A DNA stretch of 64,000 nt from Paenibacillus thiaminolyticus (GTDB taxonomy: Bacteria; Bacillota; Bacilli; Paenibacillales; Paenibacillaceae): assembly GCF_007066085.1 (NCBI RefSeq), contig NZ_CP041405.1:2232001-2296000 (forward strand), in the 5' to 3' direction. The notes under the pieces were generated by a model. The model did no database searches, was not told the DNA's origin, and saw only the letters and a list, made by a program, of their open reading frames with translations. This document shows, piece by piece, positions 1 through 64,000 of the stretch (position 1 is its first letter; every line of letters starts with the position of its first letter). The translations under genes and the position numbers were made by a program.

Positions 1-1
1 G

Positions 2-151
2 AGCGGTCTGCTGCCGGAACAGCTCGATCCGTACGACGGCAGCCCCGTATCAGTCGCGCCGCTTACTTGGTCGCATGCGACCTATATCGATACGGTGCTC
101 AAATATGTGGCCAAGTACGAGCAGCTCCAAGCTTCGCAAGCTTGCTTCTGA
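2..151 (+). CDS. GH15 glucoamylase-like protein, C-terminal fragment
   Basis: Only the last 49 codons are in the window, ending in TGA at 149-151. The visible peptide has the pattern GLLPEQ, then [17 protein letters not shown]. This is the characteristic C-terminal stretch of bacterial glycoside hydrolase family 15 proteins (glucan 1,4-alpha-glucosidase and glucodextranase relatives). That stretch contains the catalytic-base loop (LLPEQ) and the WSHA segment that closes the alpha/alpha barrel. Such enzymes release glucose from the non-reducing ends of alpha-glucans, usually in the cytoplasm in Bacillales. The start and N-terminal domains lie upstream of the window, so specificity cannot be judged. 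It is followed by a hairpin shared with the convergent acetyltransferase gene. Confidence 0.8.
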
Positions 152-174
152 TCTAATGTTCGCACCTATGAACA

Positions 175-215
175 AGCAGCCTGACGGCGGATTTTTGTCT
201 CCCCGTCAGGCTGCT
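175..215. terminator. bidirectional terminator
   Basis: A 13-bp perfect inverted repeat, AGCAGCCTGACGG (175-187) and CCGTCAGGCTGCT (203-215), has a T-containing loop. It lies between the convergent GH15 fragment and the GNAT gene and probably ends both transcripts. Confidence 0.75.
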
Positions 216-272
216 CTGCCAATAAGATATGCTTTTTTTCCCGTAATCTGTCCGAGGATCCCGTGCGCCGGG

Positions 273-803
273 TCAGTCCGTGAACTCCGATTGCAGCATG
301 CCCATATGGATAATATGATGCCACGCTCCATCGCGGAACAACGCCTCCCGGGAGACGCCTTCCCGGCGGAAGCCGATCTTCTCGTACAAGGCAACGGCTC
401 TTGCATTGAAATCGAAGACCCGCAGCGACACGCGGTGCAGATTCAGCTCGCGGAAGGCGTAGCGCAGCAGCAACGAGAGCGCCTCGCGTCCGTACCCCTT
501 CCCCCAATAATCCGGCTCGCCGATATCGATAATCAGCTCGGCGTTCCGGTTCTTCTCATCGATCGCGATAAGCGAAGTGATGCCGATCGGCTTGTCGTCC
601 GCCGCATCCGCGATAATGTATGATTTGGAAGCCGAAGAGCCAAGAATGACATTTTTCACGAAGCCCGCCGTCTCCTCCTCCGTATATACGTCCATCGCCG
701 GGTTCGTCCAGTACATCGCTTCCGGCGTATTTCTCCACTTATGATACACGCTGACGTCCTGCTCCGTCATTTTGCGGAGCTTGATTCGCTCTGTTGCAAA
801 CAT
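273..803 (-). CDS. GNAT family N-acetyltransferase
   Basis: This 176-residue protein is of the RimJ/RimL-type GNAT class and would transfer acetyl from acetyl-CoA to a primary amine. The substrate is not predictable. The sequence begins MFATERIKLRKMTEQD, shows the acetyl-CoA pyrophosphate loop as YWGKGYGREAL at about residues 107-117, and ends with the usual LYEKIGFRREG motif. The start at 803 is chosen over a longer open frame reaching 941 because GAGAGGAG lies just upstream and the family N-terminus begins at this methionine. It is divergent from the SgrR-like regulator, so the two promoters sit back to back in 804-933. A stand-alone resistance or protein-modification role is possible. Confidence 0.8.
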   Translation of the reverse strand: MFATERIKLRKMTEQDVSVYHKWRNTPEAMYWTNPAMDVYTEEETAGFVKNVILGSSASKSYIIADAADDKPIGITSLIAIDEKNRNAELIIDIGEPDYWGKGYGREALSLLLRYAFRELNLHRVSLRVFDFNARAVALYEKIGFRREGVSREALFRDGAWHHIIHMGMLQSEFTD

Positions 804-867
804 GGCCGCTCTCCTCTCATTCCTCGTAAAGTACAAATAGTGCAAGCTTGCCCCTCTATTATCTCCT

Positions 868-895
868 TTGTCAAAAGCGGAAAAAAGGGTATAAT
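868..895 (+). promoter_or_regulatory. sigma-A promoter of the SgrR-like gene
   Basis: TTGTCA (868-873) and TATAAT (890-895) are separated by 16 bp and lie about 40 bases before the regulator start. A 10-bp inverted repeat (CCTCTATTAT about 853-862, ATAATAGAGG about 919-928) brackets the promoter. It could be an operator shared with the divergent GNAT gene, but that is inference. Confidence 0.6.
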
Positions 896-933
896 CATGA
901 GTCAAATGTCCCCTTTTATAATAGAGGTGAAAC

Positions 934-2727
934 ATGAACACTGATTATTTGGATATGCGCGCCCATTTCTACCCGCGCGAGTCGGAGGGCCGCGTCCGGT
1001 TCCGGCTGGACGAGCTGGCTGCGGTCTGGAAGTGCAGCAGCAAGCAAGCGAAGCGCAAATTAAAAAAACTGGATGAAAGCGGCTGCTGCTCCTACGTTCC
1101 CGGAAGGGGCAGGGGCAATTGCTCGGAGATCCGGTTCCGTTCCCTTTTCCAAGACGATCTGGACGCGGCGATCAGGCATAGTCTGCTTGCTAAAAATATG
1201 GATCTGCTGATGCATATTCTCCAGCTTCCTTGTCCGAAGCAGTGGAGCGGTCAACTGCTTCGCCCGATTCACGAGCTGCTGGGGCTTCAGGCGCCGGATC
1301 CGATTACCGATGTGCTGCAGGCGATCGTGACCTTGCCCGTGACGAATCTTGATCCGGCCCAGGCATCCGTTACGTACGATCTGATGCTCGTCTCGCTCAT
1401 CGGCGACACGCTGCTGCGGTATGATGCGAAGCGGGATCAGCTGCTTCCTCATCTGGCAGCCGCCTGGGAGACGGACGCGGACTGCCGGACGTGGACCGTC
1501 TATCTGCGCAAGCAGGTCCGCTTCCATCACCGCCGGCCGCTGACAAGCGGCGACGTGAAGTTCAGCCTGGAACGGTTGATGCGCCCGGACTGCGCCAACC
1601 GTTGGCTGACCGAGGATATCGGCACTGTCGACTGCATGAACCCGCTCACCGTCCGGATTGTTCTGAAGCGCCCGAACCCGCTGTTCGGCCGCTTCCTGGC
1701 GGCGGCGCCGACGACGATCGTGGCGGAGGATACCCCTGTTCATGACAAGCATTTCACCGGAACCGGCCCGTATATGCTCACCGAATGCAATCGGCTCAAA
1801 GCCGTGCTGGAAGCGTTCGATGATTATTTTGGGCTGCGGCCTTATATCGACACCGTCCAATTTTGGCATATGCGGGCGGATGCCGCCCATCAGATCGGCT
1901 ACCGCCTGGCCGGGATCGGCGCACAATCTGAAGCGATGAGAAACGGCGATGAAGGCGGGGAGATAGATGAGGTGGCCGTGGAGGAACGGATCGAGCAAGG
2001 CTTCCGCTTCCTTTTGTTCAATACGAGGCACGCCGGGCTGATGCAGGACCGGGCGCTGCGGCACGCCATTCATGAGCTATGCGACGTGGAAGCGATGTGG
2101 CGCGATCTGGGCCGAAGCGGGCTCGTTCCGGCCTCGCATTTTATCCCGGGGAAGAGCAAGCCGTTCGCACGGAGCCTGCGTAAGGCCCGGCACTGGCTAG
2201 CCCAGAGCGGCTATAAGGGCCAGGAGGTGCACCTGTCCCTGCTCGATCTGCCTGCGGCATGGGAGGAGGGGCTCTGGCTGAAGCGGCGGGCGGCACGGAT
2301 CGGGCTCAATCTGGTTCTTCATCCGTATGCGCTCGACGAGCTGTATGACAGCTCTGCCGGGGAGCGGATGGACTTGAGTTTGTCCGGTTACGTCTCGACG
2401 CATGACCCGCTTCTGTCCATGATGGGAGCCTTCCATAACCCGGTGCTTCCTTTTCGAAAATGGATGGCTAGCGAGCATATCCACCCCATCGACGGGATGC
2501 TGGAACAGATGAAGGAAGCGGCACCTCTCGCGGGGGAAGCGCTTGGCGATAACATTATCCGCTATCTCCATGACAACATGCTGCTCGTCTTTCTGTATCA
2601 TCCGCGGCATTGGCACCGCTTCGATCTGACGCTGCGGCACATTCAATTCGATCCCTTCGCCTTCCCCGATGTAACCGCGTTATGGGTGCGGCCGGCGTGG
2701 ACGGCAGAGGGGATGCGGCAGCCATAG
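934..2727 (+). CDS. SgrR-type transcriptional regulator with solute-binding domain
   Basis: The 597-residue protein has the two-part SgrR architecture. An N-terminal winged-helix DNA-binding domain covers residues about 5-115 (FRLDELAAVWKCSSKQAKRKLKKL looks like the recognition region). The rest is a family 5 periplasmic oligopeptide/nickel-binding-like domain, from about residue 165 to the end (motifs DTLLRYD, TSGDVKFSLERL, GTGPYML). There is no signal peptide, so the binding domain is cytoplasmic and senses a ligand rather than serving a transporter. SgrR itself controls sugar-phosphate stress genes in E. coli. Paenibacillus carries many paralogues with unknown ligands, often beside transporters, but none is adjacent here. 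The start has AGAGGTG at about 923-929. The likely target is its own divergent neighbour. Confidence 0.85.
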   Translation: MNTDYLDMRAHFYPRESEGRVRFRLDELAAVWKCSSKQAKRKLKKLDESGCCSYVPGRGRGNCSEIRFRSLFQDDLDAAIRHSLLAKNMDLLMHILQLPCPKQWSGQLLRPIHELLGLQAPDPITDVLQAIVTLPVTNLDPAQASVTYDLMLVSLIGDTLLRYDAKRDQLLPHLAAAWETDADCRTWTVYLRKQVRFHHRRPLTSGDVKFSLERLMRPDCANRWLTEDIGTVDCMNPLTVRIVLKRPNPLFGRFLAAAPTTIVAEDTPVHDKHFTGTGPYMLTECNRLKAVLEAFDDYFGLRPYIDTVQFWHMRADAAHQIGYRLAGIGAQSEAMRNGDEGGEIDEVAVEERIEQGFRFLLFNTRHAGLMQDRALRHAIHELCDVEAMWRDLGRSGLVPASHFIPGKSKPFARSLRKARHWLAQSGYKGQEVHLSLLDLPAAWEEGLWLKRRAARIGLNLVLHPYALDELYDSSAGERMDLSLSGYVSTHDPLLSMMGAFHNPVLPFRKWMASEHIHPIDGMLEQMKEAAPLAGEALGDNIIRYLHDNMLLVFLYHPRHWHRFDLTLRHIQFDPFAFPDVTALWVRPAWTAEGMRQP

Positions 2728-2841
2728 CGGACGGATGCTCCCGGAAGAGGCGGTCGTAGCGGACGGATGTTCCGGGCACCGGCAGCATGAGCGGGCATCA
2801 CATCCCGGCGGCACCGCCACTCTGAGGCAATGATGAAAAAA

Positions 2842-2867
2842 GGCCAACCCGTAATCTCCGGTTAGCC
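2842..2867 (-). terminator. minus-strand hairpin with T-tract
   Basis: GGCCAACC (2842-2849) pairs with GGTTAGCC (2860-2867) with one mismatch. Read on the minus strand it is followed by TTTTTT, so it would stop leftward transcription. The only leftward gene upstream (S9 peptidase) already has its own terminator at 3392-3418. This one may shield the regulator from read-through. Confidence 0.45.
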
Positions 2868-3250
2868 CAATAGAGTAGAGGATGAGGCTATCCCTTTTTA
2901 TCTTCCAAGAGACAGCCCTATCCCCGCTTCCCACAGCTCGACTAGCCGCAAAAAACGGCGAAAATGCAGATTTTCCTTGTGACGTGTGCTCCGTTAGAGG
3001 ACTTCCTGCAAAACGGCATCAATTTCGGGATATCTGATGGATAATTGACACAAATGGATGAAAATAATGTATTTTAGCAGGAATTCCATTTATATATGCC
3101 TGAAATAGCGAAAATTGCTGCATTGGCGCAGGATTTTACTGATCCATCATCTTCTGCCGCTTTTCCCGCTTCCGTTTTTTCCCCCGGCGTTTTTCCCCTT
3201 CCGCCTTCCTCTGTCGGCCCACGTCGCTCCCTGCTCATCATCCCGCAAAT

Positions 3251-3375
3251 TATCGGCTCCAGAGTCCGGAACTTCCTGCCATTCATATGAGATATCGGTT
3301 CCGGGGTCCGGGACGTCCTGCAATTCATACGAAATTTGATGCCGGTGTCCGAGGCGTCCTACACGCCGCCCCACC
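3251..3375. repeat. three tandem 42-base degenerate repeats
   Basis: TATCGG begins units at 3251 and 3293. The shared core TCCGGRACKTCCTG recurs at about 3265, 3307 and 3348, with spacings of 42 and 41 bases. The copies have diverged, and no open frame runs consistently through them on either strand. Confidence 0.6.
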
Positions 3376-3391
3376 GCAACAACGTCTAAAA

Positions 3392-3418
3392 GGCCGCATG
3401 CTCCGATCGCATGCGGCC
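3392..3418 (-). terminator. terminator of the S9 peptidase gene
   Basis: GGCCGCATG (3392-3400) and CATGCGGCC (3410-3418) form a 9-bp stem. On the minus strand it is followed by TTTTAG, about 50 bases after the peptidase stop codon. Confidence 0.7.
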
Positions 3419-3468
3419 CATCGCGGCCTGCGGCCATGCGGGCGCAGGCCGGCCTCAACTTGCCTATA

Positions 3469-5460
3469 CTATACGTATTGCTTCATCCAGCCGGCAATCC
3501 GGTTCAGGCGTTCTACGCGCAGCTCGGGATGCCCGTTGCGCGACAGATCGTGGTTCGCGCCCGGGAACCGCACCAGCTGGGTTGTCTTGCCCAGACGCTT
3601 CAAGGCCACGTACAACTGCTCGGCTTGCTCGATAGGGCAGCGCAGATCGTCCTCTCCGTGCAGAATCAGCAGCGGCGTCTGCACCTCATGTACATAAGCG
3701 AGCGGAGAATGCTTCCACAGCTTCTCCGGATCCTCCCACGGCTGGGCACAGATCTGATACTCGGTGAAATAGTAGCCGATATCGCTGACGCCATAGAAGG
3801 AGAACCAGTTCGAGATCGAGCGCTGGGTGACGGCGCCCTTGAAGCGGTTCGTATGGCCGACAATCCAGTTGGTCATGAAGCCGCCGTAGCTGCCCCCGGT
3901 TACGCCGAGCCGCTCTTCATCCACGAACTCGTAGCGGGCGATGGCCTGATCCAGCGCTTCCATAATGTCCTCGTAATCCTTCCCGCCATAGTCTCCGCGG
4001 CAAGCATCAACGAATTGCTGTCCGTAGCCGTGACTGCCGCGCGGGTTCGTATACAGCACCGCGTAGCCCTGGGCGACAAGCAGCTGGAATTCATGCACGA
4101 ACGAATTCGCGTACATCGTATGCGGACCGCCGTGAACCTCGACGATCGCCGGCACCTTGTCTCCCGGAGACATCCCTGGCGGCTTCATCATCCACGCCTG
4201 CACCTTCCAACCGTCGGAGGTCTCGGCCCAGAACGATTCCGGCCGGCACAGCTCCAGATCCGCCAGGAAGTCTTCGTTCGGGGCGGCCAGCCGGCGCTCT
4301 TCGCCCGTATGCGTATCCATGACGAACAGCTCTCCCGGCTGCAACGGATCGGCTGAGATGAAGACGAGCCGCTGCCCATCCTTCGTCACCGTAAATTGGG
4401 TAATCTCCCGATCGCCGGAGGTTAGGAGCTCATAGCCTCCCTCCAGCGGGAAGCGGGCGACCTGGACGCTGCCTTCCGCCGAGACGAGCGAGTAGACGGC
4501 GGAACCGTCCGGCGTGAAGACGGGAGCGGAAGACCCGCCCGCCTTCATGTCGGTCACGGCCGCATTGCCGAGATACAGATCGAGATCGGCGGTTACGCAC
4601 ACGGTGGCTCCCCCCGCGGCCGGTACGGCATAGAGGCGGATTAAGGTCGCGTTCTCATATTGGCGATCATGACCGAAGAACGCGATCGTCTGTCCGTCCG
4701 GCGAGAAGGCGAGCTTGCCGATGACAAGACCGGATTCGGTCACTCGGCGGCAAGTGCTGTCCTCGCAGTTCACGATGAAGATGTCTTGCGTGAAGACGAG
4801 ATCCGGGTCGACTGCCTCATCCTCTACGCGCTTGGCGGAGAAGGCGGCATGAACGCCGTCCGGCGACCAGGTGAACTCATGAATATCGTAATCCCCGGAA
4901 GTCAATTGAACGATCGAGCCCGATTCGGGATGAAAAACAAATAAATGCGTGCGCTTTCCGTCCAGCAATCCTTTGCCGTCCGCCTTGCATTTCAACCGAT
5001 CGATGACGAGCGCCTGCTTGCCGGGTTTCTCCTTGCCGTCTTCCTGCTGCTCCTTCTCTTCGCTCTTGGCCGGATCGATGCTTGATGTATACAACAGGCG
5101 GGAACCGTCCGGTGACCAGGCAAATGCGCTGACGCCGGACTCCGCGTCCGTAATGGCTTCCGCTTCGCCGCCATCGGCTGCCATCGTCCAAATCTGTTGG
5201 TGCTTCCCCTTCTTGCGCAGGAAGCCCAGCTTCGTCCCGTCCGGCGACCAGACAGGCGCGCCGTCCTGCTCTCCGTGCGTAAATGCCATGTTCTTGGTTC
5301 CGTCTGCTGCCGTGATATGTATGCGTGAGCGGTAACCGCTCTTCTCCTCATTGACCTGCTTCGATACATAAGCAATCGTTCCGTCCTGCGGATTGACGGC
5401 CGGGTCGCTTATCCATACGAACCGGTATAGATCTTCCGCTGTGATGGCACGCTTATCCAT
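3469..5460 (-). CDS. S9 family serine peptidase (acylaminoacyl/dipeptidyl peptidase type)
   Basis: This 663-residue cytoplasmic serine peptidase would cleave short peptides, removing acyl-amino acids or dipeptides from their N-termini. An N-terminal beta-propeller (residues about 30-390) has repeated blades with WSPDG or FSPDG signatures. The C-terminal alpha/beta-hydrolase domain follows (about 410-663). The nucleophile motif GGSYGG places Ser524, HGEDDLRCP carries the Asp (about 604-605) and GANHDLSR the His (about 637). VEVHGGP supplies the oxyanion region. The start at 5460 is preferred to longer frames because GGGAGGTG lies just upstream. It has no signal peptide. The gene is transcribed alone, with a terminator at 3392-3418, and is similar in type to B. 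subtilis YuxL. Confidence 0.92.
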   Translation of the reverse strand: MDKRAITAEDLYRFVWISDPAVNPQDGTIAYVSKQVNEEKSGYRSRIHITAADGTKNMAFTHGEQDGAPVWSPDGTKLGFLRKKGKHQQIWTMAADGGEAEAITDAESGVSAFAWSPDGSRLLYTSSIDPAKSEEKEQQEDGKEKPGKQALVIDRLKCKADGKGLLDGKRTHLFVFHPESGSIVQLTSGDYDIHEFTWSPDGVHAAFSAKRVEDEAVDPDLVFTQDIFIVNCEDSTCRRVTESGLVIGKLAFSPDGQTIAFFGHDRQYENATLIRLYAVPAAGGATVCVTADLDLYLGNAAVTDMKAGGSSAPVFTPDGSAVYSLVSAEGSVQVARFPLEGGYELLTSGDREITQFTVTKDGQRLVFISADPLQPGELFVMDTHTGEERRLAAPNEDFLADLELCRPESFWAETSDGWKVQAWMMKPPGMSPGDKVPAIVEVHGGPHTMYANSFVHEFQLLVAQGYAVLYTNPRGSHGYGQQFVDACRGDYGGKDYEDIMEALDQAIARYEFVDEERLGVTGGSYGGFMTNWIVGHTNRFKGAVTQRSISNWFSFYGVSDIGYYFTEYQICAQPWEDPEKLWKHSPLAYVHEVQTPLLILHGEDDLRCPIEQAEQLYVALKRLGKTTQLVRFPGANHDLSRNGHPELRVERLNRIAGWMKQYV

Positions 5461-5800
5461 CGTAACACCTCCCATGATTGATATACATAGTATGGCACCC
5501 CTTCCCTGTATAAGACAAGCCCAAGATGGCAAAGTCCCGCGGGCAGATTGCCCCGGACCGATGTGTTTCCCCTCGATTCGTTCAACACCAGATGCTTGCC
5601 GCTTCGCCACCCGTTATTTGGCCGCCTTCCGGACTGGCATTCGGCCCCCTCTTCTCGTGCCCGCTTTCCGCTCCCCTTCGCCGCCAACCACGTCCGAATT
5701 GTGCTTCTCCCCCCTCTTAGCTGCCCTTGCCGCCGCATTTCCCCCTGCATACTCTATTCAATGACTCTACTATTCTATAAATAAAAAGGCGGTGTTTTAG
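5461..5800. other. divergent intergenic region
   Basis: These 340 bases separate the leftward peptidase from the rightward glycosylation locus. No gene was seen. The right end holds a CATACTCTA box (5748-5756) and an AT-rich stretch before the ribosome site AAGGCGG of the first methyltransferase. Confidence 0.6.
5748..5756 (+). promoter_or_regulatory. sigma-K/E-like -10 box
   Basis: CATACTCTA fits CATANNNTA, the -10 pattern of mother-cell sigma factors K and E, with the preceding G that sigma-K promoters favour. It lies about 45 bases before the first methyltransferase. No convincing AC-type -35 element is visible at 16-17 bp, so this stays a candidate. Confidence 0.35.
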
Positions 5801-6478
5801 ATGGAATGGCACTATCATCAGCCCGTGTTCGCATCAGATTCCGCGCTGGAGCTGCCGCAACTTTTCATGACGAATGGGGCCTGGTCCGGCCATCGCCGGT
5901 TCGCGTATGATCTGGTCCGCTTCGCCCGGCCTCGTACCATCGTGGAATTGGGCGCCTTGTACGGGACCTCGTTCTTCGCCTTTTGCCAGGCGGTGAAGGA
6001 CGGACAACTGAACTCCCACTGCTTCGCCATCGATTCATGGCGGGGCGATCCGCATGTCGGCATCTATAACGACAGCGTCTTTCATGCGGTTCAGGCCGTT
6101 ACGGCCCGCGAATTCCCTCATATCGGCACCTTGGTGCGGAGCGACTTCAACGGAGCCGTAAACTATTTCGCTGACGGATTTATCGACATCCTCCATATTG
6201 ACGGCTATCACACCTACGAAGCGGTTCGCAATGACTATACAACCTGGCTTCCGAAGCTGGCCGAGAACGGAATCGTATTGTTCCATGACATTGTCATCCG
6301 CATGGGAGATTTCGGTGTATACCGGCTGTGGGAAGAGCTTCAGGGACATCCCCATATCACATTCACTCATTCATGCGGACTTGGCGTGCTGTTCCCCAAA
6401 GGATGTCCTGCCGATTGGCTGCCGCTGATCGAGAATCAGGAAGCGCTTGTGGCGAACTATGCCGCGGGACAAATGTAG
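5801..6478 (+). CDS. class I SAM-dependent methyltransferase, cassette copy 1
   Basis: This 225-residue protein is of the Methyltransf_24/CmcI-like type, predicted to use S-adenosylmethionine to methylate a hydroxyl or amino group, probably on a sugar given the context. Motif I is TIVELGALYGTSF (about residues 48-60). DILHIDGYHTYEAV (about 129-142) is the usual acidic post-II region, and LFHD follows at about 165. It is the first gene of the glycosylation locus and is followed 72 bases later by a GT61 gene. The same pair is repeated immediately downstream (7721-9544), with most residues identical between copies. A sigma-K-like box precedes it. Whether it methylates a free sugar nucleotide or a finished glycan is not visible. 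Confidence 0.8.
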   Translation: MEWHYHQPVFASDSALELPQLFMTNGAWSGHRRFAYDLVRFARPRTIVELGALYGTSFFAFCQAVKDGQLNSHCFAIDSWRGDPHVGIYNDSVFHAVQAVTAREFPHIGTLVRSDFNGAVNYFADGFIDILHIDGYHTYEAVRNDYTTWLPKLAENGIVLFHDIVIRMGDFGVYRLWEELQGHPHITFTHSCGLGVLFPKGCPADWLPLIENQEALVANYAAGQM

Positions 6479-6550
6479 ACGGGCTTCTGGGGCGTTACCC
6501 GTTCCTCTGCCGCAAGACAGCAGCAAATCTGCACAAGGAGGGCTGGATCG

Positions 6551-7636
6551 ATGAATACGATCCCTAATCTTTTCTATCACCGGACGCGAGACTGGGCTGC
6601 CAGGTATGCCTTTGATATTCAATCGCTGCAAGAGCGGTACAAAATCATTTATCCGGAAGAAACCGCCGTCTTGCCTGCGCCCAAAGGGGTGGACTTGCCC
6701 CGTTGGCCGCCGCTATGCCGCTTCGACGAGGCCTTTGTGGCAGTCATCCCGGAAGGAAGAGTCATGACGGGGTGCGGGTACGTTGTTACCCCCGACCATC
6801 GCCGGCTTCTCGACGTGGAACTCGCCTATCCCTACCCGTTCAACGAGCTTCCTCCGCCGCAATATACAACTGACACCGTGGCCACATTAATGTGGGGCTG
6901 GAATATTCCCGGCTCCGCATATACACATGCCATTTTCGGGCATTGGTTTTTTGACATTTTGCCCCGAATTCATCTGCTGGAACAGAGCGGAATCGCTATC
7001 GATAAATATTTGATTGGCCAACTGATTTATCCATTTCAATATGAATCGCTGCAAATGCTCGGTTTTCCGATGGATAAGTTAATTCAAGTCGACCGGAACG
7101 ACTTCCATCTGGCCGCGCGCAAGCTGGTCGTGCCTGCCGTCCCGTTCGTTCTGGGCGGGTGTCCCCGTTGGGCCAATCAATTCATCCGCTCCCGCCTGAA
7201 AGACGCTCATTCCATTCCTCCCCGTCCCGGCTATGAACGAATCTATGTCAGCCGGCAGGATGCGCACGTCCGTCACGTCGTCAATGAAGAGGAAGTTATG
7301 CAAGTGCTGGCCGAGAATGGCTTTGTCCGCATTGTGCTCACCCCGCTGTCCACGGCGGATAAAATTGCAATCTATTCTTCCGCTCACATTATCGTCTCTC
7401 CGTTCGGAAGCGGAAGCATTAATACTGTTTTTTGCAATCCAGGCTCTACCCTGATCGAACTAACGCCTGTTACGGTTATGGATGGTTACTTCTGGAAAAT
7501 AAGCAATCATGCCGGGATGAACTACTTCGAGGTGCTCTGTAATATCGAGCAGCCGCCGAAGCCGCTCGGCGGCTCTGACAACCTGATCGTAGACATTGAC
7601 AAGCTGAAGCGCGTGCTTCATATGGCGGGAATCTAG
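6551..7636 (+). CDS. GT61 (DUF563) family glycosyltransferase, cassette copy 1
   Basis: The 361-residue protein matches the bacterial GT61/DUF563 family found in capsule and cell-surface glycan clusters. Recognisable stretches are HWFFDILPRIHLLEQ (about residues 136-150), RIYVSRQDA (about 231-239) and the C-terminal IIVSPFGSGSINTVF (about 282-296), which corresponds to the family's conserved G-S/G-N region near the active site. No signal peptide or membrane segment is present, so it should act in the cytoplasm. The start has AAGGAGGGC at about 6535-6543. Its paralogue at 8459-9544 has the same length and ends with an almost identical C-terminus, so the pair arose by duplication with the flanking methyltransferase. 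The donor and acceptor sugars are unknown. Confidence 0.8.
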   Translation: MNTIPNLFYHRTRDWAARYAFDIQSLQERYKIIYPEETAVLPAPKGVDLPRWPPLCRFDEAFVAVIPEGRVMTGCGYVVTPDHRRLLDVELAYPYPFNELPPPQYTTDTVATLMWGWNIPGSAYTHAIFGHWFFDILPRIHLLEQSGIAIDKYLIGQLIYPFQYESLQMLGFPMDKLIQVDRNDFHLAARKLVVPAVPFVLGGCPRWANQFIRSRLKDAHSIPPRPGYERIYVSRQDAHVRHVVNEEEVMQVLAENGFVRIVLTPLSTADKIAIYSSAHIIVSPFGSGSINTVFCNPGSTLIELTPVTVMDGYFWKISNHAGMNYFEVLCNIEQPPKPLGGSDNLIVDIDKLKRVLHMAGI

Positions 7637-7720
7637 TCGCGTCCGCAAATAGAAATGCCGCTGCTAGGGCGCGCTCTCATCTCAATGAGTCTATTATCTA
7701 GGAAGGTGGTGTGCATTGCG

Positions 7721-8398
7721 ATGCATTGGAACTATCATCAGCCTGTGTTTGCAACGGATTCCGCGCCGGAGCTGCCGCGTGAGTTCATGACGCATGGCGC
7801 CTGGTCCGGCCATCGCCGCTTTGCATATGATCTGGTCCGCTTCGCCCGGCCTCGCACGATCGTGGAATTGGGCACGCTGTACGGCACCTCGTTCTTCACC
7901 TTCTGCCAAGCGGTGAAGGACGGACAGCTTGCGGCGCGCTGCTTCGCGGTCGATACCTGGAAGGGAGACCCGCATGCCGGCAGCTATGACGATGTCGTCT
8001 ACCAAGCGGTGCAAGCCGTTACGGCCCGTGAATTTCCGTATATCGGCACCTTGGTGCGGAGCGATTTCGACGGGGCGGTGAATCTTTTCGCCGACGGTTC
8101 CATTGATGTGCTTCATATCGACGGCTATCACACCTATGAGGCCGTTCATCACGACTATACGACATGGTATCCGAAGCTGGCCGAGAATGGGATCGTGCTG
8201 TTCCATGACACTGCGGTCCGCCTGTGGGATTTCGGTGTATACCGGTTGTGGGAAGAACTCGGGACGCATCCGCACATTACGTTCCCCCATTCGAACGGGC
8301 TCGGCGTCCTGTTCCCCAAAGGTTGTCCAGTGAACTGGCTGCCTCTGATCGCGAACAAGGACGCGCTTGCGGATAACTATGCCGCAGGACAAGTGTGA
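7721..8398 (+). CDS. class I SAM-dependent methyltransferase, cassette copy 2
   Basis: This second copy has 225 residues, the same length as the protein at 5801-6478, and starts MHWNYHQPVFATDSA against MEWHYHQPVFASDSA. The motifs TIVELGTLYGTSF, HIDGYHTYEAV and LFHD are all kept, so it should be active. The start at 7721 is chosen because it aligns with copy 1. GGAAGGTGG lies 12 bases upstream, slightly long spacing, and an in-frame GTG inside that site is less likely. It is followed by GT61 copy 2. The differences are spread along the whole length, which suggests an old duplication with retained function, perhaps for different positions or sugars. Confidence 0.8.
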   Translation: MHWNYHQPVFATDSAPELPREFMTHGAWSGHRRFAYDLVRFARPRTIVELGTLYGTSFFTFCQAVKDGQLAARCFAVDTWKGDPHAGSYDDVVYQAVQAVTAREFPYIGTLVRSDFDGAVNLFADGSIDVLHIDGYHTYEAVHHDYTTWYPKLAENGIVLFHDTAVRLWDFGVYRLWEELGTHPHITFPHSNGLGVLFPKGCPVNWLPLIANKDALADNYAAGQV

Positions 8399-8458
8399 TG
8401 CATGGCCATGCCGGCTACTGCGGCACCCGGCGATGATGAGCAGAGGAGGGCTTGAATT

Positions 8459-9544
8459 ATGAATACGATACCCGATCAGTTTTATGTAAAGACACGGGAC
8501 TGGGTTGCCCAGTTTGCCTCTGACCCTCAGCTCGTGCATGAAAGGTATAAAGTCATTTATCCGAAGGAAACGATTCATCTGCCTGCGCCCAACGGAGAGG
8601 ATGGGAAGCGCTGGCCATCGGCATGCCATTTCGAGGAAGCCTTCGTGGCGGTTATTCCGGAAGGAAGAATCATGACCGGGAACGGCTATGTCGTCACTCC
8701 CGATCATAAGCGGCTGCTCGATGTGGAGTATGCCTATCCTTATCCGTTCAGCGAGCTTCCTCCGCCGAAATATACGGAGGAGACGGTAGCCACCTTGATC
8801 TGGGGCTGGAACATTCCCGGGGTCGCTTATACGCAGGCCATTTACGGCCATTGGTTTTTCGACATTTTGCCGCGGATTCATTTGCTAGAGCAAAGCGGCA
8901 TCGTTATTGACAAATATTTGATTGGCAAGCTGACGCATTCGTTCCAATATGAATCGCTTCGAATGCTCGGCTTCCCGATCGACAAATTAATTGAAGTTGA
9001 CCGCGATGACTATCATCTCGTCGCGCGCAAGCTGGTCGTGCCTGCGGTCCCGGTCATCCTCGGCAAGAGCCCGCGCTGGGCCTATCAATTCATCCGCACG
9101 CGGTTGAGAGATGATCACCAAATTCCGCCCCGGCCAGGGTTTGAGCGAATTTATGTCAGCCGGGAGGATGCACACGCCCGCTTCGTCGTCAATGAGGAGG
9201 AGGTCATGCAGGTGCTGGCCGAGAAGGGCTTTACCCGCATCGTGCTCACCCCGCTGTCCATGGAAGAGAAGATCTCCATCTACTCTTCCGCTCAAGCCAT
9301 CGTCGCCCCGTTCGGAAGCGGCAATGTGAATGTTGCGTTCTGTAATCCGGGTACAACGATGATCGAGCTGTCTCCCATAACCGTCGTCGATGATTATTTT
9401 TGGAAAATCAGCAATCACGCCTGTCTCAATTACTATGAAATCATTTGCGATATCGAGCAGCCGCCGAAGCCGGTTGGCGGGGCCGACAACCTGATCGTAG
9501 ACATTGACAAGCTGAAGCGCGTGCTTCATATGGCGGGAATCTAG
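8459..9544 (+). CDS. GT61 (DUF563) family glycosyltransferase, cassette copy 2
   Basis: Paralogue of the 6551-7636 protein with the same length of 361 residues. It keeps YGHWFFDILPRIHLLEQ, RIYVSREDAHARFVVNEEE and IVAPFGSGNVNVAF. The final 20 or so residues (DNLIVDIDKLKRVLHMAGI) and the underlying DNA are nearly identical between copies, which points to recent gene conversion or strong constraint there. The most divergent stretches are residues about 20-45 and 190-225, which may differ in acceptor binding. The start has GGAGGGC about 8 bases upstream. The role should be transfer of a sugar during assembly of a surface glycan. Confidence 0.8.
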   Translation: MNTIPDQFYVKTRDWVAQFASDPQLVHERYKVIYPKETIHLPAPNGEDGKRWPSACHFEEAFVAVIPEGRIMTGNGYVVTPDHKRLLDVEYAYPYPFSELPPPKYTEETVATLIWGWNIPGVAYTQAIYGHWFFDILPRIHLLEQSGIVIDKYLIGKLTHSFQYESLRMLGFPIDKLIEVDRDDYHLVARKLVVPAVPVILGKSPRWAYQFIRTRLRDDHQIPPRPGFERIYVSREDAHARFVVNEEEVMQVLAEKGFTRIVLTPLSMEEKISIYSSAQAIVAPFGSGNVNVAFCNPGTTMIELSPITVVDDYFWKISNHACLNYYEIICDIEQPPKPVGGADNLIVDIDKLKRVLHMAGI

Positions 9545-9700
9545 CTGCCCCATGCCGTGTATCAATGCTTGGACGTACCAATTCCCTTCTCTCTATCGAC
9601 AAATAACTAATTTGTCTTCCACACTGCGATGGCCTAGTCTTCTGCTAGCTTGGAATCATACACATACCATATCCAATCCGATTGACAGGAGGAATGAGCC

Positions 9701-10342
9701 TTGTCTGACAGCCAGCGGACAATCGTTATCGGGGCGGGCGGGCATGCCAAAGTCATCATTGACACTCTTCGGGCCGATTCCGCCGTCGACCTTGCCGGCT
9801 GCACTTCCGTGGCCGGAAGCGGCTGCGTGGGCGGAGTTCCCGTCCTGGGGGATGATTCGATCCTGCCGGAGCTGTATGCACAAGGGGTCCATCAGGCATT
9901 CGTGGCCATCGGCGACAACCGCATTCGCAGGAAGATGGCCCGCATCGCCGTGGACATCGGCTACACCCTTATCAACGCGATCAGCCAATACGCCTATATT
10001 TCCCCCTCGGCTAGCCTTGGGTCAGGCATCGCCATCATGCCCGGGGCCGTCGTCAATGCGGAAGCCTGCATACAGGATTATGCCATCATCAACACCGGTG
10101 CAACTGTCGATCACGAATCCGTTATCGGAGAAGCGTGCCACATCGCTCCGGGAAGCCATTTATCCGGCAACGTGCGGATCGGGGAAGGCTCCTTCCTCGG
10201 GACCGGAACCCAGGTGATTGACGGCATCACGGTCGGAGCATGGTCGGTTCTGGGGGCAGGCGCCGTTGTCGTCCGCAATATTCCCGATCACTGCATCGCC
10301 ATAGGGGTGCCGGCCCGTGTCATCACACATTTTGATCGGTAA
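9701..10342 (+). CDS. NeuD/PerB-like sugar O- or N-acetyltransferase
   Basis: The 213-residue protein starts at TTG 9701 with AGGAGGA at 9687-9693. An N-terminal Rossmann-like region opens with IVIGAGGHAKVIIDTL (about residues 7-22). It is followed by a left-handed beta-helix of hexapeptide repeats (about 95-205, e.g. IINTGATVDHESVIGEACHIAPG). This is the PglD/NeuD/PerB architecture, which acetylates amino sugars or sialic-acid-type sugars from acetyl-CoA. The VDHES histidine fits the catalytic base. It lies immediately before a perosamine-synthase-like aminotransferase, so by analogy with the PerA-PerB pair it most likely N-acetylates the 4-amino sugar made by that enzyme. NeuD-type O-acetylation is the alternative. 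Confidence 0.82.
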   Translation: MSDSQRTIVIGAGGHAKVIIDTLRADSAVDLAGCTSVAGSGCVGGVPVLGDDSILPELYAQGVHQAFVAIGDNRIRRKMARIAVDIGYTLINAISQYAYISPSASLGSGIAIMPGAVVNAEACIQDYAIINTGATVDHESVIGEACHIAPGSHLSGNVRIGEGSFLGTGTQVIDGITVGAWSVLGAGAVVVRNIPDHCIAIGVPARVITHFDR

Positions 10343-10369
10343 GCAGTCTTGAATGTCGGAGGGAGAACC

Positions 10370-11488
10370 ATGAAGAAATATTATCCTATAGCAGCTCCGA
10401 TTCTGAACGGGAATGAGAAAAAATATGTAGCCGATTGTCTCGATTCGACGTGGATTTCTTCCAACGGTTCGTATCTGGGCATGTTCGAGCAGCAATTCGC
10501 CGCTTTTTGCCAGACGAAGCATGCAATTACTTGCAGCAACGGTACGACCGCGCTCCATCTGGCGCTCATCGCGCACGGAGTCGAACCGGGAGATGAAGTG
10601 ATTGTTCCGACGCTGACATTCGCCGCTACGGCGAATGCTGTCGCGTATTGCGGGGCGACACCGGTGTTCGTCGATTCCGAGCCGGAGACGTGGAACATGG
10701 ATCCGAAGGCGGTCGTGCGTAAGATTACGCCCCGAACGAAGGGCATTATTGCCGTCCATCTGTACGGGCACCCCGTTCATATGGATCCGATTATGCAAGC
10801 GGCACGGGAACACGGATTATTTGTCATCGAGGATGCCGCCGAAGCCATCGGCGCCGAATACAAGGGAAGAAGAGCTGGCTCTCTCGGCCACACGGCCGCC
10901 TTCAGCTTATTCGGCAATAAAATCATTACAACAGGCGAAGGCGGCATCATTACTACGGATGATGACGATATCGCCGAGAACATTCGCCTGTTCAAAGGAC
11001 AGGGCATGGATAAATCCCGCAAATATTGGCATACGGTCATTGGATACAATTACCGCATGACCAATATCCAGGCCGCGATCGGCTGCGCGCAAGTCGAAAA
11101 TATCGACTGGCATATCCAACAGCGCATTCGAGTAGCCATGCATTATTACGACTGCCTGCAGTACGATGAACGAATCTCGCTGCCGGTCCAGAAGGTATGG
11201 TCCAAAAACGTCTATTGGATGATGAGCGTCGTATTGAACGGGTGCTCGGAAGCGAAGCGGGACCGGGTCATGGAGCGATTGAAGGAGGATGGCATCGAGA
11301 CGAGACCGTTCTTCTACCCGATGCACATTCTTCCGCCGTATCGGCATCTGCAGCCGCATACGGAGTTCCCGGTCGCGAACCGAATCGCTGCCCAAGGGAT
11401 CAACTTGCCGAGCCATGGGGTATTGACCGAGGAAGATATTCATTGGATTGGCGGCAAGCTGCAGAGTGCGCTAGACAAGGAATCCTAA
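10370..11488 (+). CDS. DegT/DnrJ/EryC1/StrS sugar aminotransferase (perosamine-synthase-like)
   Basis: This 372-residue pyridoxal-phosphate enzyme would convert a 4-keto-6-deoxy sugar nucleotide to the 4-amino sugar using glutamate. The pattern YVADCLDSTWISSNG at the N-terminus, FVIEDAAEAIG (Asp155) and FGNKIITTGEGG (Lys184 as the Schiff-base lysine) closely follow GDP-perosamine synthases (RfbE/Per). The start at 10370 has CGGAGGGAG just before it. A mannose-1-phosphate guanylyltransferase at 19957 could supply the GDP-mannose precursor. The GDP-mannose 4,6-dehydratase that would complete the pathway is not in the window. A UDP- or dTDP-linked substrate remains possible. Confidence 0.85.
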   Translation: MKKYYPIAAPILNGNEKKYVADCLDSTWISSNGSYLGMFEQQFAAFCQTKHAITCSNGTTALHLALIAHGVEPGDEVIVPTLTFAATANAVAYCGATPVFVDSEPETWNMDPKAVVRKITPRTKGIIAVHLYGHPVHMDPIMQAAREHGLFVIEDAAEAIGAEYKGRRAGSLGHTAAFSLFGNKIITTGEGGIITTDDDDIAENIRLFKGQGMDKSRKYWHTVIGYNYRMTNIQAAIGCAQVENIDWHIQQRIRVAMHYYDCLQYDERISLPVQKVWSKNVYWMMSVVLNGCSEAKRDRVMERLKEDGIETRPFFYPMHILPPYRHLQPHTEFPVANRIAAQGINLPSHGVLTEEDIHWIGGKLQSALDKES

Positions 11489-11510
11489 TGCTGGGAATGG
11501 AGGGAGAAGG

Positions 11511-13205
11511 TTGAGCCGTCATTATCGAATCATTCATCATTTCTATGAGCTGATGAGACAGGAAGGGAAGGATTTTGTCCGACATATGTATATTCAGATG
11601 CTTCACCGTGAACCGGGCGAAGCCGAGCTGCACCATTACGTCAGTCTTCTATCCCTGCGAACAGACAAGTCATGGATTGCGATGAGCGTCCTGTGCAGTG
11701 AAGAAGCCGAACAGCTGTATCACCGCCCGGCCATCACGCTGATTCCTCAGCAGCAGGGCACCATCGCCAGCCGTGTTCACTCCTTTTATACTGCCGAACC
11801 GCTCTTTTTCCTTCACTCTTTATATGCAGAACTGCTCGGGCGCGCCCCTGATCCAGCCGGGATGGAAGGGCATTCGCGCACTCTCTCTTCCGGCGCCTCG
11901 CGCAAGACCCTGCTCAGTGCCTTCGTCAAGTCGGAGGAATGCCAGCGGCTTCTGTCTGGGCCGAACCTCCTTCCTCTTCCGCTGCAGCCGCATCCGGCTG
12001 CGGTGGGATGGGGCGGAAGTTCTCCCGTGACGCAGATCGGCATCTTCCTGGGCTACCCCCATCCCCTTGCCCTCGACGGCGAAGGGATCGGAAGATTTCT
12101 GTACCGGCTTATCGAGGGCTTCCTGACGATACGGCACGATACGGTCATCCATATTGCAGCTACACATTACAATGAAGCGGACACCCGCAACATCTTTAAT
12201 GGCTTGAATGCCCGCTTTCCCGGCCGCTGCCAGGTTGTAGGATCCAATAACATCGGCTGGATCAACGATCATGTCCCCGCCGACATCTGGATCGTCCCTA
12301 TCGTCTCGCTCGATCTGGCCCTGTATCTGAAGAAGCCGTATATTCTTTGTCTGCATGACCTCGTCCATCACCAATTGCCGGAGTTATATTCCGCGTACCA
12401 ATCGGAGTTCTGCAACCGGGTGAACCGCACCGCCTATTATGTGATGGAGGGAGCTGCGGCCATCGTCTCTAGCTCGCAGTATGTCCGGCTGCATCACGCC
12501 GTCGCCCTGGGAGGAATGCCGATGGCCAAGACTCATGTCATTCGCCTGGCCCCGCCCAGCAGCGAATACCGATCCTTCCCGTCCGTTCCCGAAGCGGTAT
12601 TCCGGGCGACATATCAGCTCTTCGAGCCTTATATTGTATTCCCGACGGTCCTCCGTCTTCACAAAAACTTCGAGCGCCTCATCGTCGCCTTCCTCCGGTA
12701 CAGACAGTCGCCGGACGGCTTCGCATCCCGCCTGTGTCTCGTGTTCACAGACGATTTGAGCAACAATCCGAAGCGGGCCGAAGTGATGCATCTTCTCCTT
12801 CAGTGCCGGAACAAAGAAATCCGCGGCAGCGTCCGCTTTCTCGGCCGCATTCCGAAATCCCATATCCCTTCCTTGTATCAGTATGCAGCCGGCACCATTG
12901 TCCCGACGTTATTCGAGGGCAGCTGCCCGTTCCCGATACTGGAATCGTTGACGATGGGAACTCCGGCGGCGGTCAGCAAGCTGGAAGTGACGAAGGAACT
13001 GATACAGGATATGGAAGGATTTCTGGCCTTCAATCCGTATTCTCTGGAGGAAATGGAGGCTGCTATCCGAGGACTGTGGCTGCACCGGAATCAATTGCTG
13101 CCGCGTCAGCAGTCCGCGATAAGCCAGGCGATGCAGCGCTCCTGGAACGATGTCGCCGCCGAATATTACGCCCTTATCCAGTATGTCGCGGCAGCAGGCG
13201 GCTGA
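11511..13205 (+). CDS. glycosyltransferase with two N-terminal DUF4214 modules
   Basis: The 564-residue protein starts at TTG 11511 with GGAGGGAG upstream. Two DUF4214-like helical modules come first (about residues 15-68 and 92-150). The second is clear: LYAELLGRAPDPAGMEG followed by a SGASRKTLLSAFVKSEE tail. From about residue 165 a GT-B fold glycosyltransferase family 4-like domain follows, with IGIFLGYPHPLALDGEGIGRF, PTVLRLHKNFERLI and the donor-site motif FEGSCPFPILESLTMGTP. DUF4214 is usually found in secreted or surface proteins, and its fusion to glycosyltransferases is unusual. There is no signal peptide, so the modules may recruit the enzyme to its protein or lipid acceptor. It shares this design with the 790-residue protein at 25483-27855. 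Confidence 0.78.
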   Translation: MSRHYRIIHHFYELMRQEGKDFVRHMYIQMLHREPGEAELHHYVSLLSLRTDKSWIAMSVLCSEEAEQLYHRPAITLIPQQQGTIASRVHSFYTAEPLFFLHSLYAELLGRAPDPAGMEGHSRTLSSGASRKTLLSAFVKSEECQRLLSGPNLLPLPLQPHPAAVGWGGSSPVTQIGIFLGYPHPLALDGEGIGRFLYRLIEGFLTIRHDTVIHIAATHYNEADTRNIFNGLNARFPGRCQVVGSNNIGWINDHVPADIWIVPIVSLDLALYLKKPYILCLHDLVHHQLPELYSAYQSEFCNRVNRTAYYVMEGAAAIVSSSQYVRLHHAVALGGMPMAKTHVIRLAPPSSEYRSFPSVPEAVFRATYQLFEPYIVFPTVLRLHKNFERLIVAFLRYRQSPDGFASRLCLVFTDDLSNNPKRAEVMHLLLQCRNKEIRGSVRFLGRIPKSHIPSLYQYAAGTIVPTLFEGSCPFPILESLTMGTPAAVSKLEVTKELIQDMEGFLAFNPYSLEEMEAAIRGLWLHRNQLLPRQQSAISQAMQRSWNDVAAEYYALIQYVAAAGG

Positions 13206-13230
13206 AAAGCGTCTGACTTTACATCCGCCT

Positions 13231-14394
13231 TTATAAACCGTGGTATTTCTGATAAGCGCGATGGAAGACAAGAATATATTTAAGCGCGATATCGTCCCAT
13301 GTCTCGGAAGGATCGTGAATGCCGGCCATCGCCGAAGCTTTATAATGCGCATAATTGCCGAACAACTGGTCAAGCGCCCTTGTGATAGCGTCCGGCGATT
13401 CCGGGTCGAACCAGACGACCTCGGCGCTATGCCTTGACAGATGCTCGCGCATGACAGGGATATCGGAGCACAGCACCGGCACGCCCAGCTTCAGCGCTTC
13501 CTCAACGGGATAGCTCCCGCCGCCTTCCGACAGGCTCGGCATAATCAGCGCCTGGGCCTGGCGCACAAGCGGAATGACATCGTTGTCCGGGACGAAGCCG
13601 AGTGGATATAGATGTTCGTCCAGCCTCAGACCCGTTCGGTGGATGAGCGATACCAGTGCCGGAATGTACACCTGATCCGGCCATTGCGGCGGCACGCTTC
13701 GCAGCAGCTCCGTATTATGACCGAACAAAATAAGCGGAATCGGGTACTTTTCGCGAAACCGGGAGTAAGCCAGCAGCAGATTGTAATGGTTCTTGTGCGG
13801 GGAAATGTTGCTCGGGTACAGAATATATTGCTGCGGGATGCGGGCAGCTACGCCCGGGCTCAATTCGCCTGCCGCCAATGTCGGGGCTGGCACGATCGCA
13901 TGCTCAATCACGGTGGCGGCTTCGCATGAAGGTCCGAAATGCTGAATTAGCCTGCCCTTGACATGATGGGAGGAGACGACGATTGACGTCATGTTGTCCA
14001 ACCATTCCTTGGCGGCCCTCCAGACATACGTCACGACGGAGCCGCTTAAAAACGGAGGCACATAATCAAGCACCGTCGTATCATGGAAGGTGCAGATCGC
14101 AGGCATCCCAATCGGAACATATTCGGGCCCATGCGGCCAAAAAAAATAAACGACATGCATATCCTGAAGAAGGGCCTGCCCTTCAGCGGATTGAATGCTT
14201 CCGCTGAAATAGGCGATTTCCATATTCGGATAGCTTATGCCGTATAATCGCTCGCGGAATCGCGTCTCAGCGGAGATGACGAGCCTGACCCGCTCGATGC
14301 CTGCTTGCCTGGCCATGGCCGGCAGCAAATTAGACAGCAGCCGGGCCCCTCCTCCTACGGAAATCAGATTTGCGCACCATATCACAATCTTCAT
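13231..14394 (-). CDS. GT4 family glycosyltransferase
   Basis: The 387-residue GT-B enzyme has the acceptor-side glycine-rich loop near the start (CANLISVGGGARLL, about residues 6-19). It also has the donor-site region SEGGGSYPVEEALKLGVPVLCSD near residue 300, with the Glu spacing usual for retaining family 4 enzymes. The start at 14394 follows GAGGAGG with about 9 bases spacing. It runs opposite to its neighbours. It is convergent with the 11511-13205 gene, with only 25 bases between the stops, and divergent from 14571. It is predicted to add a sugar to a surface polysaccharide. Donor and linkage cannot be read. Confidence 0.82.
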   Translation of the reverse strand: MKIVIWCANLISVGGGARLLSNLLPAMARQAGIERVRLVISAETRFRERLYGISYPNMEIAYFSGSIQSAEGQALLQDMHVVYFFWPHGPEYVPIGMPAICTFHDTTVLDYVPPFLSGSVVTYVWRAAKEWLDNMTSIVVSSHHVKGRLIQHFGPSCEAATVIEHAIVPAPTLAAGELSPGVAARIPQQYILYPSNISPHKNHYNLLLAYSRFREKYPIPLILFGHNTELLRSVPPQWPDQVYIPALVSLIHRTGLRLDEHLYPLGFVPDNDVIPLVRQAQALIMPSLSEGGGSYPVEEALKLGVPVLCSDIPVMREHLSRHSAEVVWFDPESPDAITRALDQLFGNYAHYKASAMAGIHDPSETWDDIALKYILVFHRAYQKYHGL

Positions 14395-14570
14395 GTCGCC
14401 GGTCCTCCTCGCAGCGTATAACCCATGACTGAATTCCATCCTCAGCATCCTTAATGCTTATGCGGGGCAGAGCCCGAAAATGTATGGACAGCGTCATCCA
14501 CTGTGCCGCATGTATACAATAATAAAATTCCTGATGACTAAGAATAGAAAAGTAAGGGAGGCAACGTTCG

Positions 14571-15683
14571 ATGGCTCAAATTGTGTGGCATGGCAATGCA
14601 TTTGATTCGACCGGTTATGCGAAGGCGACAAGGCAATATGTAATGGCTCTGCACGCTCGCGGCGCCGACGTGAAGCTCGTCAGCCATTCCGCTCTTCCTC
14701 CAATCGAGCTTCCGCGGGACCAGCGGGACATCTTGGAACATCTTCAGGCCAAGCCTCCGACGGCCGGACCGCGGATTCATATTTATCACTACATTCCAGA
14801 GCTGTGGCGGAGAAGAATTCGTCCCTCCTTCGGATTCACCTATTGGGAAACCTCAAAAATACCGGACTCTTGGGTTCGGCAGGCCAATCAAATGAACGGC
14901 GTATTTCTGCCCAGCACGCATAATATCGGCGTATTCCGCAATTCAGGCGTTACAGTACCCTTGATGTACATACGGCCATGCCTGCTGGAGCCGTACCGAC
15001 CGCCTTCCCCGCAGGCCGCGCCGCCCTATATTCACGCCTTGCCCCCGTTCCGCTTCCTCAGCGTCTGCTCCTGGATTGAGCGTAAGGGCATCGACGTGCT
15101 GTTGAAGGCATTCTGGAACGAGTTCACGGCGGCCGATCAAGTATGTCTTGTCATCAAAACGGTTGGCAACGCAGACGTGCTGCATGAAGTCGAGCGGCTG
15201 AAGCAGGAGCAGCGGCTTCCCCATGTTCCCGCCCCGGTCTATATCGATCTGGAGCTGCGCAGCGAGCTGGAAATGGACGCGTTATACCGAAGCAGCCATG
15301 CCTTCGTCCTCGCCAGCCGCGGAGAGGGGGTCGGATACCCGGTGTTGGAGGCGGCGATGAGAGGGGTTCCGGTCATTACGACCGGATGGGGCGGCCATAT
15401 GGATTTCTTAAATGAGTACAACAGCTACGCCATCCCTTATCATCTGGCGCCCGTCAAGCCGCAGCATTACTACAGCGGGTACCAGGCCGATCAGCTATGG
15501 GCGGAGCCGTCGGGAAGCGAACTGCAGCGCATTCTGCGCCACGTCCTGTCGCACGATGACGAGGCTGCGCTGAAGGGACAGATCGCGAAGCAGCATACAA
15601 TGGCGCATTTCTCCCCCGACAATGCGGCACAGGAGCTCCTTCAGGCGCTGTCTGGATTGACGCGCCGTTCATTCACCCGTTAA
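14571..15683 (+). CDS. GT4 family glycosyltransferase
   Basis: The 370-residue protein shares with the enzymes at 21083-22195 and the C-terminal half of 25483-27855 the opening pattern of a short strand followed by STGYAKATRQ. They also share the mid-domain block FLSVCSWIERKGIDVLLKAF and the donor-site block ASRGEGVGYPVLEAAMRGVPVITT. These three define a local subfamily, so they probably act on related substrates. The ribosome site is AAGGGAGG. The last 10 residues are basic. It is followed by about 125 bases to the convergent DinB gene, where no good terminator is seen. Confidence 0.82.
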   Translation: MAQIVWHGNAFDSTGYAKATRQYVMALHARGADVKLVSHSALPPIELPRDQRDILEHLQAKPPTAGPRIHIYHYIPELWRRRIRPSFGFTYWETSKIPDSWVRQANQMNGVFLPSTHNIGVFRNSGVTVPLMYIRPCLLEPYRPPSPQAAPPYIHALPPFRFLSVCSWIERKGIDVLLKAFWNEFTAADQVCLVIKTVGNADVLHEVERLKQEQRLPHVPAPVYIDLELRSELEMDALYRSSHAFVLASRGEGVGYPVLEAAMRGVPVITTGWGGHMDFLNEYNSYAIPYHLAPVKPQHYYSGYQADQLWAEPSGSELQRILRHVLSHDDEAALKGQIAKQHTMAHFSPDNAAQELLQALSGLTRRSFTR

Positions 15684-15809
15684 GCGGAATAGATTGCTAG
15701 CGTCTAACTAACGTCTTAGCGCGTCTCTGCCTATCCCGTTAGCTCATTTCCTAAAAGAGGCTGGCCGCTTCCTTCCACTATCCCGTTGAATCAGACATTT
15801 CCCGAAAAA

Positions 15810-16334
15810 TCACGGCGCGTTTCTCTCCCGCAAGCATTTTTTGAGATGGGCGATATTCGCATAATGGTGGCGGCTGTGATCGGCAACATGCCAGATGGCC
15901 CAGCGAATCGCAGCCTGATGCCCGTTCTCGTAGGGTACCGAGCGTTCCAGATCTTCGTCGCGCAGCCCCAAGCAGATCTCCCTGAATCTGTCCTGAACGT
16001 AATCATATTCATCCAACAGCGTCTCCAGCGGGATGCCGCGAATCGCCGGCAGTCTCCCTTCCGCGTCCGTCATCGGCCCGAAGCGTTCGGCAAGCTCTGC
16101 CGGAACCGCCATCGACTGCAGACGGTATACCCACTCAAGATCAACGACGGCAAGATGCCGGAGAAGCTGGGCAATGCTATTCATCTGATGATCCGGCCCC
16201 CGATAATCGATGTCCGTCTGGTTCAAGCCGGCGACCAGACGCTTCAGCCGCTCGTAATTATAAGTGACGGCGGCGTGCAGCAAGCCTACGGTCGGCGACA
16301 TGCGCGGATCCGGATTAAAATCGTAGCGTTTCAT
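15810..16334 (-). CDS. DinB superfamily protein
   Basis: The 174-residue four-helix-bundle protein is of the DinB/YfiT type. The metal-binding histidines of the family can be placed as His in LLHAAVTYNYERL or LLRHLAVVD and the C-terminal pair in ADHSRHHYANI (about residues 152-156). DinB-like enzymes are metal-dependent, often acting as thiol S-transferases (with bacillithiol in Firmicutes), although most members have no known substrate. The start at 16334 follows AAAGGAGAG. It is not obviously linked to the sugar genes around it and may be an insertion into the locus along with the following pseudogene, leuB and mnmH. Confidence 0.78.
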   Translation of the reverse strand: MKRYDFNPDPRMSPTVGLLHAAVTYNYERLKRLVAGLNQTDIDYRGPDHQMNSIAQLLRHLAVVDLEWVYRLQSMAVPAELAERFGPMTDAEGRLPAIRGIPLETLLDEYDYVQDRFREICLGLRDEDLERSVPYENGHQAAIRWAIWHVADHSRHHYANIAHLKKCLRERNAP

Positions 16335-16397
16335 TTTCGACTCTCCTTTCTGGCCCAAGGACGAAGCATCCCGACCAGATTTATTATTCTAAAGAAA

Positions 16398-16435
16398 GCA
16401 TGCAATCTTTGTATCCTCTCCCAAAGCGTGCATGC
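16398..16435 (-). terminator. terminator of the decayed phosphodiesterase gene
   Basis: GCATGCA (16398-16404) pairs with TGCATGC (16429-16435), with a second inner stem CTTTG/CAAAG. On the minus strand it is followed by TTTCTTT. It resembles the leuB terminator at 17281-17325. Confidence 0.55.
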
Positions 16436-16455
16436 CTCCTGTATCTCCTATTCCA

Positions 16456-17159
16456 TTAGCCCCGGAAAAATGCGTGCGGTACGCGGGCATCCCAGCTCTC
16501 CGGAATCGGCAGGCCGAGGGCCGCCGCCACGATGGCAGCCGTATCCTTGAAGGTCAAGCCTTCCAGATTGGCGTTCGGGGCGATGCAAGGTCCGATTGCC
16601 GCCCAGAAGATTGTCCGATCCATCGGATGAGCGCTTCCGTGATTATAAGCATTCTCCCCGCCGCCACCATGATCTGTGACGAACAGGATGAGACTGTCCT
16701 CCAGCCACCCCCTTCGATCGATGGCATCCACAATGCGGAGCAGGCGCTCCTCCGCCTCTGCAATCGCCTGATGCTGCGGAGGCGTACCGTACCCGCTCTG
16801 GTGCCCAAACGCATCGGGGGCATCCAGGGCGATATAGAACAGGCGGACATCAGGCCGTAATTAATCGGCGGCCAGGCAGTGAACGAGGCTAGCATCCACT
16901 CCGGGTGCCGCTCGCGCGCAAGCCGGAAAAAGGACGGATACGCCGAGTCGAGCGGAAATCTCTCGGCGCCGGCGCGCTCGTTGTGGTAACCATGCTTGTC
17001 AGGCGTAACGCCGTGCAGCATCGATCCCCGGCACTCCGCGCTAATCGTCGGCAGCTCGGTCATCGCATCAAGCGTCACGACTCCGTACTGTCTTGCCAGG
17101 CGGGCAATCTTCGAGCGGTTCAATCTCTGAAGAAAATTGCCTGCTCCATCTCGATCCTC
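16456..17159 (-). pseudogene. alkaline phosphatase/nucleotide pyrophosphatase family, decayed
   Basis: The pieces of a type I phosphodiesterase/alkaline phosphatase family protein lie in two frames. A start with a good ribosome site (ATG at 17159, MEQAIFF) stops after nine codons. A second frame then carries LPTISAECRGSMLHGVTPDKHGYHN and SFTAWPPINYGL, and a third carries RLFYIALDAPDAFGHQSGYG, FVTDHGGGGENAYNHG and WDARVP. Intact relatives have a metal-binding VDG motif after the first strand and about 30 residues between INYGL and the DAFGH region, and both are missing here. So at least two deletions with frameshifts are visible. The metal-binding DHGGGG and HG motifs survive. The remaining reading suggests recent loss. 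Confidence 0.75.
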
Positions 17160-17280
17160 TCCCCTCTTCTGGATCAAATGATACCGTTATCATAGCACAA
17201 CTATAGCAGACTTAGCAGACGGTTAACCGTGTAACGGAAAAAATTTGCAACCTGCTTTTAAAAGAAAAGCGGCAATAAAA

Positions 17281-17325
17281 AAGCATGCAACCCTTGTACC
17301 CGGCAGATACAAAAATCACATGCTT
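17281..17325 (-). terminator. leuB terminator
   Basis: AAGCATG (17281-17287) pairs with CATGCTT (17319-17325), with an inner TTGTA/TACAA stem. The minus-strand continuation is TTTTTTA. It lies 74 bases beyond the leuB stop. Confidence 0.6.
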
Positions 17326-17398
17326 CCATGCTTGCCTCCCGTCAGGAGGGAGACAGACCTTGCTATTTGTCCATTGAGCTGTCTATGTCTGATGCCGA

Positions 17399-18481
17399 TC
17401 AGGCACGCTTCATGGCTGCGATAATCAAATCGCCCATCGCCGCCGTCCCGATCGCCTTTGCTTTGTCGGTTGCGATATCCCCGGTACGGTGTCCGGCGTC
17501 CAGCACTTCCTTGACCGCGTTCTCAATCGATTGCGCGGCATCCTCGTAACCGAACGTGAGGCGGAACATCAGCGCTACCGACAAAATGGTCGCGATCGGA
17601 TTCGCCGCTCCTTGGCCCGCAATGTCAGGCGCGGAACCGTGAACCGGCTCGTAGAGGCCGAAGCTGCCTTCTCCGAGCGAAGCGGAGGACAGCATGCCGA
17701 TGGATCCCGTCAGCATGGCGGCTTCATCACTCAAAATATCTCCGAACATATTTTCCGTCACGATGACATCGAAGCTCGACGGCCGGCGCAGCAATTGCAT
17801 CGCGCAGTTATCGACGAGCACATGCTCCAGCTCGACATCCGGATAATCCGGAGCGATGCGGTTCACCGTCTCGCGCCAGAGGCGGGATGTCTCCAGCACA
17901 TTCGCCTTGTCAACCGAGGCGAGCTTCTTGCGGCGCTTCTGCGCAATCTCGAACGCCTGGCGCACGATACGCTCCACTTCCTGCACATTATAGACGCAGG
18001 TATCGACCGCCTCTTGCCCGTGCTCGCCCTCGCGGCGCAGCTTCTCGCCAAAATAGATGCCGCCGGTCAGCTCGCGCACCACGATGAGATCCGTTCCCTC
18101 CAGCACTTCCGGCTTCAAGGTGGAAGCGTCCTTCAAGCAGTCGAAGATGACTGCGGGACGGATATTCGAGAACAAACCAAGCGCCTTGCGAATGCCGAGC
18201 AGCCCGGTCTCCGGACGAAGCTCCTTTGGATTGCTGTCCCATTTCGGACCGCCGACCGCCCCGAGCAGCACCGCATCCGCCGCTTGGCACATTTGAAGCG
18301 TCTCCTCCGGAAGCGGGGTTCCCTTCTCGTCAATAGCAATGCCGCCGAACAAGCCGTGGCTTGTCTCGAAGGCATAGCCGAACAGCTCCTCCGTACGCTT
18401 CAATACTTTCTCCGCTTCGCGGACGACTTCCGGACCGATGCCGTCCCCGGCGATTACCGCGATTTTCTTCACTTCCGCCAT
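17399..18481 (-). CDS. leuB: 3-isopropylmalate dehydrogenase
   Basis: The 360-residue enzyme oxidises and decarboxylates 3-isopropylmalate to 2-oxoisocaproate with NAD in leucine biosynthesis. Family signatures are present: [14 protein letters not shown] at the start, [11 protein letters not shown], the substrate-binding [12 protein letters not shown], and the metal-binding cluster [20 protein letters not shown] followed by [16 protein letters not shown], which sets NAD specificity. The start at 18481 follows GAGGAGTG. leuA, leuC and leuD are not adjacent, so leuB stands alone here with its own hairpin terminator. An inverted CTAT-N7-ATAG box lies about 80 bases upstream and may bind a regulator. 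Confidence 0.97.
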
Positions 18482-18555
18482 GCCAGTCACTCCTCGTGTC
18501 ATCATCATTTCTTTAGTTGTAACACAAAGCCCGGAGATTGACCAAGATATAAAAT

Positions 18556-18570
18556 CTATTGTTTTGATAG
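18556..18570. promoter_or_regulatory. possible LysR-type operator before leuB
   Basis: CTAT-N7-ATAG is a symmetrical box of the size bound by LysR-type regulators (T-N11-A core). It lies 75-90 bases upstream of the leuB start and 110 bases downstream of mnmH. No LysR gene is in the window, so this is weak. Confidence 0.3.
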
Positions 18571-18675
18571 GAGAAACCTATAAGCGAGGTGCATCTCCCG
18601 CGATCAGAACATACCCGGCGGAAGAAGTTGCTAGTCCGCATTCCTCACCGCCGGGCCTGTCCTGCCAGCTTCCGC

Positions 18676-19728
18676 TTAGACGGATCGTGCCTGCGGAACA
18701 TTCCATCCGCGCAGCAGCGGCACCACCTTCGCATAGGCTTCATTGACATCCGCCGCATCGATGACGATAGGCTCCCGGTCGTACTGGAGCGCCGCATGCT
18801 CATAGCGCGGATCATAATAATACTCCAGCAGCAGCGCCGCTACGTCGTCATAGCGGCCGTCTTCCAGCGCGGACTCCACCTCGCGCGCAGCAGGCGTATG
18901 CATGCGGCGGCGAATCTGCTCGAACGATTCCTTCACCTTCTCCGCATGCTGCTCCGGCTGATAGTCGGCCATCAGATTGCGGACGCGCTCCTGGACCGGC
19001 ATGCGCACGGTGAATACAGTGCCGGCGCGCTTCGCTTGCACCAGGAATTCCGGCAGCACCACCTTGCCGATTCGGCGGCTCTCCCCTTCGATTAGCAGAT
19101 AAGGCCGCTTCTTCGCTTCCAGCTTCAGCAGTTCATCGAGCAGCAGCGCCTCGAATTTTTTCTGGTTGCTCGGCTCCAGTCCGATATGTCCGAAGATCGA
19201 ACCGCGGTGCCCCGCCAAGCCCTCGAGGTCCAGCACGGGGTATCCGTCCTCCCGCAGCCGCTGCAGCAGCTGCGTCTTGCCTGTCCCGGTATGGCCGGCG
19301 AGCACGATGCACGGGGCCTGCAGCCGGTACTCGGCAAGCGCCGACTGCACCCAGCGGCGGTAAGAACGGATGCCGCCGAGAAGCCGGAATGTCTTCAGCC
19401 CCATCAGCGACATGACGGTAGCCATCGTGCGGCTCCGCATTCCGCCGCGCCAGCAATAAATGACGACCGGGCCCTTCAATTCGCGGAACTGCGCGTATAG
19501 CGCGGGCAGCTTGGCCGAAGCGATGGCCAGGCCGCGTTCCTTAGCGGCTTCTACGCTTACCTGTTTATAAATCGTGCCGATCTCGGCCCGCTCCTCATCC
19601 GTGAACAACGGAATATTGATGCTCCCCGGTATGGTGAATTCCGCATACTCTCCCGGAGAACGAACATCAACCAGCATCGCTCCCGCGGCGCGCTTCTCCA
19701 GACATTGCTCCAATGATATATCTTGCAT
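18676..19728 (-). CDS. mnmH: tRNA 2-selenouridine/geranyl-2-thiouridine synthase
   Basis: This 350-residue MnmH (YbbB, SelU) protein has an N-terminal rhodanese domain (residues 1-125) with the catalytic YCWRGGMRS loop, giving Cys92. A P-loop domain follows, with GHTGTGKT at 145-152. The enzyme replaces sulfur of 2-thiouridine at the tRNA wobble base with selenium taken from selenophosphate, via a geranylated intermediate. Its selenium donor is made by SelD, encoded at 41003-42076 in this window but not adjacent. It is flanked by leuB downstream and by a long leader with AT-rich promoter-like sequence upstream (about 19780-19810). Both catalytic regions are intact, so it should be active. Confidence 0.95.
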   Translation of the reverse strand: MQDISLEQCLEKRAAGAMLVDVRSPGEYAEFTIPGSINIPLFTDEERAEIGTIYKQVSVEAAKERGLAIASAKLPALYAQFRELKGPVVIYCWRGGMRSRTMATVMSLMGLKTFRLLGGIRSYRRWVQSALAEYRLQAPCIVLAGHTGTGKTQLLQRLREDGYPVLDLEGLAGHRGSIFGHIGLEPSNQKKFEALLLDELLKLEAKKRPYLLIEGESRRIGKVVLPEFLVQAKRAGTVFTVRMPVQERVRNLMADYQPEQHAEKVKESFEQIRRRMHTPAAREVESALEDGRYDDVAALLLEYYYDPRYEHAALQYDREPIVIDAADVNEAYAKVVPLLRGWNVPQARSV

Positions 19729-19956
19729 GATTTCACCTCTAGTTGACTGTCTCGTACTTCGTCTGCAACCGTAAGGATGCTCTGAATCTACTCTACCTTA
19801 TTTTATCATAGACAGCCATGCCTGATCTCATACGAGATAGGGAGCCGCTATCCGCCGGACGTTCGCCGTGCCCTTTTCCGCTCCCGGGACATATGTAGTA
19901 ATAATTCTCTCTTGATATCAGGTCAATCTCATGTCCGTTCCCAGGAGGTGGTTCTC

Positions 19957-21051
19957 ATTACAACGGTAAAAGCCTTGATTATGGCAGGAGGGAAAGGCAC
20001 CCGCTTCTGGCCCTTTAGCCGTTCTACCCGCCCGAAGCAATTTTTGCCCATCCTTCACCCGCACTCCATGCTGGCCGATACATTGCAGCGCATGCTGCAC
20101 CGTGTGCGGCTTGAACATATCCATATCGTGTCGCTCGCGGAATATGTTCCTCTGATTCGGGAACAGCTTCCTGACTTTCCGCCGGAGCATATTATCGAGG
20201 AGCCGATGGCCAAAGACACTGCTGCCTGCATCGGCCTGGCCGCGCTCCATATGCTGCTGCAAGACGAGGACCCCGTCCTCATCACACTGCCGTCGGATCA
20301 TTATGTATCGGATACGGAAGCGTTCCATGCCGCGCTTCAGACGGGAGTCGAACGCGCTGCGGATGCAGCTTGCGTTGTCACGCTCGGCGTGCGGCCAACC
20401 CGCCCGGAGACGGGCTATGGCTATATCCGGGTAGCGCCCGGGGAAGATGCTAAGCCGACGATGTCCGGCACGCAGGTGACGGCAGTGGAGCAATTCATCG
20501 AGAAGCCGCCGCTGCCGCTGGCCGGGCGCATCTTTGCCGACGGCAGACACTATTGGAACACTGGCATTTTCATCTGGAAGGCCTCCACCGTCATGCACCT
20601 GCTGGAGCAGCATCTGCCGAAGCTGTACCATATTTTGCTGAGAATGAAGGAGGTGCTGATGGAGCCTTCGCCGGATGAATGCGCGCTCCATTCGCTCTAC
20701 AGCCAGATCGAAAACCAGTCCATCGATTACGGAGTCATCGAGAAATGCAATTCCATTTATATGATTCCCGTCCAATACGGATGGGACGATCTGGGCAATT
20801 GGAACGCGCTGGAGCGGGCCGAGCCGCGAGATTGGTCCCGGAACATCGTTCATGGCCTTCACCATGGCATCGATACGAGCGGCTGCATTATTCACGGCAA
20901 GCCGGGACAGCTGATAACGACCATCGGGGCCGAAAATCTGATCATTGTCGCGACCGATGATGTTGTCCTCGTCTGCCGCAAGGACCGGACTCAGGATATC
21001 AAGGCGTTGGTCGCCCGTCTGGAGGAGCAGGACCTCCAGCGCTATCTCTAA
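19957..21051 (+). CDS. manC: mannose-1-phosphate guanylyltransferase
   Basis: The 364-residue nucleotidyltransferase would form GDP-mannose from mannose-1-phosphate and GTP. The signature ALIMAGGKGTRFWPFSR is at residues 6-22, followed by PKQFLPI, EEPMAKDTAACIG, QFIEKP and the WNTGIFIWK block. It lacks the isomerase half of long ManC proteins. No in-frame ATG or GTG is well placed. An optimal AGGAGGTG at 19943-19950 is followed after about 7 bases by ATT (19957), which is therefore the most likely start. A TTG at 19912 has no ribosome site. It provides GDP-mannose for mannosylation or for the perosamine-type branch, and heads a run of three glycosyltransferase genes. Confidence 0.9.
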   Translation: MTTVKALIMAGGKGTRFWPFSRSTRPKQFLPILHPHSMLADTLQRMLHRVRLEHIHIVSLAEYVPLIREQLPDFPPEHIIEEPMAKDTAACIGLAALHMLLQDEDPVLITLPSDHYVSDTEAFHAALQTGVERAADAACVVTLGVRPTRPETGYGYIRVAPGEDAKPTMSGTQVTAVEQFIEKPPLPLAGRIFADGRHYWNTGIFIWKASTVMHLLEQHLPKLYHILLRMKEVLMEPSPDECALHSLYSQIENQSIDYGVIEKCNSIYMIPVQYGWDDLGNWNALERAEPRDWSRNIVHGLHHGIDTSGCIIHGKPGQLITTIGAENLIIVATDDVVLVCRKDRTQDIKALVARLEEQDLQRYL

Positions 21052-21082
21052 ATTCCATTCTCCATTCCAAGGAGGGAAGCAG

Positions 21083-22195
21083 ATGAGTGGAGAGACTGCC
21101 ATCCACAATATAGGCACCCTATTCGAGCCGACGGGATATGCTAAAGCAAACCGGCAACTGCTGCTTCAATTCATCCGCCGGGGGGTATATCCCAAATTCT
21201 CCCCCATCCATCCCGAAGTGGTCCGTACGCCTATGTCACCTAATACCGCAGCTGAATTGACGGCATTGATGCATCGACCGTTGGCGCCGCGCCATACGGT
21301 GCTGTTCCATTATCCGGCTCATGCCTTTTTCCGGGATCCCGCCCCGTATTCCATCGGCATGACGATGTTCGAATGCAACCGCCTGTCCTTCACCTGGGCG
21401 CGCCGCTGCTCCATGATGGATGAAGTATGGGTACCGTCCACCTTCAATCGCGACACCTTCATTCAATCAGGCGTCCCGGCACATAAGCTGAGAGTCATGC
21501 CTTACGGCACCGATCCGGATGTATATCACCCGGGCGCGCCTCCGCTCCCGGTTCCCGGCAGACGGGAGTATGCTTTCCTGTCGGTCTGTTCCTTCGACGA
21601 GCGGAAGGGCATTGATTTGCTACTGCGCGCGTTCCTGGCGGAGTTCTCCCCGTCCGAGGACGTCTGCCTGATCATGAAGACGCGCGCCTCGACGGCTGAG
21701 GAGATCGGCCGGCAGCACGCCTATGTCAATAACCTCGCCTCGCAATTGACGGGGCGGGCGAACGAATCGGTCATCCTGTTGTCCGCGGTCCACTCCTGGT
21801 CCGAGGAAGATCTGGCCCGGCTGTATACTTGCGCGGACAGCTACGTCCTGCCGACGCGGGGAGAGGGCTGGAGCATGACCGTGATGGAAGCGATGGCCGC
21901 CGGCCTGCCCGTCATCACGACCCGCTGGTCGGCACACCTCGACTTCGTCAACGATCAGAATGGCTATTTGATCGATGTGGAGCGGTTCACTCCGTTCCTG
22001 CCGTCGCAATCCCGGCTATTGTGGGCCTTGCCCAGCATCGCCCACCTTCGCCAGCTGATGCGCCACGTCTATACCCACCGGCCAGAAGCCGCAGCCAAGG
22101 CCGCCCTTGGCCGCCATACCGTCATCGGAAGGTTTACATGGGAGGCCAGCGCCCTGCGCATGCTGCAGCGGCTGCAGGAAATAGACAGCCGGTAA
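21083..22195 (+). CDS. GT4 family glycosyltransferase
   Basis: The 370-residue protein starts at 21083 after AAGGAGGGAAG. It belongs to the same local subfamily as 14571-15683: an opening GYAKANRQLLLQF, the acceptor region VWVPSTFNRDTFIQSGV, FLSVCSFDERKGIDLLLRAF, and the donor-site motif RGEGWSMTVMEAMAAGLPVITT near residues 270-292. No signal or membrane segments are visible, so it acts at the cytoplasmic face. It lies 31 bases after manC, so a GDP-sugar donor is a reasonable guess. Only 17 bases separate it from the following GT2 gene. Confidence 0.83.
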   Translation: MSGETAIHNIGTLFEPTGYAKANRQLLLQFIRRGVYPKFSPIHPEVVRTPMSPNTAAELTALMHRPLAPRHTVLFHYPAHAFFRDPAPYSIGMTMFECNRLSFTWARRCSMMDEVWVPSTFNRDTFIQSGVPAHKLRVMPYGTDPDVYHPGAPPLPVPGRREYAFLSVCSFDERKGIDLLLRAFLAEFSPSEDVCLIMKTRASTAEEIGRQHAYVNNLASQLTGRANESVILLSAVHSWSEEDLARLYTCADSYVLPTRGEGWSMTVMEAMAAGLPVITTRWSAHLDFVNDQNGYLIDVERFTPFLPSQSRLLWALPSIAHLRQLMRHVYTHRPEAAAKAALGRHTVIGRFTWEASALRMLQRLQEIDSR

Positions 22196-22212
22196 AAGGA
22201 GAATCCACCTGT

Positions 22213-22968
22213 ATGATAAGTCTCATTATTCCGACGATCCATCATACGGATCTGGTCAAGCATTGCGTTAACAGCTTCATCAACACGGCCCATGAAGCAT
22301 ACGAAATCATTGTCGTCGATGACGGCAGCCCGCCTCCCATCCAGCAGGATCTGGCCGCCTGGGCCGCCTCGATGAACGTTCGCTTCATCCCCAAGCAGAC
22401 CAACGAAGGCTTCAGCCGGACCGTGAATCTGGGCTTGCAGCACGCCGGCGGGACCTATGCGCTAGTCGCGAACAACGACATCATCTTCCACGAGCCGGGC
22501 TGGCTGCAGCATATGATGGCGGCGATGCAGCTATCGCCGGACGTCGGCATCGTCGGCGCGCGGCTGCTGTATCCGAATATGACGATTCAGCATGGCGGCG
22601 TCATCCAGGGGCCAAAAGGAAATTTCGATCACCGTTACCGCTTCCAGCCCGCCGATCACCCTCCCGCCCAAGCAGTGGAGGACGCGGCTTCCGTCACAGG
22701 CGCCCTGATGCTGATCCGGCGGGACGTATTCGACCGGATCGGCCTCTTCTCAGAGGAATTCTTCATCGCCTATGAAGATGTCGACTTCTGCTACCGCGCC
22801 AGACAGCACGGCTTCCGCGTCGTTTACTGCGGCGCGGCCTGCGCCCTGCATTATGAAGGATTTACGCGCGGGACGACGCGGGCGAATAAAAACTGGTATT
22901 GGCGAGTCAAAGAATTGGAGGCCCGCAAAAAATTCTGGGTCAAATGGGGAGGTTATCACATCCAATGA
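22213..22968 (+). CDS. GT2 family glycosyltransferase
   Basis: The 251-residue inverting GT-A enzyme resembles rhamnosyltransferases. IIPTIHHTDLVK opens the fold, VVDDGSPPP binds the nucleotide, and LVANNDIIF provides the DXD-like metal site at about residue 90. GALMLIRRDVFDRIG and FIAYEDVDFCYRA complete the family pattern (about 160-200). The start at 22213 follows AAAGGAGAA that overlaps the previous stop codon. The stop TGA overlaps the ATG of the next gene (ATGA), a sign of translational coupling. Predicted role: chain extension of the surface glycan. Confidence 0.87.
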   Translation: MISLIIPTIHHTDLVKHCVNSFINTAHEAYEIIVVDDGSPPPIQQDLAAWAASMNVRFIPKQTNEGFSRTVNLGLQHAGGTYALVANNDIIFHEPGWLQHMMAAMQLSPDVGIVGARLLYPNMTIQHGGVIQGPKGNFDHRYRFQPADHPPAQAVEDAASVTGALMLIRRDVFDRIGLFSEEFFIAYEDVDFCYRARQHGFRVVYCGAACALHYEGFTRGTTRANKNWYWRVKELEARKKFWVKWGGYHIQ

Positions 22969-24002
22969 GTGCGCCGCTAGAAGTTGTCTATGTACTGGAG
23001 CTAACCGGATTGTCCGGCGGCATTCGCAATGTGCTGGAGCAGGTGAACCGGCTGCATGAGATGGGTCTGAAGGTTCATCTGTTCGCGCTGGATGACCAGC
23101 CTTCCTGGTTCCCGCTGCAAATCCCGGTGCGCCGCTTCCCGAACTATCGGATGATGCTCCATACCCTGAAATGGATGGATTGCATCAAGGTGGCAACCTG
23201 GTGGAAAACGCTGGCCGTCGTCTGGCACAGCTGCGATCGGCGCCGAGGCGGACGAGGCGTCCCGTTCTATCTCGTCCAGGATATCGAAGAAAGCTATTAT
23301 CCGAATTGGCCGGATATGCAGGAACGGGTCCGCCAAACGTACCGAGTCCCGGTTCATATGCTGACGATTGCCGATTGGACGACCCGACAGCTGCTGGAAC
23401 GGTTCCATCAACAGGCAACCAACATCTCGATAGCCGTTGATTCCAACATCTACAAGCCGAACCGGACCCACGACTACGATCCGCGGCGCATTCTTGCCTG
23501 CAGCCGCCGCAGCCAGCATTTGAAGGGCTTCGATATCACCGTGCAGGCCGTGACGTCGGCATGCCGCCAGCTGCCCCATGCTTCCTTCGTCACGTTCGGC
23601 GTCGAGCCTCCCGGCATTTCAGGCATACCGCATCATCATTTCCCGAACCCTCAGGATCAACAGTTGGCCTACCTGTATGCCAACTGCGGCGTATTCGTAC
23701 AGACCTCCTACCACGAAGGCTTCGGGCTCCCGATTTTGGAGGCGATGGCCTGCGGAGCGCCCGTTGTCACGACGAGAGCGGAGGGCAATGAGGAATTTTG
23801 CAAGGACGGATGGAACTGCATCCTCGTCAACAAGGGCGACGCCGATGGAGTGGCCCAGGGCATCGTCAGGGTGCTGTCCGATCCGGAATTGTCCCAATTC
23901 CTCGTCGCCAACGGGTTCGAGACCGCCAAGCATTACAATTGGCCCCGCGTAATGAACAATCTGTTGAACGCGTTCCACGCCAGACTGCCGCAGCAGGTAT
24001 GA
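22965..24002 (+). CDS. GT4 family glycosyltransferase
   Basis: The 345-residue GT-B enzyme opens VVYVLELTGLSGGIRNVLEQVNRL, the usual acceptor loop. It carries CSRRSQHLKGFDI in the donor domain, with YHEGFGLPILEAMACGAPVVTT as the donor-site motif (about residues 245-266). Its ATG at 22965 overlaps the previous TGA. It is the last gene of the rightward manC run and is followed by a strong hairpin at 24022-24051. Its similarity to the STGYAK-type neighbours is limited to the donor half, so its acceptor is likely different. Confidence 0.84.
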   Translation: MSAPLEVVYVLELTGLSGGIRNVLEQVNRLHEMGLKVHLFALDDQPSWFPLQIPVRRFPNYRMMLHTLKWMDCIKVATWWKTLAVVWHSCDRRRGGRGVPFYLVQDIEESYYPNWPDMQERVRQTYRVPVHMLTIADWTTRQLLERFHQQATNISIAVDSNIYKPNRTHDYDPRRILACSRRSQHLKGFDITVQAVTSACRQLPHASFVTFGVEPPGISGIPHHHFPNPQDQQLAYLYANCGVFVQTSYHEGFGLPILEAMACGAPVVTTRAEGNEEFCKDGWNCILVNKGDADGVAQGIVRVLSDPELSQFLVANGFETAKHYNWPRVMNNLLNAFHARLPQQV

Positions 24003-24021
24003 TGCTTGCGGCAGCATGCAA

Positions 24022-24051
24022 AATCGCCAGCTTCCCTGTAAGCTGGCGATT
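24022..24051. terminator. bidirectional terminator
   Basis: AATCGCCAGCTT (24022-24033) and AAGCTGGCGATT (24040-24051) form a perfect 12-bp stem with a 6-base loop. It separates the rightward manC run from the leftward operon ending at 24116. The T-rich tail is better on the minus strand (TTTTGC). Confidence 0.75.
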
Positions 24052-24115
24052 GTTGCGCTTGCTCCGCATGTTAACGTTGATGAGGCCAGCATGACAGCCA
24101 GACCTGCAACAGTTC

Positions 24116-24751
24116 TCATCCCGGCATGGCCTCATAGCGGATACCGGCGAATAATTCGTTCCACGCCCGATCGCTGTCCGCATCCCAAGCGATCGGCGCC
24201 TCCACCGCACAGGTATGCGCCAATGGCCAATCGAGCTCCACGATTCGGTGATCAGCCCCCGGATTGACGACGAGCAGGCGGAATTGGTGCCGGACGATCG
24301 AAGCCAGCGCCGCTTCCAATGCCGCCGCCTCCTCATGGGAGGCATGCAGCCGGAAAAAGAAAACCCACTCAGCCTGCTCGATATTGCGGAGGAAGCGGGC
24401 AATTCTCCGCTGCAGCCTCTCCTGGAATTCCGGATATTTCCGGACAATGCCCTCCAACTGATCCGCGACGAGAAAATCGTGAACCGACTGCACCCCGTAG
24501 ACGCGATCCAGCAAGGAATAGTTATGTCCGTTGAACTCCGTTCCGTCCACTTCGATATGGTCGGAGTACATGAATCCGGCGAACCGGTTGCGCAGCAGCA
24601 GACAGAGCCCGGGGATCGAATTGGAGTACATCCAGTCGATGACCCCGCTGTAGGGCCGCAGGCCATACCGCTCCAGCCGCTGCGCCGGATAACAGTTCGA
24701 GCCCAGGCTGTATACCGCCTGATACGTTCGCTTGATGTCAGTCAGGCGCAT
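24116..24751 (-). CDS. DUF1796 family putative cysteine peptidase
   Basis: The 211-residue protein belongs to the DUF1796 family, predicted to have a papain-like cysteine peptidase fold. YSLGSNCYPAQRLERYGLRP (about residues 14-33) carries the candidate nucleophile Cys20. GVIDWMYSNS and NGHNYSLLDRVYGVQSVHDF give a candidate His, and VVNPGADHRIVELD lies near the C-terminus. No biochemical activity is established for the family, so the peptidase role is a fold-based prediction. It is the last gene of a leftward three-gene operon with two glycosyltransferases, suggesting a role tied to glycan or glycoprotein assembly. The start at 24751 follows AAAAGGAGGC. Confidence 0.72.
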   Translation of the reverse strand: MRLTDIKRTYQAVYSLGSNCYPAQRLERYGLRPYSGVIDWMYSNSIPGLCLLLRNRFAGFMYSDHIEVDGTEFNGHNYSLLDRVYGVQSVHDFLVADQLEGIVRKYPEFQERLQRRIARFLRNIEQAEWVFFFRLHASHEEAAALEAALASIVRHQFRLLVVNPGADHRIVELDWPLAHTCAVEAPIAWDADSDRAWNELFAGIRYEAMPG

Positions 24752-24812
24752 TGCTCTTGCCTCCTTTTCGTATGTGTTCAAAAATTCTCGGAAGCATACG
24801 CAAATGCGGATG

Positions 24813-25466
24813 TTACGTAGCCAGATTGAATGGAACCGAGTAGGTCTCCTGCGCCATCCGTCCTCCCCATTTCAGCTCGTAATATCGCTCATAGAGCGGC
24901 CAGGTCGAATCGATAAGGAAATTGAGGCGGGGATCCGACTTGCGTGAAGAGCTCTCATGATGATCTACCGGCAGCCCTGTGAAAATCTCTTCATATCCTG
25001 CCAGGCGGAGCCTGCGATGATAGTCGATGTCCGCAAAATAACTGCTGAACACCGTATCCCACGGCCCCGCCGCGCGGACCGCATCCATATTGTAGGCCGC
25101 CAGCGCATCGAAATTCGTCAAGGCCAGCCCCCACTTCCGTCCGCTCTGCTTCAGCGCCGTCAAGACGCGAAGGAAGGCTTCAGGGGTTCCCGGATGCGCC
25201 TCTGCATCCGTATGCATATACATGACCGCATCCGCCTCCTGCTCAGCGGCAATTCGCTGGAACCAGTTCATGGACTGGGTGAAGGTCAGCGGGACGGGCG
25301 GATGGATGATGTTCACCAGCTCGTTCAAGCCGGCATGGCCCTTCAGCTCGGAATCTGCCGAATTATCCAGCACGTACGTATGCGGCCAATAGGGGCGAAT
25401 GCTGGCAACCGCCTGGTGCAGCAGATCAAGACGGTTGACATACGGGATGCCAACGATGTAACGCAT
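24813..25466 (-). CDS. GT2-like glycosyltransferase
   Basis: The 217-residue protein has a short GT-A-like fold: YIVGIPYVNRLDLLHQAV at the start, YVLDNSAD as the nucleotide loop, and VMYMHTDAEAHPG as a plausible DXD-type metal site near residue 82. FSSYFADIDYHRRL follows, at the place where family 2 enzymes carry the catalytic acid region. It is shorter than typical family 2 proteins and lacks a C-terminal extension. The start at 25466 follows GGAGAG. The upstream GTG at 25475 would leave no spacing. It lies 16 bases after the 790-residue glycosyltransferase and is likely co-transcribed. Confidence 0.72.
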   Translation of the reverse strand: MRYIVGIPYVNRLDLLHQAVASIRPYWPHTYVLDNSADSELKGHAGLNELVNIIHPPVPLTFTQSMNWFQRIAAEQEADAVMYMHTDAEAHPGTPEAFLRVLTALKQSGRKWGLALTNFDALAAYNMDAVRAAGPWDTVFSSYFADIDYHRRLRLAGYEEIFTGLPVDHHESSSRKSDPRLNFLIDSTWPLYERYYELKWGGRMAQETYSVPFNLAT

Positions 25467-25482
25467 TGCCGTCACTCTCCAT

Positions 25483-27855
25483 TCATATCAATTGTATGCG
25501 GTCGGCAATATGCTGCGCGGCATGCGACCACGTCCAGCGGGACATCACTTCCTGCGCGGCGTTCCGTCCGCGCTCCCGGGCCGCTTCCCGGTTCTCGTAG
25601 ACATGTCTCATCAAATACGCCAAATGCTCATAGTCCGGGTCGGCCCAGCGGAAATTGGTATAGTACGGGCATTTGGCAACCGCCGGTACAAGCTGTTTGA
25701 CCTTGATCGGATATCCCGTCCGCTCGTTCAGGAAGTCGCGCTGCGCGCTCCAGTCCGTGGCAATGACTGGCAGGCCGCATGCCATCGCCTCCAGTATCGG
25801 CATGCCCCATCCTTCCCCCCGGGTCGGCAATAGGAAGCAATCCGCGGACCGGTACAGGCTCCCCAGCAAATACGACGGGAGCTTCTGATTGTACAAAATC
25901 ATTATCTTCGATTCGACATGCTTGAGATTCAGCTTGCGGATTTCGGCCAACACGTTGATCGTCGGGTCGGCGTTCATGATTTTGCATACGAGCAGGACAT
26001 CGTCATGAGCGAAAACGTTGGCGAAGGTGCGGAGCATATCCTCCGGATTTTTGCGTTCGCCCCACTCGAATACCGATAGAAACGTGAACCGATCCGAGAA
26101 GCGGGCCGAACGGATGCCGGGATGGAAATAGTTCGGGTCCACGCCGAGCGGCATAATGCGGATCGGCACCCTTACCCCGCTGTGGCGGAACGTATCGGCA
26201 TTGAACCGGGACGGCACCCATATCTCATCCATGCAATTGCATTGATGGATCCATTCCCCTGGAACACCATCCACCTCCAGCATCGTGTAGCCAATTTTGT
26301 ACTTGCCCTCATTTTTGTAAAAGACATCCCCTTGTCCATAGACGACTTCCGGCGCATTGGGATCGGCATGGCGCATGCGAAAAATATTGATCCGGTAATC
26401 GTCGCTCATCGGGGGCTCTTCCGCGGCATGCGGAGTGCCCAGGCCGTACACATAACGGTAATGCATCTTAATCCGTTGCTCGTCGAGCGCGATCATCAAA
26501 TTTTTGGATGATGTCGCATAGCCGGTTGGCGCATTCACGATCGAATGCCAATTCAGCCTTCTCTCATAGCTTCCTTCGAGCCGAGCCTGCCATTTGTCCC
26601 GAAAGATCATGCGCGATTGCTCGAACAGCCCGGAGAAATCGACTTGATTCACCTTTGTCGTCGTATTCTGGGAGTGGGTCAACGTTACCCGGCCGTCGCA
26701 GACGACCCGGTAGCCCTGCTCCAGTACCCGAAGACAATAATCGGTATCCTCAAAATAAGCGAAATAATCGGTATCTAGACCGCCCAGCTCCTCTATGATA
26801 CTCCGCTTCACGTAAGCGCAGGCAAAAACGACCCCTTGCACATCCCGCGCAGACGGATATTGGCGGATATCCGTCTCCTGCCCGCCGATCTGCTGCCCCC
26901 AGCAGGTCTCCGCGAAAATAAAGGTGCCTGCGTGCTGCACCAGTCCGTCGTCGCCGCGCAGCCGGCAGCCGACGATGCCAATATTCGGATCCGAATAGGC
27001 CGTCTCCTGCAGCCGTTCCACCCACTGTGGCTCCTCCGCCACGATATCGTTGTTCAGCATCAGAATATCGCTGCCGGGATCGCAATGAGCCATGGCCAGG
27101 TTGTTGCCTGCCGTAAATCCGATGTTCGCGCCATGCTCAATCACTCGAATCCAGGGGATGCTCTGCAGATAAGGAAGCGTGCCATCGGTGCTGCCATTAT
27201 CGAACACCACGATCTCAATTCGTTCGTGACGGGCCGTCTCCTCCAGAGAATCGAGGCACCTCTTCGTATGCTCCAATCCGTTCCACGTCAAGATGACAAT
27301 CGATACCTTGCGCTGCAGAGGCGGAGCCGGCTGCGCCGGGGGCTTCGTCCCGGTCACTTCCTCGGGAACCAATTGGAAGCTGCCGAGCTCAATTGTCCCG
27401 TTCAAGCGCGGGAGATCCGGTTGCACGATCAGGGCTTGGCACTCTGGCGACGTAAGTATTGCTAGCAGGATCGATATGCGGCTTCTTCCGGTCCGCAGCA
27501 TATGTTGGTAGTGAATGAGCGCTTGGTCTTCGACGTCACGGCAGAGCAGTTCCACGTACAGATCGCGGATGAATTCGGCCTCTCCCCTGTTCAAGATCAA
27601 GCTGGAGATAGTGTGACACAGGGCCGCACGTTCATTGCAGCCCGCTCCTCGCTGCGCTATTTTCTTCTTCATCTCGTTGCTGCGAAGGAAGCTGACCACG
27701 ATCGACAGCTTGCTATGGCCGGCTTGAAGCAGCCGGGTGAAGTGCCTGATGCCGTTCGGTTCCGGTTCCTTATTCAGAAGCTGGCTATATAATTCTGCGA
27801 TGAATTGCTCGCCTTCCAATCGGAACAACAAGTAGAGCCTTTGGATCAGTATCAA
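25483..27855 (-). CDS. bifunctional glycosyltransferase: DUF4214 x2, GT2, GT4
   Basis: The 790-residue multidomain enzyme has two DUF4214-like modules (about residues 14-68 and 90-145, e.g. FIAELYSQLLNKEPEPNGI and FIRDLYVELLCRDVE). A family 2 domain follows (about 183-425; SIVILTWNGL, VFDNGSTDG, LMLNNDIV, YFAYFEDTDYCLR). A family 4 domain ends it (about 435-785; GYATSSKNL, VWVPSRFN-like IWVPSRFN, RGEGWGMPILEAMACGLPVIATD). It should add two sugars in sequence. I place the start at TTG 27855, because GGAGGG lies 7 bases before it. The longer GTG start at 27873 has no ribosome site. It heads a leftward operon with 24813 and 24116 and is divergent from 28063. Confidence 0.85.
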   Translation of the reverse strand: MILIQRLYLLFRLEGEQFIAELYSQLLNKEPEPNGIRHFTRLLQAGHSKLSIVVSFLRSNEMKKKIAQRGAGCNERAALCHTISSLILNRGEAEFIRDLYVELLCRDVEDQALIHYQHMLRTGRSRISILLAILTSPECQALIVQPDLPRLNGTIELGSFQLVPEEVTGTKPPAQPAPPLQRKVSIVILTWNGLEHTKRCLDSLEETARHERIEIVVFDNGSTDGTLPYLQSIPWIRVIEHGANIGFTAGNNLAMAHCDPGSDILMLNNDIVAEEPQWVERLQETAYSDPNIGIVGCRLRGDDGLVQHAGTFIFAETCWGQQIGGQETDIRQYPSARDVQGVVFACAYVKRSIIEELGGLDTDYFAYFEDTDYCLRVLEQGYRVVCDGRVTLTHSQNTTTKVNQVDFSGLFEQSRMIFRDKWQARLEGSYERRLNWHSIVNAPTGYATSSKNLMIALDEQRIKMHYRYVYGLGTPHAAEEPPMSDDYRINIFRMRHADPNAPEVVYGQGDVFYKNEGKYKIGYTMLEVDGVPGEWIHQCNCMDEIWVPSRFNADTFRHSGVRVPIRIMPLGVDPNYFHPGIRSARFSDRFTFLSVFEWGERKNPEDMLRTFANVFAHDDVLLVCKIMNADPTINVLAEIRKLNLKHVESKIMILYNQKLPSYLLGSLYRSADCFLLPTRGEGWGMPILEAMACGLPVIATDWSAQRDFLNERTGYPIKVKQLVPAVAKCPYYTNFRWADPDYEHLAYLMRHVYENREAARERGRNAAQEVMSRWTWSHAAQHIADRIQLI

Positions 27856-27933
27856 TAAAAATCCCTCCAGCACTTGCGGATCATACTGGGATTAGTGTAT
27901 TAGCACAATCTCCCCTTTGCCTGTGCGTATGAC

Positions 27934-27973
27934 CTTGGCTCACGCATCACCTGAAGGATCCTGAGGAGCCAAG
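27934..27973. other. hairpin in the divergent intergenic region
   Basis: CTTGGCTC (27934-27941) pairs with GAGCCAAG (27966-27973) across a 24-base loop. It lies between the divergent starts at 27855 and 28063, so it is more likely regulatory than a terminator. No T-tract follows. Confidence 0.3.
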
Positions 27974-28062
27974 TCCGCCTTACGGCCCGGTGAGCTAATT
28001 CCCTCTTCCGCTGAATAGGATGAAGAGAAGGCAGCACGGTCAGAACAGGGAGGGGAACTCGA

Positions 28063-29472
28063 ATGGAGCTTCGCTATTGGGTAGCGAACGGCAGCCATAT
28101 GTCCGTCATTCGTCAGGACGGAGACGGACTGGTCATTCAAGTGCTGGAGCACAGCCGGTCCGTCCGGACGGCGGAGCTGCGGCTGACCGAGGCTGCTGGC
28201 ATGTATGATGTATGTCAGGACGATCAGGACTACGTCCATCTTGTATATCTCAACCGCCATCAGCAGTTGGTGCACGCCCGGATTCATCCCGATCAGGAGG
28301 AGCCTCAGACAAGCAAGCTGCCGGGGGAATACGCCGGGCTTGCCGGCTTGAAGCTGGCATGCTGCGCGAACCGGCTCCACCTCTTGCTGCAGTATGCTTC
28401 ACACGTCGAGCATACGGCGCTCACGGGGATCCACTGGCACGAGCCTGCCGTGATGGCGGAAGCGGACCGCGTCATTGCCATGCAGTGGCTGACGAGCGAA
28501 CGCTCCCTGTCAGCCTGCGGCCTGCTAATGAGACAGGGCAGGCATCTTCTGTGCCGCTGGAATTACGACTCCTCGTCCGGTACGTGGAGTGCGGCGGGAG
28601 AAGGAATGAATCTTCCTCCGACAGACGCCGGCATCCCCTCGCGCCTCGTTCGTCTTCCTGCCGGCGCCGTTCCCGCACCGGAGCGTGCCCGTTGTCTCCT
28701 GGTCCGGCTCCTAGCCGGTCAGCTCGCGTTCGCCATCTATGAATCCGAAGCGGACGGAAGCTGGCAAGCGATCGCCGAAGAAGCGATAGCCATTCCTGCC
28801 TCTCCGGCTTCTGTCATCGCCTGCGCCGCCGATCCCGAACGGCTCCGCTTCAGTTGGGCAGCAGAGGGGATGATCTGCCGCATTGATTACGAGCTTGCCG
28901 GGAATATCTGGGGACCGCTGTATTCCAGCGCCTCTGCCCATCCGGTCCTCTGGTGCGCGGTCACCGGAGCAAGCTCCGGCGGGCCGGAACCGCAATGGAT
29001 TACCGATGGCCCCTCCATTCGGGAGGCGATCCGCTGGAGCGGAATGGAGCTCGACCTCTACCGGGCCGATCGCGACTTCCGATCCAGCATTCATTTCGCG
29101 AAGCAGGCCCTCGCCGCCGTCGAGCGGCTCTCCGGCCGCATCACGCCCTTGGAGGAGGAGCGAAAGGAGTTAGAGCAGTGTCAGTTAATGGTTCAATCCC
29201 GGATTGCCGATCTGGAACGTCGCCTCTCCATCTTGGAGGAGGAACTTCGGATTCGCCGTTCCATCCGGCAAGCTAACCGTCTTCGGCCCAACAATCGGCG
29301 GATATCTGAGGAGGGGCACCATGGACAGAGGGGGGAGGCCCCCGTCGAAGCTTCCTTCCATTCTACTCTGTATGCCGCCCATTCACGCCCGCCCTTTCAG
29401 ACGCCGCAACGCCGCAACGCCGCTGCCGAGCCGTCTTTGCAGCCGGCGGCCGGCAAGCCGCCGTCGAACTAG
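28063..29472 (+). CDS. unknown protein: propeller-like repeats plus C-terminal coiled coil
   Basis: The 469-residue protein matches no family I recognise. Residues about 1-345 are rich in short beta strands with regularly spaced Trp/Tyr/Leu-His positions (HLVYLNR, HLLLQYAS, FSWAAEG), consistent with a beta-propeller. Residues about 345-405 form a strong coiled coil (ALAAVERLSGRITPLEEERK, then LEQCQL and LEERRLSILEEE-type heptads). The tail (410-469) is basic and Pro/Arg-rich, probably disordered. It has no signal peptide. The same layout recurs in the 425-residue protein at 36986-38263 with little sequence identity. The start is close to GGGAGGGG. It begins a rightward run reaching 32064 and may scaffold surface assembly. 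Confidence 0.6.
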   Translation: MELRYWVANGSHMSVIRQDGDGLVIQVLEHSRSVRTAELRLTEAAGMYDVCQDDQDYVHLVYLNRHQQLVHARIHPDQEEPQTSKLPGEYAGLAGLKLACCANRLHLLLQYASHVEHTALTGIHWHEPAVMAEADRVIAMQWLTSERSLSACGLLMRQGRHLLCRWNYDSSSGTWSAAGEGMNLPPTDAGIPSRLVRLPAGAVPAPERARCLLVRLLAGQLAFAIYESEADGSWQAIAEEAIAIPASPASVIACAADPERLRFSWAAEGMICRIDYELAGNIWGPLYSSASAHPVLWCAVTGASSGGPEPQWITDGPSIREAIRWSGMELDLYRADRDFRSSIHFAKQALAAVERLSGRITPLEEERKELEQCQLMVQSRIADLERRLSILEEELRIRRSIRQANRLRPNNRRISEEGHHGQRGEAPVEASFHSTLYAAHSRPPFQTPQRRNAAAEPSLQPAAGKPPSN

Positions 29473-29529
29473 GCGCACCCGCCGCCTCATGCCTCTTCAG
29501 GAGATTACGCATAAAGTGAGGTGCTTCAC

Positions 29530-30021
29530 ATGACCGAACCGCAAGCTGCCGTCCAGGCGGCAGAATGCCTGTTCCAATCTGTGGTCGATTTCGACACGGA
29601 GGCGGAGCGCGTGTCCGTCTTCGTCACGATGCTCTTCCGCAACGCCGGCTCCGAGCCGATCGAACAGCCTCGTATTATCCTGTCCGTCACCCCGTCCCGT
29701 TCCTGCGACATCAGCGGCAAAATTCTGTCTCCTCAGCTCATTCCCGCCTTCAGTATCTACGGGAAGGACGGCCGGAAATCGGGCTGGTCCTTCACCGAGG
29801 ATGAATGGTTCGCCAACGGCAAGGCCACCGGGGAATATGTCATTCAATCGATTGAACCGTTGACGGTGCCCCCCGGCGTCTGGCTGGAAATGCCGGACTT
29901 CCATATCTCCTGCGCCATAGACAGCCTGCGGGACGGCCCGCTTGCCATCCATGGGCTATTGGAAGCCGGGGAAGCGCGTTTTCCGGTGCTTAACCCGATT
30001 CATATCCACTGCAGCTTCTAA
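29530..30021 (+). CDS. unknown 163-residue beta-rich protein
   Basis: A protein of unknown family. It has a repeated strand pattern (ECLFQSVVDFDTEAERVSVF, RIILSVTP, YVIQSIEPLTVPPGVWLEMP) that suggests an immunoglobulin-like or C2-like beta-sandwich. The first 40 residues contain FVTMLFRNAGSEPIEQPRI, a sequence style of conserved intracellular beta domains rather than secreted ones. There is no signal peptide. The start at 29530 follows GAGGTG. It lies between the propeller-like protein and a methyltransferase in a rightward run, so it probably belongs to the same pathway. Function is unknown. Confidence 0.6.
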   Translation: MTEPQAAVQAAECLFQSVVDFDTEAERVSVFVTMLFRNAGSEPIEQPRIILSVTPSRSCDISGKILSPQLIPAFSIYGKDGRKSGWSFTEDEWFANGKATGEYVIQSIEPLTVPPGVWLEMPDFHISCAIDSLRDGPLAIHGLLEAGEARFPVLNPIHIHCSF

Positions 30022-30142
30022 GACGGTCTGTTATTTTTGTGCGAACGACTAGAGAACTTGCCTCCGCGCTTGAATAGAGTAATGAAGCAGCTGTTGTCCC
30101 GGGGTGATCTGTCACTTCGGGCTCGCCGATAAGGAGGGCATC

Positions 30143-30712
30143 ATGAGACATATCATCAAAAATTTGGTAGCCATCTGTACGCAGATTTTGCCGTGCGAAG
30201 AGCCGATTTATGAATTCGGTTCCTATCAGGTGGAAGGACAGGTTGGATTTGCAGACTTGCGTCCATTTTTCCCGGGGAAAACGTATGTGGGCTGCGATAT
30301 GCGGCCGGGTACCGGTGTCGATCTCATCCTCGATCTCCATCACATCGCGCTCCCTGACGAGACGGCCGGGATGGTGCTCTCGCTCGATACGCTGGAGCAT
30401 GTCGAGGATCCGCGCCTTGCGTTATCTGAGATTCACCGTATCCTGAAGCCGAACGGCATCGTCGTCATCAGTTCGGTGATGAATTTCCCGATACATGATT
30501 ACCCTGCGGATTATTGGCGGTTCACCCCACAAGCCTTCGCCAGCATTTTGAAGCCGTTCGATACCGTCATTACGGATTACGCCGGGGAAGCCTTGTTCCC
30601 GCATACGGTCATCGGCATCGGCATCAAGGGAAGCGACGTCCCGGAGCCGGTCCTGGCGCAGCTCCGCGCTGCCTTGGCCCAATGGAGAGAGAACAGCTTC
30701 CACCAGCATTAA
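30143..30712 (+). CDS. class I SAM-dependent methyltransferase
   Basis: The 189-residue protein has a Methyltransf_11-like core. IYEFGSYQVEGQ occupies motif I, YVGCDMRPGTGVDLILDLHH supplies the acidic loop and the following helix, and LSLDTLEHVEDP with ILKPNGIVVISSVM are motifs IV and V (about residues 76-120). The C-terminal half carries HDYPADYWRFTPQAF, common in methyltransferases of capsule clusters. The start at 30143 follows AAGGAGGG. It does not resemble the duplicated methyltransferases at 5801 and 7721, so the locus has several methylation activities. Confidence 0.82.
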   Translation: MRHIIKNLVAICTQILPCEEPIYEFGSYQVEGQVGFADLRPFFPGKTYVGCDMRPGTGVDLILDLHHIALPDETAGMVLSLDTLEHVEDPRLALSEIHRILKPNGIVVISSVMNFPIHDYPADYWRFTPQAFASILKPFDTVITDYAGEALFPHTVIGIGIKGSDVPEPVLAQLRAALAQWRENSFHQH

Positions 30713-30786
30713 GCTGCGTAGGCGAAGCAGACCCGCATGACACTGAATTGGCGGTTCACGCGATTTCAGGCCGGAAGGAGGGAGGA

Positions 30787-30801
30787 ATGAAGAAGATATG
30801 A
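30787..30801 (+). promoter_or_regulatory. four-codon upstream ORF before the CatB-like gene
   Basis: ATG AAG AAG ATA TGA is placed after AAGGAGGGAGG. Its stop overlaps the ATG of the acetyltransferase gene (ATGA at 30798-30801). The spacing of the ribosome site fits the small ORF better than the main gene, so the gene may be translated by re-initiation or coupling. Confidence 0.35.
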
Positions 30802-31346
30802 GCGTTTTTATGAACCAAAACCCGGCCTATTCCGCCTACTCCATCGGGGATTGGAGCTACGGTCACCCCGATGTCTTTTCCTGGGGGGAGGGAGCTACCC
30901 TGACCATCGGCAAGTTCTGCTCCTTTGCCGGGCGGATCACGATTCTGCTGGGAGGGGAGCATAATGTTGACTGGGTCACGACCTACCCGTTTAATCCGAT
31001 TTTTCCCGAGGCCTCGCCTTTTACGGGGCATCCGAAGACCAAGGGCAATGTTGTCATCGGCCATGACGTCTGGATTGGAATGGATTCCTACGTGCTATCG
31101 GGCGTAACGATCGGCCATGGGGCCGTCATTGCGGCCCGCAGCACCGTCTCCAAAGATATTCCGCCGTATGCGATTGCCGGCGGCAACCCGGCGCGCGTCA
31201 TCCGGTACCGGTTCCCGCCGCATATCATTGAGGGCCTGCTGAGCATCGCCTGGTGGGACTGGCCGCTGGAGCAGATTCGAGCCTGTTGGCCGCTGATGCT
31301 CTCGAATCGAGTAGAAGAGTTTGTCCAGCTTTATTCAGCCCGATAA
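30798..31346 (+). CDS. CatB-type O-acetyltransferase (left-handed beta-helix)
   Basis: The 182-residue protein has the hexapeptide-repeat pattern of the CatB/VatD-like xenobiotic and sugar acetyltransferases (LTIGKFCSFAGRITILLGG, VVIGHDVWIGMDSYVLSGVTIGHGAVIAARS). The catalytic His is expected in GGEHNVDW (about residue 54). The substrate-side insertion with YPFNPIFPEA is typical. In a glycan locus, the acetylation target is probably a sugar hydroxyl rather than an antibiotic. The start overlaps the four-codon ORF upstream. It is followed at 20 bases by a methyltransferase gene. Confidence 0.85.
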   Translation: MSVFMNQNPAYSAYSIGDWSYGHPDVFSWGEGATLTIGKFCSFAGRITILLGGEHNVDWVTTYPFNPIFPEASPFTGHPKTKGNVVIGHDVWIGMDSYVLSGVTIGHGAVIAARSTVSKDIPPYAIAGGNPARVIRYRFPPHIIEGLLSIAWWDWPLEQIRACWPLMLSNRVEEFVQLYSAR

Positions 31347-31365
31347 CGATGGAGGGAGAGCGACA

Positions 31366-32064
31366 TTGATCCATTTTTGGAATGCGATTATACGCCCGGT
31401 TCTGGAGCTTGCCCGGCCCGCGACTGTCGTCGAGGTCGGCTGCGCCCAAGGGTGGAATACGTTGAATCTTCTCAGCTACGTCCAGTCGGTTCCGCAAGGC
31501 CGGCTCATCGCCATCGATCCTTCGCCTCTGTTCGATGTCGCCGCTCTGCAGCAGCAGTTCGGGGACATCTTCGTCATGCTCCCCGATCTCAGTCTGAACG
31601 TGCTGCCGCAGGTGGGCGCTTGCGATGCGGCGCTGCTGGACGGGGATCATAATTGGTACACCGTCTACCATGAACTGAAGGCACTGGAAGGACGCGGGCG
31701 GTACCCAATCGTGTTTTTGCATGATTTGGAATGGCCTTACGGAAGAAGAGACATGTATTATTTTCCGGAGTCGATACCCGAAGCTTACCGGAAGCCGAGC
31801 GCCCGCAAAGGCATACTGCCGGGGGTGAATGAATTGGTCGAAGGCGGCCATAACTCATCCGTGCATAATGCCGAGTACGAGTACGGGGAGAGAAATGGCG
31901 TCTTGACTGCCGTAGAGGACTTCCTTCACGATACGAAGCTTCGCCTCCGGCTCCACCGGGCCCGCAGTCAATTCGGCCTCGGAATCATCGTTCCTGACGA
32001 ATCGGTGGAAGACCATCAATTGAACGATGCCATTCATCATATCGTTGCCGCCTCTGGCCTATAG
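31366..32064 (+). CDS. class I SAM-dependent methyltransferase
   Basis: The 232-residue protein starts at TTG 31366 after GGAGGGAG (31351-31358). The motif I VVEVGCAQGWNTLNL (about residues 20-34), IAIDPSP and AALLDGDHNWYTVYHELK (about 88-105) with FLHDLEWP follow the Methyltransf_24/CmcI pattern. The middle segment with GRRDMYYFPES resembles sugar methyltransferases such as those acting on capsule or lipopolysaccharide sugars. It is the last gene of the rightward run and is followed by a perfect 13-bp hairpin. It shares only the fold with the methyltransferases at 5801 and 7721. Confidence 0.83.
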   Translation: MIHFWNAIIRPVLELARPATVVEVGCAQGWNTLNLLSYVQSVPQGRLIAIDPSPLFDVAALQQQFGDIFVMLPDLSLNVLPQVGACDAALLDGDHNWYTVYHELKALEGRGRYPIVFLHDLEWPYGRRDMYYFPESIPEAYRKPSARKGILPGVNELVEGGHNSSVHNAEYEYGERNGVLTAVEDFLHDTKLRLRLHRARSQFGLGIIVPDESVEDHQLNDAIHHIVAASGL

Positions 32065-32087
32065 CGCCCGGACATAGCGATGATGCC

Positions 32088-32121
32088 ATGATCCGCAGAC
32101 TACATATCGTCTGCGGATCAT
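32088..32121 (+). terminator. terminator at the end of the glycosylation run
   Basis: A perfect 13-bp inverted repeat, ATGATCCGCAGAC (32088-32100) and GTCTGCGGATCAT (32109-32121), lies 24 bases after the last methyltransferase. There is no T-tract, only TTGG, so it may slow or stabilise the transcript end rather than be a strong terminator. Confidence 0.55.
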
Positions 32122-32258
32122 TGGCCTGCGCTCAAGACGTTACTGCTGGATACATATTCGGCCCCCATTTGGTCCCCGCCGCCTCCATTGTGATTAAATT
32201 GGGAAATTTTCATGATAGTTTCCCTACAGCTTTAGTACAAGCATTTAAAGAACTCTCT

Positions 32259-32267
32259 CATATTGTA
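32259..32267 (+). promoter_or_regulatory. sigma-K/E-like -10 box of microprotein 1
   Basis: CATATTGTA fits CATANNNTA and lies 24 bases before the first microprotein. The same box and flanks (CTCTCATATTGTA versus TTCTCATATTGTA) recur before the second copy, so the promoter was duplicated with the gene. CATTT lies 12 bases upstream in both. A canonical -35 is not clear. Confidence 0.45.
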
Positions 32268-32291
32268 GTATTAAGAAAGGAGGTGGCTTGA

Positions 32292-32378
32292 ATGAGACGT
32301 CGTCGTAGAGCAATCACTATTATTCTTCACCGGGGTCAAAAAGTATTGGTAGAGTGCAGACGCCGTAGAAGACGCTAA
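32292..32378 (+). CDS. Arg-rich 28-residue microprotein, copy 1
   Basis: The peptide reads MRRRRRAITIILHRGQKVLV, then ECRRRRRR. Eleven or more arginines flank a hydrophobic ITIILHRGQKVLVEC core. Support for translation is the near-perfect AAGGAGGTGG at about 32277-32286, the paralogue 328 bases downstream with the same GQ-VLVEC core, a matching -10 box and a hairpin after each. It matches no family I know. The composition suggests nucleic-acid or anionic-polymer binding, and the neighbourhood (YjcZ-like, CgeB-like) suggests the spore. It is 28 residues long, below usual annotation cut-offs. Confidence 0.65.
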   Translation: MRRRRRAITIILHRGQKVLVECRRRRRR

Positions 32379-32432
32379 TTATTCATTTTATGAAGCGTCG
32401 AACCTTGCCCCACTCCCTGTATATCCGTAAGA

Positions 32433-32463
32433 AAAAAGCCTCGGACTAATTCCGGGGCTTTTG
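32433..32463 (+). terminator. terminator of microprotein 1
   Basis: AAAAGCCTCGG with CCGGGGCTTTT gives a stem around an ACTAATT loop, followed by TTTTGCC. The loop sequence ACTAAT is shared with the terminator at 32794, supporting duplication of a whole transcription unit. Confidence 0.65.
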
Positions 32464-32587
32464 CCGTATATGTTTGATTTGCAGCACAGACCCGCCAGTA
32501 CATTGCTAGCAGAGCTCCTTTTCAGCGCGGCGAATCTTTCATGTTACTTTCCCCGTATCTTAAGTCCAATCATTTGAAGTACTTTCT

Positions 32588-32596
32588 CATATTGTA
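32588..32596 (+). promoter_or_regulatory. sigma-K/E-like -10 box of microprotein 2
   Basis: CATATTGTA is identical to the box at 32259-32267. It is placed 23 bases before the second microprotein start, with the flanking CTTTCTCATATTGTA similar in both copies. Confidence 0.45.
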
Positions 32597-32619
32597 TTTT
32601 AAGGAAGGGGGTGGGTTGA

Positions 32620-32715
32620 ATGAGACGTCATCGAAAAAAAATAATCACAGTTGTTCTGCACCGTGGTCAAAGAGTATTGGTGGAGTGCAAAAAACGTAAA
32701 AGACATTGTTGTTAA
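32620..32715 (+). CDS. Lys/Arg-rich 31-residue microprotein, copy 2
   Basis: The peptide reads MRRHRKKIITVVLHRGQRVL, then VECKKRKRHCC. It shares MRR, the -IIT/IT-(I/V)-LHRGQ-VLVEC core and a basic C-terminus with the 28-residue copy, but uses Lys in place of Arg and ends in two cysteines. The ribosome site GGAAGGGGGTGG precedes it at about 32602-32613. Conservation at the protein level despite many base changes argues that both are real genes. Cys at the C-terminus and in the core could crosslink in a coat layer. A hairpin terminator follows at 32794. Confidence 0.65.
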   Translation: MRRHRKKIITVVLHRGQRVLVECKKRKRHCC

Positions 32716-32793
32716 GGGCATTTTTGGTAATTACCCGTTTTGTGGAGCACCCGTCGAACCATGCTCCGCCCCGTGTATACTCGTAAGAAAACA

Positions 32794-32816
32794 GCCTCGG
32801 ACTAATCCGAGGCCTT
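32794..32816 (+). terminator. terminator of microprotein 2
   Basis: GCCTCGG (32794-32800) pairs with CCGAGGC (32807-32813) around ACTAAT, followed by CTTT. It lies about 80 bases beyond the stop. Confidence 0.65.
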
Positions 32817-32922
32817 TGCCGTATATGTTTGATTTACAGAAAAAGCCCTGCTGAAGTGGCAGGGCATGCGATGAACGTGAATCATGAGCGCAGGATACAA
32901 CCATGTTAATCCATGTTAATCA

Positions 32923-33045
32923 TTAGTAGATAAATCCACGAGAAATAATGACAAGCAAGATAAACAGAACCAAGATTACACCAATAGAAGTAAAGCCTCC
33001 GAATCCACATGAGAAGCCTCCAACACCTCCAACAACACCGCTCAT
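32923..33045 (-). CDS. YjcZ family sporulation protein
   Basis: The 40-residue protein is Gly-rich at the start (MSGVVGGVGGFSCGFGGFTS) and ends in a single membrane helix with a VLFILLVI core. This is the YjcZ/YczN/SscA-like pattern found in many Bacillales, where small coat proteins of this type help assemble the spore coat. A GAGGAGG ribosome site lies 8 bases before the ATG at 33045. A CATATCAT box about 50 bases upstream resembles a sigma-E -10. The gene runs opposite to the microproteins and is the clearest spore marker in the window. Confidence 0.85.
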   Translation of the reverse strand: MSGVVGGVGGFSCGFGGFTSIGVILVLFILLVIISRGFIY

Positions 33046-33489
33046 AAGCCAACCTCCTCTCTTCTCGGTACTCACATGATATGAAATAAGCCGGGTTTTG
33101 ACTTGGCTTGGACCCATTTAGAGAAAATTAGGCTTTGTCCCCTAGCTGCTTCAATCTCCGAGCCCAAGCTGTCGACCGTGCGCTTTTGCTGCATGTCGTC
33201 GATCCGGGACTGGGTCAGTTGACGGCCAAGGCCATCGCTGACACTCTGCTGCTGGATATTTCTTCGGGATCAAACCACGCTTACATACTGGTATAAAACG
33301 CCAACATTATGGACGCCTAATCCGGTGTCACCGCGGCATTTTCCATCTCTCGAACCCGCCGCGCCCTGCAAGATTGTGTGAATGAATCTAGTAAATTCAT
33401 CCAAGCCAAGCTTTTCCCTCCTTCATAAATTAGTAAAGTAGGAGGACATCCCACCGTCCTTCGAACACATGATGAAGGAGGTTTTCCCT
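33046..33489. other. intergenic region with a possible gene remnant
   Basis: No confident gene was found in this gap. A minus-strand frame from 33257 to 33072 reads LTQSRIDDMQQKRTVDSLGSEI-like sequence without a start codon. It looks like the end of a decayed gene but I cannot name it. The right side carries a CATAAATTA box (33424-33432) before the next gene. Confidence 0.4.
33424..33432 (+). promoter_or_regulatory. sigma-K/E-like -10 box
   Basis: CATAAATTA fits CATANNNTA and lies 58 bases before the start at 33490. The -35 side has no clear AC element. Confidence 0.35.
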
Positions 33490-34125
33490 ATGCCACTCAT
33501 TCCTATCCAACGGCTTACAAGCAGCACGGCGAATGTCGTGTCCGCTGCAGATCGGGTCACGGCCGTGAACAGTCTCTTGTCAGGAGCGGCACCCAATGTC
33601 GTCAATGTTGGGAACGCACCGCTTATATGGCCTCAGCTCGCCAAATTCGATAATGACAATACGTCGTTCGCAGCCGTGCCCAATCCGCAATTTGTCTGGA
33701 CCCAGCCAACCTTTATTCCAGGCGAGACGCATGGCTTCGCGGCCGCGTCCGTTACGATCCCGTTACAGATCGGAGTTGTCAACGACTTCTTGCTTGCGTT
33801 GACTGTTTTTGCCGACAATGCGGTTACGGCGCGTATTCAAGCCTTCTCCTCTCTCGGCATCAACCTATTCCCGGTACCAGGGCTGGACGTCGATTTGAAT
33901 GCGGGTTCGCTCAATCCGGTAACCGGAATTACGACAGATGTCGCCAATCCGTACAACTGGCAAAATGTCCGCTTCTATTCGATTCCGGCTTCTCTTGGAC
34001 TGATCTCTATCAATATCGGCCTTCGCTTCGTCTTCTCGTTCCAGGTGACGAACTACTTGACGAATGGCGCTATCAATACAGCCGGGCTCGCCTTTGCCGC
34101 CGATATTTACCAGAACGTTATCTAA
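33490..34125 (+). CDS. unknown 211-residue structural-type protein, copy 1
   Basis: No family is recognised. The protein begins MPLIPIQRLTSSTANVVSAA and is beta-rich. It shares with the following gene a defined N-terminus (MPLIPIQR..., SAADR, LLSG-APNVV) and an ending of FAFAADIYQNV or FAFAAEVYQSV. Its interior is rich in Asn/Thr/Val and nearly free of Cys and Lys, as in self-assembling surface proteins. There is no signal peptide. A GAAGGAGG site precedes the ATG at 33490, and a sigma-K/E-like box lies upstream. The place between the YjcZ-like and JAMM genes suggests a spore-surface or appendage role, but that is inference. Confidence 0.7.
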   Translation: MPLIPIQRLTSSTANVVSAADRVTAVNSLLSGAAPNVVNVGNAPLIWPQLAKFDNDNTSFAAVPNPQFVWTQPTFIPGETHGFAAASVTIPLQIGVVNDFLLALTVFADNAVTARIQAFSSLGINLFPVPGLDVDLNAGSLNPVTGITTDVANPYNWQNVRFYSIPASLGLISINIGLRFVFSFQVTNYLTNGAINTAGLAFAADIYQNVI

Positions 34126-34225
34126 GCAAGTCAACTGCTCATTTTCCAACCAATGGTTGGCCGCATGTTTTCCGCCATGCTCGCGCTTGCGGGCATGGCA
34201 ACCTGTGGTAAAGGAGGAGGCCGTC

Positions 34226-34861
34226 ATGCCTTTGATTCCGATTCAACGGATCGTCAGCCATGAGCGCAGCGTGATATCAGCCGCCGATAGAGCCGCAGCG
34301 GCGGCACAACTCTTGTCGGGGGGCGCCCCCAACGTCGTCCATACGGCCAAGCTGGCTTGGCAAGAAAGCATTCTCGCCTCGCTCATCGATAAATACAGCG
34401 AGTTCCTGCCGGGGCCGATGCCCGAACTAATCGCGCCGCCTGCCGGTCCCAAGCGGAATGAAAGCAGAGGCTTCGCGGCCCAGACCTATCCGATCCGGCT
34501 GGAAGTTCCAGATCCTGTTTTTATCCGCTTCTGTATATACGATCCGGCCCGCACCCATCTCCGGATCGATCTCTGTAACATCGAGAAGCTCAATATGCTG
34601 GAGGCTCCCGTTCCCCTCATGATCGGGGGTCAGCCGTCCACGTCCCTGTTCTGCTCCCGGACCGCCGACCGCCGCAGCGGCAAAGCAACGCAGCTCATAC
34701 GCTGCTACAGCATCCCAATCCAGTTCGATCCGGCTTTCAACGGCCTTGATGTCCAGTTTCTCTTCTCCTTCGAGCAAGCTGGCTCTTCTCCCTCAAGCGA
34801 GCCTCATATGAGCGGGTTCGCCTTCGCAGCCGAGGTCTATCAATCCGTGCAGGGCAAATAG
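34226..34861 (+). CDS. unknown 211-residue structural-type protein, copy 2
   Basis: Paralogue of the previous gene with exactly the same length. The MPLIPIQR start, SAADR(A)A, LLSGGAPNVVHTA and the F(A)FAAEVYQS ending are conserved, while the middle (about residues 55-180) has diverged strongly. Copy 2 has a strand-rich segment with RFCIYDPARTHLRIDLCN and two or more Cys. Its ribosome site is AAAGGAGGAGG, and a small hairpin lies about 30 bases before the start. The equal lengths with low identity suggest an old duplication under a size constraint, e.g. subunits of one assembly. Confidence 0.7.
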   Translation: MPLIPIQRIVSHERSVISAADRAAAAAQLLSGGAPNVVHTAKLAWQESILASLIDKYSEFLPGPMPELIAPPAGPKRNESRGFAAQTYPIRLEVPDPVFIRFCIYDPARTHLRIDLCNIEKLNMLEAPVPLMIGGQPSTSLFCSRTADRRSGKATQLIRCYSIPIQFDPAFNGLDVQFLFSFEQAGSSPSSEPHMSGFAFAAEVYQSVQGK

Positions 34862-34883
34862 CCGTGCCGAATTTATGCACGGC
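34861..34883. terminator. hairpin between convergent genes
   Basis: GCCGTGC (34861-34867) pairs with GCACGGC (34877-34883) right at the stop codon of copy 2. There is no T-tract, so it is only a possible terminator. Confidence 0.4.
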
Positions 34884-35005
34884 GCAACCATCATTCATTT
34901 CTGCAATAACGGTAACCGATCCCCCACCGGAATAGGACTAAAAGCTTCGTTGCCGGACTGCCCGTTGCCCGGTCGCGAGCCAACACGGACTTTGGCAGCC
35001 ACCTC

Positions 35006-35410
35006 TTATAGGTTGATAAGCAAAATCTGCTCTTCCCTGATTGTCCCTTCTGCAAGGCGGAAGCTGCGGACGCGCGGACGCATCCGCCTCAACGAGATGA
35101 TGAGGTACGAGCAAGAAAAGGCTGCATGCTCTACATCGAAGGGAGACGGGTAGGGAGAGCCGCTCGGATGGGAATGATACATGCCCAGCAGCTGTTCGCC
35201 AAGGCTCTTCATACCGTGCAGGGCCCTCGTCAACTCCTCTCCGTCCATCGTGAATGCGACCGGGCTCCGCTCCGCATTGCGGATTCGCCAGCATCGGGCG
35301 GCGATGCCATCGCGGCCGGATAACAGCCCACAGGCTTCCAGGGGCTTTTCCTTGATGCAATGGCCCACCATATCGCGATAGGCCTGCGCCGTCATGTACA
35401 TCGCATCCAT
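35006..35410 (-). CDS. M67 family (JAMM) metallopeptidase
   Basis: The 134-residue protein has the full JAMM zinc motif: Glu25 in KPLEACGLL, then HSHPSGSPYPSPFD (His79, His81, Ser89, Asp92). This Mov34/MPN-type fold removes ubiquitin-like modifiers or other small C-terminal or isopeptide-linked tags. In bacteria it is also seen in sulfur-carrier and siderophore pathways. Here it is the last gene of a leftward operon with an acidic protein and a propeller-like protein, and not with a ubiquitin-like or thiazole gene, so the substrate is unknown. The start codon is one base beyond the previous stop. Processing of a coat protein is a possible role. Confidence 0.85.
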   Translation of the reverse strand: MDAMYMTAQAYRDMVGHCIKEKPLEACGLLSGRDGIAARCWRIRNAERSPVAFTMDGEELTRALHGMKSLGEQLLGMYHSHPSGSPYPSPFDVEHAAFSCSYLIISLRRMRPRVRSFRLAEGTIREEQILLINL

Positions 35411-35411
35411 G

Positions 35412-36947
35412 TTACGGCTTACGGCTCCTTTCCCTGTCCATCGCGAGTATATGAAATGGCTCCGGCTTGGTCCGCTTGTCTGTGGACTGCTGCGCTTGGT
35501 TCAATTGGCTTACATAGGTGAAAAAAGACGGCTGGGGCGGCTGTTGTCGCTCCGGATCGCGGTGCACCCGGTTGCCGGCATGCGACTGCAGCCATAAGAA
35601 CATGGAGTAATTGGTCGTGCGGGGCTTCGCTTCCTGATCCGCAGCCGGGTCACGCTCCCCGCTCACTGCATCCTCCTCTAGAGAACCCGGCGCCTCCTCT
35701 TGTTCGGATTGAGCCACTTCTGCCGGAATAGAAGCTCCCGCCGGCGTCGCTTCCCGCACTTGCGCCCCCTCGTTCGCCGGGGTACCGTCCGCGGCGAGCA
35801 GGGCGGCCGTCACAGGCTCTGCTCCTTCAGCCGGCTCCTTGTCCGGCACTGCCGCTGCCAGCTTCAGCGTGTCCGCAGGTTCCTGATGAACCGTCTTGGG
35901 CTCCTCCGCTTCCGCCTGCTGCGCTTCCGCCAGATTTACTCGACTGCACTCCGTTCCCAGCGGCTTCTGCTCCTCTGCCCGTTCCTTCCGGAGCGGCTCC
36001 CGTCCGTTCTCCTGCGCCTTCGCCGCTTCCGCGAGCTGGACCCGGATCGGCTCCAGCTGTGTTGTCTCCAGCTTCACCGCTTCTGCCGGTTCCGCCAAGC
36101 TCGATTCCGGCTGCGTCGGCTCCTCCAACCGTTCCTCTGCCGGTTCAGGGAGGACAGGCTCTGCTCCTTCGGCTCCCGCCTTCCCGTTCATCGCCGGAGC
36201 TTCACCCGTTGACCCGGGCATCTGAGAGCCCGCTTCCACCACGGAAGCCGCGGGCCGAGGCAGATGATATCCTGCCTCTATCTGGCGCTCTTCCAACAGC
36301 CGCAGTTGCTTAATCAGTTCCATAAGCGGCTTCTTGCCGAAAAAAATCGTTGCCGCCCCGACAACGCCGTCGGCCAATTGCTGCCGCTCCTCTTCGCTCA
36401 TGCCATCGAAGCCGTCGTAAGCAAGCCCTGCGTAATTGAGCTCCTGGCCGGGCTGGGGCAGGATGTAACTCAGGCCTCTCTTCCAATGAAAGCTGACTCC
36501 CTGAATCGGCAGATCACTATATTTGGCAATGTTTTGGAGGAGCAGGTTGGCAAGCTGCCGGCTTGCCTTCATCTGATGCAGGAAATAATAGACGGTTATT
36601 TCTTGTCTCTCCCCGTCGGCCGGCTGCAGCGTCAGCCATATGCTCTGCTTGCCGCTGTCCCATTCCTTGAAGCAGCTATCGCGAGCTTGCTCCGATTCGA
36701 TACTCCACACAAAGAATCCGGCATACTTCAACGAGGTGCTCATCGTCTGCATCAGCGGGATAATCCCGCTCCCTCCCTTGTTTTCCAGCACGATCTGATA
36801 GTGGTGCAGCGGATTGATCACATTCAAGATTTGCTTGCTTTTATCCAGATGGAAGGTAAAAGAATGCTTCCCCAGCAGTTGATACACATCGGGCAGAAAC
36901 TCGTCGGCTATCGTGCACAGCGGCTTCGCATTAATCTGAATGTCCAT
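35412..36947 (-). CDS. acidic protein with degenerate amidase-like N-terminus
   Basis: The 511-residue protein begins MDIQINAKPLCTIADEFLPD. Residues about 70-225 faintly resemble an N-acetylmuramoyl-L-alanine amidase (Amidase_3) fold (SRQLANLLLQNIAKYSDLPI, GLSYILPQPGQELNYAG), but no zinc-binding His/Glu set is visible, so activity is doubtful. Residues about 240-460 are a long Glu/Pro/Ala-rich low-complexity region with many EPA-, EPT- and AEAE-type units, likely extended and highly acidic. The C-terminal 50 residues are basic and Gln-rich. GAGGAGG precedes the start. This could be a coat-anchoring or scaffold protein. The amidase comparison is tentative. Confidence 0.55.
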   Translation of the reverse strand: MDIQINAKPLCTIADEFLPDVYQLLGKHSFTFHLDKSKQILNVINPLHHYQIVLENKGGSGIIPLMQTMSTSLKYAGFFVWSIESEQARDSCFKEWDSGKQSIWLTLQPADGERQEITVYYFLHQMKASRQLANLLLQNIAKYSDLPIQGVSFHWKRGLSYILPQPGQELNYAGLAYDGFDGMSEEERQQLADGVVGAATIFFGKKPLMELIKQLRLLEERQIEAGYHLPRPAASVVEAGSQMPGSTGEAPAMNGKAGAEGAEPVLPEPAEERLEEPTQPESSLAEPAEAVKLETTQLEPIRVQLAEAAKAQENGREPLRKERAEEQKPLGTECSRVNLAEAQQAEAEEPKTVHQEPADTLKLAAAVPDKEPAEGAEPVTAALLAADGTPANEGAQVREATPAGASIPAEVAQSEQEEAPGSLEEDAVSGERDPAADQEAKPRTTNYSMFLWLQSHAGNRVHRDPERQQPPQPSFFTYVSQLNQAQQSTDKRTKPEPFHILAMDRERSRKP

Positions 36948-36985
36948 ATCGTCCTCCTCGCTTTCCGGGCACACTGGTCCTTTTA

Positions 36986-38263
36986 TCATATGAAAGTCAG
37001 CGAGATCGGTTCCGCTCCTGCCCAGTTTTGCAGCTCATTAATTTCGGCCAGCATGGACCGCTCCTTCTCCTGCAACCGTTCGTAACAAGCGGCCAGTTCC
37101 TCCAGACGAAGCCGCTGCTTCGCGACATCCGTCTCCACACGGCGTACCGAGTGCGCGGCACTGTCTGCCCGGAGCATGATCCAATCGAACATCTCCCTCA
37201 AATGCAAGGGCATCCAGGACAATGACTCCCCGTCTGTCTGCAGAAGTTCCCGCTGCAGCAGCGGAAATAAATCGAAGAAGGCAACGGGACGAAGATGAGG
37301 GTATCCCGTTCCCAATACCGGCCGCAGAGCGGCATGGCTCTGTCCCCGCTCCATTCCTTGCACGAGGCGCAGCCTCGCCTCCGGCGCCAGTCGGATCTCG
37401 GTGAAGCCGGACCAATCCTTCCCCATATTTGGCGAGCGGGCGCAACTGAGTCGATTGCCTTCCATAATATAGAGAAGGAAAACCTGCTCTCCCGTCCACA
37501 GAAAATAAGGCTGCGGCACATTTCCCTCAAAATAAATCTTCAACGGGGAGCAGGATTGAACGTCGGTCCGATCATTGGCGTAATAGCACTTGGCCGCAGT
37601 ACCGCTCCGGATGGACCAAGCCGCATGAGGGCGGCTGCCTGGATCGAGCGACAGGCAGATGCGCCATCGTTGATCCGGCTGGCGGGAAGCGAAGAGCCTC
37701 CGCCACACCGCCTTTTCCGAATCCGGCTCCATCTCAAGAAGATCCAGCGTATGCAATCCTCCCTCGTCCTGCAGCAGATGATACAGACCATAGAGCCGGC
37801 CTTCCCCGTTGACGGCATAAGCCGCGTCCCTCACATGCATGGCCAGTGAACCACAATCCGGGAAAGGAATCTCGATGTCCTCCCCTGCTCCCTCCGCCCG
37901 AATCCGGATAAGGCACCGGTTCTGATCCTCTCCCGTAACGACACTAACCATGCGGAGGGCGGAACGATGCCGGAACAGATATGGAAAGGAACTGACGGCC
38001 CGGCTGTCGACACGGACTTCCCGGCGCATTCCGGTTAGCGGATGGTACTTGGCATAGTACAGTCCTCTTTCCGTCTCTGCCAGCATATCGTAATGATCGT
38101 CCGAGAGAAGCAAGCTTAAGCGGCGAACCGGGTAAGGGGCGGACATGAGGTTGTGGAGCGGCTTCCCTTCCACCGGGTACAGGATGTGCTCCAACCCTCC
38201 GCCGCTTGTAATGCCAACCCAATGCGAGCCGCTCTGATCATGGAAATAGTGCGTATTCTCCAT
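36986..38263 (-). CDS. unknown protein: propeller-like repeats plus C-terminal coiled coil
   Basis: The 425-residue protein has the same layout as that at 28063-29472. Residues about 5-330 show blade-like repeats (HYFHDQSGSHWVGI, YYAKYHPLTG, GRLYGLYHLLQDEGG, HAAWSIRSG, VFLLYIMEGNRLSCARSPN). Residues about 365-410 form a coiled coil (VETDVAKQRLRLEELAAC, YERLQEKERSMLAEI). The start at 38263 follows GGAGG by 7 bases. An ATG six bases earlier overlaps that site. It heads a leftward operon with the acidic protein and the JAMM peptidase. It lacks a signal peptide. Function is unknown, and the duplicated layout on both sides of the locus is notable. Confidence 0.6.
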   Translation of the reverse strand: MENTHYFHDQSGSHWVGITSGGGLEHILYPVEGKPLHNLMSAPYPVRRLSLLLSDDHYDMLAETERGLYYAKYHPLTGMRREVRVDSRAVSSFPYLFRHRSALRMVSVVTGEDQNRCLIRIRAEGAGEDIEIPFPDCGSLAMHVRDAAYAVNGEGRLYGLYHLLQDEGGLHTLDLLEMEPDSEKAVWRRLFASRQPDQRWRICLSLDPGSRPHAAWSIRSGTAAKCYYANDRTDVQSCSPLKIYFEGNVPQPYFLWTGEQVFLLYIMEGNRLSCARSPNMGKDWSGFTEIRLAPEARLRLVQGMERGQSHAALRPVLGTGYPHLRPVAFFDLFPLLQRELLQTDGESLSWMPLHLREMFDWIMLRADSAAHSVRRVETDVAKQRLRLEELAACYERLQEKERSMLAEINELQNWAGAEPISLTFI

Positions 38264-38366
38264 CCGCATTCCTCCAAAAAAAACACTAGGGTTTCGTCAC
38301 CTTTTTATAGGTGCCTCCATAGACTGTAATTGAATTTGAAATCTAAAAAGGAGGCCTGGAACATAC

Positions 38367-39023
38367 ATGGAGAGCAAGTTGGTTCAAGGGCAACAGACGC
38401 CCCCCGAATATTTGCCTTTACCCTCTCTGGAATGTATAGAGGTTCCCAAAATATTCGACTGGGTACTGAAAACGACCCAAATTGTTGATGAATCCACGGT
38501 AGATTCTAGTTGCTTGCCTCTGCCCCTTTCGTTTCGTATTGAGGCCAGAGTTCTTAACGTGAATTGCGAAGAAAAAGTCGGATCCACCCGTGAAAATGTG
38601 GTGGTTACGATAGGCGGCAGACCGGTTACGCTGCAGCGGGTAGTGCTGCGGAAGTTCGGCACGTATGAAGTGACAATTATCAACACGGGGGTAACGCCTA
38701 ACGTCGTCCATTGCCGGTTCACGAAGGACTTCATCCGCTTCGAAAAGGTTCTGCTGTGCGCCCCGCCTGGAACCACCATCGACTGCCATATCGTTCCGGA
38801 AGCGACGACGATCGACGTGCTGGATATCGTCAATAACAAGTTCGTGAACGTGGATATCGTCATTTGCCAGAGCATTCAAGTGAAGGCGACGGTCAAAATG
38901 ATGGTAGAAGCCGAATTGTGCCAGCCGCGCGCCGAAATCCCGATTCCTGAAAGTCCTTGCGTTGTCACTTTCCCTCAACAATGCCCTGACGTCTTCCCAG
39001 GTGCACCTTATCCGTTCCCTTAA
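38367..39023 (+). CDS. SPOCS/DUF3794-like Cys-containing protein
   Basis: The 218-residue protein carries KIFDWVLKTTQ near residue 28, a central strand-rich block with GTYEVTIINTGVTP and FEKVLLCAPPGTTIDCHIVP, and a C-terminal VDIVICQSIQVKATVKMMVEAELCQPR. That last pattern is what I recall for the SPOCS/DUF3794 family of spore cortex/coat assembly proteins, although the match is from memory and incomplete. It has seven or more cysteines, few for its length but well spread. There is no signal peptide. An AAAGGAGG site precedes the ATG and a CATAGACT box, sigma-E -10-like, lies about 40 bases upstream. It is likely a spore-coat protein. Confidence 0.55.
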   Translation: MESKLVQGQQTPPEYLPLPSLECIEVPKIFDWVLKTTQIVDESTVDSSCLPLPLSFRIEARVLNVNCEEKVGSTRENVVVTIGGRPVTLQRVVLRKFGTYEVTIINTGVTPNVVHCRFTKDFIRFEKVLLCAPPGTTIDCHIVPEATTIDVLDIVNNKFVNVDIVICQSIQVKATVKMMVEAELCQPRAEIPIPESPCVVTFPQQCPDVFPGAPYPFP

Positions 39024-39043
39024 TAATCGAATGCCGTTCGCTT

Positions 39044-39073
39044 GGGGTGGTGGGCTCAACCACCCCCTTTTTT
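39044..39073 (+). terminator. rho-independent terminator
   Basis: GGGGTGGT (39044-39051) pairs with ACCACCCC (39059-39066) and is followed by TTTTTT (39068-39073). It closes the SPOCS-like gene, so the CgeB-like gene after it needs its own promoter or read-through. Confidence 0.9.
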
Positions 39074-39116
39074 ACTCACATTTTCCGGCTTCCATGCCGC
39101 TAAGCAAGGAGGGCCC

Positions 39117-40100
39117 ATGAAGCTGTATTACATCGCATCCGGCTATCGGAGGCCGATCGATATATTGGATAATGCGCTTATCAAGGCCTTGACGCAGCGT
39201 TTTCAGAAGGTCTCTTTTTTCCTGTCCAACCGGACGCCGTATTCGCAGTTGCTTCCCGACATCCGCCGCGCCGCGCCGGATTATGTGCTGACGATGGTCG
39301 GACCGAAATCGTTCCTTCCAACCGAGCTAATCCGTTCGGTGCGGTCAATGGGAATCCGGACGGGAGCATGGTTCGTGGATGATCCGTATGCCATTGATAA
39401 TGCCCTGCCCGTTGCCCGGGAATACGATGATGTATTCACGATCGATTCGGGCTGCGTTCCTTACTATGCGCGCAGCGGCTGTGCTCAGGTGCATCACCTG
39501 CCGCTTGGGACCGATACGGATATTTTCCGCCCGTATGCGGTGCATCCGACGTATCATCATGATGTATGCTTTTTGGGTACAGGGTACGAGAACCGGCTCG
39601 CATTTATGAAGGAGATGCTCCGCTATGTCGAGCGGAACGTGCGAGTGCAGTTGATCGGCCATTTCTGGGATTCGGTGGATTGGTCTTCCGGCTGTGTGCC
39701 GAGCATACGGGGGAAATGGGTGAACTTCTCGGAGACGCCCCGCTATTTCAATGGCGCGAGCATCATGCTCAACCTTCACCGGAGCGAGGACGACCCGCTC
39801 CTCGACAAGAACCGGAGCGGCGCGCCCGGACACAGCATCAATAACCGGACCTTCGACATTGCGGCCTGCCGGGCCTTTCAGTTGACCGATTATCGGCCTG
39901 ACCTGCCCTTGTTCTATCGGCCGGAAGAGGAGATCGTCTGCTTCGATTCGCCCAAGGAATGCGCCGATCTCATCCACCGCTATCTGCACGACCGCCCTGC
40001 GCGGGACGAGATTGCCTATCGAGCCTATCAGCGGACGCTAGCCGGGCATACCTTCGCCGATCGCCTGGATGCGATGCTCTCGCTGATCCGGTCGACTTGA
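39117..40100 (+). CDS. CgeB-like glycosyltransferase (spore maturation protein)
   Basis: The 327-residue GT-B type protein has the pattern of the CgeB family: GAWFVDDPYAIDN, LPLGTDTDIFRPY, VCFLGTGYENRLAFM, ASIMLNLHRSED and NNRTFDIAACRAFQLTDYRPDLP near the end. In B. subtilis, cgeB belongs to the sigma-K/GerE-controlled genes that mature the outermost crust of the spore. The family is widely used as a glycosyltransferase marker for spore-surface sugars. The start at 39117 follows AAGGAGGG. It lies next to a SPOCS-like gene and a YjcA-like gene, which supports a spore role for the whole glycosylation region. Confidence 0.85.
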   Translation: MKLYYIASGYRRPIDILDNALIKALTQRFQKVSFFLSNRTPYSQLLPDIRRAAPDYVLTMVGPKSFLPTELIRSVRSMGIRTGAWFVDDPYAIDNALPVAREYDDVFTIDSGCVPYYARSGCAQVHHLPLGTDTDIFRPYAVHPTYHHDVCFLGTGYENRLAFMKEMLRYVERNVRVQLIGHFWDSVDWSSGCVPSIRGKWVNFSETPRYFNGASIMLNLHRSEDDPLLDKNRSGAPGHSINNRTFDIAACRAFQLTDYRPDLPLFYRPEEEIVCFDSPKECADLIHRYLHDRPARDEIAYRAYQRTLAGHTFADRLDAMLSLIRST

Positions 40101-40132
40101 TTCCGGTCGGGCGCTGCATAGAACAATAGGCA

Positions 40133-40159
40133 AAAGGGCGAGCCGAAGACTCACCCTTT
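40133..40159. terminator. bidirectional terminator overlapping the YjcA-like stop
   Basis: AAAGGGCGAG (40133-40142) pairs with CTCACCCTTT (40150-40159) with one mismatch. It is read by the CgeB-like gene from the left and runs into the last codons of the leftward membrane protein. Confidence 0.55.
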
Positions 40160-40498
40160 GACATAAGATTCAATGATACCCGCCGCTCCGGCAATAGCCA
40201 GTAGAAGCACAAGCGGAAACATAAGATTCGGAATGAGCAAATAAGCGGCAACCAAAAAGGCCGCCGACCAAATGCCGACGCACCAGTAGCACGTTAGCAG
40301 CTTGCGCATGAACGCATGGAAGCGGCCGCCCTTCTCATCGACGACGGCGTACATCATGCCGGATTCATCCGTCTCGAACCGTTCCTCGACGAAGGGACGG
40401 CGCACGAAGGACAAAATCTCATCGAACACAATCAGACGGGTCAAGCGGTAACTCGCCAAGATGAGCAATATCAGTGTCATCCATGATATGTCCCACAC
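40151..40498 (-). CDS. YjcA/YngL-like membrane protein (DUF1360)
   Basis: The 115-residue protein has three predicted membrane segments (about residues 5-22, 62-80 and 88-108) around a charged linker (VDEKGGRFHAFM). The N-terminal SYRLTRLIVFDEILSF matches the DUF1360 pattern found in B. subtilis YjcA and YngL, YjcA being a known sporulation-linked protein. The start is GTG at 40498 after GAGGGGG, with spacing of about 11 bases. The Cys pair in LTCYWCVGIWSA is a family feature. It is convergent with the CgeB-like gene and divergent from ytxJ. Confidence 0.82.
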   Translation of the reverse strand: MWDISWMTLILLILASYRLTRLIVFDEILSFVRRPFVEERFETDESGMMYAVVDEKGGRFHAFMRKLLTCYWCVGIWSAAFLVAAYLLIPNLMFPLVLLLAIAGAAGIIESYVKG

Positions 40499-40643
40499 GA
40501 ATCAGACTACCCCCTCGGATGCAACGCTTCGCGGATCAGTTCCATTGTATGGCGCTTCCGTTCGGGCTAGAACCAGAACCAAGCCAGTCCGGAGCAATGG
40601 CCCGTATGTCATCCGAAGACCGGAATAAGGAGGAGAAGCCCCG

Positions 40644-41006
40644 ATGTCAGGACTCCCGATCATTCAATCCGATGAGCAGCTTACCCGCATGCTGCAGCGA
40701 TCCGCTGAGAAGCCGCTGCTATTATATAAGCACAGCTCCCAGTGCGGGTCGAGCAAGGTCGCGCATGTCGGGATCAATCATTTCGTGAACCGCTATCCGC
40801 AGATTGCCTCCCGCTTCGCGATCGGCGTCATCCGTGTCGTGGAGGAGAAGCATTTGTCCGATCGCGTGGCGCGAGAGCTCGGAATTCCGCATGTGTCTCC
40901 CCAGATTCTGCTCGTCCGCCAAGGGCGGGCCGTCTGGCATGCCGGGCATCAGCAGATCAATTCGCAGCAGCTGTGCCGGGCCGCGATGCTGTATGGCCAG
41001 CCTTAA
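40644..41006 (+). CDS. ytxJ: bacillithiol-system bacilliredoxin YtxJ
   Basis: The 120-residue protein is of the YtxJ/BrxC (DUF2847) family. It has a single redox-active Cys in YKHSSQCGSSK (Cys34), where monothiol bacilliredoxins remove bacillithiol from mixed disulfides on proteins. The rest of the fold, with IGVIRVVEEKHLSDRVARELGIPHVSPQILL and the C-terminal HAGHQQINSQQL, is complete. B. subtilis YtxJ carries a TCPIS-type motif, so the QCGSS variant here is a small difference. The start follows AAGGAGGAG. The end overlaps the convergent selD gene by 4 bases. Confidence 0.88.
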   Translation: MSGLPIIQSDEQLTRMLQRSAEKPLLLYKHSSQCGSSKVAHVGINHFVNRYPQIASRFAIGVIRVVEEKHLSDRVARELGIPHVSPQILLVRQGRAVWHAGHQQINSQQLCRAAMLYGQP

Positions 41007-42076
41007 CGCGCTGAGCCGGCTTCCGCGCCGGTGACGCGAATCTCATTCGCGTGCTCGGCGACGACTTCGCCGATACATGCCGCTGCGACGCCCCGCTCCC
41101 GCATAGCGGCCACGAGCGGTTCCGCATCCTCTGCATCGACAGAGAGCAGCAGCCCTCCGGAGGTGACGGCATCGCACAGAATCCATTGCGCGATCTCGTC
41201 AAGCCGCTCATCGAACCGGACGCTGTCCTGCACATGGCGGAAGTTGTTCTTCGTTCCGCCGGGAACCGCTCCGCTCTCCGCGAGCTCGCGGACGCGCGGC
41301 AGGACAGGCACCTGCTCCGCGTAGATATGAAGCCCGGCGCCGCTGCCCTTGGCCATCTCCAGACTGTGTCCCATCAGACCGAAGCCGGTCACATCCGTAC
41401 AGGCATGGACGCGGAAATCCGCCATCACCTCGGCGGCGGTCTTGTTCAACGTCGTCATCGTGCGGGTCACGACCTCGATCTCCTCCGGCCGGAGCAGATC
41501 CCGCTTCAGCGACGTCGTCATAATGCCAACGCCGATCGGCTTCGTCAAGATCAGCTTGTCGCCCGGGCGAGCCCCGGCATTGGTCAATACCCGGTCCGGA
41601 TGGATGGTGCCGGTGACCGCCATACCGAACTTCGGCTCGGGATCATCGATCGAGTGGCCGCCCACGAGCGTCGCTCCCGCCTCGGCAACCTTGTCTCCAG
41701 CCCCCCGTAAAATATCGGCAAGCACCGATTTGTCCAGCGTCGCGATCGGGAAGGCGACAATATTAAGCGCCGTCAGCGGCTTGCCGCCCATCGCATAGAT
41801 GTCGCTAAGCGCATTGGCCGCAGCCACCTGGCCGAACGAATACGGATCATCGACAATCGGCGTGAAAAAATCGACGGTCTGCACGAGTGCCAGATCGTCG
41901 TTCAGCCGGAAGACGCCGGCGTCATCGCTCGTATCCAATCCGACCAGAAGATCCGGGTGCTTCTCTGTCTTCGGCAGCTGGCGCAGCACTTGGGACAGAT
42001 CGGCCGGACCGATTTTGCAGCCGCAGCCTCCTTTGCTCGATAAGGCCGTCAAACGGACTTGAGATTGTTGTTCCAT
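41003..42076 (-). CDS. selD: selenide, water dikinase
   Basis: The 357-residue SelD protein makes selenophosphate from selenide and ATP. The active-site region is SSKGGCGCKIGP (Cys18, Cys20, Lys21), with a normal Cys codon rather than a UGA-encoded selenocysteine. The ATP/Mg-binding residues appear in DTSDDAGVFRL, VQTVDFFTPIVDDPY, GQVAAANALSDIYAMGG and GHSIDDPEPKFG. No selA/selB, selenocysteine tRNA or selenoprotein is near. The only selenium-using partner in the window is mnmH at 18676-19728, so the organism likely makes 2-selenouridine in tRNA. The overlap with ytxJ is 4 bases. Confidence 0.96.
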   Translation of the reverse strand: MEQQSQVRLTALSSKGGCGCKIGPADLSQVLRQLPKTEKHPDLLVGLDTSDDAGVFRLNDDLALVQTVDFFTPIVDDPYSFGQVAAANALSDIYAMGGKPLTALNIVAFPIATLDKSVLADILRGAGDKVAEAGATLVGGHSIDDPEPKFGMAVTGTIHPDRVLTNAGARPGDKLILTKPIGVGIMTTSLKRDLLRPEEIEVVTRTMTTLNKTAAEVMADFRVHACTDVTGFGLMGHSLEMAKGSGAGLHIYAEQVPVLPRVRELAESGAVPGGTKNNFRHVQDSVRFDERLDEIAQWILCDAVTSGGLLLSVDAEDAEPLVAAMRERGVAAACIGEVVAEHANEIRVTGAEAGSAR

Positions 42077-42216
42077 CTCACTTCATCTCCTCAATATGGC
42101 GTGCATGATATGTCATTATTTTACCACAATATTTCGGGCGTGACGCAGAGCCATAGACGGCCGCTGCACAAGCCTGGCCCGGCACGGCACGCATTCGGTA
42201 TACTTTATTTTTTTCT

Positions 42217-42245
42217 TTGACAAACAATCAATTCATTGATATATC
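42217..42245 (+). promoter_or_regulatory. sigma-A promoter
   Basis: TTGACA (42217-42222) and TATATC (42240-42245) with 17 bases between them. It would transcribe the regulator gene with a leader of about 230 bases. Confidence 0.55.
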
Positions 42246-42288
42246 ATATATTAATGAAAATATACACATATACATGCGCACACATGTA

Positions 42289-42302
42289 TGTAAGCGCTTC
42301 CC
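42289..42302 (+). promoter_or_regulatory. cre box (CcpA site)
   Basis: TGTAAGCGCTTCCC matches the consensus TGWAANCGNTNWCA-type operator at nearly every fixed position, including the symmetric AGCGCT core. It lies about 45 bases downstream of the promoter -10, so CcpA would act as a roadblock. It suggests catabolite repression of the two-component genes. Confidence 0.6.
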
Positions 42303-42481
42303 TTTACATTGAAACTACCTTCTCTTCATTTGCGTATCATGGATTTCGATAAGGAGTATCTTCTTATTGCCTCCTTATTGAATGTCTATATATATATGGG
42401 TATGTGTTCAAAAGGATCGGTTTTCAGCACCGGGAAGGCGGACTTTTTGAACAGCCTCTATAAGTTCAAGGGGGGAAAGGG

Positions 42482-43180
42482 ATGGACATTATGATTGTCG
42501 AGGATGAAGCTTCCGTCCGGGATATTCTCAGATCGTATTTCGTGAACGAAGGGTGGAAAGTGCACCTCTCGAGCGATGGACAGGAAGCGCTGAAGAAGGT
42601 CCAGCTCTACAAGATGGATTTGATCGTGCTGGATTTGATGATCCCCGGCATGCCGGGAGAGGAAGTATGCCGCAATATTAGGCGAATGTCCAATGTGCCT
42701 CTTATCATGATCACCTCCAAGGCGCGGGAGGCCGATATGATCAACGGCCTCAATCTCGGCGCGGACGACTATATTACGAAGCCGTTCCGGGCAAAGGAGG
42801 TTATCGCTCGCATTCATGCCCTTCAACGCAGAATCAACATCATGAACAACTCGAGCCGCAACATCATCTATTTCAACCGCCGCCGATTTATGGTCAATTT
42901 CGAGCTGGAGGATGTCTTTCTTGACGGTAAGCCCGCCAATCTGACGGCTACCGAGTTCAGAACCTTGAGCATCCTCGTGCGCAAACCGGGCAAAGTGTTC
43001 AGCAGGCATGACTTATCCTATGAAGTGCAGGGCTACCGGTTTATCGGGGACGGGCGCGTCATGGACGTCCATATCCGCAACATCCGCAAAAAAATCGAAG
43101 AAGATCCAAAAAACCCGCAGTACATTGTGACCAAAATAGGCTCCGGCTATAAATTCAATTTCCCGCTGGATGATGATTGA
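42482..43180 (+). CDS. OmpR/PhoB-type response regulator
   Basis: The 232-residue two-domain regulator has a receiver with acidic pocket VEDE (Glu7, Asp8), phospho-acceptor Asp51 in VLDLM and the conserved Lys100 in ITKPF. A winged-helix DNA-binding domain follows (about residues 135-228; TATEFRTLSILVRKPGKVFSR, RVMDVHIRNIRKKIEEDP, IVTKIGSGYKF). The start follows a purine-rich AAGGGGGGAAAGGG. The TGA stop overlaps the ATG of the kinase gene, so the pair is coupled. Its targets are unknown. The sugar-transport operon starting at 63.6 kb and the divergent or adjacent transporter genes are candidates. Confidence 0.95.
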   Translation: MDIMIVEDEASVRDILRSYFVNEGWKVHLSSDGQEALKKVQLYKMDLIVLDLMIPGMPGEEVCRNIRRMSNVPLIMITSKAREADMINGLNLGADDYITKPFRAKEVIARIHALQRRINIMNNSSRNIIYFNRRRFMVNFELEDVFLDGKPANLTATEFRTLSILVRKPGKVFSRHDLSYEVQGYRFIGDGRVMDVHIRNIRKKIEEDPKNPQYIVTKIGSGYKFNFPLDDD

Positions 43181-44538
43181 TGGTGCGTTGGAATGGATTC
43201 CGGCTTCGCACACGCACGTTGGTGTTCCTTGTGCTCATTTGCCTCTCCTTCGCGGCCCTAACCGGCCTATACCTGGCCCTGATGCATGACTGGAAGCAGC
43301 AGCTCGCTTCGTATAAGCGGCAGGCTGCCGCCGAATACACCTATCATTTGCTATATGCCATCCGGCAGCAGACGGCCTTGCGCTCGAACGATGCCGAATG
43401 GAGAACTGCCATGCAGGAAGCGGCCCAAGCCTTCACCATTCCGATCCGTTATTACGGTCCGGACGGCGAGACGATCCGGGTGGACCTCGTCCCCCAACAT
43501 ATGGCGCAACGCGCATATACGGTTCAGGCGCCGGTCATCATCGACGGCCGCATTGACGGTTATTTGACAGCCTATTATGACATGGATCAGGGCTTGCACT
43601 CGCCGGCGATCATGCAATTGGAACGGCAGCTTCAGAGCCGGAGCCTGTATGTTCTGCTCGCCTGCGGCCTCGCCGCGCTGCTGCTGTCTGTCTATGCCGC
43701 TTATCGTTGGAGCCGCGGAATTCGCCGGGCGGGACAGTTGTCGGAAGCTGTAGTTACCGGTAACAGAAATATGGTCATCCCGTCGTGCGGTACGAGAGAG
43801 ATTGCCGGCCTGATTCATACCATCAACAGCCTGCTTGACGATTTCGAGCGCCATGAGGCTTGGCGCAACCAGTTAATGCAAGATTTGACTCATGAGCTGA
43901 GGACTCCGCTTACCGCGGTGCTTTCGCGCTTAGATGCGATAATTGACGGGATTTATCCGTTAACCACGGAAAATATGCTGAGCATTCTGGCTGATATCGA
44001 ACGGCTGTACCGGCTCATCGAAGATATGGAGAAGCTGTCGGAAGCAGAGGGAGCCCGCTTCGAACTGAACTTGAAGCGAATCAATATGCCGCAAATGGTG
44101 AAGGGCGTGTATGAAGGGTTCTTGTTCCTGTCGAAGGAAAAAGATATGCGGTTCGTATTCGACAAGCCGCTGACTCCCTTCTACCTCGACATCGATCCCG
44201 ATCGGTTCGCGCAAATTTTGTCCAATGTCATCTATAATGCCATTAAATATACGCCCCGCGGCGGAACGGTTATCCTCGGGATGGAGCGCGAGAACGGGCA
44301 TATGCTCCTGTACTGCCGCGACGACGGGGTCGGCATCTCCGAGGAGGATCTGCCGCGTATCTTCGACCGCTTCTACCGCGCGGACAAATCACGCTCCCGG
44401 GACAGCGGCGGATTGGGCGTCGGCTTAAGCATCGCCAAAGCGCTCGTCGAGGCGCACCGGGGCACGATCTGGGCCGAGAGCGCGCCGGGGAAGGGCTCTA
44501 CCTTCTGGATACGGCTTCCGGAACCGAAGTCAACTTGA
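43180..44538 (+). CDS. sensor histidine kinase
   Basis: The 452-residue membrane kinase has one helix at about 13-34, an extracytoplasmic sensor region of about 120 residues, a second helix at about 156-176 and a HAMP-like linker. The H-box is DLTHELRTPL with His238. The N-box NVIYNAIKYTPRGG and the G-boxes CRDDGVGIS and GGLGVGLSIAKALVEAH are intact. The sensor domain has a dCache/PAS-like strand pattern (YYGPDGETIRVDL), but no ligand can be named. It is coupled to the regulator by a one-base TGATG overlap and followed by a membrane protein gene. Confidence 0.95.
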   Translation: MVRWNGFRLRTRTLVFLVLICLSFAALTGLYLALMHDWKQQLASYKRQAAAEYTYHLLYAIRQQTALRSNDAEWRTAMQEAAQAFTIPIRYYGPDGETIRVDLVPQHMAQRAYTVQAPVIIDGRIDGYLTAYYDMDQGLHSPAIMQLERQLQSRSLYVLLACGLAALLLSVYAAYRWSRGIRRAGQLSEAVVTGNRNMVIPSCGTREIAGLIHTINSLLDDFERHEAWRNQLMQDLTHELRTPLTAVLSRLDAIIDGIYPLTTENMLSILADIERLYRLIEDMEKLSEAEGARFELNLKRINMPQMVKGVYEGFLFLSKEKDMRFVFDKPLTPFYLDIDPDRFAQILSNVIYNAIKYTPRGGTVILGMERENGHMLLYCRDDGVGISEEDLPRIFDRFYRADKSRSRDSGGLGVGLSIAKALVEAHRGTIWAESAPGKGSTFWIRLPEPKST

Positions 44539-44623
44539 TAGCCAGTGTTGAAGCAGGACGCGGAACGCGCACCTGCATCTCCGCGCCCGGATGCTGCCGG
44601 GACCACGATAGAGGAGGAAATCC

Positions 44624-45352
44624 ATGCCGCTTACTCAAGCTATTCGCTGCTTACGCCGCAATCTGATCATCGCATTCGTGCCGATGCTGCTCGATCTCGC
44701 CATTCTCGCGCTAAGTGTCGCTTGGTCCGGCTGGCAGCTGACGTCCCAATGGAGCTACCGCATCGTGCTGGAAATGGGATTGCCTTCGATCATGCATTTG
44801 TACAATCTGCCGTTCACCTGGGCACAGCTGCTTCTCATCGCACTGTGGTCCTTCGCCCAGGGCGGGTACATCAAGGCGCTGGCTACGGCCTGTGAAGGCG
44901 GAAGCGTCGACGCGGATCAGATGGTACGGAACAGTCTCGCCTTCTGGGTGCCGTTTCTTGGTCTGAATATAACGGTGCTGCTTGCGAAGGCCGCCGTCTC
45001 TTCGGTGCTGATTATGCAGTTCGGCTCCATTGGCGCCGGGGCTTCCTTGCTCGCCTTTGCGGTGCTGCGGATCGTCTTCATCTATCTCGAATTCACGATC
45101 GTTACCGACAGAATCAATTTCGATGCCGCCTTTCGCCGCAGCGCGCATTATTTCAAGCGGAACTGGCCGTCAGCGCTCGCGATGGCCGTGCTTCTGCTCG
45201 CGGCTTCCGGCGTGGCCAGCTTGGCGGCCAACTGGTTCGCGGCCCCGGCCGCGGTCATCCTGATCATCATGCTCTACAGCCTGATGATGTCCCTTCTCCA
45301 GACCGCGTTGATGCTCACGCTCCACGAGGCGAAGCGGTGGAGCGAAGGATGA
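44624..45352 (+). CDS. integral membrane protein, unknown
   Basis: The 242-residue protein has five or six hydrophobic segments: about 12-33, 56-78, 103-123, 130-150, 170-195 and 200-225. The segment order and the charged loop with FRRSAHYFKRNWPSA resemble the YciC/YesL-type membrane proteins that sit beside regulators. No enzymatic motif is seen. The ribosome site is AGAGGAGG. It lies 85 bases after the kinase and before a strong terminator, so it is probably co-transcribed. A role as a partner or regulator of the kinase is a guess. Confidence 0.7.
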   Translation: MPLTQAIRCLRRNLIIAFVPMLLDLAILALSVAWSGWQLTSQWSYRIVLEMGLPSIMHLYNLPFTWAQLLLIALWSFAQGGYIKALATACEGGSVDADQMVRNSLAFWVPFLGLNITVLLAKAAVSSVLIMQFGSIGAGASLLAFAVLRIVFIYLEFTIVTDRINFDAAFRRSAHYFKRNWPSALAMAVLLLAASGVASLAANWFAAPAAVILIIMLYSLMMSLLQTALMLTLHEAKRWSEG

Positions 45353-45369
45353 CGGTACTCCGGACCGGC

Positions 45370-45415
45370 ACCGCACCCTGTCAAGGAACCTCCCTGACAA
45401 GGTGCGGTTGTTCTT
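45370..45415 (+). terminator. rho-independent terminator
   Basis: ACCGCACC (45370-45377) pairs with GGTGCGGT (45401-45408), with an inner TGTCA/TGACA stem, followed by TGTTCTT. It ends the two-component operon before the convergent transporter genes. Confidence 0.75.
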
Positions 45416-45454
45416 ATCGGGCCGGCAGGCGGCCACATGCCGGGAGCAGCCGCC

Positions 45455-46864
45455 CTACTTTTTGACCTTCATTTCTTTGACGAGTCCCGCGTACTCTTCC
45501 TCCATTTCCCGCAAAAAGGTGGCTGTATCCTTGCCCGGCATCTTGACAAAATCCTTCGCTTTCAAGTTGATGAAGTCGTCATAGTTGAAGGTGATAAGCG
45601 GGCCGTATGGCGAATAGACCGCAATCGGGGCCGGCTTCTGCCCGAAGATCGGAGCGATGTTGTACGTCTTGCCGCTCTCTTCGATATGCAACGCGGCGTA
45701 TTGGCTCACTGCCTCCTCACTGTTGATGGTCGGCGGACTGCCTGCGCGGGACAGCACCATCTGGCCCGCCTCCGACGCCAGATGGGCGATGACGGCCCAG
45801 GCCGCATCCTTGTGCTGGCTGTGCTTGTTCATACTGACGGACACAGCCGGAGCCGTCGGTCCAATTCCCCTGTGATCCGGCCATTCCGGGACGGACACGA
45901 TGTCGAAGTCCAGGCCCTCCACCGCGTTATTGAGCGGCAGATGCTGCAGCTGACCGATATACATCGCCACATTCTGCTCGTTGCTGAAGCTGTACGTATA
46001 GTCGCTCGTATCTATCATCCCGGGAATGTGGCGGTATTTGTCCAACAGCTCAAAAAATTGCTGAAACGCCGATTCCTTCGTAAACCGCACTTCCCCCGTC
46101 TCCGGATCGGTGCCGTTCACCCCAAGCTGGGAAAAGGCATGGGAATAGTAGCCGAAGGAAAAGCCTTTGTATTTGACCCCGTCGCGCTCTGTCGTCAGCT
46201 TATGCGCCAAGTCGAGAATCTCGTCATAGGTCATCCCGTCCTGCGGATAATCGACGCCGAGCTTGTCGAAGATCGCTTTGTTGTAGAACAGAGCCTTGCG
46301 GTTGTCTTCAATCGGCATCCCATACAAAGCGCCCGCTCCGTCCGGATCAAGGGCGCGAATGACGCCGGCGACGCCCTCCCTGAAAATAGACATATCGAAG
46401 CCGCTGCGCTCAATGTAAGGATCGAGCGGCTCCAGCATGTCGAGCTCCTTCATATCCTGATAGCCGGAATGCATCACATACAGATCCGGGATGTCGCCGC
46501 GCGCATTCAATTCCTGCAATCCTGCCGCATCCAGCGAAGCTTCGGCCAGTTCCAGCGTAATCTTCTGGAATGTCGCTTCGATCTGTTCCTTGAAGCGAAT
46601 GCGGAACGTCTCATCGTCCACGGCGATGATGAACTTGAGGGTGACCGGTTCGCCGTCATAGGCGGCCTCTGTCGTCTTCGCCGGCCCTTCCTTCTGTTCC
46701 GGCTCAGTGCCTTCCTCTCCCGCAGGCACGGAGGACGGATCATCGGTTGCCGCCTGCCCGGAGGAGGCTGCCGCTTCTTCCGCCGGCGAACCGCTGCAGC
46801 CGGCAAGCAACGCGGCCATCATGAGGATGGCGATAAGCAGAATGGATACGGTCTTTTTCATCAT
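45455..46864 (-). CDS. extracellular solute-binding lipoprotein, sugar type
   Basis: The 469-residue lipoprotein has a signal peptide with the lipobox LLAGC (Cys about residue 21), followed by an acidic, low-complexity linker and a family 1 solute-binding fold (motifs KFIIAVDDETF, GIPEDN-like GMPIEDNRKALFYNK, DYPQDGMTYDEILDLA, AVSVSMNKHSQHKDAAWAVIAHL). Such proteins capture oligosaccharides or sugars for ABC importers. It follows 47182-48537 by 317 bases, and both are paralogues with the same DPETGE and GIPIEDN blocks. The start at 46864 has AAGGGAG with 8 bases spacing. Three binding proteins with only one ATPase in this cluster suggest alternative substrates. Confidence 0.88.
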   Translation of the reverse strand: MMKKTVSILLIAILMMAALLAGCSGSPAEEAAASSGQAATDDPSSVPAGEEGTEPEQKEGPAKTTEAAYDGEPVTLKFIIAVDDETFRIRFKEQIEATFQKITLELAEASLDAAGLQELNARGDIPDLYVMHSGYQDMKELDMLEPLDPYIERSGFDMSIFREGVAGVIRALDPDGAGALYGMPIEDNRKALFYNKAIFDKLGVDYPQDGMTYDEILDLAHKLTTERDGVKYKGFSFGYYSHAFSQLGVNGTDPETGEVRFTKESAFQQFFELLDKYRHIPGMIDTSDYTYSFSNEQNVAMYIGQLQHLPLNNAVEGLDFDIVSVPEWPDHRGIGPTAPAVSVSMNKHSQHKDAAWAVIAHLASEAGQMVLSRAGSPPTINSEEAVSQYAALHIEESGKTYNIAPIFGQKPAPIAVYSPYGPLITFNYDDFINLKAKDFVKMPGKDTATFLREMEEEYAGLVKEMKVKK

Positions 46865-47181
46865 TCGGAAGGCTCCCTTCATGAACCGAAATCATCGAAC
46901 ATAATGGATTATGCCAGTAATCCGGCTTGAGTCAACGAAGGCCGAAGCCGGACAGCATGGTGCGGAATGGAATTGTTCTGCGAGAAGTAGCGAGAAGCAG
47001 GAGGGGGTGAGATACGCTGCTGGCGCAGCAGTGGCGGTATCCGCCGAACAGCGTGCTGGCGGCTCAGCAGGAGTTCCGTATTGGTTCAGGGCCTCTCCCG
47101 GTATGAGAGATGACGCGATGGCCGCGGATACCGTAACCACTGTTGCTTCTGTACATTCAGGAGACAGATTGTCGCTTTGTC
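46865..47181. other. intergenic region between two solute-binding genes
   Basis: No gene in 317 bases. A 10-bp inverted repeat, CGGTATCCGC (47035-47044) and GCGGATACCG (47124-47133), spans most of the gap, and the left arm also forms a small local hairpin GGCGG/CCGCC. It could set a separate expression level for the 45455 gene or hold its own promoter. Confidence 0.45.
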
Positions 47182-48537
47182 TTAATTTTTGTTTTTCTTT
47201 TCCTTCACAATTGTGGCGTAATCTTCATCCATCTTGCGGAGGAACGTAGGCACGTCGTCCCCCGACTTCAGGAACGGCGTCACCTGGGAACCGACATAAT
47301 TCGTGCCGTACAGCAAAATATCCGGGCCGAACGGACTGTACAAGGCCGGCTTCGCCTGTTGAAGCGAATAGATGCCTTCAACGTTCATGTCCCGGGTCAT
47401 CACATCGGCGGCGAACTGCTCGAGAATGCTCTGATCGGAAGAGACGGACGGCACATCCTTGCGGGTCAGCCGCAACTGCTGCTCATCCGTAAGCAAATAT
47501 TGAAGAATATCGAGCGCTTCGTCGATATGCTTGCTCTGCTTGCTGATGGCCACGGTCAACGGCAGCGTCGACGGCCCGACGCCCGGCAGATCCGCCCAGG
47601 TCGGGAAGCTGACGACATCATAGTCCACATCTTCCGAATAGTACGGGATCGTATTCGCGATCAGCCCGAGACTCATTGCGACTTCACCCTTGGTGAACTC
47701 ATAGGTGATATCCGGCTCCCAGTTGCCCGGGATGTCGGCTACCCGCTTCACCATCTCGAAAAACCGGGCGAACGCCGGATCCTTCGAGAAGCGCGGTTCC
47801 CCGGTCTCCGGATCCGTTCCGTGGGCGGAGAGCTGGGTCATCGCCTGGGACATGAAGCTCATCGCGAGTCCGCGATACTTGATGCCGTCCCGCTCCCCGG
47901 TAACTGTGGCGGCGAGATCGATCACTTCATCCCAGGTCATCCCATCGGTCGGGTAAGATGCGCCGAACTTGTCGAATACCGCCTTATTATAATGGAGCGC
48001 TACGGCCACATCCTCAATCGGAATGCCCAGCAGGCGTCCCTGTCCTTCCGGGTCGCGGGCGCGCAGCGCCTCCATGATGCCCGGCCGGATCTTGCTGAAA
48101 TCGAAGTCGCGCTCCTTCAGCAGATCATCAAGCGGGAGGAGCATATCCTTCTCCTTCAGCACGTCGAACCCGTCCGTCGTCAAGATGATGTCCGGAACGA
48201 CTCCCTGCGCGAACAGCTCGTCGAATTCTTCCGCGTTGGCGAATTTGCCCGTAGCTTCGATGGTAATGTTGGGGAATTTCTCCCTCGTGCCTTCCAGGAA
48301 GCGCATCTCCACTTGCTCCTTGCTCCACGGCGCCATGAAGATGAGCTTGACCGGATCGCCGCTCTCTGCTGGCTCTGCCGCTTGCCCGCCTTGCCCTGCA
48401 GTGCCTTTGTTCTGCTTCGCTGCTTCCGTCTCCGGCGCAGCCTGCCCGGACTCGCCGCCGCTGGAGCCGCAAGCCGACAGCATCAATGTGAATACGAGTG
48501 TAAAAATAAGAAGAATGCCGATTCTGCGTTTGTTCAT
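47182..48537 (-). CDS. extracellular solute-binding lipoprotein, sugar type
   Basis: The 451-residue paralogue of 45455-46864 has a signal peptide with the lipobox MLSACG (Cys about 23), a Gly/Gln/Ala-rich linker and then the binding fold: LIFMAPWSKEQVEMRF, DIILTTDGFDVLKEKDM, LGIPIEDVAVALHYNKAVFDKFG, TDGMTWDEVIDLA and TLPLTVAISKQSKHIDEALDILQYLL. The start at 48537 follows GAGGGGG at 10 bases. It lies 36 bases after the M60 peptidase gene, so it is probably the last gene of the main operon, while the second binding protein gene may be transcribed separately. Confidence 0.88.
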   Translation of the reverse strand: MNKRRIGILLIFTLVFTLMLSACGSSGGESGQAAPETEAAKQNKGTAGQGGQAAEPAESGDPVKLIFMAPWSKEQVEMRFLEGTREKFPNITIEATGKFANAEEFDELFAQGVVPDIILTTDGFDVLKEKDMLLPLDDLLKERDFDFSKIRPGIMEALRARDPEGQGRLLGIPIEDVAVALHYNKAVFDKFGASYPTDGMTWDEVIDLAATVTGERDGIKYRGLAMSFMSQAMTQLSAHGTDPETGEPRFSKDPAFARFFEMVKRVADIPGNWEPDITYEFTKGEVAMSLGLIANTIPYYSEDVDYDVVSFPTWADLPGVGPSTLPLTVAISKQSKHIDEALDILQYLLTDEQQLRLTRKDVPSVSSDQSILEQFAADVMTRDMNVEGIYSLQQAKPALYSPFGPDILLYGTNYVGSQVTPFLKSGDDVPTFLRKMDEDYATIVKEKKNKN

Positions 48538-48573
48538 CTTCAACCATCCCCCTCAGATGTAATTCAATGAAAT

Positions 48574-50895
48574 TCATTCGCTCAATCTCCACAGCGAGAC
48601 GCTCGGCTGCGGCAGCTTCAGACCGGCGACCGCCGCGCGGGCTTGATCGGAGTAATCCCAGCCCCACCGATCGAAAAACTCGCACATATCGCTGCCGCAG
48701 GCGCGCGACACCATCTCAACGAACATATCGATTTTCTGCTGCTCGGTCCGCGGCAGCCGTTCCTTCGGCAGCTCGCGGTATGCGATATGCAGCCAGGTGA
48801 ACATATCCCATCCATACGCGAATTGCAGCTGCCGCATCATCGCCAGCCGCTCGAACAGGCCGATATCGGCGAACTTCTGCTCCGGATCGCTCTCGCTCCG
48901 GCTTAGGAATGCCTTCGCTTTGTCGAAATAGGACCGGCCTTCCTTGTCCTTCTCCACGGCCAAGCGGGAAGGATTGCCGTAATAGTCCTGAATGAGCAGC
49001 GAATAGATGTTGACTGACACCTCGACAATGTCCTCCCAGAACCAGGCCAGCTGCTGGTACTCGTGCCCCATCTCATGCCAGAATCCCCAGCCGTGCGCCA
49101 GCGAGCTGAACTTGCTGATGGTGACCGCGTCCTCCGCAGCCGGGACGTTCGGGATCATAATCGGATACCCGGAATGCATGTAGCCGGCGCTAATCTGCAC
49201 ATCGGCGCAGATTCGGTGCGGACGATCCGGCGTGCGATGCGGCAGTGGACGATCCGGCCCCAGGCCGACGAAGCTGTCGTACTGATCAATCATATCGTCC
49301 CATTGGAGCATCAGGTCCTCCGGATCCTCCACCTCCCGAACAACCGCAGACGGCAGCGTCAGGATCACCTTCCGTCCGCACAGCTCGGCATACGGCGTCT
49401 CGTAATGGCGAATCTTCTCCTTCCATTCCGCTCCCTCCGTCTTCCCGAGCTCGAAGTACGGGGCCCGCACGGCGCCGCTAACCGTCACCTGCGTCCGGAA
49501 GCCGGCCCGCGGCTTCGCCGGAATGAGATAGAGCAAGCCGCCGTACGGGCTGCTCAGCCTGTTCGTTCCCGGCTGCAGCGGCTTCCGCAGCGCGACGATC
49601 GGGGCCCGCTCCCACCGGAGCAGATGCCCGATCTCATCGGTATGCGCGCCGACCTGCACATCGAGATGCCGCACATCCTCCGGCACATCGATCGTGACGA
49701 CCTGTCCCGGCGGGGCGTACAGTCCGGTGCCGATCCAGTTCCCGGGAGGGACGAGCATGCGGAGATAGCTGAGGTCCGCATAGCCGAAATCCACCTCGAC
49801 AGCGTGCCCGTGCACGGCCGGGGCATTGGCGCCGACGAGGCCCGGGAACACTTCGGCATGCGGCGATGCCCCGCCGTCCGGGTCAAGGGTCACCTGCTCG
49901 CAGGCATACTGCAGCAGCACGCCGGTGTACGGCCGGCTCTCCTTGTCGAACGGAAGCGTCATCTCGATTCCGGCGTTGTTGGCAGCGGTAACAATTTCAT
50001 GATACAGTCCACAATCGTCCGTCAGCGCAGCAATGGTGCCGTCCACCACCTCCAGCAGCGTCCGCCATTTCTTCTTCCCGTCCGCGATCTCCGCGCCGAA
50101 CGGAATATCGGCCGCCCTAAGCGTGCCTTCTTCGACCGCCTTCACCTGCTCAATCAGCCGCAGCAGATGGGAGGCGGCTGCCCGATCCGGCGCCAAGGCC
50201 GGCAGAGACGGAGGAAGAGACCAGATCACGCTGTTGCCCAGGGCGATGCCGGCCCGGTTCAGCAGCCGCTGCAGCGGATAGTCCCTTACCTTGATCGGGC
50301 GGTCGCCGATGCGCTGCTGCAGTTCCTCCTCCGGCTCCCATTCCAGCTCCCAGCCCTTCGCATGCACGAGCAGGCTGCCGCCTCTCTGGATATAGGCGTC
50401 CAGGCAAGCCGCATCCTCGTCCGTCACCGAGCGGTCCGCGTAAGCTGCGGCATAGCCCGAGAGGCCTCCTTCAGCAGCGGACCAGCCAGCAAGGCGCACA
50501 ACCTCCACCGGCAGCCCGCTTGCGGCGTCGAACGCTTCCGGAGAGGCCGCCGTCGCGATCTGCAGCGACCCTTGACCGGCGAGCGCTTGCCGGTAGGCCG
50601 CGCTCTCCTCTGTCAGCCAATGCAGCATGTTAGCGATGAATGACCCGCTCCCGGGCACGGCGCTGCCCGCGCGGTTGAATCCGGTCTCGACGCCGGAGAC
50701 GAGGATGCGTCCCCGGCCGTATCTCGCGGCCGCGATGACCGGACGGCCCGCCGCATCGGCCGCGGCCGTGAACGCCTGCTCCGAGATGGCGGAGACGACC
50801 CCGCCGTACAGCTTGTGATTCACCGGGATAGCGGCCACGCCCTCATACAACAGCTTGATGTCCCGCGCAAGCGCTTGATCCCGCACCCGCTTCAT
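48574..50895 (-). CDS. M60-family (PF13402-type) metallopeptidase
   Basis: The 773-residue protein has the zinc motif WHEMGHEYQ (His607, Glu608, His611) and a following Glu in WEDIVEVSVN for the third ligand, the M60 gluzincin pattern typical of mucin and O-glycoprotein peptidases. The N-terminal 300 residues resemble a GATase-like/ThuA-type fold (YGRGRILVSGVETGF, YIQRGGSLLVHAKGWE). A middle strand-rich region is typical of the M60-associated beta module (PGNWIGTGLYAPPGQVVTIDVP). No signal peptide is seen, so secretion by another route or a cytosolic role must be considered. The start follows AAAGGGGTTG. It is coupled to the transporter operon. Confidence 0.85.
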   Translation of the reverse strand: MKRVRDQALARDIKLLYEGVAAIPVNHKLYGGVVSAISEQAFTAAADAAGRPVIAAARYGRGRILVSGVETGFNRAGSAVPGSGSFIANMLHWLTEESAAYRQALAGQGSLQIATAASPEAFDAASGLPVEVVRLAGWSAAEGGLSGYAAAYADRSVTDEDAACLDAYIQRGGSLLVHAKGWELEWEPEEELQQRIGDRPIKVRDYPLQRLLNRAGIALGNSVIWSLPPSLPALAPDRAAASHLLRLIEQVKAVEEGTLRAADIPFGAEIADGKKKWRTLLEVVDGTIAALTDDCGLYHEIVTAANNAGIEMTLPFDKESRPYTGVLLQYACEQVTLDPDGGASPHAEVFPGLVGANAPAVHGHAVEVDFGYADLSYLRMLVPPGNWIGTGLYAPPGQVVTIDVPEDVRHLDVQVGAHTDEIGHLLRWERAPIVALRKPLQPGTNRLSSPYGGLLYLIPAKPRAGFRTQVTVSGAVRAPYFELGKTEGAEWKEKIRHYETPYAELCGRKVILTLPSAVVREVEDPEDLMLQWDDMIDQYDSFVGLGPDRPLPHRTPDRPHRICADVQISAGYMHSGYPIMIPNVPAAEDAVTISKFSSLAHGWGFWHEMGHEYQQLAWFWEDIVEVSVNIYSLLIQDYYGNPSRLAVEKDKEGRSYFDKAKAFLSRSESDPEQKFADIGLFERLAMMRQLQFAYGWDMFTWLHIAYRELPKERLPRTEQQKIDMFVEMVSRACGSDMCEFFDRWGWDYSDQARAAVAGLKLPQPSVSLWRLSE

Positions 50896-50948
50896 TTCAT
50901 CAACCCCTTTGCCTGTATTCAGATTGCGGATTACTCTTGCTCTTCCTC

Positions 50949-51929
50949 TTACTCTACTAACCCGGTACGTTCCACACTCTCCACGAAGTAACGCTGCGCG
51001 AAGAAGAAGATGAGCAGCGGAGGCAGCAAGGCCAGGAAGCTGGCCGACATCTTGATCGCCTCCACCAGCACGAGCGGCGCTTCTTCGCTGGCCAGCATGC
51101 TGCTGATGCTGGCGTCCACCCGCGACATCTGCGTCGCCAGCGGCACGAGCGAGGACTGCCCCAGGAACATCCGCGGGTAATAGGTGTCGTTCCACGTCCA
51201 GACGAAGGAGAACAGCGACACGACCAGAATCGCCGGCTTCGCAAGCGGGAACATCACTTTCCAATAGAACTTGAAGGTACTCGCCCCGTCGATCTTCGCC
51301 GCCTCCTCCAATTCCTTCGGCTGGGTCGTATAGAACTGCCGGAAGATGATTACGAACAGCGCGCCCTTAATGCCGAAGCCGAAGATGGACGGGATGATGA
51401 GCGAGAACAGCTTGCCCTGCAGGCCCAGCTTCGTGTACATCATGATCATCGGGAGCACGATGACCTGCGGCGGTATGATGAAGGCGAGCACCAGCAGGAA
51501 CGTCAGCAGCTTTTTGAACGGGAACTGCATTCTCGCCAGCGCGTATCCCATCAAGCCGCAGGCGATGATATGGAACATGGCGACCAGGATCGAGATCCCG
51601 ATGCTGACGAACAGCGAGTGCGAATATTTGAGCGCCGTCCACGCCTTCTCCAGGTGCCCGAAATACAACTCATGCGGAATCCAGGTCACCGTCGGGTCGT
51701 TCAGGTCCTTCTCGTTCATCACCATCTTGACCAGCATCTTGAAGATCGGATTCAAATAGATATACGAGGTGACGAGCAGAATCCAATATATGAACAGCTT
51801 GAACAGCAGGCCGCGGTTCACTTCCCGGCCAAGCACGGCATAGCGGACCGTGTTCAGGCCGTCCCGCGCCCACCGTTTTTTGAGCTGCGCCGCTTTGACT
51901 CTCACGTTGGCATTCACTTTTCCTATCAT
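50949..51929 (-). CDS. sugar ABC permease, MalG type
   Basis: The 326-residue protein has six membrane segments and the ABC-permease coupling motif EEAAKIDGAS-x-FKFYWKVMFPLAKP (about residues 215-235), which docks to the ATPase. The N-terminus has a charged, basic cytosolic stretch. It pairs with the MalF-type protein at 51977-52840, which follows 48 bases upstream in transcription order. It also ends 54 bases before the M60 gene. The ribosome site is GGGAGGAGG before 51929. Two complete permease pairs in the cluster imply two membrane pores sharing one ATPase, or alternative transporters. Confidence 0.93.
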   Translation of the reverse strand: MIGKVNANVRVKAAQLKKRWARDGLNTVRYAVLGREVNRGLLFKLFIYWILLVTSYIYLNPIFKMLVKMVMNEKDLNDPTVTWIPHELYFGHLEKAWTALKYSHSLFVSIGISILVAMFHIIACGLMGYALARMQFPFKKLLTFLLVLAFIIPPQVIVLPMIMMYTKLGLQGKLFSLIIPSIFGFGIKGALFVIIFRQFYTTQPKELEEAAKIDGASTFKFYWKVMFPLAKPAILVVSLFSFVWTWNDTYYPRMFLGQSSLVPLATQMSRVDASISSMLASEEAPLVLVEAIKMSASFLALLPPLLIFFFAQRYFVESVERTGLVE

Positions 51930-51976
51930 CCCAATCCTCCTCCCGTCGTCCCGCCGGATTCATTCGCTGCCGCCCG

Positions 51977-52840
51977 CTATCCGCGCCTGCGCCCGCTTCG
52001 GTTGATGCGCAGGAACAGGAGCAGGACAAGAGACAGGAATACGACGATGATGACGAAATATATCCAAGCCAACGCGCTGTTGTATCCGTAATTGCCGGTA
52101 TTGATCAGCTCAATGACCGGATTGTACGGGAAAGTGAACATGTCAACGACGGTATAAATCAGATTCAGCAAAATAAACGGCGACATCGCAGGCAGCGTAA
52201 TCTTCCAGAACACCTCCCACGGCGTCGCGCCGTCAATGCGGGCCGACTCGTAGGAAGACTTCGATATCGTCTGTCTTCCGGCCAGGAAGATCAGGATCTG
52301 GACGCCGGAATACCAGAGCACGAGCACGAAGCGGTTCAATACGTCCTTGACCGGCTTCGCCCAGGAGCTTCCGTTCAGAATTTCGTCCAAATATTCTCCG
52401 ATCGAGAAGCGATCGAGAAAGCCGAGCGTGCCTTCCCCCTGATTGACGAACTCCGTCAAAATATAGCCCGAAGTGAAGATGATCGGGAGGAAGAAGACGA
52501 CCCTGAACAGCATCCGGCCGGGAAAATCCTGATTCAGCATGATAGCGATGAACAAGGAGAACACCAGTATAATCGGCACCATGATGACGATCTCCTGGAA
52601 GAACGGAATCAGGTTATCGTATAAGGCGGAGCTGCCGAACAAAATTTCGCTGTAATATTTGAAGCTCTGAAAATCATATTTCAAGCCGGTCGGGAGCACC
52701 GTGACCTTATGGAAGCTCATATAGAGCGAGAACCCGAGCGGGAAGGCCATGAACAGGAGAAATCCGATAATCCACGGACCGACGAACAAGAGCGCCTCCA
52801 GGTTGCGGGATGTTTTTGCTTTCAGCATTCTTTTGCCCAT
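51977..52840 (-). CDS. sugar ABC permease, MalF type
   Basis: The 287-residue protein has six membrane segments and the permease motif YESARIDGAT-x-WEVFWKITLPAMSP (about residues 200-220). The start at 52840 (MGKRMLKAKTS) is chosen because the ATG at 52846 would sit directly on the ribosome site GGGGAGGGG. Its stop precedes the MalG-type gene, and its start overlaps the upstream DUF5696 stop within a few bases, so the genes are translationally coupled. The FVNQGEGTLGFLDRF segment in a periplasmic loop is typical of MalF-type subunits. Confidence 0.92.
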   Translation of the reverse strand: MGKRMLKAKTSRNLEALLFVGPWIIGFLLFMAFPLGFSLYMSFHKVTVLPTGLKYDFQSFKYYSEILFGSSALYDNLIPFFQEIVIMVPIILVFSLFIAIMLNQDFPGRMLFRVVFFLPIIFTSGYILTEFVNQGEGTLGFLDRFSIGEYLDEILNGSSWAKPVKDVLNRFVLVLWYSGVQILIFLAGRQTISKSSYESARIDGATPWEVFWKITLPAMSPFILLNLIYTVVDMFTFPYNPVIELINTGNYGYNSALAWIYFVIIVVFLSLVLLLFLRINRSGRRRG

Positions 52841-52842
52841 GT

Positions 52843-55410
52843 TCATCCCCTCCCCGGCACGACGGCGAAGTCTTTGGCCCCGACCCGGATGCCGTCCCGG
52901 TCGTACGGCACATCGTTATAGTTCACGACAATCCGCTTGCCGCTCGCATACTCGGTCTCGGCGACGCCCTTCGCCAAGGCGCGGTGGCCGACGATGAACT
53001 GATCCTGAACATCGCCCAGCGCCTCGTTGAAGCGGCTGTATTGCTTCGCGATCTCCTCCGCCCAGTCTTTGTAGCAGGTGCTGTAAAAGGCATACAGTGA
53101 TCGGGTTCCCATCAGCTCCTCCGATGGCGCATACGTGAGCATGAAGGCCGGGATCGAGCCGTACTCGATATTTTTAAGCAGGTACGTCCCGTAGTTATCT
53201 GCCACATTCGCATACCAGGAGGAATACGTCACCAGTCCGTGCAGCGCAATCTGCGCGAACGGAACCGTCTCGTCGACGAACAGATCGAAGGAATTCTCAA
53301 TCGGCAGGCCGTTCACGTGGTCAACGTACTTCCAGGTATAATCGTTGCCGTTGGTCACATCCGCCGCGCCGATCAGCTCCTTCGTCTTCGCGAACAGGTT
53401 CTCTTGCACTTGGCGGGATTCCTCGCGGGTCGCCGCATACCGCGTGTTGAAGTCGCTGTTCAACAATTCTCCCAGCCCCCCGCCGTAGGACAGGCCGTCG
53501 ACCCCGAGCTGCTTCGCCTTCTCCAGATCGGCGAGCAGGGTCTTCTCCAGGAAGCGCGGGCTGACCAAGGTCTGGACGGCGCCGTTCCGCTCCGAGTACT
53601 TGATGACGACGGAGCCGAGATCCTGCAAGCCGTCCCGGGTGCCGCGGAAGCCGTCGCGCCCGTTGTTATTGAACGTGTAGGAAGTGGCGTCAAGCATGAC
53701 GCGATGCCCCTTCGCATGGGCGAATTCCGCCAGATGGCGCATCCCGTCCATGCCTCCCAGGCGCGAATCGACCGGGAAGCGGCCGCCGTATTCGCTGAAT
53801 CCCCCACGCTGCCATCCCTGATACGTAATCGACATCCTTTTCACGCCGACGGAAGTCAGCTCGTTCACGATCTCCTCCGCCTGCGCCGTCGTCGTCAACG
53901 GCTCATACGTATCCCACAGGAAGCCTTTGCGGGAATCGGCGCCCAGCATATTTACCTGCAACGGGATGTTGTGGTCTTCGGCCGTGAGCGGCTGCATTCC
54001 GATCTCCTCCATTAAGTAGCGGCGGTAGCGCTCCGCCATGCCGACGTAATCCGTCTTCGCCCCGTCCAGGAAATAATAGCGGACCGACCGGTCGCCTTCC
54101 GTGCGATCCTTGCTGAACGTCTGGAAGCCGTTCAGCTTCCGCTTGTCGGTCGGCTGGAAGAACCGCTGCCGGTACGTGAACTCCGCCGTCGCCCAGTTGT
54201 ACTGGTTCATCGATTTGGACGGCGCCGCCAGCACGTTGCCGTATTCCGCCCCGTCCTGGAGCACGGCCAGCAGCGATTGCTCTCCCGACTTGATGCCGAA
54301 CACCGGCATGCGGATCGGCTGGCGGGTCGAGAAGGAATTGTTGTTGTTGCTGAAGGCCAGATCCTCTCCATAGGACCGCTCGAAATAAAAATTGTTGTTC
54401 GGCGGGCGATCCTTCTGGAACTGGACCAGCGTCCCGGGCCCATCCGGAATGAGCAGGTAGCCGTTCTCCCGCTCCGAGGTGTAGGCGCCAAGGAACGGAT
54501 ACAGCCGGAGTCCCGTCATGCGGGCGTCATTGTCCTTTTTCTTCTTGTTGTCCGCTTCGAACTGCTTCATCTCTTCGGCCGTCTTGCCGTCCTTGAAGCC
54601 TTCCTCCAGCACCCGCGTCTCGACGTAGTCATCCCGGAGCGCAACCTGAACCGGAACGATGAACCCGATCTTCGGCATCGAAAAGGTAAGGCGAAAACCG
54701 TCGTCCGTCAATTGGAACTGCTCGATGACGCCCTTCTGGTCGATGAGGTTGGTCTCCTTGATCTGGTCCTTGCGGACATTGAATTCGACATAGCGGATAA
54801 ATACCGGCGACTGCATATGCTTTTTCCACATGTCGGTGTTCTCTCGGTCATTCCATCCCTCCGCATCGGGGAACGACCTCCAGACGCTCCCATTCCGCTT
54901 ATCCTTCACGATGAAATGGCCGGTGTCCCGGTGGACCAGCAGCTGCAGCTTGTCGTTCTCCGCCGCCGGAATGAACTGACTGTCGGCCGGGAAGAGAGTC
55001 GCATAGCTGTTCTTGGGTTCCGTCTTGGCACCTGCCGTCCCCGTCTCCGAGGCCGCGGTCTTCCCTGTCGCTGGTGTCGCTGTTGCCTTCGCCGCGCCGT
55101 TATCTCCGGCGCCCGCCGCTGCGGGCTTCGTTCCATCCTGAGCGGCTTGCGGCCCCGCGCCTGCCTCCGGTAGGCTGTCCGGGGTCTGACTGCCACTGGA
55201 GTGACCGCTACTGGAGTCCCTTGCAGCTGGACTGCCGCTCTCATCCGCAGCTCCCCCGTCAGCGGAGGCCGCATTCCCGGAAGCGGACGGCTCCGGCTTG
55301 TTCTCGGCCTTGCCCGGATAAGAGACGAGGATGAAGCTGGTCAGTGTCACGAGAAGGGCGATGGCGAATATTCGTCTTCCTCGGTGTGCTCTGCTTAACG
55401 GCTGCTTCAC
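52843..55410 (-). CDS. DUF5696 domain protein, membrane-anchored, putative glycosidase
   Basis: The 855-residue protein starts at GTG 55410, with AGGAGGTG upstream. It has one N-terminal membrane helix (about residues 13-31), then a 110-residue Ala/Gly/Ser/Pro linker, then a catalytic-like domain. Features are YATLFPADSQF and NDKLQLLVHRDTGHF, and a barrel-like C-terminal domain with ADSRKGFLWDTYEPLTTT, MSITYQGWQRGGF, LAEFAHAKGHRVMLDAT, VDGLSYGGGLGELLNSD and VETVPFAQIALHG. I believe DUF5696 belongs with the TIM-barrel glycosidase superfamily. Its Asp/Glu residues in the barrel (e.g. in SYGGGLGELLNSD) are candidate catalysts but not proven. It overlaps the next gene and should sit outside the membrane. 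Confidence 0.7.
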   Translation of the reverse strand: MKQPLSRAHRGRRIFAIALLVTLTSFILVSYPGKAENKPEPSASGNAASADGGAADESGSPAARDSSSGHSSGSQTPDSLPEAGAGPQAAQDGTKPAAAGAGDNGAAKATATPATGKTAASETGTAGAKTEPKNSYATLFPADSQFIPAAENDKLQLLVHRDTGHFIVKDKRNGSVWRSFPDAEGWNDRENTDMWKKHMQSPVFIRYVEFNVRKDQIKETNLIDQKGVIEQFQLTDDGFRLTFSMPKIGFIVPVQVALRDDYVETRVLEEGFKDGKTAEEMKQFEADNKKKKDNDARMTGLRLYPFLGAYTSERENGYLLIPDGPGTLVQFQKDRPPNNNFYFERSYGEDLAFSNNNNSFSTRQPIRMPVFGIKSGEQSLLAVLQDGAEYGNVLAAPSKSMNQYNWATAEFTYRQRFFQPTDKRKLNGFQTFSKDRTEGDRSVRYYFLDGAKTDYVGMAERYRRYLMEEIGMQPLTAEDHNIPLQVNMLGADSRKGFLWDTYEPLTTTAQAEEIVNELTSVGVKRMSITYQGWQRGGFSEYGGRFPVDSRLGGMDGMRHLAEFAHAKGHRVMLDATSYTFNNNGRDGFRGTRDGLQDLGSVVIKYSERNGAVQTLVSPRFLEKTLLADLEKAKQLGVDGLSYGGGLGELLNSDFNTRYAATREESRQVQENLFAKTKELIGAADVTNGNDYTWKYVDHVNGLPIENSFDLFVDETVPFAQIALHGLVTYSSWYANVADNYGTYLLKNIEYGSIPAFMLTYAPSEELMGTRSLYAFYSTCYKDWAEEIAKQYSRFNEALGDVQDQFIVGHRALAKGVAETEYASGKRIVVNYNDVPYDRDGIRVGAKDFAVVPGRG

Positions 55411-57551
55411 ATCGACACCTCCTGATAGATCGTATAGATGAAGTTCTGCAACTCCGATGACAGGCCGATCATGATGGAAATGAGCACCCAGGCGATGAGC
55501 ATGGCGAAGGCCGTCAGCGACACATTGGAGAACGTCTCGCCTACGCCGTAATTTTGCAGCGACTGAATCTTCCAATAGAAGAGCAGCCCGCACCAGATGA
55601 ACATGCCCGTCTCGAAGAAGCTGTAGATCGACTGCTCGCTGTGGGTCATGATGTTCGACAGCGCGGCGAGGGGAAGCCCAAGCAGCACAATCGGGAACAA
55701 GGCGTACGCGCTGCCGACGAACACATCCTTGAAACGGGCCTCGCCCTGGCGGATGCTGCCGATCAAATAATTGCAGATGACCCAGGTCAGCCACGTAACC
55801 GCAAATACGAGCAGGAAGGTGTTGCTGCGCTCATTGCTCGGCACCGGCATGAACACGAAGCTCGTGAAATACTCCTTCGTCAGCAAGACGCCCGCCACGA
55901 GCGCCAAAATGATGCCGGCGCTGACATAGCTGCCCTTCTGCGCATAGCGCAAATCGCTGAAGCCGTCGATCGGGTGCCGCAGGATGACGAAGGCTTGCTT
56001 CAGCTGCTGCACCAGCGGCTTGCGCAGCCAGGAGACGCTGCTGCCCGGCTTCTCCTTGCGCCGAAGCCGCCGCTTCTTCTTGCGGCTGCCCGCGATCAGC
56101 AGCAGCACCATAAGGACGAAGAGCCCATTCGCTACGTAGGCGAAATTGTGCTGGAACCATTGCAGGCGGAGCTGCCAGAACGTGTCGGAATACCCGGATT
56201 CGTCTCCGGCGAGCTTGAATAGCCGCAGGGCCTGCTCATAATCCTCCCGGTGATATGCGGCTTGAGCGAGTCCGCGATAAGCCGGCGAGTACAGGGCGTT
56301 CAGCCGCAGCACTTCTTGCCAATGAGCTTCGCTCTCCTCATATTTGCCCTCCTGGGACAGTGCCATCGCCTGCTGAAGCAGCATGCCGAATTCGGTCGGC
56401 TCGAGCACATGAATCAAATTTTGCGAATCGTCCAGGATGTAGAGCGCATTGCGGGAATTGGCCGCCACGGAGACCGGACTCTGGCTGATGCCGAGCTGCG
56501 GCGTGCCGAACGTCACCGGCCCGGTCCAGAAGAACTGCATGTCCCCGCTCGGGTTGTATTGGGTAACGGCATTGGACAGCTTGTCAATGGCGACCAGATT
56601 GCCGTTCCGATCGACCGTAATATCGGTCAAGCCCGACTTCTGCTCTTCCCCGTTCTGCGCAGCGGGCTGATTGAAGGCGCGGTTGCGGAATCTCGCTTCC
56701 AGCCCGAATTTTTGGTCCTTCCACTGGTTCTCGCCGCGGATGTTCAGCTTCTTCACCTGTTCCTTGTCCGTGGCGGATACCGTATAGATGAAGCCTTGCT
56801 CGTCAATATGAATGTTGCGGATCGTCGACGGCAGCGTCCGGACCTGCCGGCTTAATTGCTCTTCGGTGTAGAACATTTTGCGCACGAGATCCATCAAGGA
56901 GACTTCGGTCAGGTTCGTGCCGTAGAAGCCGTAGAAGTTGCCGTCCGGGTCGAGCTGAATGACCCCCTGGTAGCTTCCGTTCGAGATGACGTACATGAAG
57001 CCCCTGCTGTCGACGACCAGATTGGTCGGTTCATAGTGGAAGGAGTCGTCAATGAATCGCGACTTCGGCCGCTCGTACTTCGCCAGCACCGCACCGTTCG
57101 CGTCCAGCTTGACGATGCGCTTGTTGCCGGTATCCGCAATATAGATGGTTCCATCCTTCGTGACGAACACGCCCTGCGGCGACTGCAAGCCCTCGGCGCG
57201 CAGCTCGCGGATGAATTCACCTTCGCGATCGAGATGGACAATCCGGTTGTTATCCGTGTCCGCGATATAGATCTCATCCTTGGCGTCAATGAACAGATCC
57301 TGAGGCCGCTTCAGCGGAGAATACTCCAAGACGGTCTCCCCCTTGGCCGTCTTCTCGATATACAGGTTGTTGCCGATGACGGCAGCCGGATAATAAGCGG
57401 CCTGGCTTGGTATGGTGCGGTTGTAGCCGTCCTTGCTGAACGTGACGTAGGGCGGTTGCGCTGCGGCAGTGTAAGGAAATAAGACGGCAGCCGCCAGTGT
57501 CAGTGCGATGCCCAGCAGTTGCAGCCGTAAGGTCTTCCCTCTCTTGTTCAT
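55407..57551 (-). CDS. NHL-repeat/TPR/YIP1 fusion membrane protein
   Basis: The 714-residue protein has a signal-like N-terminal segment (residues about 9-31) and six or so NHL-type beta-propeller blades (DLFIDAKDEIYIADTDNNRI, GVFVTKDGTIYIADTGNKRI, NLVVDSRGFMYVISNGSYQGV, DITVDRNGNLVAIDKLSNAV). A TPR-like stretch follows (ALSQEGKYEESEAHWQEVL and a second repeat), then a YIP1-type five-helix membrane domain (about 515-710). The start at 57551 follows ACGGAGGTC. The GTGA overlap with the next start couples it to DUF5696. It is embedded in the sugar transport operon, and I know this domain order only from Paenibacillus-type neighbourhoods, with no assigned role. Confidence 0.72.
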   Translation of the reverse strand: MNKRGKTLRLQLLGIALTLAAAVLFPYTAAAQPPYVTFSKDGYNRTIPSQAAYYPAAVIGNNLYIEKTAKGETVLEYSPLKRPQDLFIDAKDEIYIADTDNNRIVHLDREGEFIRELRAEGLQSPQGVFVTKDGTIYIADTGNKRIVKLDANGAVLAKYERPKSRFIDDSFHYEPTNLVVDSRGFMYVISNGSYQGVIQLDPDGNFYGFYGTNLTEVSLMDLVRKMFYTEEQLSRQVRTLPSTIRNIHIDEQGFIYTVSATDKEQVKKLNIRGENQWKDQKFGLEARFRNRAFNQPAAQNGEEQKSGLTDITVDRNGNLVAIDKLSNAVTQYNPSGDMQFFWTGPVTFGTPQLGISQSPVSVAANSRNALYILDDSQNLIHVLEPTEFGMLLQQAMALSQEGKYEESEAHWQEVLRLNALYSPAYRGLAQAAYHREDYEQALRLFKLAGDESGYSDTFWQLRLQWFQHNFAYVANGLFVLMVLLLIAGSRKKKRRLRRKEKPGSSVSWLRKPLVQQLKQAFVILRHPIDGFSDLRYAQKGSYVSAGIILALVAGVLLTKEYFTSFVFMPVPSNERSNTFLLVFAVTWLTWVICNYLIGSIRQGEARFKDVFVGSAYALFPIVLLGLPLAALSNIMTHSEQSIYSFFETGMFIWCGLLFYWKIQSLQNYGVGETFSNVSLTAFAMLIAWVLISIMIGLSSELQNFIYTIYQEVSM

Positions 57552-57572
57552 CGTATGACCTCCGTAATAACC

Positions 57573-58481
57573 CTACTTGATTCCCGAGTGCGCCATCGTC
57601 TGAATCACTTTGCGCTGCGACAGCAGGAAGATAATCAGGTTAGGAATAAACATGATGAGAGATGCCGCGGCGGCCACGCCTTGTCTGGCTACGCTGTTCG
57701 CCAGATTGGACGTGAGCGACTCCACATAGAACGGCAGCGTCTTCATCGCATCATTCTGCATGAACAGGGCGGATGTCTCCGCATTGCCCCACGCGGTCTG
57801 GAAGGACAGGATCGTAATGGTGGCCATCGCCGGCGACACTATCGGAATCATGATGCGCGTGAAGATTTTCCACTCGGAAGCCCCGTCCAGCTTGGCCGCC
57901 TCCATCAGCTCATTCGGCACCTGATCCATGAACTGCTTCATCAGGAACACGCCGACCGGAAGCGCCAGGATGGGCAGCACATGCCCCCAGTACGTATTCA
58001 TAATCCCAAGGTACTTCACGACGATATAGCGCGGAATGCCCATCGTCTCGACGGCGATCATAATCGACAGCAGTATCGTGCCGAACACCAGCTTCCGCCC
58101 CGGGAACGGGTGCTTCGACAGCGGGTACGCGCACAGGGCGCCGAGCACGACCATGCCCACGGTCGACAATACGGTTACGATGACGCTGTTCAGAATGAAC
58201 CGGGTTACCGGCAGGAACGTATCCTGCGACGCATGGAGCAAATCGATGAAGTTCTGCATCGTCGCCTGCTTCACGAAGAAGGTCGGCGGGAACAGGAACA
58301 GCTCATGCAGCGGCTTGAAGGCATGGTTGAAAATAAAGACAAGCGGCAGCAGCATAAATACCGCGAGCAGCGACAGCAGAATGAGCAAGGCGATCTGCGT
58401 GCCGTCCAGATTGCGGAAGTCGTTGCGGTACAGCGACCATGTGCGTGATATCGCGCTTCTCATGCGCCGGAACAAGGTCAT
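57573..58481 (-). CDS. sugar ABC permease, MalG type (pair 2)
   Basis: The 302-residue protein has six membrane segments and the coupling motif LMEAAKLDGASEWKIFTRIMIPIVSP (about residues 196-220, usual EAA loop). The start at 58481 (MTLFRRM) follows GGAGG with 9 bases spacing. An earlier in-frame ATG at 58490 lies within the same ribosome site. It is separated from the MalF-type partner by one or two bases (58483-59472). It pairs with that gene, and not with the pair at 50949-52840, judged by position and overlap. Confidence 0.93.
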   Translation of the reverse strand: MTLFRRMRSAISRTWSLYRNDFRNLDGTQIALLILLSLLAVFMLLPLVFIFNHAFKPLHELFLFPPTFFVKQATMQNFIDLLHASQDTFLPVTRFILNSVIVTVLSTVGMVVLGALCAYPLSKHPFPGRKLVFGTILLSIMIAVETMGIPRYIVVKYLGIMNTYWGHVLPILALPVGVFLMKQFMDQVPNELMEAAKLDGASEWKIFTRIMIPIVSPAMATITILSFQTAWGNAETSALFMQNDAMKTLPFYVESLTSNLANSVARQGVAAAASLIMFIPNLIIFLLSQRKVIQTMAHSGIK

Positions 58482-58482
58482 G

Positions 58483-59472
58483 CTACTCATCCTCCTTCGG
58501 CCCAAGCAGCATCCATAGGAATCGGCTGAGCAGTATCGTGACGATCAGGAGCGCGATCGATATGGCGCTCGCATATCCAAGCTCCAGGCGGGTGAACCCG
58601 AAGTCTTCGATATGGTTCATGAAGAGCTGCCCGGAATAATCCGGCGTCGGGTTCATGCCCGACAGCTGCGTGCCGATCCCGCCGGCCTTCAGCGTGCCGA
58701 CGATGGCCATGACCGCGGCGAACAGCATCTGCGGCTTCATCATCGGAATCGTGATATACCAGATTTCCTGCAGGCGGCTGCGGATTCCGTCGATGCGGGC
58801 CGCTTCGTACAGCGTCCGATCCACATTCAGAATCCCTGCCAGGATAGCCAGAAATCCAAGTCCCATACTGGACCAGATGGAGACAATAATCATGATGATC
58901 ATCAAGTAATCCTTGTCGATCGTGAACAGAATCGGCTGATTGATCAGCCCCCATTTCAAGAGGAAGCTGTTGATGTAGCCGGTCCGGTCGCCCGTGAACA
59001 TGACCTGCCAGACGACGACCATCGCGATGCCGCCGGTCAAGGACGGCGCGTACATCGCCAACGCGTACCAGACGCGAATCATCGCCGGCAGCTGGGCGAT
59101 CAGCCAGGCCAGGACGAACGCCAGTACATAGCCAATCGGGCCGACGAACAGCGCGAACTGGAATGAGTTCGGGATGACATGCTTCAGAAAAATAACGTCC
59201 TGTGAAAATAAATTTTGGTAGTTCATCCATCCGGCCCACTTCGGGAACTCAATCGAATTGAAATAGGTGAAGCTGAGCCCGATGCCCGTCAGGACCGGAA
59301 CGATGAGGAACAAGGTAAACACGATGAGGAACGGCGCAATAAACAGATAGGAAAGACGGTATCTCCACATTTCCTTGCGCAGGTGGCGGAGCTTGCGCCC
59401 GAATCGGCTCCCTATCCGCGGACGAGTGGCGGCAAGCGGCTGCGGAATGGCCGGCTGTGCTTCATTCGACAA
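58483..59472 (-). CDS. sugar ABC permease, MalF type (pair 2)
   Basis: The 329-residue protein has six membrane segments (from about residue 42) and the coupling motif LYEAARIDGIRSRLQEIWYITIPMMKP (about residues 240-265). The start is TTG at 59472, with AAAGGGG upstream, and it overlaps the solute-binding gene stop by 11 bases. Its long cytosolic N-terminus has Pro/Ala/Arg-rich sequence. The gene follows the order ATPase, binding protein, MalF, MalG that is common in CUT1-type carbohydrate importers. Confidence 0.93.
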   Translation of the reverse strand: MSNEAQPAIPQPLAATRPRIGSRFGRKLRHLRKEMWRYRLSYLFIAPFLIVFTLFLIVPVLTGIGLSFTYFNSIEFPKWAGWMNYQNLFSQDVIFLKHVIPNSFQFALFVGPIGYVLAFVLAWLIAQLPAMIRVWYALAMYAPSLTGGIAMVVVWQVMFTGDRTGYINSFLLKWGLINQPILFTIDKDYLMIIMIIVSIWSSMGLGFLAILAGILNVDRTLYEAARIDGIRSRLQEIWYITIPMMKPQMLFAAVMAIVGTLKAGGIGTQLSGMNPTPDYSGQLFMNHIEDFGFTRLELGYASAISIALLIVTILLSRFLWMLLGPKEDE

Positions 59473-62452
59473 GTTGATCGACCCCTTTCCACGGTTGTTG
59501 GATGACCGGCAGATCGAGCGTCTTCCGCACCTCGCCGTTCGGTCCGATAATATCGAATTCCTGCTGCTTTCTTCTCAACTCGCGCTTGATCTCCTTAATT
59601 GCCTTTTCCAGCGAGATGCGCGAATTCTCCGCGTCGACCACGGTGCGGTTCCAGGCGAAGCCGATCTCGCGATCCGTCATATAACCGCCCGGCACCTGAG
59701 GGACCTCCTTCGTCCATGCCCACTGCCGGAGGATGATGCCGAGATCGTCCGGCTTCCACGGCATCTGGGCGAAGGCCTGCACATTGGCCGTATTCCAGCG
59801 GAACGTCTCCCCGTGATACTGCTCCAGATTGAGGCCGAACTCGGTCTGCGTCTCGGTCGACGTATACCATTGCAGGAATTTCCATGCCTGCTGCTGCTTC
59901 TCCGGAGCGGAGCTCTTGAACAGCATGGCGTTCGACGGGTTGGACCCGCCGGACCATCTCACGATGCGGCCATCCGGCTGCTTCGTGCCCGGAATCGGCG
60001 CGATCGCCCAATCATTGGCGATCTCCGGAGCCGCGACCAGCAACTGCATGTACATGTTGAAATCGGAGATCCCGATCGGGATATCGCCTCGCCTGAACTG
60101 GTTGTAGAAGCTCTGCACGACCCGCTCCAGCCCTTGCACATTGTAGAAATCGGTCCACATTTTATAAGCCTTGAACGCTTCCGGCGTATCGAGGCCGGTC
60201 GTCAATCCGGTCCGCGCATACATCTCGACCCCGTTCTGGAACAGAATCGGCGTATAGTCCGCCGGATCCATATAGAAGTTGTACTGGTTCTGCAGCAGCG
60301 TAGGCAGCATCTGATAGACGTCATCCCATGTGTCAGGCACGCTCAGTCCCAGCTGCTGCAAAATATCTTTGCGGTAGAACATCACCTTGAAGCTGACAGT
60401 CTCCGGCACGCCGTAGTAACCGCCGTCATAATACAGCGGCTGCAGCATTCCCGGACTGTAACGGGAGAAGAAGTCATCCGCTCCCGGAAGCCCGCTCAGA
60501 TTCAAGGCCGCATTCCGCAGCGCCATATCGAACGGCACGTTCGACGGGACACCCAGGGCGACATCGGGCATCATGCCCGACGCGTTGGCCAGCGTCAGCA
60601 TCTGCGCATTCTGAATCAGGTTGATATGCACCTTGATTCCGGTCTCCGGAGTAAAGCGGTCATTGACCAGATGCTGGAGCTCATCGACGTAATCCCGGCC
60701 CCAGATCATCCACACATTCAGCACACTGTCGTCCTTATCGCTGAATCCGGTCCGGTCCTCGAACGAGTAGGCGAGCGATTGGAACATGCCTCCGGTCTTC
60801 TCCCAGAAGTTCGAGGTCATGCGCGGCAGCTCCGCATCGAGCGGCGCCAGGTAGATCTGGTCGAGCTGCAGCGGGCTGTTCATCAGCGTCGCGCGGTTCG
60901 ATTCGAGCGATTCCTGCACCGAGGCAATCCGTTCCTGGGAATAAGGGATTTGATTCGGCTTCTTCAAAATGCTGTTGATGTCTTCGGCCCCGTTCTTCAG
61001 CATTTGCGCCACATCGTCGGTACGCGGGTTAATCTGCTTCATATCGGTCTGGAGCTGAACGAACTGCTCCCGAATCCGCTCCAGCCGCTCGGTCAGGCCC
61101 GGAATATCTTTCTCTACATTCCACACCCGGTATTTGTCTTCGCGGTTACCGGTCACCATCCGCAGCTCCAGCAGTATCGCGCGCAGCTCGCGCGAGATAT
61201 GATCCATGCGGATGATGATGGACATATACGGCGCATACGTCGCCTCCATCGTGAGCGTGTGCTGCCCCTTCGTGAGATAGAAGGCGTAAGGCTCCCCATC
61301 CGAATCCGACAGCGTGATTCCTTGCCAGCCGGAATCATACGGGAACTGCACCTGTTCCATCTCGCGGAACGGAAGCGTGCCGTCAATCGTAACCGTGCGG
61401 AAGACGGACATATTTTTGACCGTATTCTGATTGGCTCGCAGAGCCAGCTTGTAGAGCCCATCCTGCGGCACGTCGAGGGTCCAGGTGACCGCCTGCCCCC
61501 CTTTCGTCCATCGGGCTCCGCCGAGCGTGTTGTACACGATGGCATTCATTGACGCAGGGTAGGAAAATGGATCGCGGTCATACACATTCTGAATCGAGGT
61601 GGAATTCTTGGCGCTGTACTGCTCCGCTTCAATCGTCAGCACAGCCCCGTCCCGCAGCGCGGCTGGCGGATATTGCGCCTTCACTTCGGCATATGTCGGC
61701 GTCGTGTCGGGCGGCAGCAGCGTGAACTGGCGGAACGCGACGGGCTGCTGCTGCATTTCCAGCCGAATCTTGTTCTTCCCCTGCTGCAAATGCCATAGCA
61801 ACGGCGTCGAGTAGGCTCCGTTCGATTCCGTCACTATTTTCTCCTTCCAGCCCTTGAGCTCTTCCACCTGAGCCCGAATCTGATTGCCCCGGTCATCGAA
61901 GCGGGGCGGCTGGATGTCGCGGTACTCACGCTCGAACACGATCGAGCGCGCCTCGTTGAACGGATAGCCGCCATTGACGCGGGCCGATAGCATCACCGGC
62001 TGGCGGCCGCCTCCTTCGGCTCCGGGCAGCGGATAATAGTCCGCCTTGATCTGATAAAGGCCGGCTTGGCTCACTTCCACGTCGTATTCAATCCAGCCCC
62101 GCTGAGTGAACCAGATCAACGCATCGCGCTCGCCTTCATAGAGGCCTGTGCGGATGCCGGCATCCTCCGAGGCCGCCGCATACCGCGAAGCCGGAATGAT
62201 GATCGTCTCCGTTCCAGCCGGAACGCCTTCCTGCTGCCATTGCCCGAGCACTTCCTGATAATACGGCTCAATTCGGCTGTCCTCCGACTCGCCGAATAGC
62301 GGTTCCGAGCCGGCCGGCTTCGCGGAAGTGCCTGCTCCATACACGGCTCCGTCATCCGAAGGGAGCAGACCATACCCGAGCCCGCCAGCGAACAGAATGG
62401 CGATGGCAAGCCAGATACAAGCCAACAGCCGGCGATATTTACGCTTCTCCAT
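59462..62452 (-). CDS. membrane-anchored solute-binding protein with carbohydrate-binding-like modules
   Basis: The 996-residue protein has a membrane helix (residues about 9-28) without a lipobox. Residues about 60-235 and 270-400 look like two carbohydrate-binding modules (ESTAETIIIPASR-like opening, GWIEYDVEVSQAGLYQIKADYY, TLDVPQDGLYKLALRANQ, QHTLTMEATYA), similar to CBM6/35 types. Residues about 405-545 include a helical linker (RLERIREQFVQLQTDMKQI). The solute-binding fold (about 590-940) carries VWMIWGRDYVDELQHLVND, MMPDVALGVPSNVPF and AMLFKSSAPEKQQQAWKFLQWYTSTETQTEFG. It is much longer than ordinary binding proteins and so unusual. It couples to the permease by an 11-base overlap. Confidence 0.82.
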   Translation of the reverse strand: MEKRKYRRLLACIWLAIAILFAGGLGYGLLPSDDGAVYGAGTSAKPAGSEPLFGESEDSRIEPYYQEVLGQWQQEGVPAGTETIIIPASRYAAASEDAGIRTGLYEGERDALIWFTQRGWIEYDVEVSQAGLYQIKADYYPLPGAEGGGRQPVMLSARVNGGYPFNEARSIVFEREYRDIQPPRFDDRGNQIRAQVEELKGWKEKIVTESNGAYSTPLLWHLQQGKNKIRLEMQQQPVAFRQFTLLPPDTTPTYAEVKAQYPPAALRDGAVLTIEAEQYSAKNSTSIQNVYDRDPFSYPASMNAIVYNTLGGARWTKGGQAVTWTLDVPQDGLYKLALRANQNTVKNMSVFRTVTIDGTLPFREMEQVQFPYDSGWQGITLSDSDGEPYAFYLTKGQHTLTMEATYAPYMSIIIRMDHISRELRAILLELRMVTGNREDKYRVWNVEKDIPGLTERLERIREQFVQLQTDMKQINPRTDDVAQMLKNGAEDINSILKKPNQIPYSQERIASVQESLESNRATLMNSPLQLDQIYLAPLDAELPRMTSNFWEKTGGMFQSLAYSFEDRTGFSDKDDSVLNVWMIWGRDYVDELQHLVNDRFTPETGIKVHINLIQNAQMLTLANASGMMPDVALGVPSNVPFDMALRNAALNLSGLPGADDFFSRYSPGMLQPLYYDGGYYGVPETVSFKVMFYRKDILQQLGLSVPDTWDDVYQMLPTLLQNQYNFYMDPADYTPILFQNGVEMYARTGLTTGLDTPEAFKAYKMWTDFYNVQGLERVVQSFYNQFRRGDIPIGISDFNMYMQLLVAAPEIANDWAIAPIPGTKQPDGRIVRWSGGSNPSNAMLFKSSAPEKQQQAWKFLQWYTSTETQTEFGLNLEQYHGETFRWNTANVQAFAQMPWKPDDLGIILRQWAWTKEVPQVPGGYMTDREIGFAWNRTVVDAENSRISLEKAIKEIKRELRRKQQEFDIIGPNGEVRKTLDLPVIQQPWKGVDQLVE

Positions 62453-62465
62453 GCTTCATCACCCC

Positions 62466-63584
62466 TCAATCCGTAAGGAGCATTTCCGTATCTTTATTGA
62501 AAAAAAGCGCCTTTTCCATATTGATCGCAGCCGACACTTGCGTGCCCTCATCACAGTGCAGCCCTTCGCTGGCTCGAATAACAAGCGGGCGCTCCTGCTT
62601 GATGTCGATATGGTAATAGCGGTCCGAGCCGACGAACTCATTGAACTGCAGCGTCCCCGTCACAATGGAATGCGACGATGCCTCCATCCGGTGGGCTTCG
62701 AAGCTGATATGCTCCGGCCGGATTCCCATGATGACGGTTCGGTCGACCAGCCGCTGTTTCCTGATAGCGCTTTCATGTTGTGGGGCAAGGCGGATAATGA
62801 ACCTGCGCGAATGGAACTCCACATGCCCGTCATGATGATGAAGCCGCCCTTCGATGAAGTTCATCGGCGGGTTGCCAATGAAGTTCGCCACGAACATGTT
62901 GACCGGACGGTTGTAGATCATCTCGGGCGTATCGACCTGCTGCACCACACCCCGATTCATGACGACGACCCGATCTCCCATCGTCATCGCCTCAATCTGA
63001 TCGTGAGTGACGTAGATGGTCGTTACTTCGATCTTTTTGTGCAGGCTGATGATCTCGGAACGCATCTGCACGCGCAGCTTCGCATCAAGGTTGGACAGCG
63101 GTTCGTCCATCAGGAACACCTGCGGCGTCCGGACAATCGCGCGGCCGAGCGCCACGCGCTGGCGCTGGCCCCCGGACAGCTCACGCGGCTTGCGCTCCAG
63201 GAAGTTCTCGATCTCGAGCACCCGGGCCGCCCGCTTCACCGCCAGATCAATTTCATGCTTCGGCTGCTTGCGGAGGCGCAGGCCGAAGGCGATATTTTCA
63301 TAGACGCTCATATTGGGATACAGGGCATAGTTCTGGAACACCATCGAGATGTCCCTATTCTTCGGAGGTATGTCGTTCACCATCGTATCGCCGATGTAAA
63401 TATCGCCCTCCGACACGTCCTCCAATCCCGCCAGCATGCGAAGTGTCGTCGACTTCCCGCACCCGGACGGCCCGACCAGCACGATGAACTCTGTATCGTC
63501 GACACTCAGGTTGAAATCGCTTACAGCAACCTCTTTGTACTTGCCGTAACGTTTGTACACATGGTTGAACAATATATTGGCCAT
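62466..63584 (-). CDS. carbohydrate ABC transporter ATPase (MsmX/UgpC type)
   Basis: The 372-residue ATPase has Walker [10 protein letters not shown] (38-46), signature LSGGQ (136-140), Walker B VFLMDEP (Asp160, Glu161) and a C-terminal OB-fold regulatory domain (from about 240; [33 protein letters not shown]). In B. subtilis, MsmX-type ATPases are shared by several sugar importers. It is the first gene of the operon and the only ATPase in it, so it may power both permease pairs. GGGAGGG precedes the start at 63584. A cre-like box lies 64-77 bases upstream. Confidence 0.95.
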
Positions 63585-63647
63585 GACGATCCCTCCCGGT
63601 TTAACGTCATCTTACAAGGAAACCTGTTAATTTGGTGTTAAGAAACG

Positions 63648-63661
63648 TGAAAACGATTAAT
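63648..63661 (-). promoter_or_regulatory. cre-like box before the transporter operon
   Basis: TGAAAACGATTAAT fits the cre consensus TGWNANCGNTNWCA except for the last two positions. It sits 64-77 bases upstream of the ATPase start, where CcpA would be expected to control a sugar operon. It is weaker than the box at 42289. Confidence 0.4.
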
Positions 63662-63739
63662 TTTTTCGAGAAATGGGCAGGGGCTTAATGATGGTTCGGA
63701 ATTAGAAAAGCGCCGAATGAGCCCGTTCACGTGGAACAC

Positions 63740-63953
63740 AAAATTGCTGCATGCGTGCAGTTTTTTGTCGGGATCTGTTGGCTAAAAAGGAAATCCTGCA
63801 ATAATCAGGCTGTTGGAAAACCCGGTTTTTTTTCGGAGGGGTGATTACCTAATCGAAACTTGGCATTCAGAGCGTCATCGCCTTCTGGAGACATCGTTGC
63901 CTCCTGGGGCTTGAACGTGTGGAGGGAATTGCTGCTATTTTACAGGAATTTCG
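63740..63953. repeat. dispersed intergenic repeat related to the 3.1-kb region
   Basis: AAAATTGCTGCAT occurs exactly at 3111-3123 and 63740-63752, and TATTTTAGCAGGAATTCC (3070-3087) resembles TATTTTACAGGAATTTC (63937-63953). Both sites are intergenic and far apart, which suggests a small repeat family. Confidence 0.5.
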
Positions 63954-64000
63954 GCTCAATGAGTCCACATCCCGAGGAATTGCTGCACAGCTACATCATT

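Follow-up and report, generated by a model that had tools for sequence, protein, structure and literature searches.

A family of short, strongly basic microproteins with sporulation-type promoters, represented by two tandem genes in Paenibacillus thiaminolyticus

Two tandem micro-ORFs of Paenibacillus thiaminolyticus belong to a real and overlooked family of basic microproteins. The window, by which we mean the whole stretch of 64,000 nucleotides that was analysed, lies in a genome of 6.61 Mb in a single contig, and annotation often skips genes of about 30 codons such as these. We give roughly even odds (a probability of about 0.5) to the reading that the microproteins are polycationic building blocks of the spore envelope, made by the mother cell, that help pack the coat. 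The initial annotation had described two tandem transcription units, and the ORFs, boxes, ribosome sites and hairpins were all found where it had put them, as follows.

32235..32239, + strand: upstream promoter element of gene 1, reading GTACA where relatives have GTCCA (from anchored upstream rows)
32259..32267, + strand: -10-like element of gene 1, CATATTGTA (CATAnnnTA), 33 bases before the start
32276..32284, + strand: ribosome binding site of gene 1, AAAGGAGGT, read from the sequence; the upstream stretch reads AAAGGAGGTGG
32292-32378, + strand: gene 1, 28 aa, MRRRRRAITIILHRGQKVLVECRRRRRR (ORF translation, own-genome search and profile A1)
32434..32462, + strand: hairpin with ACTAAT of gene 1, -18.3 kcal/mol, z -4.07, followed by a short T run
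32564..32568, + strand: upstream promoter element of gene 2, GTCCA
32588..32596, + strand: -10-like element of gene 2, CATATTGTA, 32 bases before the start
32605..32612, + strand: ribosome binding site of gene 2, AAGGGGGT, read from the sequence; the upstream stretch reads AAGGGGGTGG
32620-32715, + strand: gene 2, 31 aa, MRRHRKKIITVVLHRGQRVLVECKKRKRHCC (ORF translation, own-genome and profile searches)
32743..32768, + strand: hairpin TGGAGCA...TGCTCCG in the 3' untranslated part of gene 2, recurring after several genus paralogues
32794..32813, + strand: hairpin with ACTAAT of gene 2, -14.8 kcal/mol, z -3.36

Each unit had also been credited with its own ACTAAT terminator. The two hairpins are indeed stable, but the T runs that follow them on the + strand are short (4 for gene 1 and 3 for gene 2), and a terminator scan that needs 5 T in 8 bases listed neither on that strand; we therefore regard them as good hairpins and only moderate terminators. 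The same scan listed the hairpin at 32794..32813 as a terminator-like site on the - strand. The transcript of gene 1 probably ends at 32434..32462 and that of gene 2 probably at 32794..32813, the latter possibly shared with the - strand. Several paralogues are likewise trailed by similar ACTAAT-type hairpins. A shared DNA repeat as the driver of the family was rejected, given that the hairpin motif AAGCCTCGGANTAATCCG also occurs away from family genes and is thus not the mark of the family; with up to 2 mismatches it was found 8 times forward and 7 times reverse in the genome (0 and 1 in the reversed control), several palindromic sites being scored on both strands. The same terminator-like hairpin is carried by a spacer (AAAGCCTTGGAGTAATCCGGGGCTT) of a CRISPR array at 5,770,247 of this genome (L043), and the spacer may derive from a phage that uses the hairpin.

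The family has a common layout, with a basic tail, a hydrophobic strand, an L-x-(P/R/E)-GQ turn, a second hydrophobic strand, Cys or Ala, and another basic tail. Across 44 aligned members, the turn region never varies at its L and G and hardly at its Q; some members have Glu instead of this Gln. Among 64 distinct extracted members, length runs from 24 to 45 residues (median 31; forms of 50 aa exist beyond these), the median net charge is +11 with His left out, the median number of acidic residues is 1, and the K+R+H fraction is 0.33-0.60. The two window proteins have computed pI values of 12.0 (gene 1) and 11.6 (gene 2) and computed charges at pH 7 of about +12 and +11, respectively. On reading the sequences, we found two short hydrophobic runs split by the GQ turn, not one continuous stretch, and no evident membrane span or export signal; the two runs flanking the turn suggest a hairpin. 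One AlphaFold2 model of moderate confidence had a mean pLDDT of 77, rising to about 90 in residues 11-20, and speaks neither for nor against the hairpin; a Foldseek comparison of this model with the PDB gave no match.

The view of the initial annotation that no described family matches held up, as neither the window proteins nor the 44 members have a credible match in Pfam, NCBIfam or the PDB. The window proteins met no Pfam or NCBIfam family at E up to 1; the best values for the 44 members were 0.053 and 0.1, none over a cut-off, and a PDB sequence search returned no credible match to the family. A literature search covering titles and abstract starts showed no such family among the matches listed, which is weak evidence of absence. 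The proteins could instead bind nucleic acid or ribosomes in the mother cell, as a basic hairpin that late in sporulation sits on RNA, on ribosomes or on the DNA of that cell, for instance as a degenerate L36-like piece. They are strongly basic, two database members (P0021 and P0023) bear the UniRef name '50S ribosomal protein L36', and one of the 44 members weakly matches type B L36 (E 0.1, NCBIfam). However, that single member is the only one to touch the L36 model, no L36 model turned up in Pfam even at E up to 10, and the pair of N-terminal cysteines typical of L36 is missing from most members. Homology to L36 was thus rejected, the UniRef name is apparently a mislabel, and we consider a role on nucleic acid or ribosomes unlikely.

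Searching the genome with the gene 2 protein recovered gene 1 at E 7.8e-7 and three further copies, giving five in all: the window pair, another tandem pair and one single copy. Profile A1 found gene 1 at E 2.3e-14, although this profile contains the gene 1 sequence.

5,420.7-5,421.2 kb of the genome, on the strand opposite to the window pair: second tandem pair (L014)
1,064.7 kb of the genome: single copy (L036)

The initial annotation was right about the window pair; the duplicate pair at 5.42 Mb and the spread of the family lay beyond its view. The absence of homologues from other genomes, which would have spoken against function, is excluded by members in the genus, family and class sets (all genome counts, including those for the phylum, include the own genome). 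A single-sequence search found members in 7/19 genus genomes. In the family set, profile A1 (E up to 0.01) gave 36/295 genomes and profile A3 (E up to 0.001) 37/295, and 12 of the 19 genus genomes had no member detected by A3. Profile A2 (E up to 0.01) gave 39/398 class genomes, with a best E below 0.001 in 31; the other eight had weak matches (best E 0.001-0.01), several of which sit within long frames and are probably chance. Across the phylum, A3 matched 9/299 genomes, seven of them at E 0.004-0.009; the credible ones are the own genome and G742, whose match (MNRRRCHRRRRVRVINLRPGQTAVVRCRCCCND, E 1.3e-6) comes with a box and a ribosome site. Named relatives with members include Paenibacillus dendritiformis, P. 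popilliae and other Paenibacillus, and 29 database proteins match, the named ones being 'hypothetical protein' of Paenibacillus. A release factor 2 adjoining a member in genus g25 is that of Alicyclobacillus (95 percent). Members appear to occur in Alicyclobacillus (G353; G494, A. macrosporangiidus), and also, as far as we can tell, in Brevibacillus (G515, Brevibacillus marinus; G483, B. humidisoli). In several Paenibacillaceae loci (L015, L166, L154 and L158), members were seen by reading in a region with lexA-like and glutamine-synthetase-like genes, which suggests an ancestral position of the single copy.

In 23 genus members compared over a core of 20 codons, 244 of 253 pairs had at least 4 differences; across these pairs, which are not independent, pN averaged 0.19 and pS 0.37, and pN was below pS in 231. 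Purifying selection therefore acts on the family within the genus. Together with the paralogues in the own genome, these counts bear out the earlier argument that conservation at the protein level argues for function. They also bear on whether the conserved thing is a noncoding RNA or DNA element in which the reading frame is incidental. Conservation at the genus level does extend outside the frame, and there are hairpins downstream; however, the protein is conserved across genera despite different flanks, pN lies below pS in nearly all of these pairs, and no Rfam match reached the gathering score in positions 31000-34000. We regard such an element as highly improbable.

The genes share a conserved promoter of roughly GTCCA-N19/20-CATAnnnT, with CATATTGTA as its -10-like part. 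An identical upstream box in each unit had been noted from the start and is real; what had been missed is its nature as a sporulation-type -10 element. CATAnnnTA lies 28-45 bases before the start in 23/23 genus members of the set, and in the 150 bases upstream of 66 extracted members it occurs 36 times, each time at a distance of 29-41 bases from the start. CATAnnnT stands at 28-45 bases in 34/43 distant members and in few places elsewhere, compared to a mean of 1.0 and a maximum of 5 in 500 shuffles of the 43 rows. Counting distinct distant members, it was found at 26-46 bases in 33/42; the exact box is missing in the other nine, four of which are near-identical copies (L087, L089, L091 and L093). 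Eleven members were found later, one without a start, and the exact box is present in 5 of the 10 readable ones, while 4 of the remaining 5 read AATAnnnT at 37-39 bases. In genus rows, GTCCA, GCCCA, GCACA or GTACA stands some 19 bases ahead of CATA. When 33 distant rows were anchored on the box, C was found at -23 in 26, at -22 in 27 and at -17 in 23, and downstream there was A at +10 in 25, T at +12 in 25 and A at +13 in 29; these columns were not used in selecting the rows. A GGAGG-like site precedes nearly every start of the extracted members, but since the choice of start favoured or required such sites, they are no independent evidence in those member sets.

The pattern GTCC-N17-22-CATAnnnT followed by an ORF with a ribosome site occurred 30 times in the fetched loci compared to 1, 0, 1, 4 and 3 times in permuted controls, in loci that were picked because they hold members and one of which is present twice (L045 and L164). 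By reading, 22 of the sites are family members, 3 are shifted frames of them and 5 are other genes (9 of the 30 by the script's rough filter); these five alone hardly exceed the permuted controls, some of whose sites are family loci. Genome-wide, the strict form GTCCA-N18-22-CATAnnnTA showed no excess, with 13 sites against 11 in the reversed control. Two of the 13 belong to family genes and 3 stand before other plausible genes, namely one for an acidic protein, one of the YheC/D ATP-grasp kind and one for a protein related to those at 33490-34861. Of the other 8, 4 are doubtful and 4 lack an ORF with a ribosome site in the next 160 bases. The GTCC-CATA type is also found ahead of a DUF2642 gene, of a YheC/D-like gene and, at one locus (L151), of a gene for a YjcZ family sporulation protein that scores over its cut-off.

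CATAnnnTA is the -10 consensus of sigma-K. As for the sigma-K regulon, the CATA-type element of the microprotein genes lies at promoter distance; the -35 region, in which, counted from CATA, CC is conserved at -23/-22 and C at -17, is no clean match. According to PMC517825, yjcZ is a gene of the B. subtilis sigma-K regulon, and a sigma-K promoter has a five-base -35 element 14-16 bases before a ten-base -10 element. Given the resemblance of the box to a sigma-K/sigma-E -10 element, the microprotein genes are likely expressed in the mother cell, and we infer, from promoter sequence, that the factor is most likely sigma-K.

The assignment to sporulation, likely on sequence grounds, is consistent with the company the family keeps. 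SpoIVA was found in 39/39 class genomes with the family compared to 268/398 overall (P 7.5e-8, uncorrected for kinship), and in 31/31 of those with a best E below 0.001 (P 2.6e-6, likewise uncorrected); family and SpoIVA counts were taken as the same draw of 398 genomes, and all 39 appear in the SpoIVA list. Conversely, 229 of the 268 SpoIVA-positive genomes have no detected member. With such patchy spread, also evident in the 12/19 genus genomes without one, this is not a core sporulation gene.

Spore genes had been said to lie nearby, and two such features stand out in the window.

32923..33045, - strand: YjcZ-like tiny hydrophobic ORF, 40 aa, convergent, with a CATATCAT box upstream
38367..39023, + strand: BMQ_0737-family morphogenetic spore coat protein, 144.7 bits (cut-off 71), context outside the unit

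The YjcZ-like name rests on likeness, as the ORF at 32923..33045 gave no YjcZ match in Pfam or NCBIfam and the copy at L036 scored 19.9 bits to TIGR01732, below the cut-off of 21.35. At L014 the second pair likewise has a YjcZ-like ORF beside it, as does the single copy at L036, and the arrangement in the window therefore resembles a module that was duplicated. Upstream of the microproteins, positions 22213-32064 hold glycosyltransferase, methyltransferase and hexapeptide-transferase genes, and this run together with the coat protein at 38367 may form a spore-surface glycosylation region. Tandem 211-aa paralogues of 32 percent identity lie at 33490-34125 and 34226-34861 (+ strand); the first has no Pfam or NCBIfam match. 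A 207-aa relative (L178; 34 percent identity, E 4e-19) has a GTCCA-CATA promoter in front of it, and the paralogues are possibly spore surface proteins. In at least two loci (L128:7757-7942 and L142:7778-7963), a conserved 61-aa hydrophobic protein beginning MNQI lies just upstream of a microprotein gene and has the same promoter type; the L128 copy matched nothing in Pfam or NCBIfam.

We compared neighbouring genes of at least 50 aa across the window, two more stretches of the own genome and 40 fetched pieces that were 12-19 kb long. No conserved neighbour of this size was common to most loci; the widest cluster covered 11 loci with ATP-binding proteins at scattered distances, and YjcZ-containing frames, among others, recur in a few. 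This result weighs on the idea that the mother cell releases a cationic peptide, antimicrobial or lytic, for sibling killing or as an aid to its own lysis. Short cationic proteins with hydrophobic strands, a sporulation-type promoter and several copies in this genome would suit it, yet such genes would have no common exporter among conserved neighbours of that size, and the 31-aa protein had no match by tblastn to plasmids or phages. We consider such a peptide very unlikely. A mobile element was rejected on the same search, which was run with E up to 1 against 72,556 plasmid records and 50,697 phage records.

The mother-cell promoter type, a charge of about +11 with hardly any acidic residues, the lack of an evident membrane span or export signal and the lack of a conserved larger partner make a structural envelope polycation the best reading. 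The two window units would be paralogous genes of a microprotein family that occurs in many spore-forming Bacilli, each transcribed alone in the mother cell from a sigma-K/sigma-E-type GTCCA-N19/20-CATAnnnT promoter, with a good ribosome site for translation. Each product would fold as a short two-strand hairpin, a strand, an L-x-x-GQ turn and a second strand, with tails rich in Arg, Lys and His, and would be deposited onto the developing spore. There, the positive tails could bind anionic envelope material such as acidic coat proteins, surface polysaccharide or phosphate polymers, and this binding may help pack the coat. We infer the hairpin fold, the envelope location and the electrostatic role. 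Elsewhere in the genome (L168:1583-1987; genome 1,622,804), a GTCCA-N-CATA promoter precedes the gene of a 135-aa protein whose Asp/Glu tail is very long, and we speculate that this protein is an acidic counter-partner of the basic microproteins. The initial annotation had offered two ligands, spore DNA and an anionic coat polymer. Known DNA-coating SASPs are forespore products and spore DNA lies in the forespore, whereas the promoter is of mother-cell type, which makes binding of spore DNA unlikely; judged by sequence, an anionic envelope polymer is possible.

Handling of metal or polyphosphate in the sporangium was also considered, with His/Cys-rich tails binding metal ions or Arg/Lys tails binding polyphosphate. 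Some members have long His runs (L098 and L101), and Cys follows the second strand in 49/64. However, His and Cys contents vary, Ala takes the Cys region in 13/64 (a rough pattern), and the gene 1 protein has one His and one Cys. This role seems to us quite unlikely.

Given the turn Gln and the many Lys residues, we considered whether the microproteins could be built-in cross-linkers and substrates of transglutaminase. Tgl (PF20085) was not found in the own genome, and the idea was rejected for this genome; nor was PF20085 found in 5 genus relatives with members (G007, G008, G009, G010 and G016). Tgl was present in 15/42 hand-picked genomes with a member compared to 27/40 hand-picked without a detected one, so there is no positive link between the two. 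In genus g1, Tgl occurs in 1/7 genomes with the family and 11/12 without (Fisher P 0.0017), an anticorrelation that probably represents one clade and so one event. A wider proposal holds that the microproteins are a general electrostatic envelope glue, that GTCCA marks a distinct late regulon, and that the genes were amplified to four or five copies in a Tgl-lacking Paenibacillus clade, with charge packing replacing covalent cross-linking; we think this rather doubtful.

Among known systems, YjcZ (TIGR01732/PF09680) resembles the family in its tiny size (about 25-40 aa), in having the same GTCC-CATA promoter type in one locus (L151) and in a shared neighbourhood, with a YjcZ-like ORF next to the single copy and to each tandem pair in this genome. 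The YjcZ peptide is hydrophobic, though, while the microproteins are polycationic and neither the two window proteins nor the 44 members of A3 match either YjcZ model. In B. subtilis, SscA and comparable tiny proteins, of about 28 aa, are expressed late in the mother cell and act in coat assembly; they are similar in size to the microproteins and probably differ in composition. The alpha/beta-type SASPs are, as the family may be, small, basic-rich or abundant sporulation proteins, but they are longer (about 60-70 aa), are made in the forespore and coat spore DNA, and no SASP model was among the Pfam matches of the window proteins or the 44 members. bL36, finally, is a short basic protein whose name two members carry, and differs in that its profile reaches one of 44 members, at E 0.1 only.

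A selected microprotein family with a sporulation-type promoter, in Paenibacillus and apparently in Alicyclobacillus and Brevibacillus, offers concrete sequences for existing spore proteomes. If the microproteins do pack the coat by charge, this would be a principle of coat assembly without a description among the literature matches listed.
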